Shown here: in pieces, positions 1 to 64,000 of the stretch | Position numbering within the stretch: position 1 is the first letter of the stretch | Layout of the letters: each line of letters begins with the position of its first letter | Assembly: GCF_000384315.1 (NCBI RefSeq) | Contig: NZ_ARVW01000001.1 | Coordinates: 6,555,001-6,619,000 of the forward strand | Length of the DNA stretch: 64,000 nucleotides | Reading direction: 5' to 3' | Origin: Amycolatopsis nigrescens CSC17Ta-90 | GTDB taxonomy: Bacteria; Actinomycetota; Actinomycetes; Mycobacteriales; Pseudonocardiaceae | Notes under the pieces: model-generated | Told to the model about the DNA's origin: nothing | The model's database searches: none | Seen by the model: the letters and a program-made list of their open reading frames with translations, nothing else | Made by a program: the position numbers and the translations under genes

Positions 1-222
1 TGGAACTACTGGTTGATGCCGGCGTCTGGTGATGCCTGCGCGTGTGAGTACTGGCCCTTTGGGGTCGTGGAAAGCGTGATGCGGGGTTGGTGGGTGTTGG
101 TGTTCATTGGCATGCTGTTGGGTCCTGAGGCAACACGCCTTGGGGTCATCTGATCCTTCGGAGTTGTTGTTTCGTGGGTGTGGTGTTTGAGAACTGTAGA
201 GTGGATGCGAGCATCTTTGTGG
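1..222 (+). other. 16S-23S rRNA internal spacer (partial) with boxA-like antitermination region
   Basis: This is the stretch directly upstream of the 23S rRNA. It carries the hallmarks of an actinobacterial rRNA spacer: TTGGGTCCTGAGGCAACACG near 117-137, and TGTTTGAGAACTGTAGAGTG followed by GCGAGCATCTTTGTGGTCAAG running into the 23S start. The TGTTTGAGAACT part resembles the boxA antiterminator found before 23S genes. No tRNA gene is visible in the part shown, and the 16S gene lies outside the window. Confidence 0.8.
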
Positions 223-3342
<3,120 letters not shown>

Positions 3343-3377
3343 CACAAACATGCTACGCATCCGCTCTACAGCTCTGA

Positions 3378-3424
3378 AACACCACACCACCCCGCAGCAA
3401 CTATGTGGGCGGGGTTGTGGTGTT
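3378..3424 (+). other. Hairpin in the 23S-5S spacer (rRNA processing stem)
   Basis: The left arm AACACCACACCACCCCGC (3378-3395) pairs with GCGGGGTTGTGGTGTT (3409-3424), with a two-base bulge and a 13-nt loop. It sits 7 nt before the 5S gene, where a processing stem for RNase cleavage of the rRNA precursor would be expected. That role is inferred from position. Confidence 0.6.
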
Positions 3425-3430
3425 GATAGA

Positions 3431-3548
3431 GTTACGGTGGTCATGGCGGCAGGGAAACGCCCGGTCCCATTCCGAACCCGGAAGCTAAGCCTGCCAGCGC
3501 CGATGGTACTGCACCCGAAGGGGTGTGGGAGAGTAGGACACCGCCGAA
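3431..3548 (+). rRNA. rrf: 5S ribosomal RNA
   Basis: An 118-nt 5S rRNA starting GTTACGGTGGTCATGGCGGC. It has the conserved CCCGGTCCCATTCCGAACCCG (near 3460-3480) and GGGTGTGGGAGAGTAGGACACC (near 3521-3542). It is the last gene of the rRNA operon and is followed by a terminator 10 nt downstream. Confidence 0.96.
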
Positions 3549-3557
3549 CACCCTTTC

Positions 3558-3604
3558 CGAAGGGCCCGCTAGGGTTGCCAGTTGGCTCCCTAGCGGGCCT
3601 TTCG
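3558..3604 (+). terminator. Strong rRNA operon terminator
   Basis: A perfect 12-bp G/C stem (3563-3574 with 3588-3599, GGCCCGCTAGGG / CCCTAGCGGGCC) extends by about five more pairs at its base, including one G-U. The loop is TTGCCAGTTGGCT, and the right arm ends in TTT. It lies just after the 5S gene and separates the rRNA operon from the gene at 3644. Confidence 0.9.
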
Positions 3605-3643
3605 TGCGTCTGAGGTATTTTTCATGGGTCAGTAGGAGGCCAG

Positions 3644-5206
3644 GTGTCCGAGTTCGGTCGGCGTAACTCAGAGGATGACGCCGAGTCCGCTCGCCCGCGT
3701 CGGGATTCCGGTCCCCGCGGCGACCGGCCGGACGGAGCACGTGGCGGCCAGCGCGGCTCGTCGCCGGATCGGCGGCAACCCCCCAAGGACCGCGGGGGCG
3801 CGGGCAGGCCGCGGCGCGACGACCGCGGCACCGGCCGGCCGGCCGGCGGCTCCGATCGTGGTGACAGAGGCGACCGGGGCCGTGGCGACTCGCCGCGTGC
3901 CGGCGGTGACCGCCAGGGCCCGCGCAAACCCTTCACCGGTGGCCAGGATCGCCGTGGCGGCGACCGGCAGGGCGCACCACGGGACGACCGGCGCTCCGGC
4001 TCGTCGCACGGCGGTTCGAAGGACAGGCCCGCCTGGAAGGACCGGGACAGCCGGGACAGTGCTGCCCGTCCGGATCGTGGCGCCCGCAGGGACGGCCCGC
4101 CGCGCGACGACCGGCGCGGTGCGCCCAGGGACGATCGGCGCGGTGCGCCCCGTGACGACAAACGCGGCGGCTCCTGGGGCGACAAGCGCGGTACGGCCGC
4201 GAGGAACGACCGTGGCAGCGGCGGTCCCCGCGACGATCGGCGTGGCACGCCGAGGGATGACCGGCGTGGCGGCCCGCGTGACGATCGTCGTGGCAGCGGG
4301 TCGAGCAGCGGGTCGAGCAGCGGGTCGAGCAATGGGCCGAGGGACGATCGCCGGAGTGCTCCCGGCGCCGACAAGCGCGGCGGGGATCGTTTCGAGCGGC
4401 GCACCGACGACCGCCGTCCGGAACGGACCGGCGGCGACCGGCGCGACTCCCGGCCTCCCCGCTTCGAGAGCCGCCCTGACCGTCCGGTGGACGACAAAAC
4501 GCTGGCCAGGGAACTGCTCGAAGCACCAGAGCTGCCGGAGGGCATCGAGTTCTCGGACCTGGACGCCGAGGCGCGCCAGGAACTGCGCACCCTGCCGAAG
4601 GCATTGGCCGAGACGGTCGGCAAGCACCTGGTCGCCGCGGGCGGCCTGATGGACGAGGACCCGGAAGCGGCGCTCGAGCACGCCAAGTACGCGAAGGCGA
4701 AGGCATCCAGGGTGCCGATCGTGCGCGAAGCCCTCGGACTGGTGGCCTACCACGCCGGCAACTGGGCGGAAGCCCTGTCCGAGCTGCGCGCGGTCCGGCG
4801 GATGACCAGGACCGACGCGCACGTGGCCATCATCGCGGACGCGGAACGCGCGCTCGGCCGTCCGGAACGCGCGCTGGACCTCGCCAAGGAGGTCAACACC
4901 GGCGCGCTGCCGAAGGACATCCAGATCGAGCTCCGGATCGTCGCCGCCGGTGCCCGCCGGGATCTCGGGCAGGTCGACGCCGCGGTGGTCTCCCTGCAGG
5001 GCGCGGATCTCGACGCGGCCAAGCGCGAGCCGTGGAGCGGCAGGCTGTTCTACGCCTACGCGGACAATCTGGCCGCCGCCGGCAGGCGCGAAGAGGCCGT
5101 CCAGTGGTTCCTGCACGCCGTCGAGGCCGACCAGGACGAGGAGACGGACGCCGCCGAACGCGTGGCCGAACTCGCCGAGGACGGCCCGGAAGACACCGAT
5201 GAGTGA
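3644..5206 (+). CDS. TPR-repeat protein with long Arg/Asp/Gly-rich disordered N-terminus
   Basis: 520 residues, GTG start, with AGGAGG 4 nt upstream. The C-terminal half (about 285-515) is helical and tetratricopeptide-like and matches the position of the Rv1691 protein of M. tuberculosis, directly before the HAD phosphatase. The N-terminal 280 residues are low complexity: repeated RDDRRG(A/T/G)PRDD units, GDRGDRGRGD and a GSSSGSSSGSS tract. From memory the mycobacterial protein is only about half as long, so the head looks like a lineage-specific addition. RGG/RD-rich tails often bind RNA or mediate condensation in other proteins; that is an inference here. The stop overlaps the next gene by 8 nt. 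The molecular function is unknown. Confidence 0.85.
   Translation: MSEFGRRNSEDDAESARPRRDSGPRGDRPDGARGGQRGSSPDRRQPPKDRGGAGRPRRDDRGTGRPAGGSDRGDRGDRGRGDSPRAGGDRQGPRKPFTGGQDRRGGDRQGAPRDDRRSGSSHGGSKDRPAWKDRDSRDSAARPDRGARRDGPPRDDRRGAPRDDRRGAPRDDKRGGSWGDKRGTAARNDRGSGGPRDDRRGTPRDDRRGGPRDDRRGSGSSSGSSSGSSNGPRDDRRSAPGADKRGGDRFERRTDDRRPERTGGDRRDSRPPRFESRPDRPVDDKTLARELLEAPELPEGIEFSDLDAEARQELRTLPKALAETVGKHLVAAGGLMDEDPEAALEHAKYAKAKASRVPIVREALGLVAYHAGNWAEALSELRAVRRMTRTDAHVAIIADAERALGRPERALDLAKEVNTGALPKDIQIELRIVAAGARRDLGQVDAAVVSLQGADLDAAKREPWSGRLFYAYADNLAAAGRREEAVQWFLHAVEADQDEETDAAERVAELAEDGPEDTDE
4295..4330 (+). repeat. Three perfect 12-bp tandem repeats inside the TPR-protein gene
   Basis: AGCGGGTCGAGC is repeated three times in frame and encodes a Gly/Ser linker. 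It sits within the longer degenerate array of RDDRRG-coding units (about 4100-4360), which suggests the disordered head grew by slippage or unequal exchange. Confidence 0.85.
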
Positions 5207-6203
5207 CTCGCTGCTGGACAGCTACGACGCACTGCTGCTCGACCTGGACGGCACGGTCTACCACGGCGTCAACGTGATCCCCGGTGCCGCCGAGGTGCTG
5301 GAGACGGCACGGGAGCGCGATGTCCCGGTCCGGTTCGTCACCAACAACGCCTCCAAGGCGCCGGTGGCAGTGGCCGAGCACCTGCGCGCGCTGGGCGTCG
5401 CCGGGGTGCCGAGTGAGGTGAACACCAGTGCGCAGGCCGCGGCCGGAGTGCTCCGGGACCGGGTCGCCGTCGGCGAGACGGTGCTCGTGGTCGGTACGGA
5501 CTCGCTGGCGGCCGAGGTCGCCGCGGTCGGCCTGAAACCGGTCCGCACCGTGCGCGCGGGCCGGGAAGGCATCGCCGCCGTGGTGCAGGGTCACTCGCCG
5601 GACACCGGCTGGGCCGACCTCGCGGAGGCCTGCCTGGCGATCCGGGCCGGTGCGCTGTGGGTGGCCTGCAACGCGGACGTCACGCTGCCGGCCGAGCGCG
5701 GCCTGCTGCCCGGCAACGGTGCCATGGTGGCGGCCCTGCGCGCCGCGACCGGTACCGAGCCGGCGGTGGCGGGCAAACCGCAGACTCCGCTGTTCGAGAC
5801 CGCCGCGGGATCGGCCGGTGCGAGCCGCCCGCTGGTCGTCGGCGACCGGCTGGACACCGATATCGCCGGCGCGGTGGCGGCCGGGATGGACGCGCTGGTG
5901 GTGCTCACCGGCGTGGCGACCCCGGCCACCCTGCTGGCCGCGGTTCCCGCCGAGCGGGCCCGCTACCTCGCCGCCGACCTGAGCGCGCTGACCGAGCCGG
6001 CCGAACTGCTCGCGATCGGGCCGCAGCCGGGCTGGCAGGTGCACGCCGAGGACGGTGCACTGGTGGCCACCGGTGACGGCGCCGCGGACGCCACGGCGTT
6101 GCTGCGGGTGCTCTGCGGGGTGGCATGGCAGACCGGCGTGACTACCGTCCGTGCGAGTGGCGATCACGCTGCTGCGGCATTGGTGGAGCTGGCCCTCACC
6201 TGA
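5199..6203 (+). CDS. HAD-family hydrolase (type IIA), likely glycerol-3-phosphate phosphatase
   Basis: 334 residues. The ATG at 5199 is chosen because it overlaps the upstream stop (ATGAGTGA) and places HAD motif I at once: LLLDLDGTVYHG (residues about 12-23, DxDGT). Motif II is TNNAS, motif III is the Lys in AGKPQTPLFE, and motif IV is VVGDRLDTDIAGA. This is the NagD/phosphoglycolate-phosphatase-like subfamily with a C2 cap. The M. tuberculosis gene in the same place, Rv1692, has been characterised as a D-glycerol-3-phosphate phosphatase in glycerophospholipid head-group recycling, and that role is transferred here by synteny. The substrate is not certain from sequence. Confidence 0.88.
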   Translation: MSDSLLDSYDALLLDLDGTVYHGVNVIPGAAEVLETARERDVPVRFVTNNASKAPVAVAEHLRALGVAGVPSEVNTSAQAAAGVLRDRVAVGETVLVVGTDSLAAEVAAVGLKPVRTVRAGREGIAAVVQGHSPDTGWADLAEACLAIRAGALWVACNADVTLPAERGLLPGNGAMVAALRAATGTEPAVAGKPQTPLFETAAGSAGASRPLVVGDRLDTDIAGAVAAGMDALVVLTGVATPATLLAAVPAERARYLAADLSALTEPAELLAIGPQPGWQVHAEDGALVATGDGAADATALLRVLCGVAWQTGVTTVRASGDHAAAALVELALT

Positions 6204-6241
6204 CTGCCACCCCATGGCCGCGGATCGGTTAGCGTTGGGGG

Positions 6242-6460
6242 GTGCAGGAGCAGAACGACCCCATGCCGCGACCGGTGCCCGGCCCCCCGCCCGGTGCCGA
6301 TCAGGCCCAGCCGCAGCGGACCGACCCCAGGGCCGGGATCGACGAGGCGGTGGCCGGCCTGGACGAGCTGGACCAACTGCCGCTCGCCGAGCACGTGGAG
6401 CGGTTCGACGCGGTGCACACGGAACTCACCGTGGCACTGTCCAGCATCGACAAGGTGTGA
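6242..6460 (+). CDS. Small conserved hypothetical protein (Rv1693-like)
   Basis: 72 residues. The N-terminal third is Pro/Gln-rich and the C-terminal part is acidic and helical (EAVAGLDELDQLPLAEHVERF, about 35-55). It occupies the position of the small Rv1693 gene between the phosphatase and tlyA, three bases before tlyA. TAGCGT at 6230-6235 ends 6 nt before the GTG, so the message may be leaderless. Its function is unknown. The conserved position suggests co-expression with tlyA. Confidence 0.75.
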   Translation: MQEQNDPMPRPVPGPPPGADQAQPQRTDPRAGIDEAVAGLDELDQLPLAEHVERFDAVHTELTVALSSIDKV

Positions 6461-6463
6461 ATC

Positions 6464-7288
6464 ATGCCCCGTAGGGCGCGTCTCGACGCCGAGTTGGTGC
6501 GGCGGGGCCTCGCCCGGTCCAGGGAACACGCGAGCACGCTGATCGGCGACGGCAAGGTGCTGGTGAACGGCATGGTGGCCGGTAAACCGGCGACCGGGGT
6601 GGAAGCCGGGGCGCCGATCCTGGTGCGCGAGGCGGACGATCCGAACTGGGCTTCGCGGGGGGCGCACAAGCTGCTCGGCGCGCTCGAAGTCTTCGGCCCC
6701 GCCGGTCTTTCGGTGACCGGGAAACGCTGCTTGGACGCGGGCGCCTCCACCGGCGGGTTCACCGATGTGCTGCTCCGCGCCGGCGCCGCCACCGTGTTCG
6801 CCGCGGACGTCGGACGCGGGCTGCTGGACTGGCGGCTGCGGACCGACGAGCGCGTGGTGGTGCTGGACAAGACCAACGTGCGCAACCTCGCCCCGGAGCG
6901 GCTCGGCGGCCCGGTCGACCTGGTGGTCGGGGACCTGTCGTTCATTTCGCTGCGCCTGGTGCTGCCCGCGCTGCTGGCCTGCTCGGCCGGTGGCGCGGAT
7001 CTGGTGCCGATGGTGAAACCGCAGTTCGAGGTTGGCAAGGAACGGCTCGGCAGCGGCGGGGTGGTGCGCGACCCGGAGCTGCGGGCCGCTGCCGTGCTGG
7101 AGGTGCTGGCGGCCGCGGCGGAGCTGGGGCTGGCCACCCGCGGTGTGGTCGCCAGCCCGCTGCCGGGACCGTCCGGCAATGTCGAATACTTCATCTGGTT
7201 GCGGCACGCGCCGGACGAGTCCACTGTGGACGGCGTGCAAGACGTCGAGGGACTCGTCCGAGCCGCGGTCGCGGAAGGGCCACAGTGA
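6464..7288 (+). CDS. tlyA: TlyA, 16S/23S rRNA (cytidine-2'-O)-methyltransferase
   Basis: 274 residues, the long type II form. An N-terminal S4 RNA-binding domain (residues about 1-60, LDAELVRRGLARSREHA) is followed by an FtsJ/RrmJ Rossmann methyltransferase domain with the SAM loop DAGASTGGFTDVLL. The expected catalytic set is visible: Lys in RGAHKL, Asp in VGDLSF, Lys in MVKPQFE and Glu in GNVEYFIWL. In mycobacteria TlyA methylates 16S C1409 and 23S C1920 (E. coli numbering), and its loss gives capreomycin resistance. The GTGA overlap with nadK implies translational coupling. Confidence 0.95.
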   Translation: MPRRARLDAELVRRGLARSREHASTLIGDGKVLVNGMVAGKPATGVEAGAPILVREADDPNWASRGAHKLLGALEVFGPAGLSVTGKRCLDAGASTGGFTDVLLRAGAATVFAADVGRGLLDWRLRTDERVVVLDKTNVRNLAPERLGGPVDLVVGDLSFISLRLVLPALLACSAGGADLVPMVKPQFEVGKERLGSGGVVRDPELRAAAVLEVLAAAAELGLATRGVVASPLPGPSGNVEYFIWLRHAPDESTVDGVQDVEGLVRAAVAEGPQ

Positions 7289-8202
7289 CCGGAAATCGTG
7301 AGGTGCTGCTCGTCGTGCACCCGGACCGGGATACCACCAGGGATGCCGCGCGAGCGGTGGCCGCGCGGTTCGAAAAGGCCGGCATCCGGCTGCGGGTGGT
7401 GGACGAAGAGGTGCGCGACCTGATCGAACCGGACGGGGGGATCGGCGCGCCGTGCGTGGTGGTGGCGCCGGAGGACAACCCGGCGGCCGGCACCGAGCTG
7501 GTGTTCGTGCTCGGCGGTGACGGCACCCTGCTGCGCGCGGCCGAACTGGCGAGGCCGGCCGGGGTGCCGGTGCTCGGGGTGAACCTCGGCCGGGTCGGCT
7601 TCCTCACCGAGGCCGATTCGGAGGCGCTCGACGACGCGGTGCACCGGGCGGTGGACGGGCACTACCAGGTCGAAGAGCGGATGACCATCGACGTGATGGT
7701 GACCGTGGACGGGTTCGAGGTGGCCCGCACCTGGGCGCTGAACGAAGCGAGCGTGGAGAAGAGCTCACGCGAGCGGATCCTGGACGCGCTGATCGAGGTG
7801 GACGGCAGGCCGGTCTCCTCGTTCGGCTGCGACGGGGTGCTCTGCGCGACCCCCACCGGCTCCACCGCCTACGCCTTCTCCGCCGGCGGGCCGATCATCT
7901 GGCCCGACGTGGAGGCGCTGCTGGTGGTGCCCAGCAACGCGCACGCGATGTTTTCCCGCCCGCTGGTGGTCTCCCGCAACTCGGTGATCACGGTCGGCAT
8001 CGACCCTGACGGCTCGTCCGCGGTGCTGACCTGCGACGGGTTGCGGCACATCGAGCTGCCAAAGGGCGCCAGGGTGCAGGTGGTGTGCGGCCGGGTGCCG
8101 GTGCGGCTGGTCCGGCTGTGGAACGGGCCGTTCACCGACCGGCTGGTGCACAAGTTCTCGCTGCCGGTGAAGAGCTGGCGGGAGCGGCACGCCAGGGAAT
8201 GA
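7285..8202 (+). CDS. nadK: NAD kinase
   Basis: 305 residues, GTG start overlapping the tlyA stop by 4 nt. It has the GGDGT phosphate-binding motif (77-81, VFVLGGDGTLLRAAE), NLGRVGFLTE, and the second conserved block TPTGSTAYAFSAGGPI. It phosphorylates NAD to NADP in the cytoplasm. The order tlyA-nadK-recN is the same as in mycobacteria (Rv1694-1696). Length and motifs are those of the family, with nothing missing. Confidence 0.97.
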   Translation: MTGNREVLLVVHPDRDTTRDAARAVAARFEKAGIRLRVVDEEVRDLIEPDGGIGAPCVVVAPEDNPAAGTELVFVLGGDGTLLRAAELARPAGVPVLGVNLGRVGFLTEADSEALDDAVHRAVDGHYQVEERMTIDVMVTVDGFEVARTWALNEASVEKSSRERILDALIEVDGRPVSSFGCDGVLCATPTGSTAYAFSAGGPIIWPDVEALLVVPSNAHAMFSRPLVVSRNSVITVGIDPDGSSAVLTCDGLRHIELPKGARVQVVCGRVPVRLVRLWNGPFTDRLVHKFSLPVKSWRERHARE

Positions 8203-8294
8203 CCGGTCCTTTTGCCTCTGGACGGCGAAGGTAATGGACTGTTCATCGCGATACGGGCAGCGGAAGGTCGGGGTGGACCGCTACGGTTGGCGTC

Positions 8295-10121
8295 GTGCTG
8301 GCCGAGATGCGTATTCAGGGCCTTGGCGTGATCGAGGACGCCCTGCTCGAGTTGCACCCGGGATTCACGGTGGTCACCGGGGAGACCGGCGCCGGTAAGA
8401 CGATGGTGGTCAGCGGCCTGCATCTGCTCTCGGGTGGCCGCTCGGAGGCGTCCAAGGTGCGCACCGGCTCCGGCAAGGCGGTGGTCGAGGGCCGGTTCGA
8501 ACGGGTGGGCGCCGAGCAGGCGATCCGGATCATCGGGGACTCCGGCGCGGACATCGACGAGGACGGCAGCGTGATCGCGCTGCGTTCGGTCGGCTCCGAC
8601 GGCCGGTCGCGGGCGCACCTCGGCGGCCGTTCGGTGCCGGTGGGCGTGCTCGGCGAGCTCGCCGAGCAGCTGCTGGCCGTGCACGGCCAGAACGATCAGC
8701 TCCGGCTGCTGCGCCCGGCCGAGCAGCGGGCGGTGATCGACCGGTTCGCCGGGGACGCGGTGGCCGAGCCGCTGGCCGAGTACCACGCCGTCCGCGAACA
8801 GTGGCTGCGGGTGGTGGCCGAGCTGGCCGAGCGCTCCAGCCGCTCGCGGGAACTGGCCCAGCAGGCCGATCTGCTGCGGCACGGTCTGGACGAGATCGCC
8901 GCGGTGGACCCGAAACCGGGTGAGGACACCGAACTTGCCGAGCAGGTCAACCGGCTGGCCGCGGTGGACGAGCTGCGGGCCGCGGCCACCGGCGCGCAGG
9001 CCGCGGTGTCCGGTGGCGCGGACGCCGACCCGGACCTGCCCGGCGCGCTCGGCCTTGTCGGCGAGGCGCAGCGGCGGCTGGCCGGTGCCGAGGACGCCGT
9101 GCTGCGCGAGCTGGCGCCCCGGCTGGTCGAGGCATCGGTACTGCTCTCCGACGTCGGTGCCGAGCTCGGTCACTACCTGGACGCGCTGGACGCCGATCCG
9201 GAGCGGCTGGAGCAGGTGCTCGCCAGGCAGTCCGACCTCAAGAAGCTGACCAGGAAGTACGCGGCCGATGTGGACGGGGTGCTCGCCTGGGCGGAGGACG
9301 CCGGCACCCGTCTCTCCACAATGGACACTTCGGAGGAGGCGCTGGCCGCGCTCGCCGCGCAGCGGGACGAGCTGGCCACCCGGCTGGCCGGGCACGCGGC
9401 CGTGCTGTCCAAGGCCAGGACGGCCGCGGCGAGCGAGTTGGCGGGAGAGATCACCGCGGAGCTGTCCGGGCTGGCGATGGGCCAGGCCGAGATCGAGGTG
9501 ACCGTCCGCCAGCGCCGCGCGGAGGAGTCCGATCCGCACGCGCTGTTGGTCGACGGTGCGCTGGCACATGCCGGCCCGGAAGGCGTGGACGACGTCGAAC
9601 TGCTGCTGCGCGCGCACGGCGGCGCGCCCGCGCTGCCGGTGCACAAGGCGGCCTCCGGCGGTGAGCTGTCCAGGGTGATGCTGGCCATCGAGGTGGTGCT
9701 GGCGCACGCGGACACCGTGCAGACCCTGGTGTTCGACGAGGTCGACGCCGGGGTCGGCGGCAGGGCCGCGGTGGAGATCGGCAGGCGGCTGTCCAGGCTC
9801 GCCCGCAGCCACCAGGTACTGGTGGTCACCCACCTGCCCCAGGTCGCCGCCTTCGCGGACCGGCACCTGGTGGTGGACAAGGGCACCGCGCAGGGCATCA
9901 CCCGCAGCGGGGTGCGCGTGCTCGAGCAGTCCGAGCGGGTGCTGGAGCTGGCCAGGATGCTGGCCGGAATGGACGGTACCGAGACCGGCCGGGCCCATGC
10001 CGAGGAGCTGCTCGCCGTGGCGGAGACCGACAAGGCGGCCGCCACCCCGAAAAAACGGTCCGGAGCTGCGCGCGCGACGAAGAAGAAGGGTGGCGCGAGA
10101 GCGTCCGGGCGGGTCAGCTGA
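8295..10121 (+). CDS. recN: DNA repair protein RecN
   Basis: 608 residues, an SMC-like ATPase acting in double-strand break repair. Walker A is GETGAGKT (about 31-38). A coiled-coil arm fills roughly 150-360. The ABC signature is in KAASGGELSRVMLAIE, Walker B is LVFDEVDAGVGG, and the H-loop is VVTHLPQVAAFAD. The C-terminal tail is Lys/Ala-rich (about 580-608). The GTG at 8295 is favoured because TACGGT (8282-8287) ends 7 nt before it, which fits a leaderless transcript and would start a new unit after nadK. An in-frame ATG lies 12 nt further in. Confidence 0.96.
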   Translation: MLAEMRIQGLGVIEDALLELHPGFTVVTGETGAGKTMVVSGLHLLSGGRSEASKVRTGSGKAVVEGRFERVGAEQAIRIIGDSGADIDEDGSVIALRSVGSDGRSRAHLGGRSVPVGVLGELAEQLLAVHGQNDQLRLLRPAEQRAVIDRFAGDAVAEPLAEYHAVREQWLRVVAELAERSSRSRELAQQADLLRHGLDEIAAVDPKPGEDTELAEQVNRLAAVDELRAAATGAQAAVSGGADADPDLPGALGLVGEAQRRLAGAEDAVLRELAPRLVEASVLLSDVGAELGHYLDALDADPERLEQVLARQSDLKKLTRKYAADVDGVLAWAEDAGTRLSTMDTSEEALAALAAQRDELATRLAGHAAVLSKARTAAASELAGEITAELSGLAMGQAEIEVTVRQRRAEESDPHALLVDGALAHAGPEGVDDVELLLRAHGGAPALPVHKAASGGELSRVMLAIEVVLAHADTVQTLVFDEVDAGVGGRAAVEIGRRLSRLARSHQVLVVTHLPQVAAFADRHLVVDKGTAQGITRSGVRVLEQSERVLELARMLAGMDGTETGRAHAEELLAVAETDKAAATPKKRSGAARATKKKGGARASGRVS

Positions 10122-10248
10122 CCCGCCCGAACCACACCTTCGAGTGAGCTTGTCCGCCTAGCAGCTTTGTCCGGGCACGACAAGAGGTAAGCCGTCCCTT
10201 CGGCGTGGCGGACGCATCAACAGGTGTCCATTTGTCACCATCAGTGCC

Positions 10249-11433
10249 ATGAAGCTCACCGGCCTGCTCACGAAGAACAACGAAGCCCTCCCGGGTATCA
10301 CCGGGGTGGCCAGGGTTGATCGCCGCACCCGGGAGCTGCTGCGCCGGATCGGGCCCGGTGACGTCGTCGTGCTCGACCAGCTCGACCTCGACCGGACCAC
10401 CGCGGACGCGCTGGTCGCCGCCGAGGTCGCCGGTGTGGTCAACGCGTCCCCGTCGATTTCCGGGCGGTTTCCCAACCTGGGGCCGGAAATCCTGCTCGGC
10501 GCGGACATCCCGCTGATCGACGGGGTCGGCGGCGACGTCCTGCGCGGCATCAAGGACGGCAGCAAGGTCCGGTTGCACGAGGGCGGGATCTACCTCGGTG
10601 AGCGCCAGGTCGCCTCGGGCACGGTGCAGACGCGGGAGAGCGTCGCGGACCAGATGATCGAGGCCAAGGCCGGGATGTCCAGCCAGCTGGAGGCGTTCTC
10701 CGCGAACACCATCGAGTTCCTCCGCCGCGAGCGCACGCTGATCCTGGACGGGGTCGGCGTGCCCGAGGTGCGGGTGCAGCTCAAGGACCGGCACGTGCTG
10801 GTGGTCGCCCCCGGCAAGGGGCACGTGCACGATCTGAAGCAGCTCAAGAAGTACATCGCCGAGCACCGGCCGGTGCTGGTCGGGGTGGACGCCGGCGCGG
10901 ACTCGCTGCGGGCGATGGGCTACCGGCCGGACATCATCGTGGGCGACCCGCTCGGCATCGACGCGGACACGCTCAAGAGCGGCGGTGAGGTGGTGGTGCC
11001 GGCGCAGCCGGACGGGCACGCGCCGGGCGTCGGCCGCATCCAGGACCTCGGCATCGGCGCGGTCACCTTCCCGGCATCGGGCAACTCGGAGGACCTCGCG
11101 CTGCTGCTGGCCGACGCGCACCAGGCGAGCCTGGTGGTGACCGTCGGGTTCCAGGCCACCCTGCGCGAGTTCCTCGACCACGGCCGGTCCGGCTCCAACC
11201 CGTCCACCTTCCTCACCAGGCTGAAGCTGGGCACCAAGCTGGTGGACGGCAAGGCGGTCGCGACCCTGCACCGCAGCCGGGTGTCGGTCGGCTCGATCGT
11301 GCTGCTGGTGGTGGCCGCGATCGTGGTCGTGGTGGCCGCGCTGCTGGTCTCCGACGTCGGCGACGTCTACCTCGACTGGGCCGGGGACACCTGGAATTCG
11401 TTCGCAAGCTGGGTCAAGGGGCTCTTCACGTGA
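10249..11433 (+). CDS. steA: SteA, cytokinetic-ring / cell-separation protein
   Basis: 394 residues, equivalent in position to Rv1697. Residues 1-330 form a cytoplasmic region with a thiamin-pyrophosphokinase-like fold (for example GVDAGADSLRAMGYRPDIIVGDPLG). One membrane segment follows near 345-367 (SIVLLVVAAIVVVVAALLV), then a short tail. In Corynebacterium glutamicum SteA and SteB form a membrane complex needed for daughter-cell separation that acts with the RipA hydrolase; that function is transferred by family and synteny. CACCAT at 10236-10241 lies 7 nt before the ATG. The stop overlaps steB by 4 nt (GTGA). Confidence 0.92.
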   Translation: MKLTGLLTKNNEALPGITGVARVDRRTRELLRRIGPGDVVVLDQLDLDRTTADALVAAEVAGVVNASPSISGRFPNLGPEILLGADIPLIDGVGGDVLRGIKDGSKVRLHEGGIYLGERQVASGTVQTRESVADQMIEAKAGMSSQLEAFSANTIEFLRRERTLILDGVGVPEVRVQLKDRHVLVVAPGKGHVHDLKQLKKYIAEHRPVLVGVDAGADSLRAMGYRPDIIVGDPLGIDADTLKSGGEVVVPAQPDGHAPGVGRIQDLGIGAVTFPASGNSEDLALLLADAHQASLVVTVGFQATLREFLDHGRSGSNPSTFLTRLKLGTKLVDGKAVATLHRSRVSVGSIVLLVVAAIVVVVAALLVSDVGDVYLDWAGDTWNSFASWVKGLFT

Positions 11434-12377
11434 TTTCGTTGCGCTACCACATCGTTTCCATCGCCGCGGCGTTCCTGGCGCTGGCCATCGGGGTCGTGCT
11501 CGGCTCGACGGCGCTGAACGGTTCGCTGCTTTCCGGGCTCTCGGACGAGAAGAGCAATCTGGGCAACCAGGTGGCCGACCTCGAAGCCCAGCGCAACGCG
11601 CTGAACGCCAGGCTGGCCGACGCGGACTCGTTCGCCGGCGCGATGGGCCCCAAGGTGGTGCAGGGCGCGCTGGACAAGCGCTCGGTCGTGCTGATCACCA
11701 CCGAGGACGCCAAGCCGGCGGACCGGGACGCGCTGCGCGACCTGGTCGGCCAGGCCGGTGCCTCGGTGACCGGCGAGGTCCAGTTGACCGAGGCCTTCGC
11801 GGATCCGGCGAAGGCCGACCAGCTGCGCCAGGTGGTGACCAGGCTGCAGCCCGCCGGGGTGCAGTTCCCCACCGCGGGTGACCCCGGCACCCTCGCCGGT
11901 GCCCTGCTCGGCTCGGTTTTGCTGCTGAACAAGGATTCCGCGCAGCCGCAGTCCACACCGGACGAGCTCGCGGCCGCGCTCGGCGGGCTCACCGACGGCG
12001 GTTTCGTCCGGCCGAGCCAGGGCGTGAAACCGGCCCAGCAGGCCATCGTGCTCACCGGCGGGCAGGCCACCGGGGACGGCGCGGGCGACCGGGCGGCCAC
12101 CGTCGCCCGGTTCTCCACCCAGCTCGACCGTGCCGGGGCCGGCACCGTGCTCGCCGGCGACCCGGCGTCCGCGGAGGGCACCGGCGCGGTTGGCAACGCG
12201 CGCGCGGACACCTCCTCCACCTCGATTCTGTCCACTGTGGACAACGTGGACACGGCGGCCGGCCGGGTGACCGTGATACTGGCGCTGCGCGAGCAGCTGG
12301 ACGGCAAGGCGGGCCGCTACGGCATCGCCGGCAACGCCGAGGCACCCGCCCCCGGCGTCGACCAACCCGGCAGCTGA
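11430..12377 (+). CDS. steB: SteB / MctB-family membrane-anchored protein
   Basis: 315 residues, GTG start coupled to steA. There is one N-terminal membrane anchor (about 5-27, YHIVSIAAAFLALAIGVVLGS), then a short coiled coil (LGNQVADLEAQRNALNARLAD) and an extracytoplasmic domain. The homologue Rv1698 was first described as the copper transport protein MctB, and later work in corynebacteria places the family with SteA in cell separation. The steA-steB pairing seen here favours the second role. The C-terminus is low complexity and Pro/Ala-rich. Confidence 0.9.
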   Translation: MISLRYHIVSIAAAFLALAIGVVLGSTALNGSLLSGLSDEKSNLGNQVADLEAQRNALNARLADADSFAGAMGPKVVQGALDKRSVVLITTEDAKPADRDALRDLVGQAGASVTGEVQLTEAFADPAKADQLRQVVTRLQPAGVQFPTAGDPGTLAGALLGSVLLLNKDSAQPQSTPDELAAALGGLTDGGFVRPSQGVKPAQQAIVLTGGQATGDGAGDRAATVARFSTQLDRAGAGTVLAGDPASAEGTGAVGNARADTSSTSILSTVDNVDTAAGRVTVILALREQLDGKAGRYGIAGNAEAPAPGVDQPGS

Positions 12378-12389
12378 CCCCCCAACATG

Positions 12390-12440
12390 CCGTGAAGGGC
12401 CCCTTGCCTACCTTCAAAGTAGGCAAGGTGGCCTTCACGG
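12390..12440. repeat. Intergenic inverted repeat, family A copy 1
   Basis: 22-nt arms (12390-12411 and 12419-12440) differ from perfect pairing at two positions and enclose the 7-nt loop CTTCAAA. The arm begins CCGTGAAGGGC and ends TTGCCTAC. It lies between the convergent steB and aroA genes, where it could act as a two-way terminator. A second copy with the same arm and loop design is at 33972-34020. Confidence 0.9.
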
Positions 12441-12447
12441 ACCGGGG

Positions 12448-13737
12448 TCAGGAGTGCAGCAGGGTGGTCCAGGCGTCGACGAAACCGGGGAAGGTCTTGC
12501 CGACGGTGGCCGGGTTCTCCACCTGGACGCCGGGCACCCGCAGGCCGAGTACCGCGCCCGCCATCACCAGGCGATGGTCGTCGTAGGTGTGGAACTCGCC
12601 GCCGTGCAGCGGGGCCGGGGTGATCCGCAGGCCGTCTTCGGTCTCGGTCACGTCGCCGCCGAGCCCGGACAGCTCGGTGGCCAGCGCGGTCAGCCGGTCC
12701 GTCTCGTGCCCGCGCAGGTGCGCCACCCCGGAGATGACCGACGGGCCGTCCGCGAAGCACAGCAGCGCGGCGATCACCGGGGTCAGCTCGCCCACCTCGT
12801 GCAGGTCCAGGGTGACGCCGGGGATCTCGCCGGTGCCGGTGACGGTGAGCCCGTCCGCGCCGAGCTCCACCCGCTGGCCGAGTTCGGTCAGCAGGCTCCG
12901 CAGCCAGTCACCCGGCTGCGTGGTGCGTTCCGGCCAGCCGGTGACTCGGACCGTGCCGCCGGCCGCCACCGCCGCGGCCACGAACGGCGCCGCGGTGGAG
13001 AGATCGGGCTCGACGGTGTAGTTCGGGCAGGCCAGCCGAGCCGGGCCGACGTGGAACTCGGTGCCGTCACGTTCGGTCTCCGCGCCGAACCGGCGCAGCA
13101 GGTCGATGGTCATCGCGATATGCGGTTCACTGGGCGGTGCCCCGCCGACCAGTCGCACCGTGACACCTTCGTCGAAGGACGGCCCGGCCAGCAGCAGGGC
13201 GGAGAGGAACTGGCTGGACGCGGACGAGTCCAGGTCCACCTTCCCGCCGCGCACCCGGCCCTTGCCGTGCACGGTGAACGGCGGCGCGCCGCGGCCGTCG
13301 TCCTCGATCTGGACGCCCAGCTCGCTCAGCGCGCGCAGCAGCGGCGCCACCGGCCGCCGCCGGATCGCCTCGTCGCCGTCGAAGCGCACCGCGCGGTTGC
13401 CCAGCCCGGCCAGCGCGGGGGTGAACCTGGCGACGGTGCCCGCGTTGCCCAGCGCGACCGCGACCGGGGCGTCACCCTCCGTGCTCAGCGGTGAGATCCG
13501 CACGCCGTCCGGGCCCGGCTGGTAGCTCCCACCCATGGCGGCCAGCGCGTCCAGCATGAGCACGGTGTCCCTGGACTCCAGCGGGGTGCGCACCAGCGTC
13601 GAGGTGCTGGACAACCCGGCCAGCAGGTAGGCCCGGTTGGTGATGGATTTCGAGCCGGGCACCTGGACTACCGCGTTGAGCGGCCCTGGCGCGACCGGCG
13701 CTGTCCAGGTGTTTCGCGGTTCCGCTGGTTCGGGCAC
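12448..13737 (-). CDS. aroA: 3-phosphoshikimate 1-carboxyvinyltransferase (EPSP synthase)
   Basis: 429 residues, the sixth step of the shikimate pathway. [16 protein letters not shown] lies near residue 22, followed by [30 protein letters not shown], and [14 protein letters not shown] near the end. The length matches the family (about 430). The reading frame stays open far upstream across pyrG, but the start is placed at GTG 13737, preceded by GAGGAAAGAGG, just before the conserved N-terminus; anything longer would overlap pyrG. The gene diverges from pyrG, with 81 bp between them. In M. tuberculosis aroA lies elsewhere, so this is a departure from synteny and a second copy may exist. Confidence 0.93.
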
Positions 13738-13818
13738 GACGCCTCTTTCCTCGATCGGCAGGACTCTCCAGCCGAGGCTACCGAGCGCGCGGCGCCCAGT
13801 GCGATAAGGTGGAAGCCC

Positions 13819-15519
13819 GTGGGACTTCAGCCGCGGACAACCAAGTATGTCTTTGTCACCGGAGGCGTCGCCTCCTCTCTGGGCAAGGGGCTCACCGCCT
13901 CGAGCCTGGGTCAGCTTCTGACCGCTCGTGGACTCAGGGTCACGATGCAGAAGCTGGACCCCTACCTCAATGTGGACCCTGGGACGATGAACCCGTTCCA
14001 GCATGGCGAGGTCTTCGTCACCGACGACGGTGCCGAGACCGACCTCGACATCGGGCACTACGAACGCTTCCTCGACCGCAACCTCTCCGGCTCGGCCAAC
14101 GTGACCACCGGGCAGGTGTACTCCGAGGTGATCGCCAAGGAGCGGCGCGGGGAATACCTCGGCGACACCGTCCAGGTGATCCCGCACATCACCGACGAGA
14201 TCAAGTCGCGGATCATGGCCGTTGCCGAGACCGACGGCACCGGGCTGCAGCCAGATGTGGTGATCACCGAGGTCGGTGGCACCGTTGGCGACATCGAGTC
14301 GCTGCCCTTCCTGGAGGCCTGCCGCCAGGTCCGGCACGACGTCGGCCGGGACAACTGCTTCTTCCTGCACGTTTCGCTGGTGCCGTACCTGGCGCCGTCG
14401 GGCGAGCTGAAGACCAAGCCGACCCAGCACTCGGTGGCGGCGCTGCGCAACATCGGCATCCAGCCGGACGCGCTGGTCTGCCGGGCCGACCGGGACCTGC
14501 CCGACGACCTCAAGCGCAAGATCGGCCTGATGTGCGATGTGGACACCGAGGCCGTGGTCGCCTGCCCGGATGCCCCGTCCATCTACGACATCCCGAAGGT
14601 GCTGCACCGCGAGGCGCTGGACGCCTACGTGGTGCGGCGGCTCGGCCTGCCGTTTCGGGACGTGGACTGGACGGTGTGGGGCGATCTGCTCGACCGGGTG
14701 CACAACCCCTCGGAAACGGTCCGGGTGGCCGTGGTGGGCAAGTACATCGATCTGCCGGACGCCTATCTCTCGGTGACCGAGGCGCTGCGCGCCGGCGGGT
14801 TCGCCCAGCGGGCCAAGGTGGAGATCGTCTGGGTCGCCTCGGACCGGGCCACCACCCCGGCCGGCGCGGCCGCCGCGCTGTCCGATGTGGACGGTGTGCT
14901 GGTGCCGGGCGGGTTCGGCGTGCGCGGTATCGAGGGCAAGATCGGCGCCATCAGCTACGCCAGGACGCGGGGCATCCCGGTGCTCGGGCTGTGCCTCGGC
15001 CTGCAGTGCATGGTGATCGATGCGGCAAGGAACCTGGCCGGGATCGAGGGCGCCAACTCCGCCGAGTTCGACGAGGACAGTGCGCACCCGGTGATCTCCA
15101 CCATGGCGGAGCAGCGGGACGTGGTCGCCGGCGAGCGGGACATGGGCGGCACCATGCGGCTCGGCGCGTACCCGGCGAAGCTGAAGGCAGGCTCGCAGGT
15201 CGCCAAGGCCTACGGTTCGGGCGAGGCCTCCGAGCGGCACCGGCACCGCTACGAGGTGAACAACAGCTACCGCAAGCAGCTCGGTGCGGCCGGCTTGGTC
15301 TTCTCCGGGACCTCCCCGGACGACCGGCTGGTCGAGTTCGTCGAGCTGCCGGTCGAGGTGCACCCGTTCTTCGTCGGCACCCAGGCGCATCCGGAGCTGA
15401 AGAGCAGGCCGACCCGGCCGCACCCGCTGTTCAGCGCGTTCGTGCACGCGGCGGTCAAGTACCGCACCGCGGACCGGCTCCCGGTGGAGCTGCCGGAGTC
15501 GCCGGTGGGTGCCAGGTGA
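13819..15519 (+). CDS. pyrG: CTP synthase
   Basis: 566 residues, ATP-dependent amination of UTP to CTP using glutamine. The N-terminal synthase domain starts [17 protein letters not shown], with [13 protein letters not shown] and [17 protein letters not shown]. The C-terminal class I amidotransferase domain has the nucleophile in GLCLGLQC and the His/Glu pair in [12 protein letters not shown]. The GTG at 13819 follows TAAGGT by 8 nt; the overlapping AAGGTGG could also serve as a ribosome binding site. It is coupled to the NUDIX gene by a GTGA overlap, as for Rv1699-Rv1700. Confidence 0.97.
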
Positions 15520-16145
15520 GCGAACCCGGCAGCCACGAGTTCCGGGTGGCCGCCACCGAGGACGTCTACCTGGGACGGGTCGTCGGGCTGCGGGTGGACG
15601 AGGTGGTGATGCCCGGCGGCGGCACCGCGCGCCGCGAGGTGGTCGAGCATCTCGGCGCGGTGGCGATCGCCGCGGTGGACGCCGATGGTGCCCTCACCCT
15701 GATCCACCAGTACCGGCACCCGCTCGGGCACCGGCTGTGGGAGTTGCCGGCCGGGCTGATCGACCACGCCGACGAGCTGCCGGTGGAGGCGGCGAAGCGG
15801 GAGCTGGTCGAGGAGGCCGGTCTGAGCGCCGGGCGCTGGGAAACACTGGTCGACGTGGCCGCTTCGCCGGGCTTCACCGACGAGGTGGTGCGCGTGTTCC
15901 TCGCCCGAGATCTGTCCGAAGTGGACAGGGAGATCCTCGGTGAGGAGGAGGCGGACCTGGTGGTGCGGAAGGTGCCGATGGCCGAAGCGGTCCGGATGGC
16001 GCTGGCGGGCGAGCTGATCAACGGGGCCACCGTTGGCGGAGTGCTCGCCGCGCACGCCGTGCTCTCCGGCGTGGCCGAGTCCCGCCCGGTGGACGCCCAC
16101 TGGCCCGATCGGCCCAGCTCGTTCGCCGCGCGTCTTTCGCGCTGA
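15516..16145 (+). CDS. NUDIX hydrolase, probable ADP-ribose pyrophosphatase
   Basis: 209 residues. The GTG at 15516 is chosen because it overlaps the pyrG stop by 4 nt. The full Nudix box is [18 protein letters not shown] followed by VEEAGL (GX5EX7REUXEEXGU, about 87-110), preceded by the ADPRase-type [15 protein letters not shown]...[16 protein letters not shown]. It is syntenic with Rv1700, an ADP-ribose pyrophosphatase. It likely cleaves ADP-ribose or related nucleoside diphosphate sugars to AMP and sugar phosphate. Confidence 0.92.
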
Positions 16146-16153
16146 GCCGCCGG

Positions 16154-16370
16154 TCAGCCGTCCAGCGGGCGGCCGTCGGCGATGCACCAGAGCGCGCCGG
16201 CTCCTGAGGCCGGCACCATGTTCGGCGCCGGCCTCGGGGCCGGGGTCCACGGCGGCGGTGGCGCGTACGGACAGCCTGCCGTCCGAGAAGTGCTGGGCCA
16301 GCAGCCGGTTGGCGTCCTCGCGCTCGGCCGTCCCGACCCGCATCGCATCCGGATCGGGCTGGCTCGACAT
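16154..16370 (-). pseudogene. DUF1707-family protein, internally deleted and frameshifted
   Basis: The N-terminal frame from ATG 16370 encodes MSSQPDPDAMRVGTAEREDA, then NRLLAQHFSDGRLS, which is the first half of a DUF1707 domain (a short motif at the N-terminus of many small actinobacterial membrane proteins). Right after GRLS the G/C-rich third-position pattern moves to another frame, which reads PYAPPPPWTPAPRPAPN and then ALWCIADGRPLDG to a stop at 16154. The second half of the domain is missing. The simplest reading is a deletion with frameshift in a former DUF1707 gene; a sequencing error alone would not explain the missing residues. It converges with the NUDIX gene. Confidence 0.6.
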
Positions 16371-16430
16371 CGGTGCATTTTACCCGCGGATGACCACCCC
16401 ACCCGGCCGGAAAGTGCCTAGAGTGTGCGC

Positions 16431-17375
16431 GTGGCGAAGGTCGGTGGTACCAGTCGGGTCAGCGTGGCCGAGGCGGTCGCGGCCTACCTGGACCACCTCG
16501 CGGTGGAACGGGGCACCGCGCGCAACACCCTGGACAGCTACGCCCGCGACCTGCGCCGTTACCGCGAGTACCTGGAGCGGGCCGGTATCACCGCGTTCGA
16601 CGTGATCACCGAGGCCACGGTCACCGAGTTCGGCGCGGTGCTGCGCGAGGGCAGCGAGGAGCACCAGCCGCTGGCCGCATCCTCCGCCGCGCGGGCGCTG
16701 GTCGCGGTGCGGGGGCTGCACAAGTTCGCGCACGTCGACGGCCTCACCGAGCACGATCCCGCGCGCGAGGTGCGCCCGCCCGCGGCGGCCAAGCGGCTGC
16801 CGAAGGCGCTGCCGGTGGACGACGTGCTGCGGCTGCTCGACATGCCGCCCGCCGAGGGGGACAGGGCGCTGCGGGACCGCGCGCTGCTCGAACTGCTCTA
16901 CTCCACCGGCGCCAGGATCTCCGAAGCGGTCGGCCTCGACCTCGACGACGTGGACCACGGCGAACGCACCGTGCTGCTCGACGGCAAGGGCGGCAAGCAG
17001 CGGCTGGTGCCGATCGGCAGGCCGGCGGTGGAGGCGCTGGACGCCTACCTGGTGCGGGCGCGGCCGTCGCTGGCGGCCAGGGGGCGCGGCACCGCCGCGG
17101 TGTTCCTGAACGCGCGCGGTAGCAGGCTGTCCAGGCAGAGCGCGTGGCAGGTGCTCAAGACCAACGCCGAGCGGGCCGGCATCTCCGCCAGCGTCTCGCC
17201 GCACACCCTGCGCCACTCGTTCGCGACCCACCTGCTGGAAGGCGGCGCCGACGTACGGGTGGTGCAGGAGCTGCTCGGGCACGCGTCGGTGACCACGACC
17301 CAGGTCTACACCCTCGTCACGGTGAACACGCTGCGCGAGGTGTACGCCACGGCCCACCCCCGTGCACATGCTTAG
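16431..17375 (+). CDS. xerD: Tyrosine recombinase XerD
   Basis: 314 residues. It works with XerC to resolve chromosome dimers at dif. An N-terminal SAM-like domain (about 8-95, [19 protein letters not shown]) is followed by the catalytic domain, with Arg in [11 protein letters not shown], Lys in DGKGGKQR, HxxR in [15 protein letters not shown], His in [10 protein letters not shown] and Tyr in VYTLV. The GTG at 16431 is preferred over the GTG two codons upstream because TAGAGT (16419-16424) ends exactly 6 nt before it, a leaderless geometry. The position matches Rv1701. Confidence 0.95.
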
Positions 17376-17456
17376 CCAGGAGTTTCCCCGCCCACCTTTC
17401 GGGTGGATTTCGGCTATCCATGGGATAAGTAGTGCTCTAGTGCCCGGCGAGCCGCT

Positions 17457-17486
17457 TTGGCGAGCCTGACAGCGCCGGAATAGTCT
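17457..17486 (+). promoter_or_regulatory. Predicted promoter of the parA-scpAB-rluB operon
   Basis: TTGGCG (17457-17462), an 18-bp spacer and TAGTCT (17481-17486) resemble a housekeeping sigma promoter. It lies 34 bp before the ParA-like start, which has GAGGAG 10 nt upstream. The five genes that follow overlap each other, so this probably drives all of them. Confidence 0.5.
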
Positions 17487-17520
17487 GCCGAAGACCCCGC
17501 CTACGAGGAGCTTTCGCGCT

Positions 17521-18501
17521 ATGTCGACACCCCAGCCGCCGGCTAGGTTGGCCGCGACCGCAAGTTCCGCCGCAGCGAACCTCAACAATCTCACCATCGC
17601 GACCGAGGGTGAGCCAGACATACCGGAGCCAGACGTTCAAACCCGCGGCAAACTGAAGGAAAAGGACAAGGACCGGGTCGGCCCGACCGGCCGGCCGTAC
17701 CGGGAGATCCCCGAGCCACCGCTGATCGAGCGGCACGGCCCGGCCACGGTCCTGGCGATGTGCAACCAGAAGGGTGGGGTCGGCAAGACCACCTCGACGA
17801 TCAACCTCGGCGCGGCGCTGGCCGAGTACGGCCGCCGCGTGCTGCTCGTGGACTTCGACCCGCAGGGTGCCCTCTCGGTGGGGCTCGGCATCCAGCCGCA
17901 CGAACTGGACCAGACGGTCTACAACGTGATCATGGAGCGGTCCGTGGACATCTCCGACGTGGTCCGCAAGACCAGGGTGGAGAACGTCGACCTGCTGCCG
18001 AGCAACATCGACCTGTCCGCGGCGGAGGTGCAGCTGGTGGCCGAAGTCGGCCGCGAGCACACTTTGCTCCGGGTGCTTCGTCCGGTGATGAACGACTACG
18101 ACTATGTTCTTGTCGACTGTCAGCCCTCACTCGGGCTACTCACGGTGAACGCACTGACCGCTGCGGACGGCGTGGTGATCCCGCTCGAGTGTGAGTTCTT
18201 CAGTCTGCGTGGGGTTGCGTTGCTGATCGACACCATCGAGAAAGTGCAGGAGCGCCTCAACCCCAAACTGGACATCACCGGGATTCTCGCCACCATGTTC
18301 GATCCGAGAACCCTGCATTCGAAGGAGGTCATGGCGCGCGTGGTGGAGGCATTCGGCGACACCGTGTTCGACACGGTGATCAACCGCACGGTGCGGTTCC
18401 CGGAGACCACAGTGGCCGGGGAGCCGATCACGAGCTGGGCACCGAAATCGGCCGGCGCGACCGCGTATCGCGCGCTGGCCCGTGAGGTGATCGCCCGGTG
18501 A
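17521..18501 (+). CDS. ParA/Soj-like ATPase of the scpAB operon
   Basis: 326 residues. About 75 N-terminal residues are probably disordered. A deviant Walker A box follows, MCNQKGGVGKTTSTINLGAA (about 80-99), then LLVDFDPQGALSVGLG and YVLVDCQPSLGLLTVNAL. It matches Rv1708, a ParA-family ATPase distinct from the parAB pair near the replication origin. It is followed by a small basic protein and by the condensin genes, so a part in chromosome organisation is likely. Its stop overlaps the next start by 4 nt. Confidence 0.92.
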   Translation: MSTPQPPARLAATASSAAANLNNLTIATEGEPDIPEPDVQTRGKLKEKDKDRVGPTGRPYREIPEPPLIERHGPATVLAMCNQKGGVGKTTSTINLGAALAEYGRRVLLVDFDPQGALSVGLGIQPHELDQTVYNVIMERSVDISDVVRKTRVENVDLLPSNIDLSAAEVQLVAEVGREHTLLRVLRPVMNDYDYVLVDCQPSLGLLTVNALTAADGVVIPLECEFFSLRGVALLIDTIEKVQERLNPKLDITGILATMFDPRTLHSKEVMARVVEAFGDTVFDTVINRTVRFPETTVAGEPITSWAPKSAGATAYRALAREVIAR

Positions 18502-18917
18502 GCAGGCGAGCCTCCCTGCCCGGGGCTTCGGAACTCTTCCGCCTGACCGGCAACAGCCCGGCGTTCGATACCCCGCCCCCGGCCGAGCAGCCCCCGCCGG
18601 CGCGGGAGAAGGCCAGCTCGAACGGCCGCAAGGAGCAGCTGCCCCAGAACGGTTCCGCGGCCCGCCGCGGCTCCGGCCGGCAGAAGCACGACGCGAAGAT
18701 CACCGTCTACGTGTCCGGTGACGAGCTGCTCGCGATGGAGCACGCCAGGCTCGCCCTGCGCGGGTCGCACGAGCTGGTGGTGGACCGCGGGCGGCTGGTC
18801 CGCGAGGCGGTCGCGGTGCTGCTCGCCGACTTCGACCAGAACGGCGCGGACTCGGTGCTGGTGCGACGGTTGCGCGGCGGTGGCGTGGAAGCCGAGTCCC
18901 CCGGCGCTACGAACTGA
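18498..18917 (+). CDS. Small protein between the ParA-like gene and scpA, possible DNA-binding partner
   Basis: 139 residues. Residues 1-65 are polar and low complexity (Pro, Ser, Arg, Lys). The C-terminal part reads AKITVYVSGDELLAMEHARL, then VVDRGRLVREAVAVLLADFD, which has the strand-helix-helix layout of a ribbon-helix-helix protein. That fold assignment is inferred from the pattern only. It is coupled on both sides (4 nt with the ParA-like gene, 1 nt with scpA). A ParA plus small RHH partner is a common partition arrangement, so a centromere-type adaptor is a reasonable guess. Confidence 0.7.
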   Translation: MSRRASLPGASELFRLTGNSPAFDTPPPAEQPPPAREKASSNGRKEQLPQNGSAARRGSGRQKHDAKITVYVSGDELLAMEHARLALRGSHELVVDRGRLVREAVAVLLADFDQNGADSVLVRRLRGGGVEAESPGATN

Positions 18918-19873
18918 TGGACCAGCCGGCACCCGGCGAAGGTGAGCCGGAGCCGGTCGAGCGGGAACCCGAGGCGGTGCCCCCGGAGGTACCAGCGGTT
19001 CCGGAGGCCAACGCGATCACCGAAGCACTGGCGGACGCCGTGGATGCCCCGGCCGCCGAGGCCGCCGGGGCGTCGCCGAAGTTCAAGGTGCGGCTGGCCA
19101 ACTTCGAAGGCCCGTTCGACCTGCTGCTGCAGCTGATCTCGCAGCACCAGCTGGACGTCACCGAGGTCGCGCTGCACACGGTCACCGACGACTTCATCGC
19201 CTACACCAGGGCGCTCGGCGCGGAATGGGACCTGGACGAGACCACCGAGTTCCTGGTGATCGCGGCGACCCTGCTGGACCTCAAGGCGGCCAGGCTGCTG
19301 CCCGCGGCCGAGGTGGAGGACGAGGACGACCTCGCCCTGCTGGAGGCAAGGGACCTGCTGTTCGCCAGGGTGCTGCAGTACCGGGCGTACAAGCAGGTGG
19401 CCGCGCTGTTCGCCGAGCTGGAGGCGGGCGCGCTGCGCCGCTACCCGCGGTCCGTGGCGCTGGAGGAGCGGTATCTCGGCCTGCTGCCGGAGGTGATGCT
19501 GGGCGTCACCCCGGACAAGTTCGCGGAGATCGCGCTTTCGGTGTTCCGGCCCAAGCCGCCGCCGACCGTCTCGCTGGACCATCTGCACGCCGGCAAGGTG
19601 TCGGTCCGCGAGCACGCGGCGGTGCTGCGGCTGCGGCTCGCGGAGAAGGGCACCGCGACCTTCACCGAGCTGGTGGTGGACTGCGCGCACACCCTGGAGG
19701 TGGTGGCGCGGTTCCTCGCGCTGCTGGAGCTTTACCGGGAGTCCACCGTGCAGTTCGAGCAGACCGAGGCGCTGGACGAGCTGCACGTGCGCTGGACCGG
19801 CGGCTCGGTCGAGCAGGCCGCCGCGGAGGCGGAGCTCGATCGTGCCCGCGTTGAAGATGAGGAGTACGGGTGA
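18917..19873 (+). CDS. scpA: Segregation and condensation protein A
   Basis: 318 residues, the kleisin subunit of the SMC-ScpAB condensin. After an acidic head of about 55 residues the kleisin N-domain begins: FKVRLANFEGPFDLLLQLIS, then a middle helical stretch, and a C-terminal winged helix (about 215-285, VSVREHAAVLRLRLAEKGTATF). TGATG overlap with the upstream gene and GTGA overlap with scpB. Same order as Rv1709-1710. Confidence 0.95.
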   Translation: MDQPAPGEGEPEPVEREPEAVPPEVPAVPEANAITEALADAVDAPAAEAAGASPKFKVRLANFEGPFDLLLQLISQHQLDVTEVALHTVTDDFIAYTRALGAEWDLDETTEFLVIAATLLDLKAARLLPAAEVEDEDDLALLEARDLLFARVLQYRAYKQVAALFAELEAGALRRYPRSVALEERYLGLLPEVMLGVTPDKFAEIALSVFRPKPPPTVSLDHLHAGKVSVREHAAVLRLRLAEKGTATFTELVVDCAHTLEVVARFLALLELYRESTVQFEQTEALDELHVRWTGGSVEQAAAEAELDRARVEDEEYG

Positions 19874-20649
19874 GTACCGAAAACACCCACGGCACCGAGG
19901 GCGAAGAGCCGATCGTCGACCTGGACGAGCTTTCCGGCTTCGAGAGCTCGGAACCGGTGGCGGACGCGCCCGGCGAGCCGGAAGACGACGCGCCGGTCGA
20001 GGCCGAGGCGTCAGAAGCGGCGGAAGCCGAGCCGGAGCCCACCGGGGAGCCAGGGGCCGAGGATCCGGACCTGGTGGCGGTGTCCGCCGAGGACTCGCTG
20101 CCCGACGTCACCTCGGACCAGGCGCTGGAGTCCGCGCTGGAGGCGCTGCTGCTGGTGGTCGACTCGCCGGCCAGCGAGGAGTCCCTAGCCGACGCCGTGG
20201 TGCAGCCGGTGGCCAGGGTGACCGTGGCGCTGCGCACCATGGCCACCGCCTACACCGAGCGGGCCAGCGGGATCGAGCTGCGTCGGGTCGGCGAGGGCTG
20301 GCGGTTCTTCACCAGGGACACCTACGCGCCGTTCGTGGAGAAGCTGCTGCTGGACGGGCAGCGCTCCAAGCTGACCAGGGCCGCGCTGGAGACCCTCGCG
20401 GTGATCGCCTACCGGCAGCCGGTGACCAGGGCGCGGGTCGCCGCGGTGCGCGGGGTGAACGTGGACGGGGTGATCAGGACGCTGGTCGCGCGCGGCTTGA
20501 TCGAGGAGACCGGAACCGATTCGGAGACGGGTGGCACCCTGTACGTCACGACGGAGTTGTTCCTCGAGCGGCTTGGGCTCTCGTCGTTGAACGACCTACC
20601 TGCGATCGCTCCCTTGCTACCCGAAGTGGACTCGATCGATGACATCTGA
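19870..20649 (+). CDS. scpB: Segregation and condensation protein B
   Basis: 259 residues. An 85-residue Glu/Ala-rich head precedes the two winged-helix domains: LESALEALLLVVDSPASEESLADAV (about 90-115), then LTRAALETLAVIAYRQPVTRARVAAVRGVNVDGVI, the family signature. It binds ScpA in the SMC complex. The GTG start is coupled to scpA, and the stop overlaps rluB by 11 nt. Confidence 0.95.
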   Translation: MSTENTHGTEGEEPIVDLDELSGFESSEPVADAPGEPEDDAPVEAEASEAAEAEPEPTGEPGAEDPDLVAVSAEDSLPDVTSDQALESALEALLLVVDSPASEESLADAVVQPVARVTVALRTMATAYTERASGIELRRVGEGWRFFTRDTYAPFVEKLLLDGQRSKLTRAALETLAVIAYRQPVTRARVAAVRGVNVDGVIRTLVARGLIEETGTDSETGGTLYVTTELFLERLGLSSLNDLPAIAPLLPEVDSIDDI

Positions 20650-21388
20650 ATCCCAGCGCGAACCGGAAGGCGTCCGGCTGCAAAAAGTGCTGGCCAAGGC
20701 CGGGGTTGCGTCGCGCCGCGCGTCCGAGGACCTGATCACCCAGGGCAGGGTGACCGTGGACGGCAAGACGGTCCGCGAGCTCGGCCGCCGGGTCGACCCG
20801 GACCGTTCGGTGATCCATGTGGACGGCACCAGGGTGATCCTGGACGAGGCACTGGTCTACCTGGCGCTGAACAAGCCGCGCGGAGTGCACAGCACGATGG
20901 AAGACGACCAGGGGCGGCCCTGCGTCGGCGACTTCGTGCGGGAGAGCTCGGAGCGGCTGTTCCACGTCGGCAGGCTGGACGCGGAGACCGAGGGCCTGCT
21001 GCTGCTGACCAATGACGGCGACCTGGCGCACCGGCTGATGCACCCGTCCTTCGAGGTGGCCAAGACCTACCTGGCCGAGGTGGAGGGCACCGTGCCGCGC
21101 GGGCTCGGCAAGCGACTGAAGGCCGGGGTGACGCTGGAGGACGGCCCGGTCAAGGCGGACGAGTTCCGGGTCAAGGACATGCAGGCCGGCCGCACCCTGG
21201 TGGAGATCGTGCTGCACGAGGGCCGCAAGCACATCGTCCGGCGGCTGCTGGCCGAGGTCGGGCACCCGGTGCGCAAGCTGGTGCGCACCTCGATCGGCAC
21301 CGTGCAGCTCGGCAACGGCCGCCCCGGTTCCCTGCGCGCGCTGACCAGGGCCGAGGTGGGTTCGCTCTACCGCTCCGTCGAGCTATAA
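20639..21388 (+). CDS. rluB: 23S rRNA pseudouridine synthase RluB-type
   Basis: 249 residues. N-terminal S4 domain (VRLQKVLAKAGVASRRASEDL), then the RsuA/RluB catalytic domain with the catalytic Asp in HVGRLDAETEGLLLLTNDG and the closing HEGRKHIVRRLLAEVGHPV. It forms pseudouridine in 23S rRNA (the family acts near position 2605 in E. coli). It is the last gene of the parA-scpAB operon, as Rv1711 is in mycobacteria, and is followed by a palindromic repeat. Confidence 0.93.
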   Translation: MTSESQREPEGVRLQKVLAKAGVASRRASEDLITQGRVTVDGKTVRELGRRVDPDRSVIHVDGTRVILDEALVYLALNKPRGVHSTMEDDQGRPCVGDFVRESSERLFHVGRLDAETEGLLLLTNDGDLAHRLMHPSFEVAKTYLAEVEGTVPRGLGKRLKAGVTLEDGPVKADEFRVKDMQAGRTLVEIVLHEGRKHIVRRLLAEVGHPVRKLVRTSIGTVQLGNGRPGSLRALTRAEVGSLYRSVEL

Positions 21389-21394
21389 CCGGGG

Positions 21395-21440
21395 GTCGTG
21401 AGTGAAAAGTGTTGCCCCGGCAACCTTTTTCACTCACGAC
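21395..21440. repeat. Intergenic inverted repeat, family B copy 1
   Basis: 22-nt arms (21395-21416 and 21419-21440) around a 2-nt CC loop, paired except for two adjacent mismatches at arm positions 15-16. The arm begins GTCGTGAGTGAAAA and ends GTTGCC. It lies 6 nt after rluB and 34 bp before the recQ -10 box, so a terminator role for the upstream operon is plausible. The second copy, at 55217-55262, has its mismatches at the same arm positions. Confidence 0.9.
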
Positions 21441-21486
21441 GTCGGGGCGGATCAGGGTTGTCGGCCGGGCTCGCTACCATCGCGCG

Positions 21487-23310
21487 GTGACCTCCCTCGG
21501 AACCGAGACCAGCGACGCGCTGCAGGTGCTGCATCGCGTTTTCGGCTACGACTCGTTCCGGGGAGGGCAGCAGGAGATCATCGAGCACGTCGTCGGCGGC
21601 GGGGACGCGCTCGTGCTGATGCCGACCGGCGGCGGGAAGTCGTTGTGCTACCAGATTCCGGCGCTGGTGCGCGAGGGCGTCGGGGTGGTCGTCTCGCCGC
21701 TGATCGCGTTGATGCAGGACCAGGTGGACGCGTTGCGCGCGCTCGGCGTGCGGGCCGGGTTCCTCAACTCCACCCAGGACTTCGAGCAGCGCCGCCAGGT
21801 CGAGTCCGACTTCCTCTCCGGTGAGCTGGATCTGCTCTACCTGGCGCCGGAGCGGCTCACCGTCGAGTCCACCGTGCGGCTGCTCGAACGCGGCAAGATC
21901 TCGTTGTTCGCCATCGACGAGGCGCACTGCGTCTCCCAGTGGGGGCACGACTTCCGGCCCGACTACCTGGCGCTGTCCGGGCTGCACGAGCGCTGGCCGG
22001 AGGTGCCGAGGATCGCGCTCACCGCGACCGCGACCGAGGCCACCCACGCGGAGATCGCGACCCGACTGAACCTCGGCGACGCCCGGCACTTCGTGGCCAG
22101 CTTCGACCGGCCGAACATCCAGTACCGGATCGTGGGGAAGAACGAGCCGAAGCGGCAGCTGCTGGACCTGCTGCGCACCGAGCATGCCGGAGACGCGGGC
22201 ATCGTCTACTGCCTTTCGCGGAACTCGGTGGAGAAGACCGCGGAGTTCCTGACCCAGAACGGGATCACCGCGGTGCCGTACCACGCGGGGCTGGACACGC
22301 GGACCCGCGCCACGAACCAGGCCCGCTTCCTGCGCGAAGAGGGCCTGGTCGTGGTCGCCACGATCGCCTTCGGGATGGGCATCGACAAGCCGGACGTGCG
22401 GTTCGTGGCGCATCTCGACCTGCCGAAGTCGGTGGAGGGCTACTACCAGGAGACCGGCCGCGCCGGCCGCGACGGGCTGCCGTCCACCGCCTGGCTGGCC
22501 TACGGGCTGCAGGACGTGGTGCAGCAGCGGAAGATGATCGACACCTCGGAGGGCGACGCCGCGCACCGCCGCCGGCTCGGTACGCACCTGGACGCCATGC
22601 TGGCGCTGTGCGAAACCGTGGAGTGTCGCCGGGTGCAGCTGCTGAACTACTTCGGCCAGCAGGGCACGCCGTGCGGCAACTGTGACACCTGCCTGACCCC
22701 GCCGGAATCCTGGGACGGCACGGTTCCCGCGCAGAAGCTGCTCTCCGCGGTGTACCGGCTGCAGCACGAGCGGCGGCAGAAGTTCGGTGCCGGGCAGGTG
22801 ATCGACATCCTGCTCGGCAAGACCACCCCGAAGGTCACCCAGCACAGCCACGACTCGCTGTCGGTGTTCGGGATCGGCACCGAGCTGCGGGACACCGAGT
22901 GGCGCGGAGTGGTGCGCCAACTGCTGGCACAGGGCCTGCTGTCCGTCGAAGGGGACTACGGCACGCTGGTGCTCACCGACGCGAGCGCCGAGGTGCTCGG
23001 CCGGCAGCGCGAGGTGCGGCTGCGCCGCGAGCCCGAGCGGGTGGCCAGGGCCGCGAAGCCGCGCCGGGCCGCCGAGGCCGTGGACATGCCGGCGGAGGCG
23101 GCTCCGGTGTTCGAGCGGCTGCGCGCCTGGCGGGCCGCCACCGCGAAGGAACAGGGCGTGCCGCCGTACGTGGTCTTCCACGACAAGACGCTGCGGCAGA
23201 TCGCGACCGAGGCCCCGTCGACACTGGCCGAGCTCGGCACGATCAGCGGGGTCGGTGAGAACAAGCTGGCCAAGTACGGCCAGCCGATCCTGGACACCCT
23301 CGCCGGCTAG
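21487..23310 (+). CDS. recQ: ATP-dependent DNA helicase RecQ
   Basis: 607 residues, a 3'-5' helicase of superfamily 2. Walker A is in [18 protein letters not shown], the DEAH box in [18 protein letters not shown], and motif VI in [12 protein letters not shown]. The zinc site is [10 protein letters not shown]...CGNCDTC, followed by a winged helix and a C-terminal HRDC domain (about 525-600). GTG 21487 is chosen because TACCAT (21475-21480) ends 6 nt before it; an upstream in-frame ATG would fall in the palindromic repeat. It is the first gene of the accessory block that separates rluB from cmk. Confidence 0.94.
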
Positions 23311-23314
23311 CCCG

Positions 23315-23782
23315 CTACCATTCCCGCCGGAGGACGCCGCCGTCCTCTTCGCCGTTGTCCTCGTCCTCGTCGTCGGCACGCTCCGACCTGCGGTACGCCG
23401 ACTGCGGGGCGGACTCGATGACGTCGTCGATCTGGTCGCCCTCCTGGATCATGGTGTACGCGCGGCGCAGGTCCGGCGTGCTGCCGGAAAGCGCGTTGCG
23501 CACCTGCGGATCGTCGAGGTGCCGCCCGCCCGCGATGTCCTGCCAGGACAGGTCACCGTCGTCGATGCGCTTCTGCAGCTCGCGAAGCTCCTTGGGCGCG
23601 TCCTTGCTCTTGGCGAAGGCCTCGATCTGCTCGATGTCCTGTTTGGAGAGACCGGTCTTCGGGATGTTCCGGTCGACCTCCTTCGCGCGGGAGATCGCCT
23701 GCTCCAGCCCTGCCTCGGCGGCCGCCAGCTTCGCCTCGGCGGCCCGGATTTCCGGTGTCTTCCAGGAGTCAGGACCGGTCAT
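23315..23782 (-). CDS. Unknown protein, last gene of the Rhs toxin operon
   Basis: 155 residues, not recognised. Residues about 10-40 form a coiled coil (AEAKLAAAEAGLEQAISRA), the middle is helical and charged (SKQDIEQIEAFAKSKDAPKE), and the C-terminus is very acidic (DDEDEDNGEEDGG). No signal peptide or membrane segment. It starts 34 nt after the Imm26-like gene on the same strand and ends 4 nt from the recQ stop (tail to tail). It could be a second immunity protein, a chaperone or an unrelated passenger. Confidence 0.75.
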   Translation of the reverse strand: MTGPDSWKTPEIRAAEAKLAAAEAGLEQAISRAKEVDRNIPKTGLSKQDIEQIEAFAKSKDAPKELRELQKRIDDGDLSWQDIAGGRHLDDPQVRNALSGSTPDLRRAYTMIQEGDQIDDVIESAPQSAYRRSERADDEDEDNGEEDGGVLRREW

Positions 23783-23816
23783 GATCTGCCTTTCACGTCG
23801 ACCGAAAGCCGGTTGG

Positions 23817-24308
23817 CTACTTCACCGGGGCACGCTTGATACCGAGGGCATCGGATACGAGGTCGTCGATGGCTCGGTAACTGCCGAGCGACCAGCTACC
23901 ACAGGGTTCCACCGGTCCCGCGATCTCGCTGCCGGTCTCGTCGAAGTACTTTTTTCTACTGGCGCTCCAGAAGCAATGCTGGCGCAGGAGGTCCGCCGGG
24001 CCGATCTCGGCCTGCGCTACTGTCTCGAAAGCTCCCTTCGTCCAACCCATCCGGTTGGTGTACTCCGGGGCGATAAGCAGGCGGTCGGGCGTGAGCTGGT
24101 CGAGCGGCGGTTCCCTGGTCGTCGCTCGCGCGTCGTAGATGTACAGCAGGTAGGCACCTGGCATGGGCGCGCGCCCCTGTGGCAGTTCCGCAAAGATCAC
24201 CCGGCCGAACAGATACTGCTCGTCCGGTAGCAACATGGTGAACACGTCACCGGGCTGCGGTTTCTTGCTCGACCGCTTCAGGTACTTGAAGTTCGTGTCC
24301 AGCTCCAC
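23817..24308 (-). CDS. Imm26-like immunity protein for the Rhs toxin
   Basis: 163 residues, GTG start overlapping the toxin stop by 1 nt (TAGTG). The N-terminus, KPQPGDVFTMLLPDEQYLFG then RVIF (about 17-40), matches the Imm26 pattern, in which GDVF and a YxFGRV strand open the domain. The remainder has several Trp and Cys residues (TNRMGWTKGAFE, QHCFWSASRKKYFD). Polymorphic toxin systems place the matching immunity gene directly after the toxin, which is the layout here. Its G+C is clearly lower than that of its neighbours, as is that of the toxin tip. It should neutralise the GIY-YIG-like nuclease in the cytoplasm. Confidence 0.72.
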   Translation of the reverse strand: MELDTNFKYLKRSSKKPQPGDVFTMLLPDEQYLFGRVIFAELPQGRAPMPGAYLLYIYDARATTREPPLDQLTPDRLLIAPEYTNRMGWTKGAFETVAQAEIGPADLLRQHCFWSASRKKYFDETGSEIAGPVEPCGSWSLGSYRAIDDLVSDALGIKRAPVK

Positions 24309-27300
24309 TATTCAAGGCCATTCTGTCGACGCCACCAACGTCCCCATTCTACCGCTGGGTCATGAATATCGCGATGTGGGGCTATTTCATTTCTGGCGTT
24401 CTCCCACTCCGGATGGTCGCTGATGTAGCTTTGCTCGATGGCGCGGGCCTGACCTCGGGTCATGTCTTGGGTGTTCAGCTGTTCCAGTCGTTCGAATCTC
24501 TCGCCATGCTCACCACCGCGACGTTCGATATCGTTGCTGATTCCGACGTAGTTCGGTTCCCCGTCCACAATGCCGTGATAAATGCCGTGGCCGCCGACAC
24601 CGTTGTGGTTCTGGTTCAGGTACGCGGGGAACTCGGGCTCGGGATCCGGGTCGGCGTCTCCGCAGTCGAGACCCAGCGCATCGAGTTGGCGCAACGGGTT
24701 CGCCACGTAGGCATGCGGGTTCGGTCCCGGCGCCAGTCCCAGCGGATCGCTGGAGGCATAGTGACCGGTCGCGGGGTCGTAGTGCCGGTAGTAGTTGTAG
24801 TGGAAGCCGCTTTCCGGGTCGTGGTACTGGCCGGGAAAACGCAGTGGTGTCCCGGCGGTGGCGGTCAGCTCGGTGAGCGCCCTGCCCCAGAGCGTCGTCT
24901 GGGATTTCCAGGCCACCTCGCCCGCCGGATCGACCAGTTCGGTCGGGGTTCCGATCAGGTCGGTGACGATGGAGTAGAAGCGCTGGTCGACCCACTCCTG
25001 AGGGGCGTCGGGCCGGCGCCCGCGCTCGACCTGGGTCACCGGCCGCGCGGAGTTGGGCTGGTAGTTCCACGTCGTCGACCGGGTGCCGTCGTGGGTTTGC
25101 TCGGCCAGGACCGAGCCGTCCCAAGCGAAGTCCACCTGCTCGGCCACGGAACCGTCCGGTGCCACGCGCTGTTTGGCGATTCGTCTGCCGATCGCGTCGT
25201 AGCGGTACCGCCAGCGGGTGCCGTCGGGTGTGACGACCTCGACCAGTCGGTCGTCCGCGTCCCAGACGTAATGCCAGGTGTCGGGTTTCGCGGAGAGCCT
25301 TTTCTTCTGCCGCAGTACCACCCGGCCCTGGCGGTCGTGCTGATAGCGCACGTTGCCGGCGCGCTGGACCAGAGTGCCGGTGTGCTCCCGCGGACCGAGC
25401 TCGTCACCGTCCCGGCTCGGCCATTCGGCCATGGTGAGGTTTCCAGCGGCGTCATAGGCGTACCGCTCGGACCAGCCAGGCCCGTTCACCCCGGTGACCC
25501 GTCCGGTCTGGTCGAGGTCGTACCTTCGCGGCCCCGCGAGATCGTCCTCGATCGCGGTCAGCTGACCACTTGCCTGGTAGTGGTAGCGCCGCTGCTGGAC
25601 CGTTCGCGCCGGGCCGGTTCCGGGCGCCCCGGCGATGGCCGAGAGCGTCTGGCCGGTCAGCCGGTGGTTGGCATCCCAGGTCTGCGCGAGCAGCGCGCCG
25701 GTGTCCAGCACCCGTTCGGTCTCGCGCCCCGCCTGGTCGTAGCCGAAGGTCAAGGTGCGACCGCCGGTGTGGATCGCGGTCGGCCGCCGATCCGCGTCGT
25801 ACTCCCAGTTGCTCACGCTCCCGGTGGGGGTGCGGCGTTCGGTGCGTCGCCCCAACTCGTCGTAGCGAGAGGTGATGCGGCGCCCGTTGAGCGTTTCGGA
25901 GAGCACCCGGCCGAGCGCGTCGCGCTGGAACCGGACGTCGGCGTCGGCGTTGACCGCGCGCAGCAGGCGGCCAGCCGGGTCGTATTCGAAGCCGGCCACG
26001 GTGTCGCCGGACCGGCGCTCGACGATGTTGCCGAGCGTGTCGCGGGTGAACCTGGTGACCTCACCGAGGCCGTTGACGCGCTCGAGCAATTGCCCGGCCG
26101 CGTCGTTCCGGTAGCGGATCGTGCGCCCGTTGAAGTCGGTTTCGCCGACCAGATTGCCCGCCGCGTCGTATTCGTAGCGCCATTCCCTGCCCTGCTGGTT
26201 ACGCACGCCAACCAGCCGGAGCTCGGTGTCGTAGCTGTATTCGAGGCGCGTGCCGTCGGGCCTGGTGTGCGCCGCGGGCAGATCGAAGTGCGTGGTTTCG
26301 ATCCGGGTGAGTGCGCCGTGCGGGGCCATGTGGTCGACCTGGTTTCCCTGACCGTCGTAGCTCCACCTCTCGGTAGCGCCGTCAGGGAGCGTGCGGGACA
26401 GCAGCTTGCCCTCGATCGTCCACATGAGACGGGTCGTGCCGCCCATCGCGTCCGTGATCGTCACGACCCGTCCGAACCGGTCACGCTGGTAGCGGCTCGT
26501 CGCGCCCGCCGGATCGGTCACCGCGACCGGCAGACCTGCCTCGTTCGTGGTCACCCTGCGGATGTGGCCGAGTGCATCGGTCACCGAGCTGAGATGTCCT
26601 CGCTCGTCGTAGGTGTAGCGCGTCGTGGCGCCGGCCGGGTTGGTCAACGCCAGCAGGTTGCCTCGCTCGTCGTACTCGCGCCGCCAGCGCGAACCGTCCG
26701 GGTCGATCGTGCTCACCGGCAACCTGAGGTCGTTGCATTCGGCGAGCGACTGGCTGCCGTCCGGGCGGGTGATGACGGTGAGGTTGCCTGCTTCGTCGTA
26801 GTCGTAGCGAGTGGTACGTCCCAGCGCGTCGGTTTCCGCGACCAGCCGGTCGTGCCCGTCCCATTCGTAGCGCGTCTCGTTGCCGAGCGGGTCCACCTGG
26901 CGGATGAGCTGGTGCAGCTCGTCGAAGTGGTGCGTGGTGACGTGCCCGAAGGAATCGGTCTCCACGGTGACCCGGTTGTCCGGGTCGTATTCGAAGGTGC
27001 CGGTGAGCACGTTGCCGGAGCCTTCGGTGCGCACGCAGCGGCCGGTGTGGTCGTACTGGTAGCCGTACCATTCACCGTTGCGGTCGTCCCAGCGGGTGAT
27101 CCGGCCGGCGTGGTCGTAGTGGAACCGCAGGGGTTGCCCGGAGGAGTTGGTCACCGCGGTCAGCCGTCGGTCCTGGTAGCCGAACCGGACCAGGGTGATG
27201 TCCTCGGCGGCGGGCTGACGCAGGCGCAACGACGTGACCAGCCCGTTCTCGGTGTCCACCCCGACGTGGTAGCCGCCGGAGTGGCGGACGCCGGTGACGG

Positions 27301-28756
27301 TGCCGGTGTCGTCGTGCTCGAAGTCGATGCGGTGACCGTTGCGATCCGTCACCGCCGTGATCGGAGCGGTTCCCGCGGTCGCGGGCGGGAAATGCAGGGT
27401 GTGGCCGGTTTCCGGCTGAGTGATCGTGTAGCCACCTTCGCCGGTCCGTGCGAGCGGCCACCGGGCACCCTCGGCCGGCAGCACGTCGCCGTCCTCCGCC
27501 GGGGTTGGGTACACCAGGATCACGCCGGCGGGACCGGCGTAGCAGACACCCCGCTCGTCGAACTCGAGCCGTTGGTCCAAAGTGGACGCCCAGGACGGTC
27601 CGAACAGGCGGCCCGCCCGATAGGACGAGACGTGCACCCGCTTGAGCACCAGCGGCAGCAGCCCTGGTAGGTCGACGTCGGTCTGGACCATGAACATCTC
27701 GCCGGTCGCCGCGTCGATCGGTTCCTTGCGGCCGCACCGGCCGACCGGCTCCTGCGCGGTGTCCTTTGGCTCGCTGGCGTTGTCCCGCAGCGAGCCGTCC
27801 TGATCGGTTCGGGCCGGCCCTGCGCCGTTCGTGTCGCCGGCCCGCCCGGAGTTGGCGCCCGGATCCGTACTGCCGTCGCCCGACGAACTGGGCGTGGTGT
27901 CCCGGGCGGCGGCGCGTTCGTCGCGGAGACCGGTGGCGTTGTCGTGTGCGCTGTGCGCGGCGGAGGAGGCCGAGGTGGCGCCGTCGCGGACAGCGCCGGC
28001 CCCGTCGCGGACCGAGTCGACGCCGCCCTTGGTCTGTGCGGCGCCCTCGCCCGCTTCGTTGGCGACGTTGATCGCGTCGTTGAGGCTGCGCACATCCTTG
28101 ATCTTGGACAGCGCGCTGCCGACCTTCTGGATGCCCTGCACCACCTGCTGGGCGCCCTCGATGATGGCCTTGATGCCCTCGATCAGCTGCATGATCGCGT
28201 TGTAGATCTGGATGCCGTCGTAGACGAGCTTCACCGCGCGGCCCCAGCCGACCACCGGGATGGGCAGCATCGCGGCCGCTTCGATGAGCTTGTCGACCAG
28301 TTTCTTGATCAGGTTCAGCGCTTGGTCGCAGGCCCGTTTGGAGCCTTCGGCGACCTTGTTCAGCGCCATCCCGATGAGCTTGGCGGCCTGGGCGTCGACC
28401 TCGATGCCGACCGTCCACTCCTTGGCGATCAGGCCCTCGAAGGCCTGCGCGGCGTCGCCCTGCCAGGCCGGTCCCAGCTCCTGCAGGCCGGTGTTGAGAT
28501 TGTTCCGGATCGCCTGCAGCGCGTCGCAGACGTTCTCCCACTGGGCCGCCTGCTGCGAAATCTTCTCGAAGTCGCCGGTGATCGGCTTGATGATGGAGTC
28601 GACCAGGCTCTCGCCGACCACCTGCTGCCAGACCCAGTCGACCGCCTGTACCTCGAAACCGGCCTCCCGGACCGCGTCCTCGACGGTCGGCCCGGTCGCG
28701 GCGGGGGTGCGGCCCAGCAGCGCGATCGGGTCCTGGGCGTCGGCGTAGGAACCCAT
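24308..28756 (-). CDS. Type VII-associated Rhs polymorphic toxin with GIY-YIG-like nuclease tip
   Basis: 1482 residues in four parts. (1) Residues 1-240 are helical, with a WXG-type turn (GPAWQGDAAQAF, WQG at 98-100) as in ESX/type VII substrates. (2) An Ala/Ser/Asp-rich linker to about 335. (3) A DUF6531 start (PIDAATGEMFMVQTDVDLPG), then about 1000 residues of YD/RHS repeats (for example YDEAGNLTVITRPDG) closed by the core motif YRHYDPATGHYASSDPLGL. (4) A variable tip from about 1370: GIYHGIVDGEPNYVG (Tyr1393, Tyr1403), ERR (1411-1413) and Glu1441, the Tyr/Tyr/Arg/Glu pattern of GIY-YIG nucleases. It is probably exported to kill competitors by cutting nucleic acid. G+C falls to about 56% in the last 240 bases of the gene against about 70% in the RHS core. 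The start overlaps the EspC-like stop (TGATG). Confidence 0.88.
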   Translation of the reverse strand: MGSYADAQDPIALLGRTPAATGPTVEDAVREAGFEVQAVDWVWQQVVGESLVDSIIKPITGDFEKISQQAAQWENVCDALQAIRNNLNTGLQELGPAWQGDAAQAFEGLIAKEWTVGIEVDAQAAKLIGMALNKVAEGSKRACDQALNLIKKLVDKLIEAAAMLPIPVVGWGRAVKLVYDGIQIYNAIMQLIEGIKAIIEGAQQVVQGIQKVGSALSKIKDVRSLNDAINVANEAGEGAAQTKGGVDSVRDGAGAVRDGATSASSAAHSAHDNATGLRDERAAARDTTPSSSGDGSTDPGANSGRAGDTNGAGPARTDQDGSLRDNASEPKDTAQEPVGRCGRKEPIDAATGEMFMVQTDVDLPGLLPLVLKRVHVSSYRAGRLFGPSWASTLDQRLEFDERGVCYAGPAGVILVYPTPAEDGDVLPAEGARWPLARTGEGGYTITQPETGHTLHFPPATAGTAPITAVTDRNGHRIDFEHDDTGTVTGVRHSGGYHVGVDTENGLVTSLRLRQPAAEDITLVRFGYQDRRLTAVTNSSGQPLRFHYDHAGRITRWDDRNGEWYGYQYDHTGRCVRTEGSGNVLTGTFEYDPDNRVTVETDSFGHVTTHHFDELHQLIRQVDPLGNETRYEWDGHDRLVAETDALGRTTRYDYDEAGNLTVITRPDGSQSLAECNDLRLPVSTIDPDGSRWRREYDERGNLLALTNPAGATTRYTYDERGHLSSVTDALGHIRRVTTNEAGLPVAVTDPAGATSRYQRDRFGRVVTITDAMGGTTRLMWTIEGKLLSRTLPDGATERWSYDGQGNQVDHMAPHGALTRIETTHFDLPAAHTRPDGTRLEYSYDTELRLVGVRNQQGREWRYEYDAAGNLVGETDFNGRTIRYRNDAAGQLLERVNGLGEVTRFTRDTLGNIVERRSGDTVAGFEYDPAGRLLRAVNADADVRFQRDALGRVLSETLNGRRITSRYDELGRRTERRTPTGSVSNWEYDADRRPTAIHTGGRTLTFGYDQAGRETERVLDTGALLAQTWDANHRLTGQTLSAIAGAPGTGPARTVQQRRYHYQASGQLTAIEDDLAGPRRYDLDQTGRVTGVNGPGWSERYAYDAAGNLTMAEWPSRDGDELGPREHTGTLVQRAGNVRYQHDRQGRVVLRQKKRLSAKPDTWHYVWDADDRLVEVVTPDGTRWRYRYDAIGRRIAKQRVAPDGSVAEQVDFAWDGSVLAEQTHDGTRSTTWNYQPNSARPVTQVERGRRPDAPQEWVDQRFYSIVTDLIGTPTELVDPAGEVAWKSQTTLWGRALTELTATAGTPLRFPGQYHDPESGFHYNYYRHYDPATGHYASSDPLGLAPGPNPHAYVANPLRQLDALGLDCGDADPDPEPEFPAYLNQNHNGVGGHGIYHGIVDGEPNYVGISNDIERRGGEHGERFERLEQLNTQDMTRGQARAIEQSYISDHPEWENARNEIAPHRDIHDPAVEWGRWWRRQNGLE

Positions 28757-29118
28757 CAGGCCGCGCCCCCGGTCTTCGGCGCGGTGGCCACGACGTCGTC
28801 GATCGGCGCGGTGAACTTACCGATCTCGGCCTTGGTCGCGGCGTCCTTCTTTTCGTACTGTTCGGCCGCGGTGTCCAGATTGGTCTTCACCTTGGAGAGC
28901 TTTTCGGTCGCAGAACTCAGCGCGTCGGTGTAAAGACCGACCACCCCGTCGACCACGGGGACGAGCAAGGCCAGCAGACCGGTGAAGCCGCTGGTGTCGC
29001 CGCCCTTGTCCTTCGCGTGCTGCTGGATCTTGGTGAAATGGCCGGTGCTGCGTTCCAGCAGCCCGCTGTATCCCCGCAGTTCTTCGGGCTCTACATGGAA
29101 GCTTTCTCCCCCTGGCAT
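28756..29118 (-). CDS. EspC-like type VII secretion substrate / partner of the Rhs toxin
   Basis: 120 residues, helical hairpin, no signal peptide. VEPEELRGYSGLLERS opens the first helix, and the second ends EQYEKKD (about 88-94), which contains the YxxxD/E export signal of ESX substrates. The general pattern resembles the EspC/DUF2580 family. It is translationally coupled to the toxin (TGATG), so the two are made together; the YxxxD signal may be supplied in trans to the WXG domain of the toxin. GAGGGG lies 6-7 nt before the ATG. No ESX core gene lies in the window, so the secretion machine must be encoded elsewhere. Confidence 0.75.
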   Translation of the reverse strand: MPGGESFHVEPEELRGYSGLLERSTGHFTKIQQHAKDKGGDTSGFTGLLALLVPVVDGVVGLYTDALSSATEKLSKVKTNLDTAAEQYEKKDAATKAEIGKFTAPIDDVVATAPKTGGAA

Positions 29119-29223
29119 GGCGACCCCTCACCCGTGAACTCAGGTATTCGTGGGATCGAAAGTAAGACTTCCGCCGTGCACAGTGCGGCGCTTCCCGCAG
29201 ATCCACCCGATGGGACTAGAGGT

Positions 29224-30414
29224 TCAGCCGGTGACGGTGGCCGGTGCGCGGGAGGTCTTGCGCTGCAGGGCGCGGGCCACCGGCTCGACCACCCTGGCCG
29301 CGGTCGGCCCGAGAATGGCCATCAGCAGGACGTACGCGGTGGCGAGCGCGGCCAGTTGGCCGTCCACGGTGCCGGTGGCCACGGCCAGCCCGGCGATCAC
29401 GATGGAGAACTCGCCCCTGGCCACCAGCGCCGCACCGGCGCGGGCCCGGCCCATCCGGCCGATGCCCTGGCGCCGCGCCGCCCACCAGCCGGTGGCCACC
29501 TTGGTCAGCGTGGTGACCACCGCCAGCACGACCGCCCACACCAGCACCGGCGGGATCGAGGCGGGGTCGGTGTTCAACCCGAACACCACGAAGAACACCG
29601 CGGCGAACAGGTCCCGCAGCGGCTCCAGCAGCCGGGTCGCGTTCTCCGCGGTGGAGCCCGAGATCGCGATGCCGAGCAGGAAGGCGCCGACGGCGGCGGA
29701 AACCTGCATGGCCGAGGCCAGCCCGGCCACCAGCAGCGCGGCGCCAAGCACCTTGAGCAGGAAGACCTCCCGGTCCGGGCTGTCCACCAGCGCGGACACG
29801 TACCGGCCGAACTTCAGCGCGACCACGAGCACCACGGTGATCACCAGCAGCGAGATGCCCACCGCCTGCATGCCGCCGAGCAGGCTCACCCCGCCCACCA
29901 CCGCGGTCAGGATCGGCAGGTACAGCGCCATCACCAGGTCCTCGAACACCAGGATGGACAGCACCACCGGGGTCTCCCGGTTGCCAAGCCGGCCGAGGTC
30001 GCCGAGCACCTTCGCGATGATCCCGGACGAGGAAATGTAGGTGACCCCGCCCATCACCAGCGCGCCAACCGGGCCCCAGCCCAGGATCAGCGCGACCGCC
30101 GCGCCCGGCGCGGCGTTCAGCACGATGTCCAGCACACCCGCCATCCAGGACCGCTTGAGCCCGGTGAACAGCTCGGCCGCGGAGTACTCCAGGCCGAGCA
30201 GCAGGAGCAGCAGCACCACGCCGATCTCGCTGGCCAGCGAGGTGAACTCGTCGATGTCGCCGAGCGGGATCAGCCCGCCCTGGCCGAAGCAGAGCCCGCC
30301 GACAAGGTAGAGCGGGATGGGCGACATGCCGATCTTGCCGGCCAGCCTGCCGAGTACGCCCAGGACGAAGAAGACCCCACCCAGCTGGATGAGCTCTAGT
30401 GCGGTGTGGTCCAC
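29224..30414 (-). CDS. CPA2-family cation:proton antiporter (KhtU-like membrane subunit)
   Basis: 396 residues with about 12 predicted membrane segments, beginning ELIQLGGVFFVLGVLGRLAG. The core signature of CPA2 antiporters is present: GVVLLLLLLGLEYS, then ISSSGIIAKVLGDLGRLGNRET, FEDLVMALYL and ARGEFSIVIAGLA. There is no C-terminal NAD-binding domain. Instead a separate RCK_C-type protein is encoded 7 nt upstream, the arrangement of KhtT/KhtU K+/H+ antiporters. It probably exports K+ or another monovalent cation in exchange for protons. Confidence 0.87.
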   Translation of the reverse strand: MDHTALELIQLGGVFFVLGVLGRLAGKIGMSPIPLYLVGGLCFGQGGLIPLGDIDEFTSLASEIGVVLLLLLLGLEYSAAELFTGLKRSWMAGVLDIVLNAAPGAAVALILGWGPVGALVMGGVTYISSSGIIAKVLGDLGRLGNRETPVVLSILVFEDLVMALYLPILTAVVGGVSLLGGMQAVGISLLVITVVLVVALKFGRYVSALVDSPDREVFLLKVLGAALLVAGLASAMQVSAAVGAFLLGIAISGSTAENATRLLEPLRDLFAAVFFVVFGLNTDPASIPPVLVWAVVLAVVTTLTKVATGWWAARRQGIGRMGRARAGAALVARGEFSIVIAGLAVATGTVDGQLAALATAYVLLMAILGPTAARVVEPVARALQRKTSRAPATVTG

Positions 30415-30421
30415 GGGCGGC

Positions 30422-30904
30422 TCAGCCGTGCTTGAGGATTTTGATCGCGTGCTCCAGCCCCTCGGACGTGCCCACGGCCACCAGCAGGTCGCCCGCGGTG
30501 AAGGTGAAGTCCGGGGTGGGGGAGGGGTGCACCTGGCCGGCGCGCATCACCGCGACCACGGACACGCTGGTGCGGCTGCGCATCGCGGTGTCGCCCAGGG
30601 TGCGCCCGTCGAACGGGGACCCGGTCTTGATCGGCAGCTGCTTGGTGTTGATCCCGGGCAGGTCGCGGTGCTCCTCGGTGAGCTGCGCGACGAGCTGCGG
30701 TGCGCCCAGCAGGTTCGCCAGCGCGCCCGCCTCCTCGGCGGTCAGCGGCAGCGACGCCAGGCAGGCGTCGGGATCGTCGGACTTGGAGACGATCAGCTCG
30801 ATCTGCCCGTCGCGCTGGGTGACCACGCCGACCCGCCTACCGTTGCGGATGGCGAAATCCTTGCGCACGCCGATACCCGGCAGCGGAGTCACTTCGACGT
30901 TCAC
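30422..30904 (-). CDS. TrkA-C/RCK_C regulatory subunit of the antiporter (KhtT-like)
   Basis: 160 residues. An N-terminal small domain (VEVTPLPGIGVRKDFAIRNG) is followed by a C-terminal RCK_C domain (about 85-158, ending FTAGDLLVAVGTSEGLEHAI). Bacterial KhtT proteins of this size gate the KhtU antiporter, and in Bacillus they bind c-di-AMP; ligand binding here is inferred. GTG 30904 is chosen because TACCGT (30916-30911) ends 6 nt before it, and the conserved domain starts right there. It forms a two-gene operon with the antiporter and diverges from cmk. Confidence 0.85.
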   Translation of the reverse strand: MNVEVTPLPGIGVRKDFAIRNGRRVGVVTQRDGQIELIVSKSDDPDACLASLPLTAEEAGALANLLGAPQLVAQLTEEHRDLPGINTKQLPIKTGSPFDGRTLGDTAMRSRTSVSVVAVMRAGQVHPSPTPDFTFTAGDLLVAVGTSEGLEHAIKILKHG

Positions 30905-31021
30905 ATCTCCACGGTAACCCAGGCGCGGGCCGCTGAAGCCGACCGGCCCGGGCACCGGTGAAGCAGGCCAGGCAGAATAGACCACCGCAGGTGACAAGGC
31001 GAGTGGACAGGGAGCGGATCG

Positions 31022-31759
31022 GTGGCGGGAGCCCTACGCGGCGTGGTGGCCATGGACGGGCCTTCGGGTACCGGTAAGACCACGGTGGCGCGCAAGCTCG
31101 CCGAGCGGTTGTCGGCCGGCTACCTGGACACCGGTTCGATGTACCGGGTGGTCACGCTGGCCGTGCTGCGCGCCGGGATCGACCCGGCAGATGCCGCCGC
31201 GGTGGCCGCGCTGGCCCGCGGGGTGACGGTGGAGGTCGGTACCGGTCCCGACCGGCCCGGTGCGGCGCTGGACGGCGCGGACGTCTCGGCCGCGATCCGC
31301 GGCGACGACGTGAACCACGCGGTGTCCCCGGTCTCCGCGGTGCCCGAGGTGCGCGAGCTGCTGGTCGCCCAGCAGCGCCGGATCATCGACCAGGTGCTCG
31401 CCGAGGTCGGCGGGATCGTGGTGGAGGGCCGCGACATCGGCACCGTGGTGGCCCCGGACGCGCCGCTGAAGATCTTCCTCACCGCTTCGGCCGAGGTCAG
31501 GGCGGCGCGGCGGGGGGCGCAGGATTCGACCGCCGGGCGCACCGCCGCACCGGAGGACGTGCGGGCCGCGGTGGACCGCCGCGACCGGCTCGACTCCAGC
31601 CGAGCGGTGTCGCCGCTGCGCGCGGCCGAGGACGCGGTGCGGGTGGACACCTCCGAGCTGAAGATCGACCAGGTGCTGGTGGCGTTGTGCGAGCTGGCCA
31701 GCCAGCGCGGCATGCTCAGCGGCTGCGTGCAACCGGTGGGCTCCGAGGCAAGGCCGTGA
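31022..31759 (+). CDS. cmk: Cytidylate kinase
   Basis: 245 residues. P-loop VAMDGPSGTGKTTVARKLAE (about 10-29), substrate site DTGSMYRVVTLAVLRAG, then GRDIGTVVAPDAPLKIFLTA and the lid TAAPEDVRAAVDRRDRLDSSR. It phosphorylates CMP and dCMP. GGAG lies 8 nt before the GTG. The conserved core resumes here (Rv1712), coupled to the acyltransferase by a GTGA overlap. Confidence 0.95.
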   Translation: MAGALRGVVAMDGPSGTGKTTVARKLAERLSAGYLDTGSMYRVVTLAVLRAGIDPADAAAVAALARGVTVEVGTGPDRPGAALDGADVSAAIRGDDVNHAVSPVSAVPEVRELLVAQQRRIIDQVLAEVGGIVVEGRDIGTVVAPDAPLKIFLTASAEVRAARRGAQDSTAGRTAAPEDVRAAVDRRDRLDSSRAVSPLRAAEDAVRVDTSELKIDQVLVALCELASQRGMLSGCVQPVGSEARP

Positions 31760-32460
31760 CCGGTGCCACCGATGCCACCGCTCGGACCGGTACCCGCCTG
31801 CCGGAGGACGCCACCCCGTGGATCCACGAGTTCGGCAGGCTGATCGGCCGGTACATCGTGCGGCCCGCGTTCCGGGTGCGGCTGCACGGGCGCGAGCGGG
31901 TGCCGATGACCGGCTCGCTGGTGGTGATCGCGAACCACAGCACGATGATCGAGCCGCAGCTGCTGTTCGGAATGTTGCCGCGGCGTTCGGTGTTCCTGGT
32001 CAAGGACACCCTGTTCAAGGGTGCGCTCGGCTGGTTCTTCCGGCGGCTCGGCCAGGTGCCGGTGCGCCGGGGCGAGCCGGACCGCAAGCCGTTGATGACC
32101 GCCGTGTCGGTGCTCAAGGACGGCGGCCTGGTCGGCATCTTCCCGGAGGGCACCCGTGGCTCCGGGGACGTGGCGAACGCGGAACGCGGTGCGGCCTGGC
32201 TGGTGCGCGCCTCCGGGGCGACGGTGCTGCCGATCGCGACCCGCGGCACGCTGCGTCCGGCGGGCAGTATGAAACGGCGGTTCCGGCCGCGGGTGGACAT
32301 CATGTTCGGCGACCCGTTCACCGTCGAGGTGGGCAAGGGCAGGGCCGGGCTGGAAGAGGCGACGGAACGGCTGCGCGGGGAGCTCGCTGCGCTGGTGAAG
32401 TCGCTTGACGAGTGGCGGGAGGTGCACCAAGTTGACCGTTCTTCGCAAGGGAGGACGTGA
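31756..32460 (+). CDS. PlsC-family 1-acylglycerol-3-phosphate acyltransferase-like protein
   Basis: 234 residues, GTG start overlapping the cmk stop by 4 nt. Acyltransferase motif I reads NHSTMIEP: the His is present, but the usual Asp of the HX4D dyad is Glu. Motif II-like RRSVFLVKDTLF, motif III GIFPEGTRG and motif IV LPIATRGTLRP are normal. It is expected to acylate lysophosphatidic acid or a related acceptor at the membrane face. The Asp-to-Glu change may alter activity. In mycobacteria cmk and der are adjacent, so this gene is an insertion in the pair. Confidence 0.82.
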   Translation: MTGATDATARTGTRLPEDATPWIHEFGRLIGRYIVRPAFRVRLHGRERVPMTGSLVVIANHSTMIEPQLLFGMLPRRSVFLVKDTLFKGALGWFFRRLGQVPVRRGEPDRKPLMTAVSVLKDGGLVGIFPEGTRGSGDVANAERGAAWLVRASGATVLPIATRGTLRPAGSMKRRFRPRVDIMFGDPFTVEVGKGRAGLEEATERLRGELAALVKSLDEWREVHQVDRSSQGRT

Positions 32461-32534
32461 ACGCGGAAGCGCGTCCCAGAGAGCACAGTCGTGAGGCGCA
32501 GGGAATTGTTGCGCCGTAAGGGAAATGGGAAGTA

Positions 32535-33950
32535 ATGACCGAGGTTGATGGCACCTGGTCCGACGAGTCGGAGTTCACCGCGCTGGACGTGGCGGTGGAC
32601 GGCGAACAGGCGGATGGGGAAGCCGAGCTGGCGCAGCCCGTGCTGGCCGTGGTCGGCAGGCCCAACGTGGGCAAGTCCACTTTGGTCAACCGCATCCTCG
32701 GCCGCCGCGAGGCGGTCGTGCAGGACGTGCCGGGGGTGACGCGGGACCGCGTCGCCTACGACGCGCTGTGGGGTGGCCGCCGGTTCACCCTGGTGGACAC
32801 TGGCGGTTGGGAGCCGGGTGCGACCGGGCTGCAGGCCGCGGTGGCCAGCCAGGCCGAGCTCGCGATGGCCGCCGCGGACGCGGTGCTGCTGGTGGTGGAC
32901 GCTTCGGTCGGTGCGACCACCACCGACGAGGCGGTGGCCAAGGTGCTGCGCCGGTCCAAGCGGCCGGTGCTGCTGGCCGCGAACAAGGTGGACGACGAGC
33001 GGCTGCTGGCGGACACCGCGGCGTTGTGGAACCTGGGGCTCGGCGAACCGCATCCGGTGAGCGCGCTGCACGGCCGCAGCTCCGGTGACCTGCTGGACGC
33101 GATCATCTCGGCGCTGCCCGAGGCGCCGCGCGAGGGCGAGCCGAGCATGGGCCCGCGCCGGGTCGCGCTGGTCGGCAAGCCGAACGTGGGCAAGTCCAGC
33201 CTGCTGAACAAGCTCTCCGGCGAGCAGCGGGCGGTGGTCGACTCGGTGGCGGGCACCACGGTCGACCCGGTCGACTCGCTGGTCGAGGTGGACGGGCAGA
33301 CCTGGCGTTTCGTGGACACCGCCGGGCTGCGCAAGCGGGTGCAGACCGCCAGCGGCACCGAGTACTACGCCTCGCTGCGCACCAAGACCGCGATCGACGC
33401 GGCCGAGGTGGTGGTCGTGCTGCTGGACGCCAGCGAGCCGGTCTCCGAGCAGGACCTGCGGGTGCTGACCATGGTGGTCGAGGCTGGCCGGGCGCTGGTG
33501 CTGGCGATGAACAAGTGGGACCTGGTGGACGAGGAGCGGCGCTACCAGCTTGACCGCGAGCTGGACCGCGGCCTGGTCAGGGTGCCGTGGGCGGAGAAGG
33601 TGAACATCTCCGCGCTGACCGGGCGTTCGGTGCGCAAGCTCGCGCCGGCGCTGCGCACGTCGCTGGCCTCCTGGGACCAGCGGGTGCCGACCGGGCAGCT
33701 CAACGGCTGGCTCTCGGACCTGATCGCGGCCACCCCGCCGCCGGTGCGCAGCGGCAAGCAGCCGAAGGTGCTGTTCGCGACCCAGGCCGGCATCCGGCCG
33801 CCGACGCTGGTGCTGTTCACCACCGGTTTCCTGGAGGCCGGTTACCGCCGGTTCATCGAGCGGAAGTTCCGGGAGCGGTTCGGTTTCGAGGGCAGCCCGG
33901 TGCGGATCAACGTCCGCGTCCGCGAGAAGAAGCCGCGCAAAGCCAAGTAG
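32535..33950 (+). CDS. der: GTPase Der (EngA), ribosome biogenesis
   Basis: 471 residues with two tandem G domains: [14 protein letters not shown] (about 39-52) and [14 protein letters not shown] (about 213-226). Each has its own switch ([21 protein letters not shown]), DxxG (VDTGGW; VDTAGL) and NKxD ([17 protein letters not shown]). A C-terminal KH-like domain follows. It is essential for maturation of the 50S subunit. The second switch has TTVDPVD where TTRDAID is usual, a variant seen in actinobacterial Der. An acidic head of about 35 residues precedes the first G domain. Confidence 0.96.
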
Positions 33951-33971
33951 CCCTTCTCTTCCCGCGCTGTC

Positions 33972-34020
33972 CGTGAAGGGCACCTTGCCTACCTTCAACG
34001 TAGGGAAGGTGCCCTTCACG
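33972..34020. repeat. Intergenic inverted repeat, family A copy 2
   Basis: 21-nt arms (33972-33992 and 34000-34020) with a single mismatch enclose the 7-nt loop CTTCAAC. Arm sequence CGTGAAGGGCACC then TTGCCTAC, nearly identical to copy 1 at 12390-12440. It stands 21 nt after der and could terminate its transcript. Confidence 0.9.
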
Positions 34021-34329
34021 ACATGTCGGGAGTGCGGGTGCTGCGGGAATGGCTCTACGGCAGAGCCGATTCCGAGCGAATCGCGCTGGGCCGATCCCGG
34101 AGCGTGGGCGCCGCGTAACGCCTGGCCGGTGATGGTCGACACTAAACTGAGACCCTTGGGATATCGTCCGTTTACCACGCGTATTCTGAACGGTCTGTAG
34201 CCGGGCGCCTCATTCGACGGAGCCAGCCCGAATGACATCGCCCGGAAGGTGAGTGATGGAACAGGTGCGAGACCTGGGTTCCACGCTGTCCGTTAAATCC
34301 GCTGTTTCCCCAGGTGAGGGGCGGTCGCT
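34021..34329 (+). promoter_or_regulatory. 309-bp intergenic region upstream of the NRPS-like gene
   Basis: No convincing gene. The stretch 34140-34200 is AT-richer than its surroundings (ACTAAACTGAGACCCTTGGG, GTATTCTGAACGG) and could hold the promoter: TATTCT at 34182-34187 resembles a -10 box but has no good -35 at the normal distance. GAGGGG near 34315 serves as the ribosome binding site for GTG 34330. Confidence 0.35.
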
Positions 34330-37300
34330 GTGACACTGACCGCCGACTCCCGCCCGCTGGCCTGCGTCGCCGAGGTGACCGTGGCGCCGTCTCCGGCGCC
34401 GCTGGCCGATCGCGCTCTGTTCTGGTCCGGCCTCGCCGCCAGTGAGCGCACCCTGATCGACATCCTCGCCGAGACCGCGGCCGCGCATCCGAACGCGCCC
34501 GCGCTGGACGCCGGCGGCACCGTGCTCAGCTACCGCAGGCTGGCCGAGGAGATCGACGTCGTCCGGCGGCGGCTGGCCGCCGAGGGGATCGGTGCCGGCG
34601 ACCGGGTCGGGGTGCGGATCTCCTCCGGCACGGCCGAGCTGTACATCGCGATTCTCGCCGTGCTCTCCGCCGGCGCGGCCTACGTGCCGGTGGACGCGGA
34701 CGACCCGGACGAGCGCGCCGAACTGGTGTTCGCCGAGGCCGAGGTGTGCGCCGTGCTCGGTGACGGCGGTGCGCTGGATCTGCGGGGCACCGCAGGTGGC
34801 AGGCCCGGCCGCCCTGGCCCCGGCGACGACGCGTGGATCATCTTCACCTCGGGCTCGACCGGCAAGCCGAAGGGCGTCGCGGTCTCGCACGCCGCGGCGG
34901 CCGCGTTCGTCGACGCCGAAGCGCGCCTGTTCCTCACCGAGGAGCCGATCGGCCCCGGTGACCGGGTGCTGGCCGGCCTGTCGGTGGCCTTCGACGCGTC
35001 CTGCGAAGAGATGTGGCTGGCCTGGCGGCACGGCGCCTGCCTGGTGCCCGCGCCGCGGTCGCTGGTGCGCACCGGGGTTGACCTCGGTCCCTGGCTGGTC
35101 GCCCAGCGGATCAGCGTGGTGTCCACGGTGCCGACCCTGGCCGCGCTCTGGCCTGCCGACGCGCTGGAGGACGTCCGGCTGCTGATCTTCGGCGGCGAGG
35201 CCTGCCCGCCGGAGCTGGCCGAGCGGGTCGCCGTGGAGGGCCGCGAGGTCTGGAACACCTACGGCCCGACCGAGGCCACCGTGGTCGCCTGCGCCGCGCA
35301 GCTCACCGGCGAGGAGCCGGTGCGGATCGGCCTGCCGCTGGCCGGCTGGCAGCTCGCCGTTGTCGACGAGCACGGCGAGCCGGTGGCGATGGGGCAGAGC
35401 GGTGAGTTGGTGATCGGCGGCGCCGGCCTGGCCAGGTATCTGGACCTGGCCAAGGACGCGGAGAAGTTCGCGCCGCTGCCGTCGCTGGGTTGGCAGCGCG
35501 CCTACCGCAGCGGTGATCTGGTCCGCGCCGAACCGGAGGGGCTGCTGTTCCTCGGCCGCGCGGACGAGCAGGTCAAGCTCGGCGGGCGGCGGATCGAGCT
35601 CGGCGAGGTGGACGCGGCGCTTCAGGCGCTGCCGGGGGTGGTCGGCGCGGCCGCCGCGATCCGCCGGACCAAGGCGGGCAACCAGGTGCTGGTCGGCTAC
35701 GTGGTGCCGGGCACCACCGACACCACTGACACCACCGACACCGCCTTCGACCACGACCAGGCCGCCGCCCTGCTGCGCGAGCAGCTGCCCGCCGCGCTGG
35801 TCCCGCTGCTCGCGGTGGTGCCGGACCTGCCGACCAAGACCTCGGGCAAGGTGGACAGGGCCGCGCTGCCATGGCCTTTGTCCACAGTGGACACATCGGC
35901 CAGTGACCTCTCGGCCACCGAGGCATGGCTGGCCGAAGGCTGGGCGGAGATCCTGGGTGTCTCGGTCAGCAGCCCGAAGGCCGACTTCTTCAGCCACGGC
36001 GGCGGCAGCCTGACCGCCGCCCAGCTGATCGCGCGGATCCGCACCCGGCATCCGCAGGTCTCCGTCTCCGACATCTACCAGCACCCGAAGCTCGGCGCGC
36101 TGGCCACCGTGCTGGACGCGCTGGACGGCGCGAAATCCCGGCGCCGCGACATCACCCCGACCCCGCGGCGCACCGGTGTCGTGCAGACGCTGCTGTTGCT
36201 GCCGCTGCTTACCCTGGTCGGCCTTCGCTGGACCACCCTGCTGGCGGCGCTGTCCAACGTGCTGGCCATGACCGGGGTGTCCTGGGCGCCCACCGCGCCA
36301 TGGGCCGCCATCGGCGTTGCCTGGCTGGTGCTGTTCAGCCCGGCGGGCCGGATCACGCTCGCCGCCGGCGGCGCCAGGCTGCTGCTGCGCGGCCTTCGCC
36401 CCGGCAGCTACCCCAGGGGCGGCAGTGTCCACTTGCGACTGTGGGCGGCCGAGCGGCTGGCCGAATTCACCGGGGCGGACGGGGTTTCCGGCGCCTCCTG
36501 GATGACGTACTACGCGCGGGCGCTCGGTGCGAAGGTCGGCAAGGACGTGGACCTGCACTCGCCGCCGCCGGTGACCGGCATGCTGAAGCTGGGCCGTGGC
36601 GCCGCGGTGGAGCCCGAGGTCGACCTGTCCGGGCACTGGGTGGACGGCGACCTGGTGCACATCGGCAAGATCCGGATCGGCGCGGACAGCAGGATCGGCT
36701 CGCGCAGCACGCTCTTCCCCGGCGCGCGGATCGGCAAGGGCGCGGAGATCGCGGCCGGGTCCACCGTGCGGGGTGCGGTACCGGCCGGCCAGCGCTGGGC
36801 GGGCTCGCCGGCCCAGCGGGCCACCAAGGACGCGCTGAAGTGGCCGTCGAGCCGCCCGCCGCGGTCGCGGTTCTGGGTCGCGGTCTACGGGATCACGTCC
36901 CTGCTGCTCGGGCTGCTGCCCGCGCTGGCCGCGGTGCCGGGCGTGTTGATGCTCGGTGCGGCCATTTCCGGCAGTGCCACCATCTCCGCCGCGACGGGCG
37001 CCGCGCTCGCCGTGGTCCCGCAGGCCACGCTGGCCTACTTCGGCGGGTACGCGCTGCTGGTGCTGGCCGGGGTGCGGGCGCTGAGCGTCGGCATGGTGAC
37101 CGGCTACCACCCGGTGCACGGCAGGGTGGCCTGGCAGGTCTGGGCCACCGAGCGGCTGATGGGCATGGCCAGGACCGGGCTGTTCCCGTTGTACGCCAGC
37201 CTGTTCACCCCGGTCTGGCTGCGCCTGCTCGGGGCGAAGGTCGGCCGCGGGGTGGAAGCGTCCACCGTGCTCGCGGTGCCGAAGATGACCCAGGTGGACG

Positions 37301-38265
37301 ACGGGGCCTTCCTCGCCGACGACACCATGGTCGCCACCTACGAGCTCGGCCACGGCTGGCTGCACGTGGCCCCGGCCAGGATCGGCAAGCAGGCCTTCCT
37401 CGGCAACTCCGGGATGACCGCGCCGGGCCGGGCGGTGCCGAAACGCGGCCTGGTCGGGGTGCTGTCCTCGACTCCGCGCAAGGCGAAGAAGGGCTCGTCG
37501 TACCTGGGCATGCCGCCGATGCCGTTGCGGCGCGCGGTGGGGACTTCCGACGCGAGCCGGACCTTCCACCCGCCGCTGCGGCTGAAGCTGGCCCGCGCGC
37601 TGGTCGAGCTGTGCCGGATCGTGCCGGTGATGTGCGGGGTGGCGCTGGTCGTGCTGCTGCTCGGCGCGCTCACCGCGGTGTACGCGGCCGCCGGGCTCGC
37701 GGTGACCGCGCTGGTTTCCGGGCTGCTGCTGCTCGCGGCCGGCCTGCTCGCCGCGGCCACCGCGACCTGTGCGAAATGGCTGCTGGTGGGGAAGTTCCGG
37801 GAGGTGGAGCACCCGCTGTGGAGCTCTTTCGTCTGGCGCAACGAGCTGGCGGACACCTTCGTCGAGGTGCTCGCCGTGCCGTGGCTGGTCGGTTCGATCA
37901 CCGGGACCCCGCTGCTGCCGATGTGGCTGCGCACGATGGGTGCGAAGATCGGCCGCGGCGTCTGGCTGGAGACCTACTGGCTGCCCGAGTCGGATCTGGT
38001 TTCGCTAGGTGACGGTTCGACCATCAACCGCGGCTGTGTGGTGCAAACCCACCTCTTCCATGATCGAATCATGAGCATGAGCGAGGTGGCACTGGACCAG
38101 GGCGCGACCCTCGGCCCGCACGGGATCGTGCTGCCGGGCGCCAGCATCGGCGCGCGGACCACGGTCGGCCCCGGCTCGCTGGTGACCAGGGGCGACGCCG
38201 TACCGGCCGACTCGCGCTGGCTGGGCAACCCCATCTCGGTGTGGCACGGAGGGCGCCGGGCTTGA
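34330..38265 (+). CDS. Pls/PosA-type non-ribosomal peptide synthetase (A-PCP plus six-TM terminal domain)
   Basis: 1311 residues. The adenylation domain (about 40-515) has FTSGSTGKPKG (172-182), the substrate-binding Asp in FDASCEEMW (Asp222), YGPTEATV (311-318), YRSGDL, GRADEQVKLGGRRIELGEVD (409-428) and the catalytic Lys507 in TSGKVDRAALP. The carrier domain attaches phosphopantetheine at Ser560 (FFSHGGGSL). The last 690 residues are the terminal domain of this family: three pairs of membrane segments (about 617-673, 849-922, 1095-1148) alternating with three soluble repeats rich in hexapeptide-like motifs. There is no condensation or thioesterase domain. Pls, with this architecture, polymerises lysine through epsilon-amide bonds to poly-lysine. 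The monomer here is not known; lysine, ornithine or diaminobutyrate are candidates. Confidence 0.9.
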   Translation: MTLTADSRPLACVAEVTVAPSPAPLADRALFWSGLAASERTLIDILAETAAAHPNAPALDAGGTVLSYRRLAEEIDVVRRRLAAEGIGAGDRVGVRISSGTAELYIAILAVLSAGAAYVPVDADDPDERAELVFAEAEVCAVLGDGGALDLRGTAGGRPGRPGPGDDAWIIFTSGSTGKPKGVAVSHAAAAAFVDAEARLFLTEEPIGPGDRVLAGLSVAFDASCEEMWLAWRHGACLVPAPRSLVRTGVDLGPWLVAQRISVVSTVPTLAALWPADALEDVRLLIFGGEACPPELAERVAVEGREVWNTYGPTEATVVACAAQLTGEEPVRIGLPLAGWQLAVVDEHGEPVAMGQSGELVIGGAGLARYLDLAKDAEKFAPLPSLGWQRAYRSGDLVRAEPEGLLFLGRADEQVKLGGRRIELGEVDAALQALPGVVGAAAAIRRTKAGNQVLVGYVVPGTTDTTDTTDTAFDHDQAAALLREQLPAALVPLLAVVPDLPTKTSGKVDRAALPWPLSTVDTSASDLSATEAWLAEGWAEILGVSVSSPKADFFSHGGGSLTAAQLIARIRTRHPQVSVSDIYQHPKLGALATVLDALDGAKSRRRDITPTPRRTGVVQTLLLLPLLTLVGLRWTTLLAALSNVLAMTGVSWAPTAPWAAIGVAWLVLFSPAGRITLAAGGARLLLRGLRPGSYPRGGSVHLRLWAAERLAEFTGADGVSGASWMTYYARALGAKVGKDVDLHSPPPVTGMLKLGRGAAVEPEVDLSGHWVDGDLVHIGKIRIGADSRIGSRSTLFPGARIGKGAEIAAGSTVRGAVPAGQRWAGSPAQRATKDALKWPSSRPPRSRFWVAVYGITSLLLGLLPALAAVPGVLMLGAAISGSATISAATGAALAVVPQATLAYFGGYALLVLAGVRALSVGMVTGYHPVHGRVAWQVWATERLMGMARTGLFPLYASLFTPVWLRLLGAKVGRGVEASTVLAVPKMTQVDDGAFLADDTMVATYELGHGWLHVAPARIGKQAFLGNSGMTAPGRAVPKRGLVGVLSSTPRKAKKGSSYLGMPPMPLRRAVGTSDASRTFHPPLRLKLARALVELCRIVPVMCGVALVVLLLGALTAVYAAAGLAVTALVSGLLLLAAGLLAAATATCAKWLLVGKFREVEHPLWSSFVWRNELADTFVEVLAVPWLVGSITGTPLLPMWLRTMGAKIGRGVWLETYWLPESDLVSLGDGSTINRGCVVQTHLFHDRIMSMSEVALDQGATLGPHGIVLPGASIGARTTVGPGSLVTRGDAVPADSRWLGNPISVWHGGRRA

Positions 38266-39611
38266 TTCCGAAGGCATTCCCGCCCGAGCCGGGCGCCGCC
38301 ACCTCCGGTGACTCCTATCTGCCGGCGCACGGCAACGGCGGCTACCGGGTCGCGCACTACGAGCTGGACCTGGAGTACCGGATCGGCCCGAACCGGCTGT
38401 CCGCGCAGGCCGTGCTGACCGCGGTGGCCACCCAGTCGCTGTCGCGGTTCAGCCTGGATCTCGCCGGGTTGCGAGTGAGCCGGGTGCTGGTCGACGGGCG
38501 CGCGGCGAAGTTCACCCGCGGTGGGCACAAGCTGCACGTCCGGCCGGCCAGGTCGCTGCCGCGGGGTGCCGAGTTCACCGTGGAGATCCGGTACGTCGGC
38601 AACCCGCGGCCGATCGGCGGCCAGTGGGGCGACATCGGCTGGGACGAGCTGACCGACGGCTCGCTGGTGGCCAGCCAGCCGGTGGGCGCGCCGTCCTGGT
38701 TCCCGTGCAACGACCATCCCGCGGACAAGGCCTCCTACCGCGTCTCGCTGACCACGTCCTCGCCGTACGCCGTGCTGGTGACCGGGAACCTGGTTTCGCG
38801 GCGGCACGGGGCGAGCACCACCACCTGGGTCTACGAGCGGCCGGAGCCGACTTCCACCTACCTGATGGGTGTCCACATAGGACGGTACGAGGAGATCGAG
38901 CTCGCCCGCGGCCCGGTGCCGCAGCGGGCCGCGGTGCCGGCCAGGTTGCGCCGGCCGTTCGCCCGCGACTTCGGCAGGCAGGCCGAGATCATGGACGTGT
39001 TGCGGGGGTTCTTCGGGCCTTACCCGTTCGGCGACTACGTGATCGTGGTGACCGACGACCCGCTGGACGATCCGATCGAGGCACAGGGCATGTCCGTGTT
39101 CGGCGCCAACCACGTGGACGGCAGGCGGACCCACGAGCGCCTCGCCGTGCACGAGCTGGCGCACCAGTGGTTCGGCAACAGCCTCACCGTCGCCGACTGG
39201 CGGCACATCTGGCTCAACGAGGGGTTTGCCACCTACGCCGAATGGCTGTGGTCGGAGGCGTCCGGCGGCGAGTCCGCGCACGCCGTCGCCCGGCAGTGGT
39301 ACGCGAAGGTGGCCGCTTCGCCGACGGACGTCAGCATCTGGAACCCCGGTGTCAGCCGGATGTTCGACGTCCAGGTGTACAAGCGGGGTGCGCTCGCACT
39401 GCACGCCCTGCGCCGCCGGATCGGGGACGAGCGGTTCTTCACCCTGCTGCCGGCCTGGACCGGCGAGCACCGGCACGGCACGGTGACCACCGCCGCCTTC
39501 ATCGAAATGGCCACCAGGGTGAGCGGGGAGCCGCTGACCGAGTTCTTCGCCTCCTGGCTGGACTCCGCCCGGCTACCCGCTTTTCCTCACGACGTGCTCA
39601 AGGGTCGCTGA
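38262..39611 (+). CDS. M1-family zinc aminopeptidase coupled to the NRPS-like gene
   Basis: 449 residues. The start is set at TTG 38262 because GGAGGG lies 8 nt upstream and TTGA overlaps the NRPS stop; a GTG 21 nt upstream is possible but has a poor binding site. Zinc site HELAHQWFGNS with the third ligand in WLNEGFATYAEW (HEXXH-18-E). The usual GXMEN motif is replaced by AQGMSVFGANH, so substrate recognition may differ. It has only the N-terminal beta and catalytic domains and no signal peptide. Producers of epsilon-poly-lysine are known to carry polymer-degrading zinc aminopeptidases, so trimming or self-protection is a fair hypothesis. Confidence 0.87.
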   Translation: MIPKAFPPEPGAATSGDSYLPAHGNGGYRVAHYELDLEYRIGPNRLSAQAVLTAVATQSLSRFSLDLAGLRVSRVLVDGRAAKFTRGGHKLHVRPARSLPRGAEFTVEIRYVGNPRPIGGQWGDIGWDELTDGSLVASQPVGAPSWFPCNDHPADKASYRVSLTTSSPYAVLVTGNLVSRRHGASTTTWVYERPEPTSTYLMGVHIGRYEEIELARGPVPQRAAVPARLRRPFARDFGRQAEIMDVLRGFFGPYPFGDYVIVVTDDPLDDPIEAQGMSVFGANHVDGRRTHERLAVHELAHQWFGNSLTVADWRHIWLNEGFATYAEWLWSEASGGESAHAVARQWYAKVAASPTDVSIWNPGVSRMFDVQVYKRGALALHALRRRIGDERFFTLLPAWTGEHRHGTVTTAAFIEMATRVSGEPLTEFFASWLDSARLPAFPHDVLKGR

Positions 39612-40236
39612 CCACCGCGGTGGCGATCCGCACCACCTCGGCGATCACCGAGTCCAGCGGGATCTGGTTGCCGCCGATCGACCAGTGGTAGACCAGCTCG
39701 TTCACCGCGCCGATCAGGGCCATCGCGCCGAGCCGGAAGTCCCGCGGGCTGGCCTCGCCGCGGGCGACGGCGCGTTCGGCGTCCGTCACCAGCAGCTTCA
39801 CCCAGTGCTCCCGCCAGGCCAGCCGGTGCTGCTCCACCGTGTCGCTGACCCCGATGACCTCCACATAGGACAGTCGGGCCCAGCGCGGGTCCTTGGCGGT
39901 GGTGTTGATGTAGGCCCGCACGGCCAGCTCGATCCTGGCCCGCAGGCCGGCGTTCTCGGCTTCCGCGAAGGCCTCGGCCACCGCGGTGGCCGCGCGTTCG
40001 ATGATCTGGTCGTGCAGGGCCATCAGCAGTGCTTCGCGGCTGGCGAACTCCTCGTAGAAGTTGCGGGTGGAAACCGAAGCGGCGGTGCACAGCTTTTCGA
40101 TCGAGCTGGCCGCGTAGCCGTCCGTGCCGAACAGCTCCAGCCCGGCGGTGAGCAGCCGCTCCCGGCGTTCCGCCCGCCGGTCGGCCGCGGAACGGCCGCC
40201 GTAAACGCGGCTGGCGGGTTCTTCACTTGAGGGCAC
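39598..40236 (-). CDS. TetR-family transcriptional regulator
   Basis: 212 residues. N-terminal HTH RRERLLTAGLELFGTDGYAA then SSIEKLCTAASVSTRNFYEEFASREAL (about 23-70), with an all-helical ligand domain behind it. GTG 40236 follows TAGGCT (40248-40243) by 6 nt, so the mRNA may be leaderless. Its 3' end overlaps the M1 peptidase gene by 14 nt, tail to tail. The target is unknown; the P450-TetR pair next to it diverges in function, not in strand, so no clear partner can be named. Confidence 0.9.
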   Translation of the reverse strand: MPSSEEPASRVYGGRSAADRRAERRERLLTAGLELFGTDGYAASSIEKLCTAASVSTRNFYEEFASREALLMALHDQIIERAATAVAEAFAEAENAGLRARIELAVRAYINTTAKDPRWARLSYVEVIGVSDTVEQHRLAWREHWVKLLVTDAERAVARGEASPRDFRLGAMALIGAVNELVYHWSIGGNQIPLDSVIAEVVRIATAVVSDP

Positions 40237-40274
40237 GGCCCAAGCCTAGGCCAACGCGGCCGCGCACGTCATGA

Positions 40275-41567
40275 TCAAGTAGCCGCGCCGACCCCGGCCG
40301 GCACCGCGCGCACCGGGAACCGGTCGACCCCGCGGATCACCGTGGAGCCGAGCCGGCGAACCGGGCCAGCCTGGCGCAGTCCGGGCAGCCGTTCGGCCAG
40401 TGCCCGCAACGCGACCGTGGCCTCCATCCTGGCCAGCGGTGCGCCGAGGCAGTAGTGGATTCCGCTGGAGAAGGCCAGATGGTCCTGTTCCGGTTCCCTG
40501 GTGATGTCGAACTCGTCCGGCCTGGCGAAGACCCGCTCGTCCCGACCGGCCGAACCGAGCAGCACGATCACCGGGGTGTTCTCGCGCAGCCGCCGCCCGC
40601 CGAGCTCGAGCTGCTCGTGCGCCAGCCGCACGGTCAGCTGCACCGGCGGGTCGTAGCGCAGTGTCTCGTCGCCCGCCTTCTCGGCCAGTTCCGCCGGGGC
40701 GTCCACCAGCGCCGACCACTGCGCCGGGTCGGCGAGCAGGGCGAGGGTGGCGTTGCCGATCAGGTTGACCGTGGTCTCGAATCCGGCGATGAGCAGCAGC
40801 TCGCAGGTGGACAGCAGTTCCGGCATGCTCAGTTTTCCCTCGGCGTGCGCCAGGGTGAGCTGGCTGATCACGTCCTCGCCGGGGTCCTTCGCGCGCTGCT
40901 CGCTCAGCCGCTCGAACAGCCGGTAGATCTCGCCGGTCGCGTCGCGCAGCGCGATCGCGTGCTTGAGCGAGCTGATCCCGTCCAGCGACGCGGCCAGGAT
41001 CCGGCCGTAGCGGGCGAACCGGTCGGCGTCCGCGTCCGGGATGCCGAGCAGCTCGCTGATCACCGCGATCGGCAGCGGGGCGGCGAAGTCGGCCTTCAGG
41101 TCGAACTCGCCCTTGGCCAGCGCGCGGTCCAGCAGGTCGTGGCAGATCCGTTCCACGGCGGGCTGGTAGCCGCCGATCTTGCGCGGACTGAACGCGGGCC
41201 TGGCCAGCGTGCGCAGCCGGGTGTGCTCCGGCGGGTCCAGTTCCAGGAACGAGGGGGCGAGCTGGGCACGGGAGTCTTCGAGGGTGCCGAACCCCTCCGG
41301 GTACTCGCCGGCGGTGGTCTGCACACCGAACCGGCGGTCCCGCAGGATCTGCCTGCACAGCTCGTACCCGGACGCGGCCAGCATGCCGGTGCGGCTGCGG
41401 TAGAGCGGTTCACCGGCCCGCAGCTCGGCGTAGACGCGGTAGGGATCGTTGCGCCACGGCGGTTTCCCGAGCCGGGCGACGCGGTCGCCGGCCAGGCTGA
41501 GCAACCAGGTTCCCGCGCGTTCCAGTTCGATTTTGGCACCGAGGCGAGCGTCGGCCAGTATTGCCAT
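40275..41567 (-). CDS. Cytochrome P450
   Basis: 430 residues. I-helix LLIAGFETTVNLIGN (oxygen-binding AGxET), ExxR in DETLRYDPPVQ, and haem loop FSSGIHYCLGAPLARME with the Cys ligand. PSFLELDPPEHTRLRTL marks the C-helix. ATG 41567 has AGGGA 6-7 nt upstream; the GTG just before it is less well spaced. It is typical of soluble bacterial class I P450s and needs an external ferredoxin and reductase; none lies next to it. It is 48 nt downstream of a TetR gene on the same strand, probably the same transcript. Confidence 0.93.
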   Translation of the reverse strand: MAILADARLGAKIELERAGTWLLSLAGDRVARLGKPPWRNDPYRVYAELRAGEPLYRSRTGMLAASGYELCRQILRDRRFGVQTTAGEYPEGFGTLEDSRAQLAPSFLELDPPEHTRLRTLARPAFSPRKIGGYQPAVERICHDLLDRALAKGEFDLKADFAAPLPIAVISELLGIPDADADRFARYGRILAASLDGISSLKHAIALRDATGEIYRLFERLSEQRAKDPGEDVISQLTLAHAEGKLSMPELLSTCELLLIAGFETTVNLIGNATLALLADPAQWSALVDAPAELAEKAGDETLRYDPPVQLTVRLAHEQLELGGRRLRENTPVIVLLGSAGRDERVFARPDEFDITREPEQDHLAFSSGIHYCLGAPLARMEATVALRALAERLPGLRQAGPVRRLGSTVIRGVDRFPVRAVPAGVGAAT

Positions 41568-41615
41568 CACTGTTCCCTACCTTTCAAGTACGGGTTTCCG
41601 TGCGGTGCTTGGTGG

Positions 41616-42194
41616 TCATCGCCGGTACCCGAGCCCGGCCAGTGCGGTGTCCAGCGCGAGCCCCGGCGCGTCCAGCGGGGCGAGCTTGCCGAGGGTGATG
41701 CCCTCCCAGGCGGTGTAGACGAAGGAGTAGAGCGAGTTCGCCACCCACCACACCGGGAGTTCCGGGCGCAGCACGAGTTCCTGTTGCGCGCGCTCGACGA
41801 AGGCGTTGACCGGTTCCTCCACGCGTTCGAAGCGCTCGGTTATCGCCACTTCGGCGTCCAGTGAGGGCTGTCGCAGCAGGAAGGCGATCCGGGAGCCCAG
41901 CGGCACCAGCAGCTCGATCATCCGGCGCAGTGCCTCCGCCGCCGATTCGCCCTGGTCGTCCAGCCTCGCGTCTTCGATCGCGTTTTCGAGCAGCCGCAAC
42001 GAATCGTGCGCCACCGCGACCAGCAGCGCCTGCCTGGTCGGGTAGTGCTTGTGCAGGGTGGTGCGGCCGATCCCGGCCGCCTTGGCGACTTCGGCCAGCG
42101 ACGCGGTGGCGTCGGCGACCAGCACGTCGGCGGCGATCTCCAGCGTCGACGGCCGCTCACGTGCGATCGTCGATCGTCGGATGTGAACACTCAT
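41616..42194 (-). CDS. TetR-family regulator of the P450 operon
   Basis: 192 residues. HTH EIAADVLVADATASLAEVAK then AAGIGRTTLHKHYPTRQALL (about 19-60), with a typical TetR ligand domain rich in Trp and Tyr (VWWVANSLYSFVYTAWEG). The ATG at 42194 is supported by TACGGT (42207-42202) ending 7 nt before it. A perfect palindrome covers the start codon, which points to autorepression. The downstream P450 is probably co-regulated. Confidence 0.9.
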   Translation of the reverse strand: MSVHIRRSTIARERPSTLEIAADVLVADATASLAEVAKAAGIGRTTLHKHYPTRQALLVAVAHDSLRLLENAIEDARLDDQGESAAEALRRMIELLVPLGSRIAFLLRQPSLDAEVAITERFERVEEPVNAFVERAQQELVLRPELPVWWVANSLYSFVYTAWEGITLGKLAPLDAPGLALDTALAGLGYRR

Positions 42195-42207
42195 GTTCAC
42201 TACCGTA
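42183..42207 (-). promoter_or_regulatory. Leaderless promoter and palindromic operator of the TetR-P450 operon
   Basis: On the minus strand, TACGGT (42207-42202) is a -10 box 7 nt before the ATG. Immediately downstream lies the perfect inverted repeat GTGAACACTCATGTTCAC (42183-42200, 7-bp arms, 4-bp centre), which spans the start codon. A repressor bound there would block initiation. The palindrome is certain; the role is inferred. Confidence 0.6.
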
Positions 42208-42262
42208 CACACGCCTCCGCGCCCCGGCCACTGAGTTGGCCGGGCGTCGGCCAGGCGGGGGA

Positions 42263-43600
42263 CTACGCGAGCGGCGTGCGAAGCGGGATGTGCACCAGAT
42301 CGGGACGGCCGGCCGGGGAACCAGCACCGACCCAGTGCGCGAGCCGTTCCGGGGTGAACAGCTCGTCGATCGCCATGCAGGCGGCGCCGACCAAACCGGC
42401 CTGGTCGCTCAGCGTGGACCTGGCGATCCGCAGCTCCCTGGTGGCCAGCGGCAGCGAGCGCCGGTAGACCGTTTCGCGCAGCGCGGCCAGCAGCAGGTCG
42501 CCCGCGCCGGCCACGCCGCCGCCGATGATCACCAGCGCCGGGTTGTAGAAGCTGACCAGGGTGGCCAGCAGGCTGCCGATCAACCGGCCCGCCCTGGTCA
42601 GCAGCTCGACCGAAGTGCGGTCGCCGCGCTGCGCCGCGGCGGAGATGTCGGCCGCGGTGAGCACGCCCTGCTCGGACAGCCGCGCGGCGAGGATCTCGCT
42701 GCGGCCCTCTTCGGCGGCGGCCAGCCCGTCCCTGGCCAGCGCGGCGCCGCCGGCGAACGCTTCCAGGCAGCCGGTGTTGCCGCACCGGCAGACCACCTGC
42801 GGGTCGTCCGCCACGGCGGCGTGCCCGATGTCGCCGGCGCAGCCCTGGCTGCCGCGGTGCAGCTGCCCGCCGGAGATCAGGCCGGCGCCGATACCGGTGC
42901 CGATCTTGATGTAGAGGATGTCGCGCTGGCCCTTGGCCGAACCGGCCCGCAGCTCGCCCAGCGCCATCGCGTTCACCTCGTTGTCCACCCACACCGGCGC
43001 GGAGAACCTGACGGCCAGCCGGTCGCGGACGCCGTAGCCGTCCCAGCCGGGCATGATCGGCGGCGCGCTCGGCCTGCCGGTGGCGAACTCGACCGGGCCG
43101 GGCAGCCCGATGCCGATGCCCCAGACCTCCGCCTGAGTGCCGCCCGCGTCCGCGGCGATCCGGTCGAGCAGGCGCACGAACAGCTCCTCGACGTGGCCGA
43201 GCACGATCTCCGGGCCGAGTGCGATGTCGGTGGGCTCCTCGAGCTCCGCCAGCACCGTCCCGGACAGATCCACCACGCCGACCCCGACGCTCGTCGCGCC
43301 GAGCTCCGCGGTGAGCACCACCCCGGCCCGCGCGCGGAAGCGCAGCTCGCGCGGTGCCCGGCCGCCGCTGGACGGCCCGAGCGGCCCTTCCTCCAGCAGC
43401 CCACAGTCGGTCAGCTGGGTGACGCGCTGGGTGACCACGGTCCGGCCGAGCCCGGCCAGCCTGCCGATTTCCGGGCGGGTGCGCGCGGCTCCGGTGCGCA
43501 CCAGATCCAGCACGGTGGCCAGGCTGTCCACCTGCTCCGGCGTCAACGCGGGGGAGTTCTGCGCTGTTCGCGACAACTGCATCCGCACATCTTCCAGCAT
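42263..43600 (-). CDS. ROK-family transcriptional regulator
   Basis: 445 residues. An N-terminal winged helix (about 25-80, LATVLDLVRTGAARTRPEIG then RLAGLGRTVVTQRVTQLTDCG) is fused to a ROK sugar-kinase-like domain with WGIGIGLPGPVEF, IKIGTGIGAGLISGG and the zinc loop CRCGNTGCLEAFAGG. Such proteins repress carbohydrate genes and are released by sugars or sugar phosphates. An ATG six codons inside (43582) has the better ribosome binding site (GGAAG, 8 nt). It faces away from the ABC-F gene. The tandem GH95-like genes further on could be its targets, but nothing in the sequence proves this. Confidence 0.92.
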   Translation of the reverse strand: MLEDVRMQLSRTAQNSPALTPEQVDSLATVLDLVRTGAARTRPEIGRLAGLGRTVVTQRVTQLTDCGLLEEGPLGPSSGGRAPRELRFRARAGVVLTAELGATSVGVGVVDLSGTVLAELEEPTDIALGPEIVLGHVEELFVRLLDRIAADAGGTQAEVWGIGIGLPGPVEFATGRPSAPPIMPGWDGYGVRDRLAVRFSAPVWVDNEVNAMALGELRAGSAKGQRDILYIKIGTGIGAGLISGGQLHRGSQGCAGDIGHAAVADDPQVVCRCGNTGCLEAFAGGAALARDGLAAAEEGRSEILAARLSEQGVLTAADISAAAQRGDRTSVELLTRAGRLIGSLLATLVSFYNPALVIIGGGVAGAGDLLLAALRETVYRRSLPLATRELRIARSTLSDQAGLVGAACMAIDELFTPERLAHWVGAGSPAGRPDLVHIPLRTPLA

Positions 43601-43647
43601 CGGCCCGCCGGTCGCTCGGATACCTGGGTCTGCCCGGAGAAAACCAG

Positions 43648-43677
43648 GTGACGGTCGTTCGAGTGATCGGTTAACCT
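43648..43677 (+). promoter_or_regulatory. Promoter of the ABC-F leader transcript
   Basis: GTGACG (43648-43653), an 18-bp spacer and TAACCT (43672-43677) form a good promoter. The -10 box ends 6 nt before the ATG of the leader peptide, so the transcript should begin at or next to that ATG. An A-rich run (AGAAAA, 43638-43643) lies just upstream of the -35, the place where WhiB7 recognises AT-rich DNA in antibiotic-responsive promoters; that link is speculative. Confidence 0.6.
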
Positions 43678-43683
43678 GGATTC

Positions 43684-43707
43684 ATGAGCTACCAGTTCTA
43701 CCTCTGA
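43684..43707 (+). CDS. Leader peptide MSYQFYL of the ABC-F gene
   Basis: A seven-residue reading frame, ATG to TGA, begins 6 nt after a -10 box and so is probably translated from a leaderless mRNA. Its last sense codon, stop codon and next three bases (43702-43710) are the exact complement, with one G-U, of the bases around the downstream ribosome binding site (43761-43769). Short leader peptides of this kind sense ribosome-targeting antibiotics by stalling. Translation has not been shown; the case rests on geometry and pairing. Confidence 0.6.
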   Translation: MSYQFYL

Positions 43708-43769
43708 TTCTCGGGCCGGCCCTTCTCGCGTCGATGCCCCGTGTTCTTTTCACGTACCCTGAATCGGAG
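43702..43769 (+). promoter_or_regulatory. Translational attenuator: leader end pairs with the ABC-F ribosome binding site
   Basis: CTCTGATTC (43702-43710) pairs over all nine positions with GAATCGGAG (43761-43769), which contains the GGAG (43766-43769) of the ABC-F gene, 8 nt before its TTG. In this helix the binding site is hidden. A ribosome stalled at the end of the leader would cover the left strand and free it. Inside the 50-nt loop are smaller hairpins (GGGCCGGCCC at 43713-43722; CGTG/CACG at 43740-43754). Confidence 0.6.
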
Positions 43770-43777
43770 TAGAACTC

Positions 43778-45421
43778 TTGCTGTCCCAGGAAAATCCTGT
43801 AACCCTGCCCGGAAAACGGGCCCATCTGAGCGCCGAGCACCTGAGCAAGGGCTTCGAGTCGCGCGCCGTGCTGTCCGACGTGTCGCTGACCGTCGGTGCC
43901 GGCCGCCGGCTCGGGGTGGTCGGCGAGAACGGCAGCGGCAAGACCACGCTGCTGAACATCCTGGCCGGCACCCTGGAACCGGACGGTGGCACCGTCACCC
44001 GGCACGGCTCGGTGGCCGTTGCCGGGCAGGAACTGCCCTTCGAGGAGGCCGACACGATCTCCTCGCTGCTGGACGTCGCGCTCGCCGGTGTCCGGGCCGC
44101 GCTCGCCGAACTGGACGCGGCTTCGGTCGCGCTGGCCGAGGGTGAAACCGGTGCGGAGGACCGGTTCGCCGCCGCGCTCGCGCAGGCCGAACGGCTGGAG
44201 GCGTGGGACGCCGAGCGACGGGCCGATCTCGCGCTGGACGGTCTCGGCGCGCCGAGCGACCGGAACCGGCGGCTGGCCGAGCTGTCGGTGGGCCAGCGGT
44301 ACCGGGTCCGGCTGGCCTGCCTGCTCGCCGAGCGGGTGGACATCCTGCTGCTGGACGAGCCGACCAACCACCTCGACGCGGGCGGGCTGGCCTACCTGAC
44401 CGAGTGCCTGCGCGGCTACCCCGGCGCGGTGGTGCTGGTCAGCCACGACCGGATGCTGCTGGAGCAGGTCTGCGGTTCGCTGCTCGACCTCGATCCCAAC
44501 GCCGACGGCGCGGCCGTGGTCTACGGCGGCGGCTATTCCGGCTACAAGAAGGCGAAGGCCGTCGAACGGGTGCGCTGGCAGCAGCGTTTTGCCCTGGAGT
44601 GCGCCGAGGCCGAGCAGCTCGCGCAGGACCTGCGTGCCGCGGAGAACCGGCTGATCTCGGCATGGCGGCCGGAGAAGGGGCACAACAAGCACGGCAGGGC
44701 GACGCACGCGCCGAGCAGGCTGCACAGCGTGCGGCGGCGGCTGGACGAGCTGACCGCGAACCGGGTCGCCCGGCCGCCGGAGCCGCTCCGGTTCAGCTGT
44801 CCCGACCTGCCGAAGCAGGGCCTCGGCGCGGTGCTCACCGCGGCCGGTGTGGTGGTGCCGGGACGGCTCGCGCTGTCCGGTTCGGACACCGTGGCACTGT
44901 CCACAGGGGACAGGCTGGTGGTCTCCGGCCCGAACGGTGCCGGTAAGTCGACCTTGCTCGGTGTGCTCGCCGGGCGGCTGGAACCGGCGTCCGGCTCGGT
45001 GTGGCGGGCGAAGTCGGCCAGGGTGGAACTGCTCGCCCAGGAGTCGGAGTTCGCCGAGCACGACCGAACCCCGGCCGAGCTGTACTCCGCGCTTGCGGAC
45101 CGGCTGGTGCTGCACGGCGCGCTGAGCGCCGGGCAGATCGTCGGGCTCGGCGAGCTCGGGCTGCTCTCCGCCGCGGACCGGCACCGTCCGGTCGCGCGGC
45201 TGTCCACCGGGCAGCGGCGGCGGTTGTCGCTGGCGATGCTGCTGCTGCGGGCGCCGCACGTGCTGCTGCTGGACGAGCCGACGAACCACCTGTCCATCGC
45301 GCTGGTGGACGAACTCACCGAGGCGATCCGCCGGACGCCGGGTGCGGTGGTGGTGGCCACCCACGACCGGCAGCTGCGCGCCGACCTCGACGACTGGCCG
45401 GCACTGGAGCTGGCCGCCTGA
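43778..45421 (+). CDS. ABC-F ATPase, probable ribosome-protection antibiotic resistance factor
   Basis: 547 residues with two ABC cassettes and no membrane domain. Walker A GENGSGKTTLLNILAG (about 51-66) and GPNGAGKSTLLGVLAG. Signatures LSVGQRYRVRLA and LSTGQRRRLSLA. Walker B LLLDEPTNHLD and LLLDEPTNHLS. Between them (about 245-345) lies a charged linker helix pair, the part that enters the ribosomal P/E region in antibiotic-resistance ABC-F proteins. The TTG start with GGAG 8 nt upstream is masked by the attenuator helix. By family it likely dislodges macrolide-, lincosamide- or streptogramin-type drugs; the drug cannot be named from sequence. Confidence 0.88.
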   Translation: MLSQENPVTLPGKRAHLSAEHLSKGFESRAVLSDVSLTVGAGRRLGVVGENGSGKTTLLNILAGTLEPDGGTVTRHGSVAVAGQELPFEEADTISSLLDVALAGVRAALAELDAASVALAEGETGAEDRFAAALAQAERLEAWDAERRADLALDGLGAPSDRNRRLAELSVGQRYRVRLACLLAERVDILLLDEPTNHLDAGGLAYLTECLRGYPGAVVLVSHDRMLLEQVCGSLLDLDPNADGAAVVYGGGYSGYKKAKAVERVRWQQRFALECAEAEQLAQDLRAAENRLISAWRPEKGHNKHGRATHAPSRLHSVRRRLDELTANRVARPPEPLRFSCPDLPKQGLGAVLTAAGVVVPGRLALSGSDTVALSTGDRLVVSGPNGAGKSTLLGVLAGRLEPASGSVWRAKSARVELLAQESEFAEHDRTPAELYSALADRLVLHGALSAGQIVGLGELGLLSAADRHRPVARLSTGQRRRLSLAMLLLRAPHVLLLDEPTNHLSIALVDELTEAIRRTPGAVVVATHDRQLRADLDDWPALELAA

Positions 45422-45427
45422 CGGTAG

Positions 45428-45541
45428 ACATCGGATGTATGTGCGGCTCTATGGGTGAAGGTGGTGGCCAAAACGGGGATATTTCTGCAAACATGCAGAG
45501 CGTCAGTTCGTTGATGAGCTGACACTGTGCTGAAACATAGT
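45428..45541 (+). promoter_or_regulatory. Operator-like palindrome and promoter of the GH95-like gene pair
   Basis: ACATCGGATGT (45428-45438) is a perfect 11-bp palindrome of the kind bound by GntR-type regulators. Further down, TTGATG (45511-45516), a 19-bp spacer and CATAGT (45536-45541) could be the promoter; the -10 ends 6 nt before GTG 45548. No GntR gene lies nearby. The only sugar-type regulator close by is the ROK protein. Confidence 0.4.
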
Positions 45542-45547
45542 ATGACT

Positions 45548-47875
45548 GTGGAGGCCCAAGTGCCTGAGCTTTCCCGGCGAACCCTGCTCAGGGGCGCCTC
45601 CGTGGTTGCCGGGACGGCCGCGCTCGGCGGCTGGTGGTCCGCCCCACCGGCCGCCGGGCAGGCCATCGGTCAGGCTGCCGCGGTCGGGATTCATCAGCGC
45701 ATCGCGACCGATGCGCGGATGTTGTGGAAGCGCTTACCGGACGGCTGGCAGACCGGTCCGTTCCTGGCCAACGGCAGGCTCGGGGTGCAGGTCTACGGCG
45801 GCGCCACCCCGCGGTCGCTGAAGTTCATGCTCAGCCACTCGCAGGTGCAGGACCAGCGCGGGCACTGGGAGGCGGCGATCGGCCTGTCCCGGCTGCCGAT
45901 CGGCTACCTCACCCTGGAGCTGGCCGGCGCGATCACCGCGGTCGACTGGCAACTGGACCTGTGGAACGCCGAATTGTCCGGCACCATCACCACGACCCGG
46001 GGCAGCGTGGCCTTCTCCGCGCTGGTGCACAACGAAAGCAGCGTGCTGCTGGTGTCCACCACGCCGAGCGCCGGCGAGGAGGCGGCCGCGTGGTCGTTTA
46101 CCCACCTGCGCTCGGCGACCACCAGGACCATCCGCCTGCCACCGGACTACGTGGCCAATCCCGACCCGGCCCGCGGCAGCGCCGGACCGGTCGAGTACAG
46201 CGAACAGCCCATGCTGGCCGGCGGTGGCTACACCACGGCGTGGCGGGAACGGCGCTCCGGCACGAGACGGCTGCTGGCCGCGACTGTGGCTTACAGCTTC
46301 CCGGAGCGGACCGCGACCGCGGACGCCGTGCGGGCCGTGCGCCGCGCGCTGGCCACCGATCCCGACCACCTGGTGGACCGGCATCGCCGCTGGTGGAACG
46401 CGTTCTATCGGCGCAGCCTGGTCTCGGTGCCGGACAAGCGGGTGCAGTCCTTCTACTGGATCCAGCTGTACAAGATGGCGGCCGCGACCAGGGCGGACGG
46501 GCCGGTGGTTGCGGAGTGGGGGCCGTGGTTCCCCGAGGTCGGCAACAGCTGGACCGCGGTCTGGTGGAACCTCAACGTCCAGGTGGCCTACCCGCTGGTC
46601 AACGGCGCGAACCACGCCGAGTTGGACGCGGTGACCGAGACCTTCCGCCGGGACCACCGCAACCTCGAACTGTCCGTGCCGCCGGCCTACCGGGACGGGC
46701 GGACCTACGCCCTTTCGCATCCGGGCGACTGGCGGCTGCGGCCCGGCGGCACCCGCACGGTCGGGATTCCCGGCAGCACGTCGAAGACCGACCAGACCGG
46801 CAACCTCATCTGGGGCTTGCACAACGTCTGGCTGGCCTACCGGCACAGCATGGACGACGCGGTGCTGCGGGACGTGCTGCGCCCGGTGCTGACCAAGGCG
46901 GTCAACTTCTACCGGCACTTCCTCACCGAAGGCACCGACGGCAGGCTGCACCTGCCGCTGACCCGTTCGCCGGAGTACGCCGACGCCGCCGACTGCAGCT
47001 ACGACCTCTCGCTGATCCGCTGGGGCTGCGCGACCCTGCTGGAGAGCACCCGGCGGCTGCGGCTGAGCGATCCGCTGGAGCCGGTCTGGCGGGACATCCT
47101 GACCAGGCTGGTGCCGTACCACCAGGACGCCGCCGGGGTGCTGATCGGTGACGGCGTGCCGCTTTCGGCTTCACACCGCCATTTCTCGCACCTGCTCTGG
47201 CTCCATCCGTTGCGGGAGAAGCGCTGGGACAACCCGGCCGACCGGGAGCTGATGAGCCGCAGCTTCGCGCACTGGGTGAGCATGCAGGACGCCTGGCACG
47301 GCTACAGCTACGCGGCCGCGTCCTCGATGTCCTCGGTGATGGGCGAACCGGAAGAGGCCCTGCGGTACCTGAAGTTCTTCCTGGACGGCAACGTGGTCGC
47401 GAAGACCCAGCTCACCCCGAACACGATGTACCGGGAGGGCTCGAACCTCGCGATCGAGAGCCCGCTCGCCGCCGCGCAGTCCGTGCTGGACATGCTGGTG
47501 CAGGGCTCCGGCGGGGTGCTGAAGGTGTTTCCCTCGGTGTCGTCGGGCTGGGCGGACGCGTCGATCGAGGGGCTGCGGGCCGAAGGTGCCTTCGTGGTGG
47601 ACGCGTCCCGCCGGGAGGGGGCGACCGAATGGGTGCGGGTGCACAGCGAGGCCGGTGAGCCACTCCTGTTGCGGCACGGCGTACCCGGCGAGATCGAGGT
47701 CCGCGACCGTCGCGGCCGTCTGCTGCGCTGGCGGGAACGGGACGCCGAAACCATCGAGATTCCCTTGCGACGCGGCGAATCCGCGGTGGTGACCAGGCGC
47801 GGCCACCGGCCGGACCTGGCGCCCCGTGACGTACCGGCGAACGCGGCGGCACCGGCATGGGGACTGCCCGGCTGA
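45548..47875 (+). CDS. Tat-exported GH95-like glycoside hydrolase, first of a tandem pair
   Basis: 775 residues. Twin-arginine signal ELSRRTLLRGASVVAGTAAL (about 7-26). An N-terminal beta-sandwich (to about 300) precedes an (alpha/alpha)6 domain with WWNLNVQVAYPL, the NxN pair that in GH95 fucosidases replaces a catalytic base, then LTRSPEYADAADCSYDL with the Glu expected to be the general acid, and RHFSHLLWLHPL. A C-terminal beta domain closes it. GH95 enzymes cleave alpha-1,2-L-fucosyl or L-galactosyl bonds; the true substrate is unknown. Start: GTG 45548 fits the -10 box, while GTG 45560 has GGAGG 5 nt upstream; both leave the Tat signal intact. Confidence 0.8.
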   Translation: MEAQVPELSRRTLLRGASVVAGTAALGGWWSAPPAAGQAIGQAAAVGIHQRIATDARMLWKRLPDGWQTGPFLANGRLGVQVYGGATPRSLKFMLSHSQVQDQRGHWEAAIGLSRLPIGYLTLELAGAITAVDWQLDLWNAELSGTITTTRGSVAFSALVHNESSVLLVSTTPSAGEEAAAWSFTHLRSATTRTIRLPPDYVANPDPARGSAGPVEYSEQPMLAGGGYTTAWRERRSGTRRLLAATVAYSFPERTATADAVRAVRRALATDPDHLVDRHRRWWNAFYRRSLVSVPDKRVQSFYWIQLYKMAAATRADGPVVAEWGPWFPEVGNSWTAVWWNLNVQVAYPLVNGANHAELDAVTETFRRDHRNLELSVPPAYRDGRTYALSHPGDWRLRPGGTRTVGIPGSTSKTDQTGNLIWGLHNVWLAYRHSMDDAVLRDVLRPVLTKAVNFYRHFLTEGTDGRLHLPLTRSPEYADAADCSYDLSLIRWGCATLLESTRRLRLSDPLEPVWRDILTRLVPYHQDAAGVLIGDGVPLSASHRHFSHLLWLHPLREKRWDNPADRELMSRSFAHWVSMQDAWHGYSYAAASSMSSVMGEPEEALRYLKFFLDGNVVAKTQLTPNTMYREGSNLAIESPLAAAQSVLDMLVQGSGGVLKVFPSVSSGWADASIEGLRAEGAFVVDASRREGATEWVRVHSEAGEPLLLRHGVPGEIEVRDRRGRLLRWRERDAETIEIPLRRGESAVVTRRGHRPDLAPRDVPANAAAPAWGLPG

Positions 47876-47902
47876 CTCAGCTGAAATCGGAGGTCGGAGA
47901 AC

Positions 47903-50209
47903 ATGGTCGAGTTCGATCGCAGGACGGTGCTCGGTGGCGCACTGGCCGGCCTCACCACCGGGCTGCTGCCGATGGGCACGGCTCAGGCGGAACCGGCGGT
48001 ACCCCTCGGCGTGTTCGGGGACGAACGCGGCTGGGCGGACTTCCTGGCCATGTCCGACCTGCGCTGGCGGCGCCTGCCGAAGACCTGGTATGAGGGACCG
48101 TTCCTGGGCAACGGTTTTCTCGGCTCCGGGATCTACGCGGAGCCGGGGGCGAACGCCGTGCGGTTCAACGTGCAGCACAGCCAGGTGCAGGACCACCGGC
48201 CCGAGTTCGGCTCGTTGTTCGGGCTGGCCAGGCTGCCGATCGGGTACTTCACGCTGGAGCCGGTCGGCGCGATCACCGGCATCGACTGGCGGCTGGACCT
48301 GTGGAACGCGGAGCTGTCCGGCACCATCACCACCACGGCGGGCGGCCTGAGCCTGCGCGCGATCATCCATAGTGGACAGTCGGTGCTCGCGGTCGAGGTG
48401 CGGCCGACCGAGGGCGAGCGGGACTTCCGCTGGGTGTTCCACCCGGCCGAGGCGGTCAGCCCGCGGACCGACCCGAAGTTCGGCAAGCCGCCGCCCGCCG
48501 GCTATGTGGCAAATCCGCCGGCCACCCTGGAGTCCTCCGGTGACCGGCGGCTGGCGGTGCAGGCACTGCTCGGCGGCGGCGAGCACGTGACCGCGTGGCG
48601 GGAGACCGTCCGCGGCTCCACGCGCACGCTGTACACCGCGGTCGCCTGGTCCCATCCCGCACGCACCGCGGCCGGTGCCGCGCTGCGGATGCTCGCCGAG
48701 GCGAGCAGGCCGTTCGACCGGCTCGCGGACGGCCACCGGCGCTGGTGGCACGACTACTACCGGCGGAGCTTCCTGTCCATTCCGGACCGGAGGCTGCAGG
48801 CGTTCTACTGGATCCAGCTGTACAAGGTGGCCGCCGCGGCGCGCCGGGAGGCGCCGGTGATGGCCACCTGCGGGCCGTGGCTGGAACCGACCCCGTGGCC
48901 GGCCACCTGGTGGAACCTCAACGTGCAGCTGGAATACTGGCTGATCCACGGGTCCAACCACCTCGAGCTGGACGCGGTCACCCGTGCGTTGGACGAGTTC
49001 CGGCAGAACCTGCGCGACCAGGTCTCGGCGCCCTACCGCGCGGACTCCTACGGCATCCCGCGCACCACGGACATGCGGTTGCTCAACGGCGCGGGCAGCG
49101 GGACCTCCGGTTTCGCGGTGGGCATCCCCGGCCAGGAGAGCCCGACCCCGGAGGTCGGCAATCTCACCTGGGCGCTGCACAACGTCTGGCTGTCCTACCG
49201 GCACACGATGGACCCGCGCATCCTGCGGGACGTGCTGTTCCCGCTGCTGCGCGGGGCGATCGGCTACTACCTGCACTTCCTGGCTCCCGGTATGGACGGA
49301 AAGCTGCACCTGCCGTTCACCTTTTCCCCGGAGTACGGGGTGAACGCGCCGGACTGCACCTACGACCTGGCGCTGCTCCGCTGGGGCTGCCGGACCCTGC
49401 TTGACTCGGCGAACCTGCTCCGGATCGACGACCCGCTGGCGAAACGCTGGCGCGAGGTGCTCGCCAAGCTGGTCGACTACCCGGTGGACGCCAATGGCTA
49501 CATGATCGGCGCGGGAGTGCCGTTCGCCAAGTCGCACCGGCACTACTCGCACCTGCTGCAGGTGTACCCGCTCTACGAGATCACCTGGGAGCAGCCCGAG
49601 CACCGTCGGCTCATCGAGACTTCGCTCGGGCACTGGGTCGGTTTCGAAGGCGCCTTGCAGGGCTACACCTTCACCGGTGCGGCCTCGATGTCGGCGCAGA
49701 TGCTGCGCGGGGACAAGGCCGCGTTCTACCTGGACGAGCTGCAACGCCGGTTCATCCAGCCGAACACGATGTACAAGGAGTCCGGGCCGGTGATCGAGAC
49801 GCCGCTGTCCGCCGCGCAGTCGCTGCACGACATGCTGTGCCAGAGCTGGGGCGGGGTGATCCGGGTGTTCCCGGCGGTCCCGCCTTCCTGGGAAAGTGCC
49901 GCGCTGCACGACTTCCGCACCGAGGGCGCGTTCCTGCTGAGCGCGTCCCGCGAAGGTGGCCGGACCCGCTGGGTGCGCGTGCGCAGCGAGTCCGGTGCCC
50001 GCTGCGTGCTGCGGACCGGTATCGAAGGCGAGCCGGTGGTGCGGGACCGCTGGGGCAGGCCGAAGCGCTGGCGCCTGCTGCCCGGCGGCGACCTCGAAAT
50101 CGAGCTGCGGCGCGGAGAAGAGGCCGTGGTGCACCGGAAAGGCGACCGTCCGGACTTCCGGCTCGGCCCGGTCCCCGGCTCCCCGGTTCCACCTTGGGGT
50201 CTGCCCTGA
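47903..50209 (+). CDS. Tat-exported GH95-like glycoside hydrolase, second of the pair
   Basis: 768 residues, clearly a paralogue of the gene before it: the same blocks LARLPIGYFTLE, LDLWNAELSGTITTT, FYWIQLYK, WWNLNVQLEYWL (Asn338 and Asn340), FTFSPEYGVNAPDCTYDL (Glu477) and SHRHYSHLLQVYPL occur in order. Twin-arginine signal FDRRTVLGGALAGLTTGLLP, with a probable cleavage after GTAQA (about 25-29). A good purine-rich site (TCGGAGGTCGGAG) precedes the ATG by 6 nt. It starts 27 nt after the first copy, so the two form one operon that arose by old tandem duplication. They may act on different links of one glycan. Confidence 0.82.
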   Translation: MVEFDRRTVLGGALAGLTTGLLPMGTAQAEPAVPLGVFGDERGWADFLAMSDLRWRRLPKTWYEGPFLGNGFLGSGIYAEPGANAVRFNVQHSQVQDHRPEFGSLFGLARLPIGYFTLEPVGAITGIDWRLDLWNAELSGTITTTAGGLSLRAIIHSGQSVLAVEVRPTEGERDFRWVFHPAEAVSPRTDPKFGKPPPAGYVANPPATLESSGDRRLAVQALLGGGEHVTAWRETVRGSTRTLYTAVAWSHPARTAAGAALRMLAEASRPFDRLADGHRRWWHDYYRRSFLSIPDRRLQAFYWIQLYKVAAAARREAPVMATCGPWLEPTPWPATWWNLNVQLEYWLIHGSNHLELDAVTRALDEFRQNLRDQVSAPYRADSYGIPRTTDMRLLNGAGSGTSGFAVGIPGQESPTPEVGNLTWALHNVWLSYRHTMDPRILRDVLFPLLRGAIGYYLHFLAPGMDGKLHLPFTFSPEYGVNAPDCTYDLALLRWGCRTLLDSANLLRIDDPLAKRWREVLAKLVDYPVDANGYMIGAGVPFAKSHRHYSHLLQVYPLYEITWEQPEHRRLIETSLGHWVGFEGALQGYTFTGAASMSAQMLRGDKAAFYLDELQRRFIQPNTMYKESGPVIETPLSAAQSLHDMLCQSWGGVIRVFPAVPPSWESAALHDFRTEGAFLLSASREGGRTRWVRVRSESGARCVLRTGIEGEPVVRDRWGRPKRWRLLPGGDLEIELRRGEEAVVHRKGDRPDFRLGPVPGSPVPPWGLP

Positions 50210-50220
50210 AGGGTGCGATA

Positions 50221-50236
50221 TCCCCAAACTTGGGGA
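50221..50236. promoter_or_regulatory. Perfect palindrome upstream of the alpha/beta hydrolase gene
   Basis: TCCCCAAACTTGGGGA has 7-bp arms and a 2-bp centre. It starts 12 nt after the second GH95-like gene and ends 24 nt before the CAGAAT -10 box of the hydrolase. It could be an operator covering the -35 region or a weak terminator; no T-run follows. Confidence 0.45.
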
Positions 50237-50273
50237 CAGCACGGATCGGCGGGTGCCGCCCAGAATTGTCGGC

Positions 50274-51122
50274 ATGACTCCGACTTTCGTCCTAGTACAC
50301 GGCTCGAACAGCAACTCGCGCGCCTGGACGCACCTGCAACGCGAACTGGCCTTCCTCGGTCACCGCTCGCTCGCCGTCGATCTGCCAGGACACGGCCAGA
50401 GCTCCGGCCTGACGGCGGCCTACCAGGCGCCGCAGGACCTCGAAGCCTTCGCCGCCGCACCGTCGGCGATGGCGGGCGTGATCTACGCCGACGGGGTGGC
50501 GCACGTGATCGACGTGGTGCGCCGGGTGCGCGAGCACGGGCCGGTGATCCTGGTCGGCGCCAGCCGGGGCGGGCTGGTGCTGACCGGGGTCGGCAACGCG
50601 GTGCCCGAACTGCTCGACCGGATCGTCTACATCGCCGCACTGTGCTGTGTGGACAGGACGGTGCTGGAATACATGCAGGAACCCGAGTACGCGACCAGCG
50701 CGATCTTCGACATCCCGACCGATTTCGTCAACCAGCCCACCGAATCCGGGGTGGTGCGGACGAACTGGCGCTCCGCCGGGCCCGAGGTGCTCGCCGTGCT
50801 GAAGCGGGCGTTCCTCGCCGACGGCACCGATGAGCAGGTGCTCGGGATGCTCAACGGTTTCGAGCCGGACGAGATCCCGGACTTCGGCACCGAACTCGTC
50901 GACAAGGACACCTGGGGTCGGGTCCCGCACAGCTACCTCCGGCTGACCAGGGACCAGGCCATGCCGCCCGCGGTGCAGGACCTGATGATCGGGCAGGCGG
51001 ACGCGCTCACCCCGGACAACCCGTTCGACGTGCACTCGCTCGACTGCAGCCATGGCGCTTCGGCGTCGCCCGGTCGCGCGGGCGAGGTCGCGGCCATCCT
51101 GGCCGGCACACTCGGGAACTAG
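50274..51122 (+). CDS. Alpha/beta hydrolase
   Basis: 282 residues, no signal peptide. Oxyanion loop VLVHGSNSNSRAW (about 6-18), DLPGHGQSS, nucleophile in VGASRGG (GxSxG), and a late HGAS segment that may hold the catalytic His (LDCSHGASASPGRAGE). It resembles the esterase/salicylate-esterase-like branch of the fold. ATG 50274 follows CAGAAT (50261-50266) by 7 nt, suggesting a leaderless mRNA. The next gene, a LuxR-type regulator, has a similar promoter, so the two may be co-regulated. Substrate unknown. Confidence 0.85.
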   Translation: MTPTFVLVHGSNSNSRAWTHLQRELAFLGHRSLAVDLPGHGQSSGLTAAYQAPQDLEAFAAAPSAMAGVIYADGVAHVIDVVRRVREHGPVILVGASRGGLVLTGVGNAVPELLDRIVYIAALCCVDRTVLEYMQEPEYATSAIFDIPTDFVNQPTESGVVRTNWRSAGPEVLAVLKRAFLADGTDEQVLGMLNGFEPDEIPDFGTELVDKDTWGRVPHSYLRLTRDQAMPPAVQDLMIGQADALTPDNPFDVHSLDCSHGASASPGRAGEVAAILAGTLGN

Positions 51123-51142
51123 CGGGAACTAGCGGGAACTAG
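51113..51142 (+). repeat. Three perfect 10-bp direct repeats across the hydrolase stop codon
   Basis: CGGGAACTAG occurs three times in a row. The first unit contains the last Gly-Asn codons and the TAG stop of the alpha/beta hydrolase. The extra units lie in the 3' untranslated region and look like replication slippage. Confidence 0.9.
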
Positions 51143-51218
51143 CGTCGGGGCTGCCCGATCGGGCGGCCCCGGCACTACTTCGTTGCCATCGGGGTACCGG
51201 CGGCCCAGACTTGACCGG

Positions 51219-52307
51219 GTGACCAGGTCCGTGGAGTTGCCGTCGCGCGAGTTGTCCGTGCTGGCAGGGCAGGGCAGCCAGGGCGCTGACTGGTACGAGC
51301 TGAGCGAGGCGATCTCACGGGCGGTGGCGTCCGTTGTGGCGCACGACGCCCTGCGTCTGGTCGGCAGCCACCCGGCCGCGGTGTTCGGCCCGGCGGGCTC
51401 GTTCGGTTTCTGGCACGGGTTCGAGCCGGATCTCGGGCTGGAGCTGGTGCTCAACGCCTACGCGGGTGACGATCCGTGCTCGCCGGAGGAGCTGGACCGG
51501 CGGCCGGTGCCGGTGGGGGTGGTCGGTCCCGGCAGTGACGGGCGGCGCGACCTGGCGACCAGGCGCCTGCTCGAAGCGCACGGAGCCGGCAGTGAGCTGC
51601 GGCTGCAGCTGCGGGACGCCCGCGGCTCGTGGGGAACGCTGGAACTGCTGCGGGAACAGGGCGCCATGCCGTTCGGCCAGGAGGACGCGCGGCGGGCGGC
51701 GCGGCTGGCGCCGGCGCTGATCGCCGTCCTGCGCGGGTACGTCACCGCGGGTCCGCTGGCCCCTGCCGTGCCGAAGCTGCCGACGGGGGTGCTCATCGTC
51801 GGCCCCGACCACGTGGTCCGGGCGGTCACCCCGGAGGCGCACCGGTGGCGGGCACAGCTGCAGGGCCGCCAGCACGCCCCCGACTTCACCGGCGCGTCGT
51901 TCTGCGCCGGGCTGTCGCTGCAGGCGCGCCGGCATCGTCGTGATCCCCGTGCCTTCCCGCCGCTGGTCTGCGGGCCTCCCGCGAGCTACGGCCGGTGGGT
52001 CACCTGCCAGGCGCAGGTCCTCGAATCCAACACCGAAGCCGACACGGAATCTGACACTGATGGGGACGTGGCGATCGTCGTGCAGGCGGCCTCCGGCGAG
52101 CAGCTGCTCCCGGCCTTCTGCGACTGGTACGGCATCACCGCCCGCGAACGCCAGATCATCGCGCACCTCTGCGACGGCGCGGCGCCGAAGCAGATCGCCC
52201 GCCGCCGCGACCTGTCGGTGCACACGGTCAACGACCACCTGAAGGCGGTGTTCCGCAAGACCGGCGCGAGCGGCCGCGACGAGCTGATCGCCGCGATCAC
52301 CGGCTGA
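51219..52307 (+). CDS. LuxR-type HTH transcriptional regulator
   Basis: 362 residues. The N-terminal 180 residues look like a GAF-type sensor (FGFWHGFEPDLGLELVLNAY; LRLQLRDARGSWGTLELLRE). The C-terminal HTH begins YGITARERQIIAHLCDGAAP then KQIARRRDLSVHTVNDHLKA (about 295-345), the LuxR/GerE fold. There is no receiver domain, so it is not a two-component regulator. GTG 51219 is selected over upstream starts because CAGACT (51206-51211) ends 7 nt before it. It may control the hydrolase upstream or the lipase downstream. Confidence 0.88.
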   Translation: MTRSVELPSRELSVLAGQGSQGADWYELSEAISRAVASVVAHDALRLVGSHPAAVFGPAGSFGFWHGFEPDLGLELVLNAYAGDDPCSPEELDRRPVPVGVVGPGSDGRRDLATRRLLEAHGAGSELRLQLRDARGSWGTLELLREQGAMPFGQEDARRAARLAPALIAVLRGYVTAGPLAPAVPKLPTGVLIVGPDHVVRAVTPEAHRWRAQLQGRQHAPDFTGASFCAGLSLQARRHRRDPRAFPPLVCGPPASYGRWVTCQAQVLESNTEADTESDTDGDVAIVVQAASGEQLLPAFCDWYGITARERQIIAHLCDGAAPKQIARRRDLSVHTVNDHLKAVFRKTGASGRDELIAAITG

Positions 52308-52351
52308 CACCGGATCTTGACTGTGAGCCACATCACTGGTAAAGAGATTCG

Positions 52352-52365
52352 ATACCAAGTGGTAT
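52352..52365. promoter_or_regulatory. Operator-like palindrome before the secreted lipase gene
   Basis: ATACCAAGTGGTAT is a perfect palindrome with 6-bp arms and an AG centre, 16 bp before the lipase ATG and just upstream of its ribosome binding site (GGAGG). It would overlap the start of transcription. The binding protein is unknown; the adjacent LuxR-type regulator is one candidate. Confidence 0.45.
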
Positions 52366-52381
52366 TGAGCTGGAGGCTCTC

Positions 52382-53614
52382 ATGTCCGCATCTCGCGCGG
52401 CACTACGACGTGCCGCGTCCCTGCTGGCCACCGCCGCACTTGCACTGGCCGGTTTGCTCGCGACAGCCCAGCCGGCCGCGTCAGCGGGTGATTGGCCGCT
52501 GAACCCGCGCGACGACCCGTTCTACGCCCAGCCGAACCCGTTCCCCGATGTCGCTCCCGGCGCCATCCTGGACTCCCGCCCGGTCACCATCCGGGCGCTG
52601 GCCCTGCCGCTGCCGTTCCAGGCGTGGCAGGTGAAGTACCGCTCCACGGACAGCCACGGCAAGGCGATCGCGGACATCGCGACCGTCATGCAGCCGCTCG
52701 GCCCGGCACCGGAGGGCGGCCGGAAACTGGTGTCCTACCAGACCGCGCAGGACGGGCTCAGCACCGACTGCGCCCCGTCCTACTCGCTGGCCACCGGCCT
52801 CAACGTGCCGGCCGCCGAGCTGGCCGCGATGACGCCGATGCTGCTCGCCGGGCACACCGTGGTCACCGCCGACTACGAAGGTCCCGAATCCCAGTGGACC
52901 GCGGCGATCAACACCGGGCACGGGGTGCTCGACGCCATCCGCGCCACGCAGAACTTCGCCCCCGCGGGCCTCACCGGACCGGACACCCCGACCGTGCTCT
53001 GGGGCTACTCCGGTGGCGCGCTGGCCAGCTCCTGGGCGAACGAGCTGCAGCCGGACTACGCGCCCGAGCTGAAGTTCGCCGGGGTCGCGGCCGGTGGCGT
53101 ACCCGCGGACATGGACTACGTGGCGCGCAAGATCGACGGCGGCCCGCTGTCGGGGATCTACTTCGGCGCCGCGGTCGGGCTCAGCCGCGCGTACCCGGAG
53201 ATCGACACCGACAAGCTGCTCAACGACAAGGGCAAAGCCGCCTTCGAGGAGGTCGGAAAGGGCTGCATCGCGCAGTTCGCGGTGTCGCACGCCTTCCATC
53301 GGATGCGCGACCACGTCACCGTGCCGGAGCTGCTGGACGTGCCCTCGGTGAAGAAGGTGATCGCGGAGAACACCATGGGCCGCTTCAAGCCCGGCGCGCC
53401 GATCTACTACTACCAGGGAATCCTGGACGAGCTGACCCCGGTGCAGCCGGTGGACAAGCTGGTGCGCGAGTACTGCGGCCAGGGCGTTCCGGTGCAGTAC
53501 CAGCGATATCTGCTCGGGGAGCACGTCACCATCGCGGTCACCGGGGCGCCCGGCGCGCTGGCCTACCTGAACGACCGGCTGGCCGGCGTGCCAGCACCGA
53601 GCAACTGCCAGTGA
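52382..53614 (+). CDS. Secreted lipase (LIP family)
   Basis: 410 residues. A Sec signal of about 35 residues (RRAASLLATAALALAGLLAT, ending QPAASA). The mature enzyme has the LIP-family layout of an alpha/beta hydrolase: nucleophile in LWGYSGGALASSW, Asp in QGILDELTPVQP, His in LLGEHVTIAV. Cys residues in LSTDCAPSY, GKGCIAQF, REYCGQG and the C-terminal NCQ may form disulfides. These enzymes act on triacylglycerols and esters outside the cell. GGAGG lies about 5 nt before the ATG. Confidence 0.9.
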   Translation: MSASRAALRRAASLLATAALALAGLLATAQPAASAGDWPLNPRDDPFYAQPNPFPDVAPGAILDSRPVTIRALALPLPFQAWQVKYRSTDSHGKAIADIATVMQPLGPAPEGGRKLVSYQTAQDGLSTDCAPSYSLATGLNVPAAELAAMTPMLLAGHTVVTADYEGPESQWTAAINTGHGVLDAIRATQNFAPAGLTGPDTPTVLWGYSGGALASSWANELQPDYAPELKFAGVAAGGVPADMDYVARKIDGGPLSGIYFGAAVGLSRAYPEIDTDKLLNDKGKAAFEEVGKGCIAQFAVSHAFHRMRDHVTVPELLDVPSVKKVIAENTMGRFKPGAPIYYYQGILDELTPVQPVDKLVREYCGQGVPVQYQRYLLGEHVTIAVTGAPGALAYLNDRLAGVPAPSNCQ

Positions 53615-53675
53615 TCAACTCTGCCACTCGTGCGGCGGCTGCCCGCCGCCGCACGGGCACGGCAGGCTGGATCGA

Positions 53676-55214
53676 ATGGGAGCCGGCCGTCAGCAACATC
53701 TGAACCAGGCGCTGTTGCGGATTCCGCGTCGCGCGGAGAGCGCGGACCGCGCCACCCTCGGCAACACCTTCGTCGCGGCCGGCTCCTTTTCCGCGATGCT
53801 GCATTCCAGCGACCACCAGATCATCTACGGGCGGCGGGGAGCGGGTAAGACGCACGCCCTGCTGCACCTGAGCGAGCTGGTCGACCACACCGGAGATCTG
53901 GCGGTGTACCTCGATCTGCGCACCATCGGCAGCGCGGGCGGAATCTACGCCGACGGCGACCTCAGCCCGTCCGTGCGCGGCACCCACCTGCTGGTGGACA
54001 CCCTGGAGGCGATGCACGAGGAGCTGCTTTCGGTGGCCGTCGACCGGGAGGTCGGCGATCACCGGCTGCTGCCCGCGCTGGACGCGCTGGCCGAGTCCGC
54101 CACCACGGTGGAGGTCGTCGGCGAGGTGGAGCGGGAGACCAGGGTCGGCGGTTCGGCGGAGTCCTCGCTCGGGCTGGAGCTGGCCGGGTCGCCGTCGGCC
54201 AAGGTTTCGATGAGCAGCCGCAGTTCGGTGAGCGCGGAGAGCCGGTTGCGGCGCACCGGGACCGAGCGTCACCACGTGGTGTTCGGCCCGCTGGGCAGGG
54301 CGCTGCGGGCGGTCACCCGGGCGCTGGCCCCGGCGCGGCTGTGGCTGCTGCTCGACGAGTGGAGCAGCGTCCCGCTAGACCTGCAGCCGCTGCTGGCCGA
54401 CCTGTTGCGCCGCAGTGTGCTGCCGACACCCGGGATCACGGTGAAGATCGCGGCCATCGAGCACCGCTCGCGGTTCCGGCAGGGCACCGCGGACGGGAAC
54501 CAGCTCGGCATCGAGGTCGGTGCGGACGCCGCCTCCGCGGTCAGCCTGGACGATCTGATGATCTTCGACGACGCCCGTACCAGGGCGCAGGCGTTCTTCG
54601 GGCAGCTGTTCTTCAACCACGCCGACGCCAGGCTGCGCACGATGATCCCGGACCCGCCGCCCGGCGTGGAAGCCTTCATCGAGGAGGCCTTCGCCCGCAA
54701 CGCCTTTCCCGAGCTGGTGCGGGCCGCCGAGGGGGTGCCGCGGGACGCGATCAACATCGCCGCGCTGGCCGCCCAGCAGGCGCACGACCAGCCGATCGGC
54801 CTGCGCGACGTGCGGCTGGCGGCCAGGGACTGGTACCTGCGCGACAAACAGGCCGCGCTCGGCGCCGAAGCCCCGGCACGGCGGCTGCTGAAGGGGCTCG
54901 TGGACGAGGTGGTCGGCCGAAGGCACTCCCGGACCTTCCTGCTCGGCCAGCTGACCGGTGCCCGGCACGAGCTGGTCGAAGAGCTCTACGACGCGCGCCT
55001 GCTGCACGTGCTGCGCCGCGGCATCGCGGACCGCAAGAGCCCGGGCACGCTCTACGACGGGTTCGCCATCGACTACGGCTGCTACGTCGCACTGCTCGTC
55101 GGGGACGGGCCCCGCCCCCGCGGCCGCGGCGGCTGGCTGAACTCGTCCAAGGGCATCCCGCCGGACGGTTTCAACCTCGCCAAGGAGGCCTTGGACCTCG
55201 ACCTGCTCCGCTAG
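53676..55214 (+). CDS. Orphan P-loop ATPase of the ORC/CDC6-like AAA type
   Basis: 512 residues. Walker A is GRRGAGKT (52-59) in HQIIYGRRGAGKTHALLHL, and Walker B is LWLLLDEWSSVP (222-233). A Ser-rich insert (about 160-192) separates them. The C-terminal third is helical and contains DGFAIDYGCYVALL. There is no membrane segment or known effector domain. The general plan resembles ORC-CDC6-type or STAND-like ATPases sometimes found in defence or DNA-handling systems, but no partner gene stands next to it. CAGGCT (53663-53668) ends 7 nt before the ATG. It is probably transcribed alone. Confidence 0.75.
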   Translation: MGAGRQQHLNQALLRIPRRAESADRATLGNTFVAAGSFSAMLHSSDHQIIYGRRGAGKTHALLHLSELVDHTGDLAVYLDLRTIGSAGGIYADGDLSPSVRGTHLLVDTLEAMHEELLSVAVDREVGDHRLLPALDALAESATTVEVVGEVERETRVGGSAESSLGLELAGSPSAKVSMSSRSSVSAESRLRRTGTERHHVVFGPLGRALRAVTRALAPARLWLLLDEWSSVPLDLQPLLADLLRRSVLPTPGITVKIAAIEHRSRFRQGTADGNQLGIEVGADAASAVSLDDLMIFDDARTRAQAFFGQLFFNHADARLRTMIPDPPPGVEAFIEEAFARNAFPELVRAAEGVPRDAINIAALAAQQAHDQPIGLRDVRLAARDWYLRDKQAALGAEAPARRLLKGLVDEVVGRRHSRTFLLGQLTGARHELVEELYDARLLHVLRRGIADRKSPGTLYDGFAIDYGCYVALLVGDGPRPRGRGGWLNSSKGIPPDGFNLAKEALDLDLLR

Positions 55215-55216
55215 CC

Positions 55217-55262
55217 CTCGTGAGTGAAAACCGTTGCCAGGGCAACACTTTTCACTCACGAG
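55217..55262. repeat. Intergenic inverted repeat, family B copy 2
   Basis: 22-nt arms (55217-55238 and 55241-55262), loop AG, two adjacent mismatches at arm positions 15-16. The arm begins CTCGTGAGTGAAAA and ends GTTGCC, as in copy 1 at 21395-21440. It lies between two convergent genes, a natural site for a two-way terminator. Confidence 0.9.
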
Positions 55263-55285
55263 CGCTGACCTGCGGAAAGGTCGGG

Positions 55286-56380
55286 TCAGATGTCGAGCAC
55301 GAGTGTGCCGCCCTTGGCGCGGGACACGCAGATCAGCATCTGCTCTTCGCGCTCGGCGTCGGTCAGCGCGCCGTCGCGGTGCTCGACCTCGCCATCGAGC
55401 ACCCGCACCACGCAGGTCCGGCAGAAACCCTGCCGGCAGGAGTAGGCCACGTCCGGCAGCGCGGCCCGCGCGACGTCCAGCACGGACCGGTCGGCGGGCA
55501 CGTCCAGGACCCGCCCGCTGCGGTTCAGCGCCACCCGGAACGGCCTGCCGTCCACGATCGGCGGTGCGGAGAAACGCTCGAAATGCATCGCCCGCGTCCC
55601 GCGCCCTGCCACGTCGATGCGGACCCCGCTGATCATCGGGGCCGGCCCGCAGCAGTACACCGCCGCGTTCTCCGGTGCGCCCTCCAGCAGTTCGGCGCCC
55701 GATGCCGGGATGCCGTAGTCGGTGTCCGGCCGGATCCACACCCTGCTCTCGTCCAATGTGGACAGCTCGTCGAGGAACGGCATGGAGGCGGCCGTCCTGC
55801 CGGTGTACACCAGCCGCCAGTTCGCGCCGAGCGCCGCCGCGCGCCGCACCATCGGCAGGATCGGGGTGATCCCGATACCGCCCGCGATGAACAGGTACGA
55901 GCGGTATGGCACGAACGGGAAGGCGTTGCGCGGCCCGCGGACCGTCACCGGCGAACCCGGCCGCAGCGTTTCGTGCACCTCGATGGAGCCCCGGCCGCCA
56001 CCGTCCTCAACGCCGATCCGGCGGACCGCGATCCGGTAGCCGGTCCGGTCGTCCGGGTCCCCGCACAGCGAGTACTGCCGGATCCTGCCCGAAGGCAGCA
56101 GCAGGTCCAGATGGGCACCCGGCCGCCAGAAGGGCAGCCGCGCGCCGTCCGGTGCGGCCAGCCGCAGGCTCACCACGTCCTCCGCCTCGCGCCGCGTCCG
56201 CTGCACGACCAGCCGCAGGTCCCGGTCCACCGGCACGATCGGCGGCCGCCTGCGCCCGCTGAACCGGCTGAGCCGCTGGTAGGCGCCGGCCACCGCGGCC
56301 AGCGGTCGCATCATCCGGTCCGGGTGCGCGCGCCCGCGCAGGTCCGCTGGCACCCTGGGTAGTTCGGTCAAGCCGGTCAC
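55286..56380 (-). CDS. Ferredoxin reductase-type oxidoreductase (FNR domain plus 2Fe-2S)
   Basis: 364 residues. A short N-terminal extension (about 1-50) precedes an FAD/FMN-binding barrel (IRQYSLCGDPDD), the NAD(P) domain (LFIAGGIGITPILPMV; VYCCGPAPMI) and a C-terminal plant-type 2Fe-2S domain, CRQGFCRTCVVRVLDG with the fourth Cys in LICVSRA. This order is that of the VanB/phthalate dioxygenase reductase class. It would pass electrons from NAD(P)H to an oxygenase, most likely the diiron-like protein encoded just upstream. GTG 56380 lies 5 nt after that gene's stop. Confidence 0.87.
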   Translation of the reverse strand: MTGLTELPRVPADLRGRAHPDRMMRPLAAVAGAYQRLSRFSGRRRPPIVPVDRDLRLVVQRTRREAEDVVSLRLAAPDGARLPFWRPGAHLDLLLPSGRIRQYSLCGDPDDRTGYRIAVRRIGVEDGGGRGSIEVHETLRPGSPVTVRGPRNAFPFVPYRSYLFIAGGIGITPILPMVRRAAALGANWRLVYTGRTAASMPFLDELSTLDESRVWIRPDTDYGIPASGAELLEGAPENAAVYCCGPAPMISGVRIDVAGRGTRAMHFERFSAPPIVDGRPFRVALNRSGRVLDVPADRSVLDVARAALPDVAYSCRQGFCRTCVVRVLDGEVEHRDGALTDAEREEQMLICVSRAKGGTLVLDI

Positions 56381-56385
56381 TCCGT

Positions 56386-57264
56386 TCAGTGCGCCGACTC
56401 GGCCGCCCGCGCGGCCGGCGAGCTCGCCAGATAGGCCACCGCCTGTTCGGTGGAGCCGGTCTGCGAGGGGTGGTAGGACGGCTTGAAGTACGGCCGGATC
56501 TCCCGCAGCAGGCTGCGGCCGGTGGGCAGCAGGCCGAGCTTGCTGGCCCGTCGGAACTCCCGCCAGCTCGCCTTCTTCGCGCCGGTCGGATCGTTGCGCA
56601 TCAGGAACCGGGTGCCGCGGACGAAGGCCCAGGCCAGTACCGGGGTGACCACGAACATCGCGCGCACCCGGCGGCTGTACCGGCCGTCGAGGTGTTGGAA
56701 GAGCTCGAAGGCGACCGAACGGTGCTCGACCTCTTCGGCGGCGTGCCAGCGGAGCAGGTCGAGCATGGTCGGGTCGGCGCCGTCCAGTGCGCGTGCGTCG
56801 AGCACCCACTGCCCGAGGAACGCGGTGTAGTGCTCGATCGCGGCGACCAGGCCGACCCGCTCGACGATCCACTCCTCGCGGGCCCTGCCGGTCAGGTCGC
56901 GGTCGCCGAGCAGCTTCCGGAAGATCCACTCCATCTGGCGGACGAACGGCCCGGTGTCCAGCCCCTTGTGGTCGAGGTGGTCGGCCGCGCCGGCGTGCGC
57001 CTCGGCGTGCATGGCCTCCTGGCCGATGAAGCCGAGCACGTCCTCGCGCAGCCGGTCGTCCTTGATCAGCGGCACCGCCTGCTTGAACAGGTCGACGAAC
57101 CAGCGCTCGCCCTCCGGCAGCGTGATGTGCAGGACGTTCATCGTGTGCGTGACCTGCGGTTCGCCGGGCACCCAGTGCATCGGCAGGTCCGCCAAGTCGA
57201 ACTTGACGTCCCTGGGGTGCAGCACGATCTGTTCCTGCTCGGACTCGGCACTCATGCGTCTCAC
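56386..57264 (-). CDS. Putative diiron 'metal-dependent hydrolase' family protein
   Basis: 292 residues, helical. Metal-binding patterns FIGQEAMHAEAHAGA (ExxH) and WHAAEEVEHRSVAFEL (ExxEH) fit a ferritin-like diiron site of the PF10118 family, annotated as metal-dependent hydrolase but never well characterised. GTG 57264 overlaps the monooxygenase stop by 4 nt; an ATG three codons in is possible. Placed between a flavin monooxygenase and an iron-sulfur reductase, it may be an oxygenase fed by that reductase. Confidence 0.82.
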   Translation of the reverse strand: MRRMSAESEQEQIVLHPRDVKFDLADLPMHWVPGEPQVTHTMNVLHITLPEGERWFVDLFKQAVPLIKDDRLREDVLGFIGQEAMHAEAHAGAADHLDHKGLDTGPFVRQMEWIFRKLLGDRDLTGRAREEWIVERVGLVAAIEHYTAFLGQWVLDARALDGADPTMLDLLRWHAAEEVEHRSVAFELFQHLDGRYSRRVRAMFVVTPVLAWAFVRGTRFLMRNDPTGAKKASWREFRRASKLGLLPTGRSLLREIRPYFKPSYHPSQTGSTEQAVAYLASSPAARAAESAH

Positions 57265-58748
57265 CGCCGCGTGCCGGCGGGCACCCGCCCGGAGAGCTCG
57301 TAGTCGGACGGCTTCACCTTGCGGGTCTGCAGCCAGTACCGCCAGGTGAACCCCGGCCAGATCGTCCGGTTGACGCCCTTCGAGTCCAGGTACCAGCTCT
57401 TGCAGCCGCCCTGCGTCCAGACGCCCTTGACCAGCTTGTCCTGGATCTCGGCCTGGAACTCGTCCTGCACGCCCGGCCGCACGTCCAGCGCGGCGGCGTC
57501 GCGGGAGTCGGCCAGCCTGATCGCGTCCACCACGTACTTCGACTGGGACTCGATCATGAACACCACCGAGTTGTGCCCGAGCGCGGTGTTCGGCCCGAGC
57601 AGGAAGAACAGGTTCGGGAAGCCGGAGACGGTGATGCCGAGATGGGTCTGGATGCCTTCAGCGGCCCATTCCTTGGCCAGGTCGCGTCCGTCCACCCCGG
57701 TGATGTCCAGGTACTCCAGCGCGTCGGTGACGTGGAACCCGGTGCCGTAGATGATCGCGTCCACCTCGTGCTCGACGCCGGCCGTGTCGAGCACGCTGTG
57801 CGCGCGCACCTCGGCCACGCCGTCGGTGACCACGTCCACGTTGTCGCGGTTGAGCGCGGGGTAGTAGTCGTTCGAGATCAGCACCCGCTTGCAGCCCATC
57901 GTGTAGTCCGGGGTGAGCTTGCGGCGCAGCTCCCGATCCTTGATGTGCTTGCCCATATGGCGTTTCGCGATTCCCTCGGCGGCCCGCATGAGTGCCGGGT
58001 GGCCGTTGAAGCCGACCGCGCGGACCTCGAGGAACCAGTAGAGCAGGTTCCGGTAGAGCCGCTGCGTCCCCGGCACCAGCTTGAACAGCCGCCTCGACCA
58101 GGCCGGCATCGCGTGGTCCGGTTTGGGCATGATCCACGGCGGGGTGCGCTGGAACAGGTTCAGCTCGGCCACCTTCGGCGCGATCTGCGGCACGAACTGG
58201 ATGGCCGAGGCGCCGGTGCCGACCACCGCGACCCGCTTGCCGGTCAGGTCGTACTCGTGGTTCCACTGCGCGGAATGCCAGGTCTGGCCCTGGAACTTCT
58301 CGATCCCCGGCAGCTTGGGGATCTGCGGGATGTGCAGTCCGCCGACGCCGGAGACCACGAACTGTCCGACGAACTCGTCGCCGGAGGAGGTGGTGACGGT
58401 CCAGTTCCGCGCGCTCTCGTCCCAGTGCGCGCCGGTCACCTCGACGCCGAACCGGATCCGCTCGCGCAGCCGGTACTTGTCCGCGACACCCTTGAGGTAG
58501 TCGAAGATCTCCGGCTGCGGGGAGAACGAGCGGGACCAGTCGGGGTTCTGCTCGTAGGAGAACGAGTACATGTGCGACTGGATGTCGCAGGCGCAGCCGG
58601 GATACGAGTTGTCCCGCCAGGTGCCGCCGACTTCGAGCGCCTTCTCCAGGATCACGTAGTCGCGGATGCCGGCCCGTTCCAGCTGGATCGCCTGGCCGAG
58701 GCCGGCGAATCCGGTGCCGATGATGACGACCTTGACCCGGGTGCTCAT
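57261..58748 (-). CDS. Flavin-dependent Baeyer-Villiger-type monooxygenase
   Basis: 495 residues. FAD-binding GTGFAGLG (11-18), EVGGTWRDNSYPGCACD, the BVMO fingerprint FQGQTWHSAQWNHEYDL (FxGxxxHxxxW), and NADP-binding VVGTGASAIQFVPQI. It should insert oxygen next to a ketone or oxidise a heteroatom. GGAGGAACG lies directly before the ATG. Upstream is a large palindrome. It is the first gene of a coupled three-gene operon with the diiron-like protein and the iron-sulfur reductase, a set suited to hydrocarbon, steroid or fatty ketone breakdown. The substrate cannot be read from sequence. Confidence 0.9.
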   Translation of the reverse strand: MSTRVKVVIIGTGFAGLGQAIQLERAGIRDYVILEKALEVGGTWRDNSYPGCACDIQSHMYSFSYEQNPDWSRSFSPQPEIFDYLKGVADKYRLRERIRFGVEVTGAHWDESARNWTVTTSSGDEFVGQFVVSGVGGLHIPQIPKLPGIEKFQGQTWHSAQWNHEYDLTGKRVAVVGTGASAIQFVPQIAPKVAELNLFQRTPPWIMPKPDHAMPAWSRRLFKLVPGTQRLYRNLLYWFLEVRAVGFNGHPALMRAAEGIAKRHMGKHIKDRELRRKLTPDYTMGCKRVLISNDYYPALNRDNVDVVTDGVAEVRAHSVLDTAGVEHEVDAIIYGTGFHVTDALEYLDITGVDGRDLAKEWAAEGIQTHLGITVSGFPNLFFLLGPNTALGHNSVVFMIESQSKYVVDAIRLADSRDAAALDVRPGVQDEFQAEIQDKLVKGVWTQGGCKSWYLDSKGVNRTIWPGFTWRYWLQTRKVKPSDYELSGRVPAGTRR

Positions 58749-58780
58749 CGTTCCTCCACGCCGTTGCGGACAAGCGGGCG

Positions 58781-58818
58781 GTAGGTGTTACCACTAGTAA
58801 CACCTACTCGTAAGTAGG
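58781..58818 (-). promoter_or_regulatory. 27-bp palindromic operator at the monooxygenase promoter
   Basis: Arms GTAGGTGTTAC (58781-58791) and GTAACACCTAC (58797-58807) match perfectly around CACTA. A second inverted repeat, CCTACTCGTAAGTAGG (58803-58818), overlaps the right arm. They lie 33-70 bp before the monooxygenase start, where a promoter is expected. The size and symmetry fit a TetR-family operator, but no TetR gene adjoins this operon. Confidence 0.65.
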
Positions 58819-58840
58819 ATGAAGGACCGGCTGTGCGGTG

Positions 58841-59323
58841 TCAAGCTTCCGGGTGCACCCGCCTGGCGATCTCGGCGTCCAGCGGGCTCATCTCCGGCGG
58901 CACCGCCGAGTGCGGATCCCACCAGCGGAAGTCCGCTATCTCGTCGTTCACCACGAGGGCCGGCGGGGTGGGCAGGGCGGTCCGGTAGATGGCCGCGTAC
59001 TCGTGGCGGACCGGCCGCCTCAGCTGGAACTCGGCGATCGCGGCGAAGGCCGGCTCCGCGCTCGCGATGCCGGTCTCCTCGGCCAGTTCCCGGACGGCGG
59101 CCTGCCGCGCGCTCTCGCCAGGCTCGCGCATTCCCCCTGGCAGTTCCCATTCGCCGCGGTGGCGGTCGAACACCATCAGCACGGTGCTCGAGAGCGTCAC
59201 CACGACCAGTGCGGCCGGCAGCGGAACCCCGGTTTCCAGTGTGTCCAATATGGACTCATCGTCGGTGATGCGGAGACTCGTCAGCGTGTTGCCGGTCTGG
59301 TCGTGGATCGGGAGGGAGGCCAT
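58841..59323 (-). CDS. NUDIX hydrolase
   Basis: 160 residues. The Nudix box GGMREPGESARQAAVREL then AEETGI (GX5EX7REUXEEXGU, about 67-90) is complete. LVVVTLSSTVLMVFDRHRGE, before it, forms the central strands. Small cytosolic NUDIX enzymes of this type clean up nucleotides or sugar nucleotides; the substrate is not deducible. It ends 92 bp before the monooxygenase start on the same strand, and starts 22 bp after the end of the FAD monooxygenase gene. Confidence 0.88.
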   Translation of the reverse strand: MASLPIHDQTGNTLTSLRITDDESILDTLETGVPLPAALVVVTLSSTVLMVFDRHRGEWELPGGMREPGESARQAAVRELAEETGIASAEPAFAAIAEFQLRRPVRHEYAAIYRTALPTPPALVVNDEIADFRWWDPHSAVPPEMSPLDAEIARRVHPEA

Positions 59324-59345
59324 GGTGGCACTGTCACACAGGCGG

Positions 59346-60839
59346 TCATACAGGCACGCCGTGCCAGTGCTGCAGCGCCTGGTGCAGGCCGTCTTCGTCC
59401 TCGTCTTCGGTGGTGCGCAGCCAGGCGAGGTGCCCGTCCGGGCGGACCAGCAGTGCGCGGAGCTCGGGGTGCTCCCGGCAGCGCGCGGACACCGTGCGGA
59501 CCCGGGGAGACCAGGCCGCCGCGGACTCGCCCAGCGCCCGTTCCCCGGACAGGTCGAGCAGCAGGCCGTGCCCGGTGGCGAGCAGCGCGGCCAGGTGGGT
59601 GCGCCCGCCGTCGGTGCTGAGCGCCAGGTCGGGGGCGAGCAGGCCGAGCCAGGGATGGGCGGTGCCGGGGTGCATGTCGTAGCGGGTGTCGAGGCAGGTG
59701 ATCGTCTCGGCGAAGGCGGTATTGCCGCCGGGGTGGGCGGCGATCCGGGTGAGCAGCGCGGTGAGCGGCCGGAGCCGGTCGTCCGCCTCGCCGAGGATCA
59801 CCTGGGCGCGGGTGCTGTCCAGCAGCTGCTCACCCGCGCGGTGGCGTTCGGTGTGGTAGCTGGCGAGCAGCCGCTCCGGCGCGGTGCCGCGCACGGTGGC
59901 GGCCAGCTTCCAGCCGAGGTTGAACGCGTCGTCCAGCGCGACGTTGACGCCGATCGCCCCGGCCGGCGGGTGGATGTGGGCGGCGTCCCCGGCCAGCACG
60001 ACCCGGCCCCGTACGTACTCGGCGGCTTGCCGGGCCGCGTCGCCGAAGCGGGTCAGCCAGCGGGGAGCGCGCAGCTCGACGCGGCGGCCCAGCACGCCGG
60101 CGACGGCGTCCGCCAGCTGGTCCAGGGTGACCGGGGTGTCCCGGTCCGCGGGCGGGCGGGGGTCCTCGACGCAGATCCGGACGTAGCCGGGCCGGGGGAT
60201 GGTGAGCACCGCGCCGCCGGGACCGGCGCTCATGCCGAACGGCAGCGCGGCGGGATCGGCGAGCTCGACGTCACCGAGCAGCGTGCAGCGGGTCGCCTCG
60301 GTGCCGGGGAAGTCGATGCCGGCCTGCTTGCGGACCGTGCTGCGGCCGCCGTCGCAGCCGGCGACGTAACCGGCCCGGATGCGGTAGGAGTCCCCGCCGG
60401 TGCCGACGACGGCGGTGACCCCGTCCGGATCTTGTTCGAGGGACCGGAGTTCGTGCCCGCGCCGGAGATCGGTGCCGAGTTCGAGCGCGTGCGCTTCGAG
60501 CAGCTCCTCGACCCGGGTCTGCGGGATGCCGAGTGAGTAGGGGTGGCCGGTGGCGGCGCCGTCCAGCCCCAGCGGTACCGGCAACCCGGTGAAGGCGGCC
60601 TGCGGCACCTGCCAGCCTTCGCTGATGAACCGCTCGGCGAGGCCGCGCCTGGCCAGCAGGTCGAGGGCGCGGGCGTTGAGGTTGAAGCCACGGCAGAAGC
60701 CCGGCCGCTCGGCGTGCCGTTCGATCAGCACGGTGTGCACACCGGCGAGCCGGAGTTCGGTGGCGAGCAGCAGCCCGGCCGGCCCCGCCCCGACGATCAG
60801 CACTTCAGTCTCTTGTGGACAGTCGATCGTCGCGGTCAT
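59346..60839 (-). CDS. Class A FAD-dependent aromatic monooxygenase under PadR control
   Basis: 497 residues. ATG 60839 is used because it overlaps the PadR stop (ATGA) and the FAD motif follows: LIVGAGPAGLLLATELRLAG, then GCDGGRSTVRKQAG (DG motif) and VVLAGDAAHIHPPAGAIGVN (GD motif). A C-terminal thioredoxin-like domain (about 380-497) is typical of the phenol hydroxylase/PgaE group. This class hydroxylates phenols and polyketides and includes antibiotic-inactivating enzymes such as rifampicin monooxygenase. Coupling to a PadR regulator fits a response to phenolic or antibiotic compounds. Confidence 0.88.
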   Translation of the reverse strand: MTATIDCPQETEVLIVGAGPAGLLLATELRLAGVHTVLIERHAERPGFCRGFNLNARALDLLARRGLAERFISEGWQVPQAAFTGLPVPLGLDGAATGHPYSLGIPQTRVEELLEAHALELGTDLRRGHELRSLEQDPDGVTAVVGTGGDSYRIRAGYVAGCDGGRSTVRKQAGIDFPGTEATRCTLLGDVELADPAALPFGMSAGPGGAVLTIPRPGYVRICVEDPRPPADRDTPVTLDQLADAVAGVLGRRVELRAPRWLTRFGDAARQAAEYVRGRVVLAGDAAHIHPPAGAIGVNVALDDAFNLGWKLAATVRGTAPERLLASYHTERHRAGEQLLDSTRAQVILGEADDRLRPLTALLTRIAAHPGGNTAFAETITCLDTRYDMHPGTAHPWLGLLAPDLALSTDGGRTHLAALLATGHGLLLDLSGERALGESAAAWSPRVRTVSARCREHPELRALLVRPDGHLAWLRTTEDEDEDGLHQALQHWHGVPV

Positions 60840-61471
60840 GTCGCGGGTCCTTTCCGGTCGGCGGGGGCGGACCAGGTCCAGCCCTGTTCGGAAACCTCGA
60901 TCTCGGGCCAGAAGAGGCTGCCGTCCCGGATCTCGGCGACGGTCCGACGGGTCCAGGCCAGCTCGGCTTCCCAGGCGTGCAGGGCGCATTCGGCTTCGAG
61001 CATGAACAGCCTCGGCAGCTGCCCGGAGCCGACGGTGTCGGCGAGCACGGCCTTGGTCTCGGCGATCCGCTCGCTCAGGTGTCGGTCCCGTTCGGCCAGT
61101 GCGTCCGCGGCGCCGTCGGGGCCCAGCGCGCCGAGGTAGGAGACCGCGGCCATGAACTTCGGGTACTCGGGGACGGGTTCCCGCAGCAGCTCGTCGAGCC
61201 AGCGGAGGAATTCCCGGTGGCCGAGTTCGGTGTGCGCGTAGACGGTGCGTTCCGGGCGTTTGCCCGCGCGCACCGTCTCCGTCGGCTCGATCCAGTCGTG
61301 TCGGACGAGCGCGCCGACCGTGTCGTACAACGAGCCAGAGTTGATCTTGAAACTGCCGTCCTTGTGCCGTTCGCGCAGGATGGAGGCCATTTCGTACGGG
61401 TGCATCGGCCGCTCTTGCAGCAGGCCAAGTACGGCCAGCGCGAGCGTGTTGGAGATCTTCCGCTTCGCCAC
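60836..61471 (-). CDS. PadR-family transcriptional regulator
   Basis: 211 residues. N-terminal winged helix LALAVLGLLQERPMHPYEMA then SLYDTVGALVRHDWIEPTET (about 10-70) with the PadR-specific Tyr/His pattern, followed by a helical Vir-like C-domain (about 95-185). It uses a GTG start. It is the first gene of a two-gene operon with the FAD monooxygenase. A perfect palindrome over its own -10 box suggests autorepression lifted by a ligand. Confidence 0.9.
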   Translation of the reverse strand: MAKRKISNTLALAVLGLLQERPMHPYEMASILRERHKDGSFKINSGSLYDTVGALVRHDWIEPTETVRAGKRPERTVYAHTELGHREFLRWLDELLREPVPEYPKFMAAVSYLGALGPDGAADALAERDRHLSERIAETKAVLADTVGSGQLPRLFMLEAECALHAWEAELAWTRRTVAEIRDGSLFWPEIEVSEQGWTWSAPADRKGPAT

Positions 61472-61491
61472 TTCGTATCACCGGTTCCTAT

Positions 61492-61509
61492 TAGTCGGAC
61501 CCGACTATA
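61492..61509 (-). promoter_or_regulatory. PadR operon -10 box overlapped by a palindrome
   Basis: On the minus strand the -10 box TATAGT (61509-61504) overlaps TAGTCGGGTCCGACTA (61507-61492), a perfect palindrome with 7-bp arms and a 2-bp centre. The transcript would start near 61497, about 26 nt before the GTG. A PadR dimer on this site would block the polymerase. Confidence 0.6.
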
Positions 61510-61522
61510 CGACATGCGGCGG

Positions 61523-62164
61523 CTACGAGTCGAGGTCGATGTCCGGGCCGCGTGTGGGGGTGACGGTGCCGCCGGTCTGCTCGGCGAGCCAGTGCCCGAA
61601 GGACTCTGCCGCGGTCTCCGGGACGTGCACGGTGATGTTCACCCGGCTGTCGTAGCCGACCCCGGCGATCCGGTGCCCGGCCGCGCGGAGCGCGTTCTCC
61701 AGCCGTCCCGCATCGGCGTGCCCGGCGCTGATCTCGAAGGTGGCGAACCGAACGCGGTGCAGTACACCGACCGCGTCGATCGCTTCGGACACCGCGCGGC
61801 CGTAGGCGCGGACGAGCCCGCCGGCGCCGAGTTTGGTCCCGCCGAAGTACCGGGTCACCACCGCCACCACATCGGTGAGCCCGCGCCGGACGAGCACCTC
61901 GAGCATCGGCACCCCGGCGGTCCCGGCCGGCTCGCCGTCGTCGCTGGAGCGTTGCGAGCCGCCGACCCCACCGACCCCTCCGACCCCTCCGACCCCACTG
62001 ACACGGAAGGCGGAGCAGTTGTGGCTGGCCGACCAGTTCTCCTTGCGGATTCCGGCGATGAACGCGGTCGCCGCCTCGTCCGTGGTGACTCGCTCCAGGC
62101 TGCACACGAACCGCGAACGCTGGATCTCGATCTCGTGCACCCCGGCGGCCGCGATCACGTCCAC
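61523..62164 (-). CDS. YigZ/IMPACT-family protein
   Basis: 213 residues. Conserved blocks HEIEIQRSRFVCSL (N-terminus), SDDGEPAGTAGVPMLEVL and TRYFGGTKLGAGGLVRAYG (about 105-125), then the C-terminal ferredoxin-like domain. The family (YigZ, YvyE, IMPACT) is linked to translation regulation, with no settled biochemical role. Between HNCSAFRVSG and SQRSSDDGEP there is an extra run of GVG units, absent from the usual sequence. GTG 62164 is the likely start, although its ribosome binding site is weak. Confidence 0.85.
   Translation of the reverse strand: MDVIAAAGVHEIEIQRSRFVCSLERVTTDEAATAFIAGIRKENWSASHNCSAFRVSGVGGVGGVGGVGGSQRSSDDGEPAGTAGVPMLEVLVRRGLTDVVAVVTRYFGGTKLGAGGLVRAYGRAVSEAIDAVGVLHRVRFATFEISAGHADAGRLENALRAAGHRIAGVGYDSRVNITVHVPETAAESFGHWLAEQTGGTVTPTRGPDIDLDS
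61962..61997. repeat. Four 9-bp tandem repeats in the YigZ-family gene
   Basis: Units CCGACCCC(A/T) are repeated four times and encode the extra GVG run on the minus strand. The length is a multiple of three, so the frame is kept. It probably came from slippage and lies in a loop before the conserved SDDGEP motif. Confidence 0.85.
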
Positions 62165-62207
62165 CGGGGTGCACCGCTCTGCGCTCGGCTCATCGTCCGA
62201 GTATCGG

Positions 62208-63653
62208 TTACCGGGGTTCGGCGGCGCAGTGGGTGTCGGCGGGCGGGAAGGCGCCGGCGGTGAGGTAGTCCGTGACCGCGTCCCGGCCGCAGCGGTTCTG
62301 GCCGGTGACCAGGTAGGCGCCGTGCCCGCCCTGGTCCACGGTGACCATCCTGGCGCGCGGGCCCAGCGCGGTGCGGGTGGCCCGTGCGCCGGTGAGTGGG
62401 GTGATCGGGTCGCGCAGGTTCTGCACGATCAGCACGTTCGACGGGCCGTTCCCGGTGATCGGTATCCGCGGCTCTGGCCGGACCGGCCAGAACGCGCAGG
62501 GGGAGACGTTGGCCGCGGCGGCGCCGAACATCGGGAAGCGCAGCCTGTCTTCGGCCACCGCGCGCTGGTAGTGCCGCACCGAACGCGGCCAGGCGTTGTC
62601 GTTGCAGAGCACCGCGGTCTGCGCGGAGATGGTGTTGTCCGCCGGTGTGCCGAGGGGACCGGCGGCGCCGGCGGAAAGGTCGCGCCAGCGCGCCGCGAGC
62701 GCGGGAAAGCCGTCGTCACTGGTCATGCTGCCGGTGAGCCCGTTCAGCGTGTCGCCGCGGAAGGCCGCGCCCTGCCCGCTCCGATCCTGCTGCCCGGCCA
62801 GCTCGAAGTACTTGGCGCGGACCAGTTCCGGGGTGTCGCCGAGGTGGTAGGTGCTCGCGCGCTCGGCCGCCCAGCGGGCGAAGTCGGGGAACCGGTCCTC
62901 GAAACCCTTGGCGACGGACCGGAGCTGCGTCTCGTCCAGGCCGGCCGGGCCGAGCGCGCTGTCCAGCACGACGCGGTCGGTGCGCGACGGGTAGCGGCTG
63001 GCGAACACCGCGCCGAGGTAGGTGCCGTAGGAGACGCCGAAATAGGACGCCTTGCTCTCACCGAGCGCATCCACGATGAGGTTCATGTCCCTGGCCGTGT
63101 TCGCGGTGCTGATCTCGGCCAGCACGGCGGGATCGTTGTGCCGCGCGCAGCCTTCGGCCACCGCGCGCACCTCGCCGGCCCGTTGCCGGACGTCGGCGGC
63201 GTCGCGCGGGTAGGGCTGGATGGCGCCCGTGTAGTCCGGCGGCAGCCCGCAGGACACCGGTGTGCTCTCGCCGACCCCGCGCGGGTCGAACCCGATCAGG
63301 TCATAGGACTCGCGAAGGCTGTCCGGCAGGCCGAGTGCGACGCCCCTTGCCGGCATCAGCAGGCTGGGGATGCCGGGGCCGCCGTTGTTCATCAGCAGCA
63401 CGCCCCGGCGTTTCGCCGGATTTGTGCTGTCCATTTTGGACACAGCGAGTTCGATCGTGCGGCCGCCGGGTCGCCGGTGGTCCAGCGGTACCCGCAGCGT
63501 GGTGCACTTGAGGCCGTGCAGCGGCACGTTGCCGGGGTTCGGGCAGTCGCCCCAGGCGAGGTGGGTGCGCGCGCCGGCCGCCGGAGCCGTGCCGCACAGC
63601 AGCAGGACGGCCAGCGCGCACAGCAGCAGGCGGGAACGGTGTGATGCGGTCAT
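62208..63653 (-). CDS. Secreted S33-type alpha/beta hydrolase (tripeptidyl aminopeptidase-like)
   Basis: 481 residues. N-terminal signal SHRSRLLLCALAVLLLCGTA (about 4-23), cleaved near GTAPAAGA. The mature part shows LMNNGGPGIPS (oxyanion), IGFDPRGVGES, nucleophile in FGVSYGTYLGAVF, Asp in IVQNLRDPITP and His in DQGGHGAYLV, the SlpD/SlpE/Tap group of Streptomyces, plus a C-terminal TAP-like domain (about 375-480) with Cys pairs. It removes short peptides or cleaves esters outside the cell. ATG 63653 is used because CAGATT (63665-63660) ends 6 nt before it and the signal peptide starts there. Confidence 0.9.
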   Translation of the reverse strand: MTASHRSRLLLCALAVLLLCGTAPAAGARTHLAWGDCPNPGNVPLHGLKCTTLRVPLDHRRPGGRTIELAVSKMDSTNPAKRRGVLLMNNGGPGIPSLLMPARGVALGLPDSLRESYDLIGFDPRGVGESTPVSCGLPPDYTGAIQPYPRDAADVRQRAGEVRAVAEGCARHNDPAVLAEISTANTARDMNLIVDALGESKASYFGVSYGTYLGAVFASRYPSRTDRVVLDSALGPAGLDETQLRSVAKGFEDRFPDFARWAAERASTYHLGDTPELVRAKYFELAGQQDRSGQGAAFRGDTLNGLTGSMTSDDGFPALAARWRDLSAGAAGPLGTPADNTISAQTAVLCNDNAWPRSVRHYQRAVAEDRLRFPMFGAAAANVSPCAFWPVRPEPRIPITGNGPSNVLIVQNLRDPITPLTGARATRTALGPRARMVTVDQGGHGAYLVTGQNRCGRDAVTDYLTAGAFPPADTHCAAEPR

Positions 63654-63729
63654 GCGGTGAATCTGCCCGGCACCGCCGGTACCGCGCACCGGCCGTTCGG
63701 CACCGCCGGCCTGGACGAAAGTAAGGCGC

Positions 63730-64000
63730 TCAGATCGGGTTGGGCTCGCCGAGCGGGGCGGAGCAGAACGGGCCGCCGACATAGCCCGCGTCCGGCCCGG
63801 GCGCTGGTGCGCTCGCGAGAAGTTCCTCGGCGAACTGCTCCGCGTCGTCCAGCGCCTTGTAGCCCAGTGCTTCGGCTTCGGTGAGGGAGTAGATCCGCCG
63901 GGTGTTGGCCGAGACGCCCCAGATCAGCCGGTAGCCGGGGGAAGGGGCGCCGAGGCAGGCTTCGAAGAGCCGGGCGCCGTCGTCCGGGGAGAGCCAGGTG
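63730..64000 (-). CDS. NAD-dependent uronate dehydrogenase-like protein, 3' end only
   Basis: The last 90 codons of a gene that continues beyond the window. The C-terminus reads WLSPDDGARLFEACL, then WGVSANTRRIYSLTEAEALG and YKALDDAEQFAEELL, the pattern of the short-chain epimerase/dehydratase-fold uronate dehydrogenases. It would oxidise hexuronic acids to aldarolactones. The Rossmann domain with the NAD site is outside the window, so the call rests on the tail alone. Confidence 0.65.
   Translation of the reverse strand, partial: TWLSPDDGARLFEACLGAPSPGYRLIWGVSANTRRIYSLTEAEALGYKALDDAEQFAEELLASAPAPGPDAGYVGGPFCSAPLGEPNPI

Follow-up and report, generated by a model that had tools for sequence, protein, structure and literature searches.

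In the 64-kb stretch of soil-actinobacterium DNA analyzed in this study (hereafter the window), a forward-strand gene with a TTG start at positions 43778 to 45421 encodes an ABC-F ATPase of 547 amino acids, an assignment based on its two ABC ATPase domains (ABC_tran, PF00005, two stretches) and on its place in the protein tree. It is probably an antibiotic-protection gene. Membership in the ARE4 group (TlrC/CarA/OleB/SrmB) was rejected, the protein scoring 358 bits against the NCBIfam NF000171 cut-off of 800; seven other ABC-F proteins scored 288 to 434 bits against the same model. Upstream on the same strand, and as given in a preliminary description of this DNA, a -35 hexamer GTGACG (43648-43653) with a single mismatch to TKGMNN is separated by 18 bp from a -10 hexamer TAACCT (43672-43677) that fits TANNNT, and an ATG follows after 6 nt at 43684. 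A box, GAAAAC (43639-43644), lies 3 bp 5' of the -35 hexamer and agrees with GAAAWY at all six positions (PMC7157823). WblC-activated promoters are described as GAAAWY, 3 bp, the -35 element, 16 to 19 bp and TANNNT, with transcripts mostly beginning 7 or 8 bp further on (PMC7157823; PMC3905903), and the window has the box, spacings, and -10 element of this layout. The box and -35 element together agree at 9 of 10 informative positions, a score (≥9) reached in controls at a frequency of 0.0. By these sequence features, the promoter resembles those activated by WblC/WhiB7.

The A of the ATG is located 7 bp downstream of the -10 hexamer, at the usual start distance of WblC-activated promoters, and is the predicted transcript start. 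It opens the seven-codon frame that had been noted before, MSYQFYL-UGA (43684-43707, forward strand; ATG AGC TAC CAG TTC TAC CTC TGA), which is therefore predicted to be leaderless. An upstream open reading frame (uORF) ending in [FYL][FY]L-stop and beginning 6 to 7 nt past a TAnnnT occurs once in the window, both strands counted, at this position. In both the minimum-free-energy and the centroid structures, a masking helix of 16 pairs and one bulged C is predicted between a left arm that runs from inside leader codon 4 to 3 nt past the stop (43694-43710) and a right arm at 43761-43776, stopping one base short of the TTG start at 43778. The Shine-Dalgarno (SD) sequence of the ABC-F gene, GGAG (43766-43769), falls wholly within it. 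The nine-of-nine pairing between 43702-43710 and 43761-43769 reported in the preliminary description is present, with one G-U pair, but constitutes only part of this longer helix; its claim that the end of the leader masks the ABC-F binding site is borne out by the fold prediction, beyond what shuffled sequences lead one to expect. The RNA from 43684 to 43800 folds at -40.4 kcal/mol, whereas its shuffled versions lie at -26.5 ± 3.3 and none of 200 is as stable (z -4.2); once the leader and the following 10 nt are removed, what is left is no more stable than its shuffles (z 0.11). No known RNA family was matched at 43500-43900 up to an E value of 1.

Many relatives of the window ABC-F gene carry leaders of the same kind. 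Because the 119 ABC-F loci that were read had been chosen for similarity to the window ABC-F, many of them being near copies, the 56 of 119 that bear such a leader do not give a prevalence. All 54 homology-search matches of at least 444 bits and 17 of the weaker matches listed were read, together with 51 of the 54 entries of a second list of relatives (all except G304, G392, and G504); the two genome sets used (150 and 394) overlap in some genomes, and the short-uORF labels (tri) were given without a background control. In these 56 loci a leader of 6 to 10 residues ends in [L/F/Y]-[F/Y]-L-stop and begins 6 to 7 nt past a TAnnnT -10 element; the search demanded such an element 5 to 9 nt before the start, and the narrower distance was observed in 56/56. 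Such a uORF was found 0 times in 658,297 background bases. An SD-like tetramer 5 to 14 nt before the leader start was present in 0/56, and a predicted leaderless start is thus the rule across the family rather than the unusual feature that it had been taken for. A WblC-type box scoring at least 8/10 occurs in 36 of the 56 loci (controls 0.3%); the 20 loci scoring below 8 count against a WblC promoter throughout the family.

The last residue is L, the penultimate residue F or Y, and the third-last L, F, or Y in every one of the 56 leaders, which comprise 34 distinct DNA sequences and stop at UGA in 53. On the tree, the Leu codon has changed at least 4 times with the residue unchanged, and leader length at least 8 times. 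The final Leu codon is CTC in 49/56, against 34% of Leu codons in ABC-F genes, and CTG or CTT in 7; this over-use of CTC indicates that part of the C-terminal conservation reflects RNA pairing. A model of promoter and leader that excluded the ABC-F gene, run on 40 genomes, returned 42 matches, of which the 16 strong ones (E < 1e-4) and L157 to L160 were checked by coordinates or sequence, the 22 weak ones being set aside. Fifteen of the 16 precede ABC-F genes and one a shortened ABC-F frame. MSYQFYL had been described as matching no leader that could be named; the peptide belongs to a large family. The literature searched, consisting of open-licence PMC papers available in part, yielded no account of the [L/F/Y]-[F/Y]-L-stop class.

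The leader class tracks the protein tree, on which the FYL and RLR labels require a single change. RLR-type leaders occur at 18 loci of a neighboring ABC-F clade (L053 was assigned by hand). The RLR motif of macrolide-arrest leaders is an Arg-x-Arg close to the leader end, and the window leader contains none. Looser leaders, of an MG type, precede the genes of a second ABC-F group (38% identical); their penultimate residue may be T or N, and one of them ends in M. ABC-F subfamilies have been designated AAF1 to AAF6 (PMC6723617), and an AAF4 protein of S. lincolnensis is reported to rise with clindamycin (PMC8546547); this protein may or may not belong to the window ABC-F group.

Moreover, leader and SD co-vary. 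In 23 hand-picked lineages, matched leader-SD duplexes averaged -16.5 kcal/mol and swapped ones -13.0 (z -5.7, 0/5000), and with all 30 used 0/5000 swaps were as stable (z -6.5). The preliminary description had named the lack of leader and pairing in close relatives as a refutation, and this outcome was not observed: the six closest relatives of the gene (L002 to L007) all keep the leader class, and in five of them the leader masks the binding site fully (not in L003). Several FYL leaders pair with their own SD no better than with others' (for example, rank of 23: L003 21, L034 and L062 15, L044 13), and co-variation is weaker in the RLR group (15 loci, z -1.9, 171/5000). The 55 testable leader-bearing loci divide into 30 window-like loci and 25 of a different type (VMQQLLFL, VIQHQLYL, and variants; hereafter VM/VI). 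The leader accounts for at least half of the SD pairing in 25 of the 30 window-like loci and for a share of at most 0.09 in the VM/VI loci, where sequestration by a leader helix was not found. Compared with 30 shuffled leaders, the true leader ranked at or near the top in SD pairing (p ≤ 0.05) at 18 window-like loci, among them that of the window, and at no other of the 55. Automatic detection assigned no SD in L071, L077, and L079 and misplaced it in L032 and L036, which were corrected in the opening-cost analysis only and so count against the hypothesis in the shuffle and swap analyses.

Modeling of a stalled ribosome agrees with the earlier suggestion that a ribosome late on the leader opens the ABC-F start site. 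In the window, the predicted cost of opening the SD falls from 10.5 kcal/mol in free RNA to 4.4 with the last leader codon in the P site, and just to 7.5 and 6.9 with codons 1 and 2. The average over the 30 window-like loci falls from 8.7 to 3.9 kcal/mol; the modeled drop reaches 3 kcal/mol or more in 24 of them and stays smaller in the other six (L003, L033, L046, L062, L064, and L067). The VM/VI loci behave otherwise: the mean cost, 7.0 kcal/mol in free RNA, is 9.4 when codon 1 occupies the P site and 7.7 when the last codon does, and 1 of 25 drops by at least 3 kcal/mol. Lengthening the masked stretch from stop+6 to stop+15 gives means near 6.5 from stop+9/10 onward, roughly 3 kcal/mol lower than with a mask ending at stop+6 yet only about 0.5 lower than in free RNA. 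The simple stalled-ribosome model, longer masking included, thus did not fit this type.

Taken together, we propose, with a probability of about 0.7, that the region is a WblC-driven leaderless translational attenuator in which a drug arrests a ribosome late on the leader and thereby frees the ABC-F start. Transcription would begin with the first base of the leader ATG, leaving the leader without a 5' UTR and to be initiated in leaderless fashion. Pairing of the SD region with the back half of the leader, the stop codon, and the next 3 nt would keep ABC-F production low in free mRNA; a ribosome arrested late on the leader by a ribosome-targeting drug would cover the left arm, and the SD would become free for ABC-F translation. 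That the hydrophobic tripeptide before the stop is fixed suggests failed release, the arrested ribosome holding the last Leu codon in its P site.

It could be argued that the C-terminal F/Y-L arises incidentally from anti-Shine-Dalgarno codons (UUC/UAC CUC UGA), with no arrest motif, and that any slowing of translation opens the start, making the leader a general sensor of translation stress. The preponderance of CUC as the last Leu codon and the co-variation of leader and SD would both follow, and in 15/55 loci the SD center pairs most probably with the middle of that codon. However, the seven loci with CTG or CTT never alter the residue, the SDs of L039 and L043 pair with earlier leader positions (-16 and -12) with LYL still kept, and the VM/VI loci pair the SD almost wholly outside the leader and nevertheless retain LFL, FFL, LYL, or FYL. 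The neighboring clade has RLR leaders beside GGAG-type SDs, so that the need for SD pairing alone does not yield FYL, and we consider this explanation rather unlikely. Control by an intrinsic terminator before the ABC-F gene, as for lmrC, msrD, and are5sc, is improbable, even though several reports present transcription attenuation as a common mode for ABC-F genes (PMC12421871, PMC10314930, PMC8546547) and relatives such as L010 contain GC-rich hairpins between leader and gene: no terminator-like hairpin with a T-run was detected in 43601-43900 or in the relatives scanned (L010 and L029), by a scan that GC-rich actinobacterial terminators may escape, and the dominant fold predicted for the window is one that hides the SD. 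Least probable of all, and very much so, is a starvation attenuator reading Phe, Tyr, or Leu codons. The leader is rich in these residues, but they interchange at the same positions, so that the leader does not read one particular tRNA; what follows it is an ABC-F gene, and the leaders of the neighboring clade are Arg-rich.

The family consists of tiny, probably drug-sensing switches in many relatives, and if drug-dependent arrest on the leader is the correct reading, WblC-driven resistance genes can carry a second, drug-specific gate. More tentatively, and with somewhat less than even confidence, [L/F/Y]-[F/Y]-L-stop may define a widespread and novel class of peptides whose arrest depends on a drug, with a leaderless start and arrest at or near termination; in addition to WblC, it would control at least two separate uncharacterized ABC-F groups of actinobacteria, and it would sense a ribosome-targeting antibiotic, or a drug-and-context pair, other than that of the RLR leaders. 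The family is a source of natural candidate arrest peptides, fixed at their C-terminal residues and paired with ABC-F groups of unassigned drug specificity, so that the leader could serve to identify the inducer of those ABC-F proteins and probably their substrate drug. Two questions become testable: can leaderless (70S) initiation complexes sense antibiotics, and do ABC-F subfamilies evolve together with the arrest code that their leaders carry (FYL vs RLR)?

In attenuators of the ermC/cat type, arrest on the leader releases a sequestered SD. The leaders described here resemble them, to judge from the sequences, in being a uORF conserved in 56/119 loci with fixed end residues and varying codons, but leader sequence and gene are different, the leader start is predicted to lack an SD, and the leader codons themselves form the mask. 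A leaderless short ORF as sensor in an actinobacterium, predicted here, is reportedly also found in mycobacteria, whose poly-Cys uORFs respond to cysteine (Canestrari et al., 2020, is said to describe them); those uORFs sense Cys supply, whereas the window leader has no Cys run and its target is an ABC-F gene. The promoters of the WblC/WhiB7 regulon share box, spacing, -10 element, and, by prediction, start distance with that of the window but provide the transcriptional layer only, to which the leader would add a second, post-transcriptional one. Streptomyces ARE5 genes are likewise actinobacterial ABC-F genes behind drug-responsive uORFs (are5scL1 MLV and tiaAL MVGDDDISG); these are reported to have RBSs within 5' UTRs that are 232 and 194 nt long, to arrest ribosomes at the start codon, and to act by transcription attenuation, although for tiaA a discrepancy is noted, in contrast to the window leader as proposed here (PMC12421871). 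The cplR uORF of Clostridia, MR[I/M], resembles the proposed system in that the SD of an ABC-F gene is sequestered and induction requires arrest on the uORF, which its report terms translational attenuation; there a three-codon uORF lies in a 212-nt 5' region of Firmicutes with a terminator hairpin as the stem, whereas here the leader codons would form the helix (PMC10201436). In composition and length the window class fits the type of MsrDL (MYLIFM-UAA), the leader of the streptococcal macrolide ABC-F gene msrD, which is likewise a very short, hydrophobic, aromatic peptide leading straight into its stop codon, and which undergoes stop-codon arrest by blocked release; its reported mode of action is transcription attenuation, it is translated from an RBS of its own, and its preferred stop is UAA, whereas the scan described above found no terminator, the leaders of the window class have no RBS and end mostly in UGA, and the predicted mask lies on the SD (PMC10314930).

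In this analysis, we find that the ABC-F gene at 43778-45421 (+ strand, TTG start) is preceded by a promoter and a seven-codon reading frame, MSYQFYL, predicted to mask its ribosome binding site. The ABC-F protein contains two ABC ATPase stretches, is 79% identical to its closest named relative, from Amycolatopsis anabasis, and scores 358 bits for the TlrC/CarA/OleB/SrmB family, far below the NCBIfam cut-off of 800 bits. Upstream on the same strand, the -35 hexamer GTGACG (43648-43653) is followed after 18 bp by the -10 hexamer TAACCT (43672-43677) and, 6 nt later, by the leader ATG AGC TAC CAG TTC TAC CTC TGA (43684-43707), so that promoter, spacing and frame all read as in the preliminary description. 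The nine pairs it had proposed between the leader end and the GGAG region are also present, as part of a longer main helix (43694-43710 with 43761-43776, +) for which RNA folding gives 16 pairs, including a single G-U, with one C bulged out; the GGAG at 43766-43769 lies entirely within it. The RNA from 43684 to 43800 folds at -40.4 kcal/mol compared with -26.5 ± 3.3 for shuffled sequences (z = -4.2; 0 of 200 equal or better), but once the leader and the 10 nt that follow it are removed, the RNA folds no better than its shuffles (z = 0.11). The gene is flanked by a divergent ROK-family gene (42263-43600, -) and by a tandem pair of genes that encode GH95 catalytic domains (45527-50209, +). The lower-GC, skewed first 4 kb of the window is accounted for by the 23S and 5S rRNA genes at 221-3549.

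It seems likely from its sequence that the window promoter is under WblC control. According to PMC7157823, WblC-activated promoters follow the consensus GAAAWY, 3 bp, TKGMNN, 16-19 bp, TANNNT, and their transcripts start mostly 7 or 8 bp downstream. A WblC/WhiB7-type box, GAAAAC (43639-43644, +), lies 3 bp upstream of the -35, box and -35 together fit the consensus at 9 of 10 informative positions, and the A of the leader ATG is 7 bp downstream of the -10.

The leader belongs to a wider class. Protein searches gave an ABC-F match in 105 of 150 relatives (E ≤ 1e-60) and in 46 of 394 genomes of the class (E ≤ 1e-100), some of these genomes being common to both sets. Among the 119 loci read, which were picked for similarity to the window ABC-F so that the fraction is not a prevalence, 56 carry an upstream reading frame (uORF) that encodes 6-10 residues and ends [L/F/Y]-[F/Y]-L-stop (FYL leaders). 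These comprise 34 distinct leader DNAs, encode MSYQFYL, MAYQFYL, VQQLFFL, VMQQLLFL, VIQHQLYL, MQYLYFL, VHLPLYL, MHLYFL, MCQSQLYL and MGFGYGVFYL among others, and by the group codes of the searched genomes span 13 genera and five families; MHLYFL also occurs at a named Prauserella halophila locus. The start codon follows a TAnnnT by 7 nt at 40 loci and by 6 nt at the other 16, with no Shine-Dalgarno-like tetramer 5-14 nt upstream at any of the 56. A stricter definition again recovered 56 of the 119 upstream regions, had no match in a background of gene bodies and opposite strands totalling 658,297 bases, and on both strands of the window matched solely at 43684.

The class was also approached without the protein, by searching 40 genomes with a model of promoter and leader alone built from 30 sequences. 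Of 16 matches at E < 1e-4, 15 fell at FYL ABC-F loci already known, of which two had served as rows of the model and most of the rest were near copies of such rows; the 16th (L133, genome G022) is a VMQQLLFL promoter and leader before a much shortened ABC-F reading frame. The next match (L157, E = 0.0026) precedes a different ABC-F, 38% identical to that of the window. In this second ABC-F group (L157, L162-L179), 18 of 25 loci have an MG-type hydrophobic uORF 7-8 nt after TAnnnT (MGIFFTL, nine; MGFFFYL and MGIFFNL, two each; MGFFFYM, MGTLFYL, MGIFYFYL, MGTLSFL and MGTLHFL, one each), with a motif looser than FYL and with 17 of the 18 leaders from close relatives in one genus. Three weaker matches (L158-L160) had no MG- or FYL-like leader, and 22 further weak matches lay outside the set read.

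Leader class follows the protein phylogeny. In an unrooted FastTree phylogeny covering all 119 ABC-F proteins, the FYL label requires three changes against a shuffled mean of 39.9 (0 of 500 equally low), and FYL versus RLR, the Arg-rich leaders of a neighbouring clade, requires one. The RLR clade comprises 18 loci (L047-L049, L051, L053, assigned by hand, L068-L070, L072, L073 and L075-L082) with leaders of RLRxRR or related type such as MYSCPVFMRLRTRR, all 7 nt after TAnnnT and predicted to be leaderless; R-L-R is a known macrolide-arrest motif. A related leader, MYANAAQYAVRPWTRR, occurs in an uncultured Corynebacterium (L123). WblC-box scores of at least 8 were found at 36 of 56 FYL and 11 of 18 RLR loci, compared with 0.3% of controls, the remaining loci scoring lower. 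As the tree is drawn, the RLR clade separates the window group (L001-L007) from the remaining FYL loci, and FYL may therefore be the older state or have arisen twice. More distant ABC-F genes have very short uORFs (MRN, MKL, MES, VK and others) at 23 loci, a count without background control (L056-L059, L085, L087, L088, L090, L092, L093, L095-L097, L099-L102, L106, L107, L111, L112, L115, L119), 19 of them exactly 9 nt after TAnnnT; the window genome's other ABC-F (L097) has MRN. No uORF was found in 22 of the 119 rows, 18 of them among the 41 of the distant branch and four (L052, L054, L055, L074) in the joint FYL and RLR branch. By eye, MRLRLAA is present at L052, and at L054, on the FYL branch, the main gene appears leaderless after TATCGT.

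Both the leader peptide and the leader RNA seem to be under constraint. The final residue is Leu in all 56 FYL leaders and the penultimate one only Phe or Tyr; on the tree the final Leu codon changed at least four times with the residue constant, the stop twice and leader length at least eight times. CTC is in excess at this position (49, with 5 CTG and 2 CTT), since the ABC-F genes use it for 34% of their Leu codons. Duplexes between leader and ABC-F Shine-Dalgarno (SD) region in 23 hand-picked lineages average -16.5 kcal/mol when matched and -13.0 when swapped (z = -5.7; 0/5000), even if the own partner is not always the best (L003 ranks 21 of 23). The signal holds in all 30 testable loci of the window's general type (z = -6.5; 0/5000) and is weak in the RLR group (15 loci; z = -1.9; 171/5000).

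In these 30 loci the leader provides at least half of the SD pairing in 25, and the pairing beats 30 leader shuffles (p ≤ 0.05) in 18, which are also the only ones among all 55 testable loci; at L071, outside the 55, no SD was located. With an assumed ribosome footprint that extends 15 nt, counted from the first base in the P site, the modelled mean cost of opening the SD falls from 8.7 kcal/mol in free RNA to 6.1 when the P site holds codon 1 and to 3.9 when it holds the last codon, a drop of at least 3 kcal/mol in 24 of 30 (not in L003, L033, L046, L062, L064 and L067). In the window the cost is 10.5 in free RNA, 7.5 with the ribosome at codon 1, 6.9 at codon 2, and 4.1-5.4 from codon 3 onward, so that by this model early arrest should be insufficient and later arrest helpful. 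The other 25 loci (VMQQLLFL, VIQHQLYL and variants; L008-L016, L018-L022, L024-L030, L060, L061, L065, L066) have conserved leaders despite SD pairing almost entirely outside them. Opening the SD costs on average 7.0 in their free RNA, 9.4 with a ribosome at codon 1 and 7.7 with one at the last codon, only L016 drops by at least 3 kcal/mol, and the simple arrest model leaves release unexplained. At these loci the SD could pair with a CCUCC 11-12 nt past the leader stop, and the VMQQLLFL leader end with a GAGGAAC overlapping the stop.

The reading we prefer is a leaderless translational attenuator, driven by WblC, in which the ribosome is arrested late on the leader when a drug is present. We give it a probability of about 0.7, slightly reduced because release is absent from the model at six of the 30 loci of the window type and at 24 of the 25 others. 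WblC would drive the promoter, the leader would be translated without leader sequence upstream, and a drug would stall the ribosome late on it, perhaps at the stop codon. The leader, its mask and their co-evolution are supported by the sequences compared; we infer where the transcript starts, the arrest itself, what induces it and the role in resistance.

The fixed C-terminal tripeptide suggests that arrest occurs at the stop codon, as does comparison with MsrDL (MYLIFM), on which, according to PMC10314930, blocked release halts the ribosome at the stop codon. MsrDL is described there as acting by transcription attenuation, whereas no terminator-like site was found at the window locus. ABC-F genes under uORF control are already known, and cplR is described as translational attenuation in PMC10201436. 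In the literature searched we found no report of the FYL class, of a presumed drug sensor with such a leaderless start, or of leader classes that divide with the ABC-F clades. Leaderless uORF attenuators for cysteine have reportedly been known in mycobacteria.
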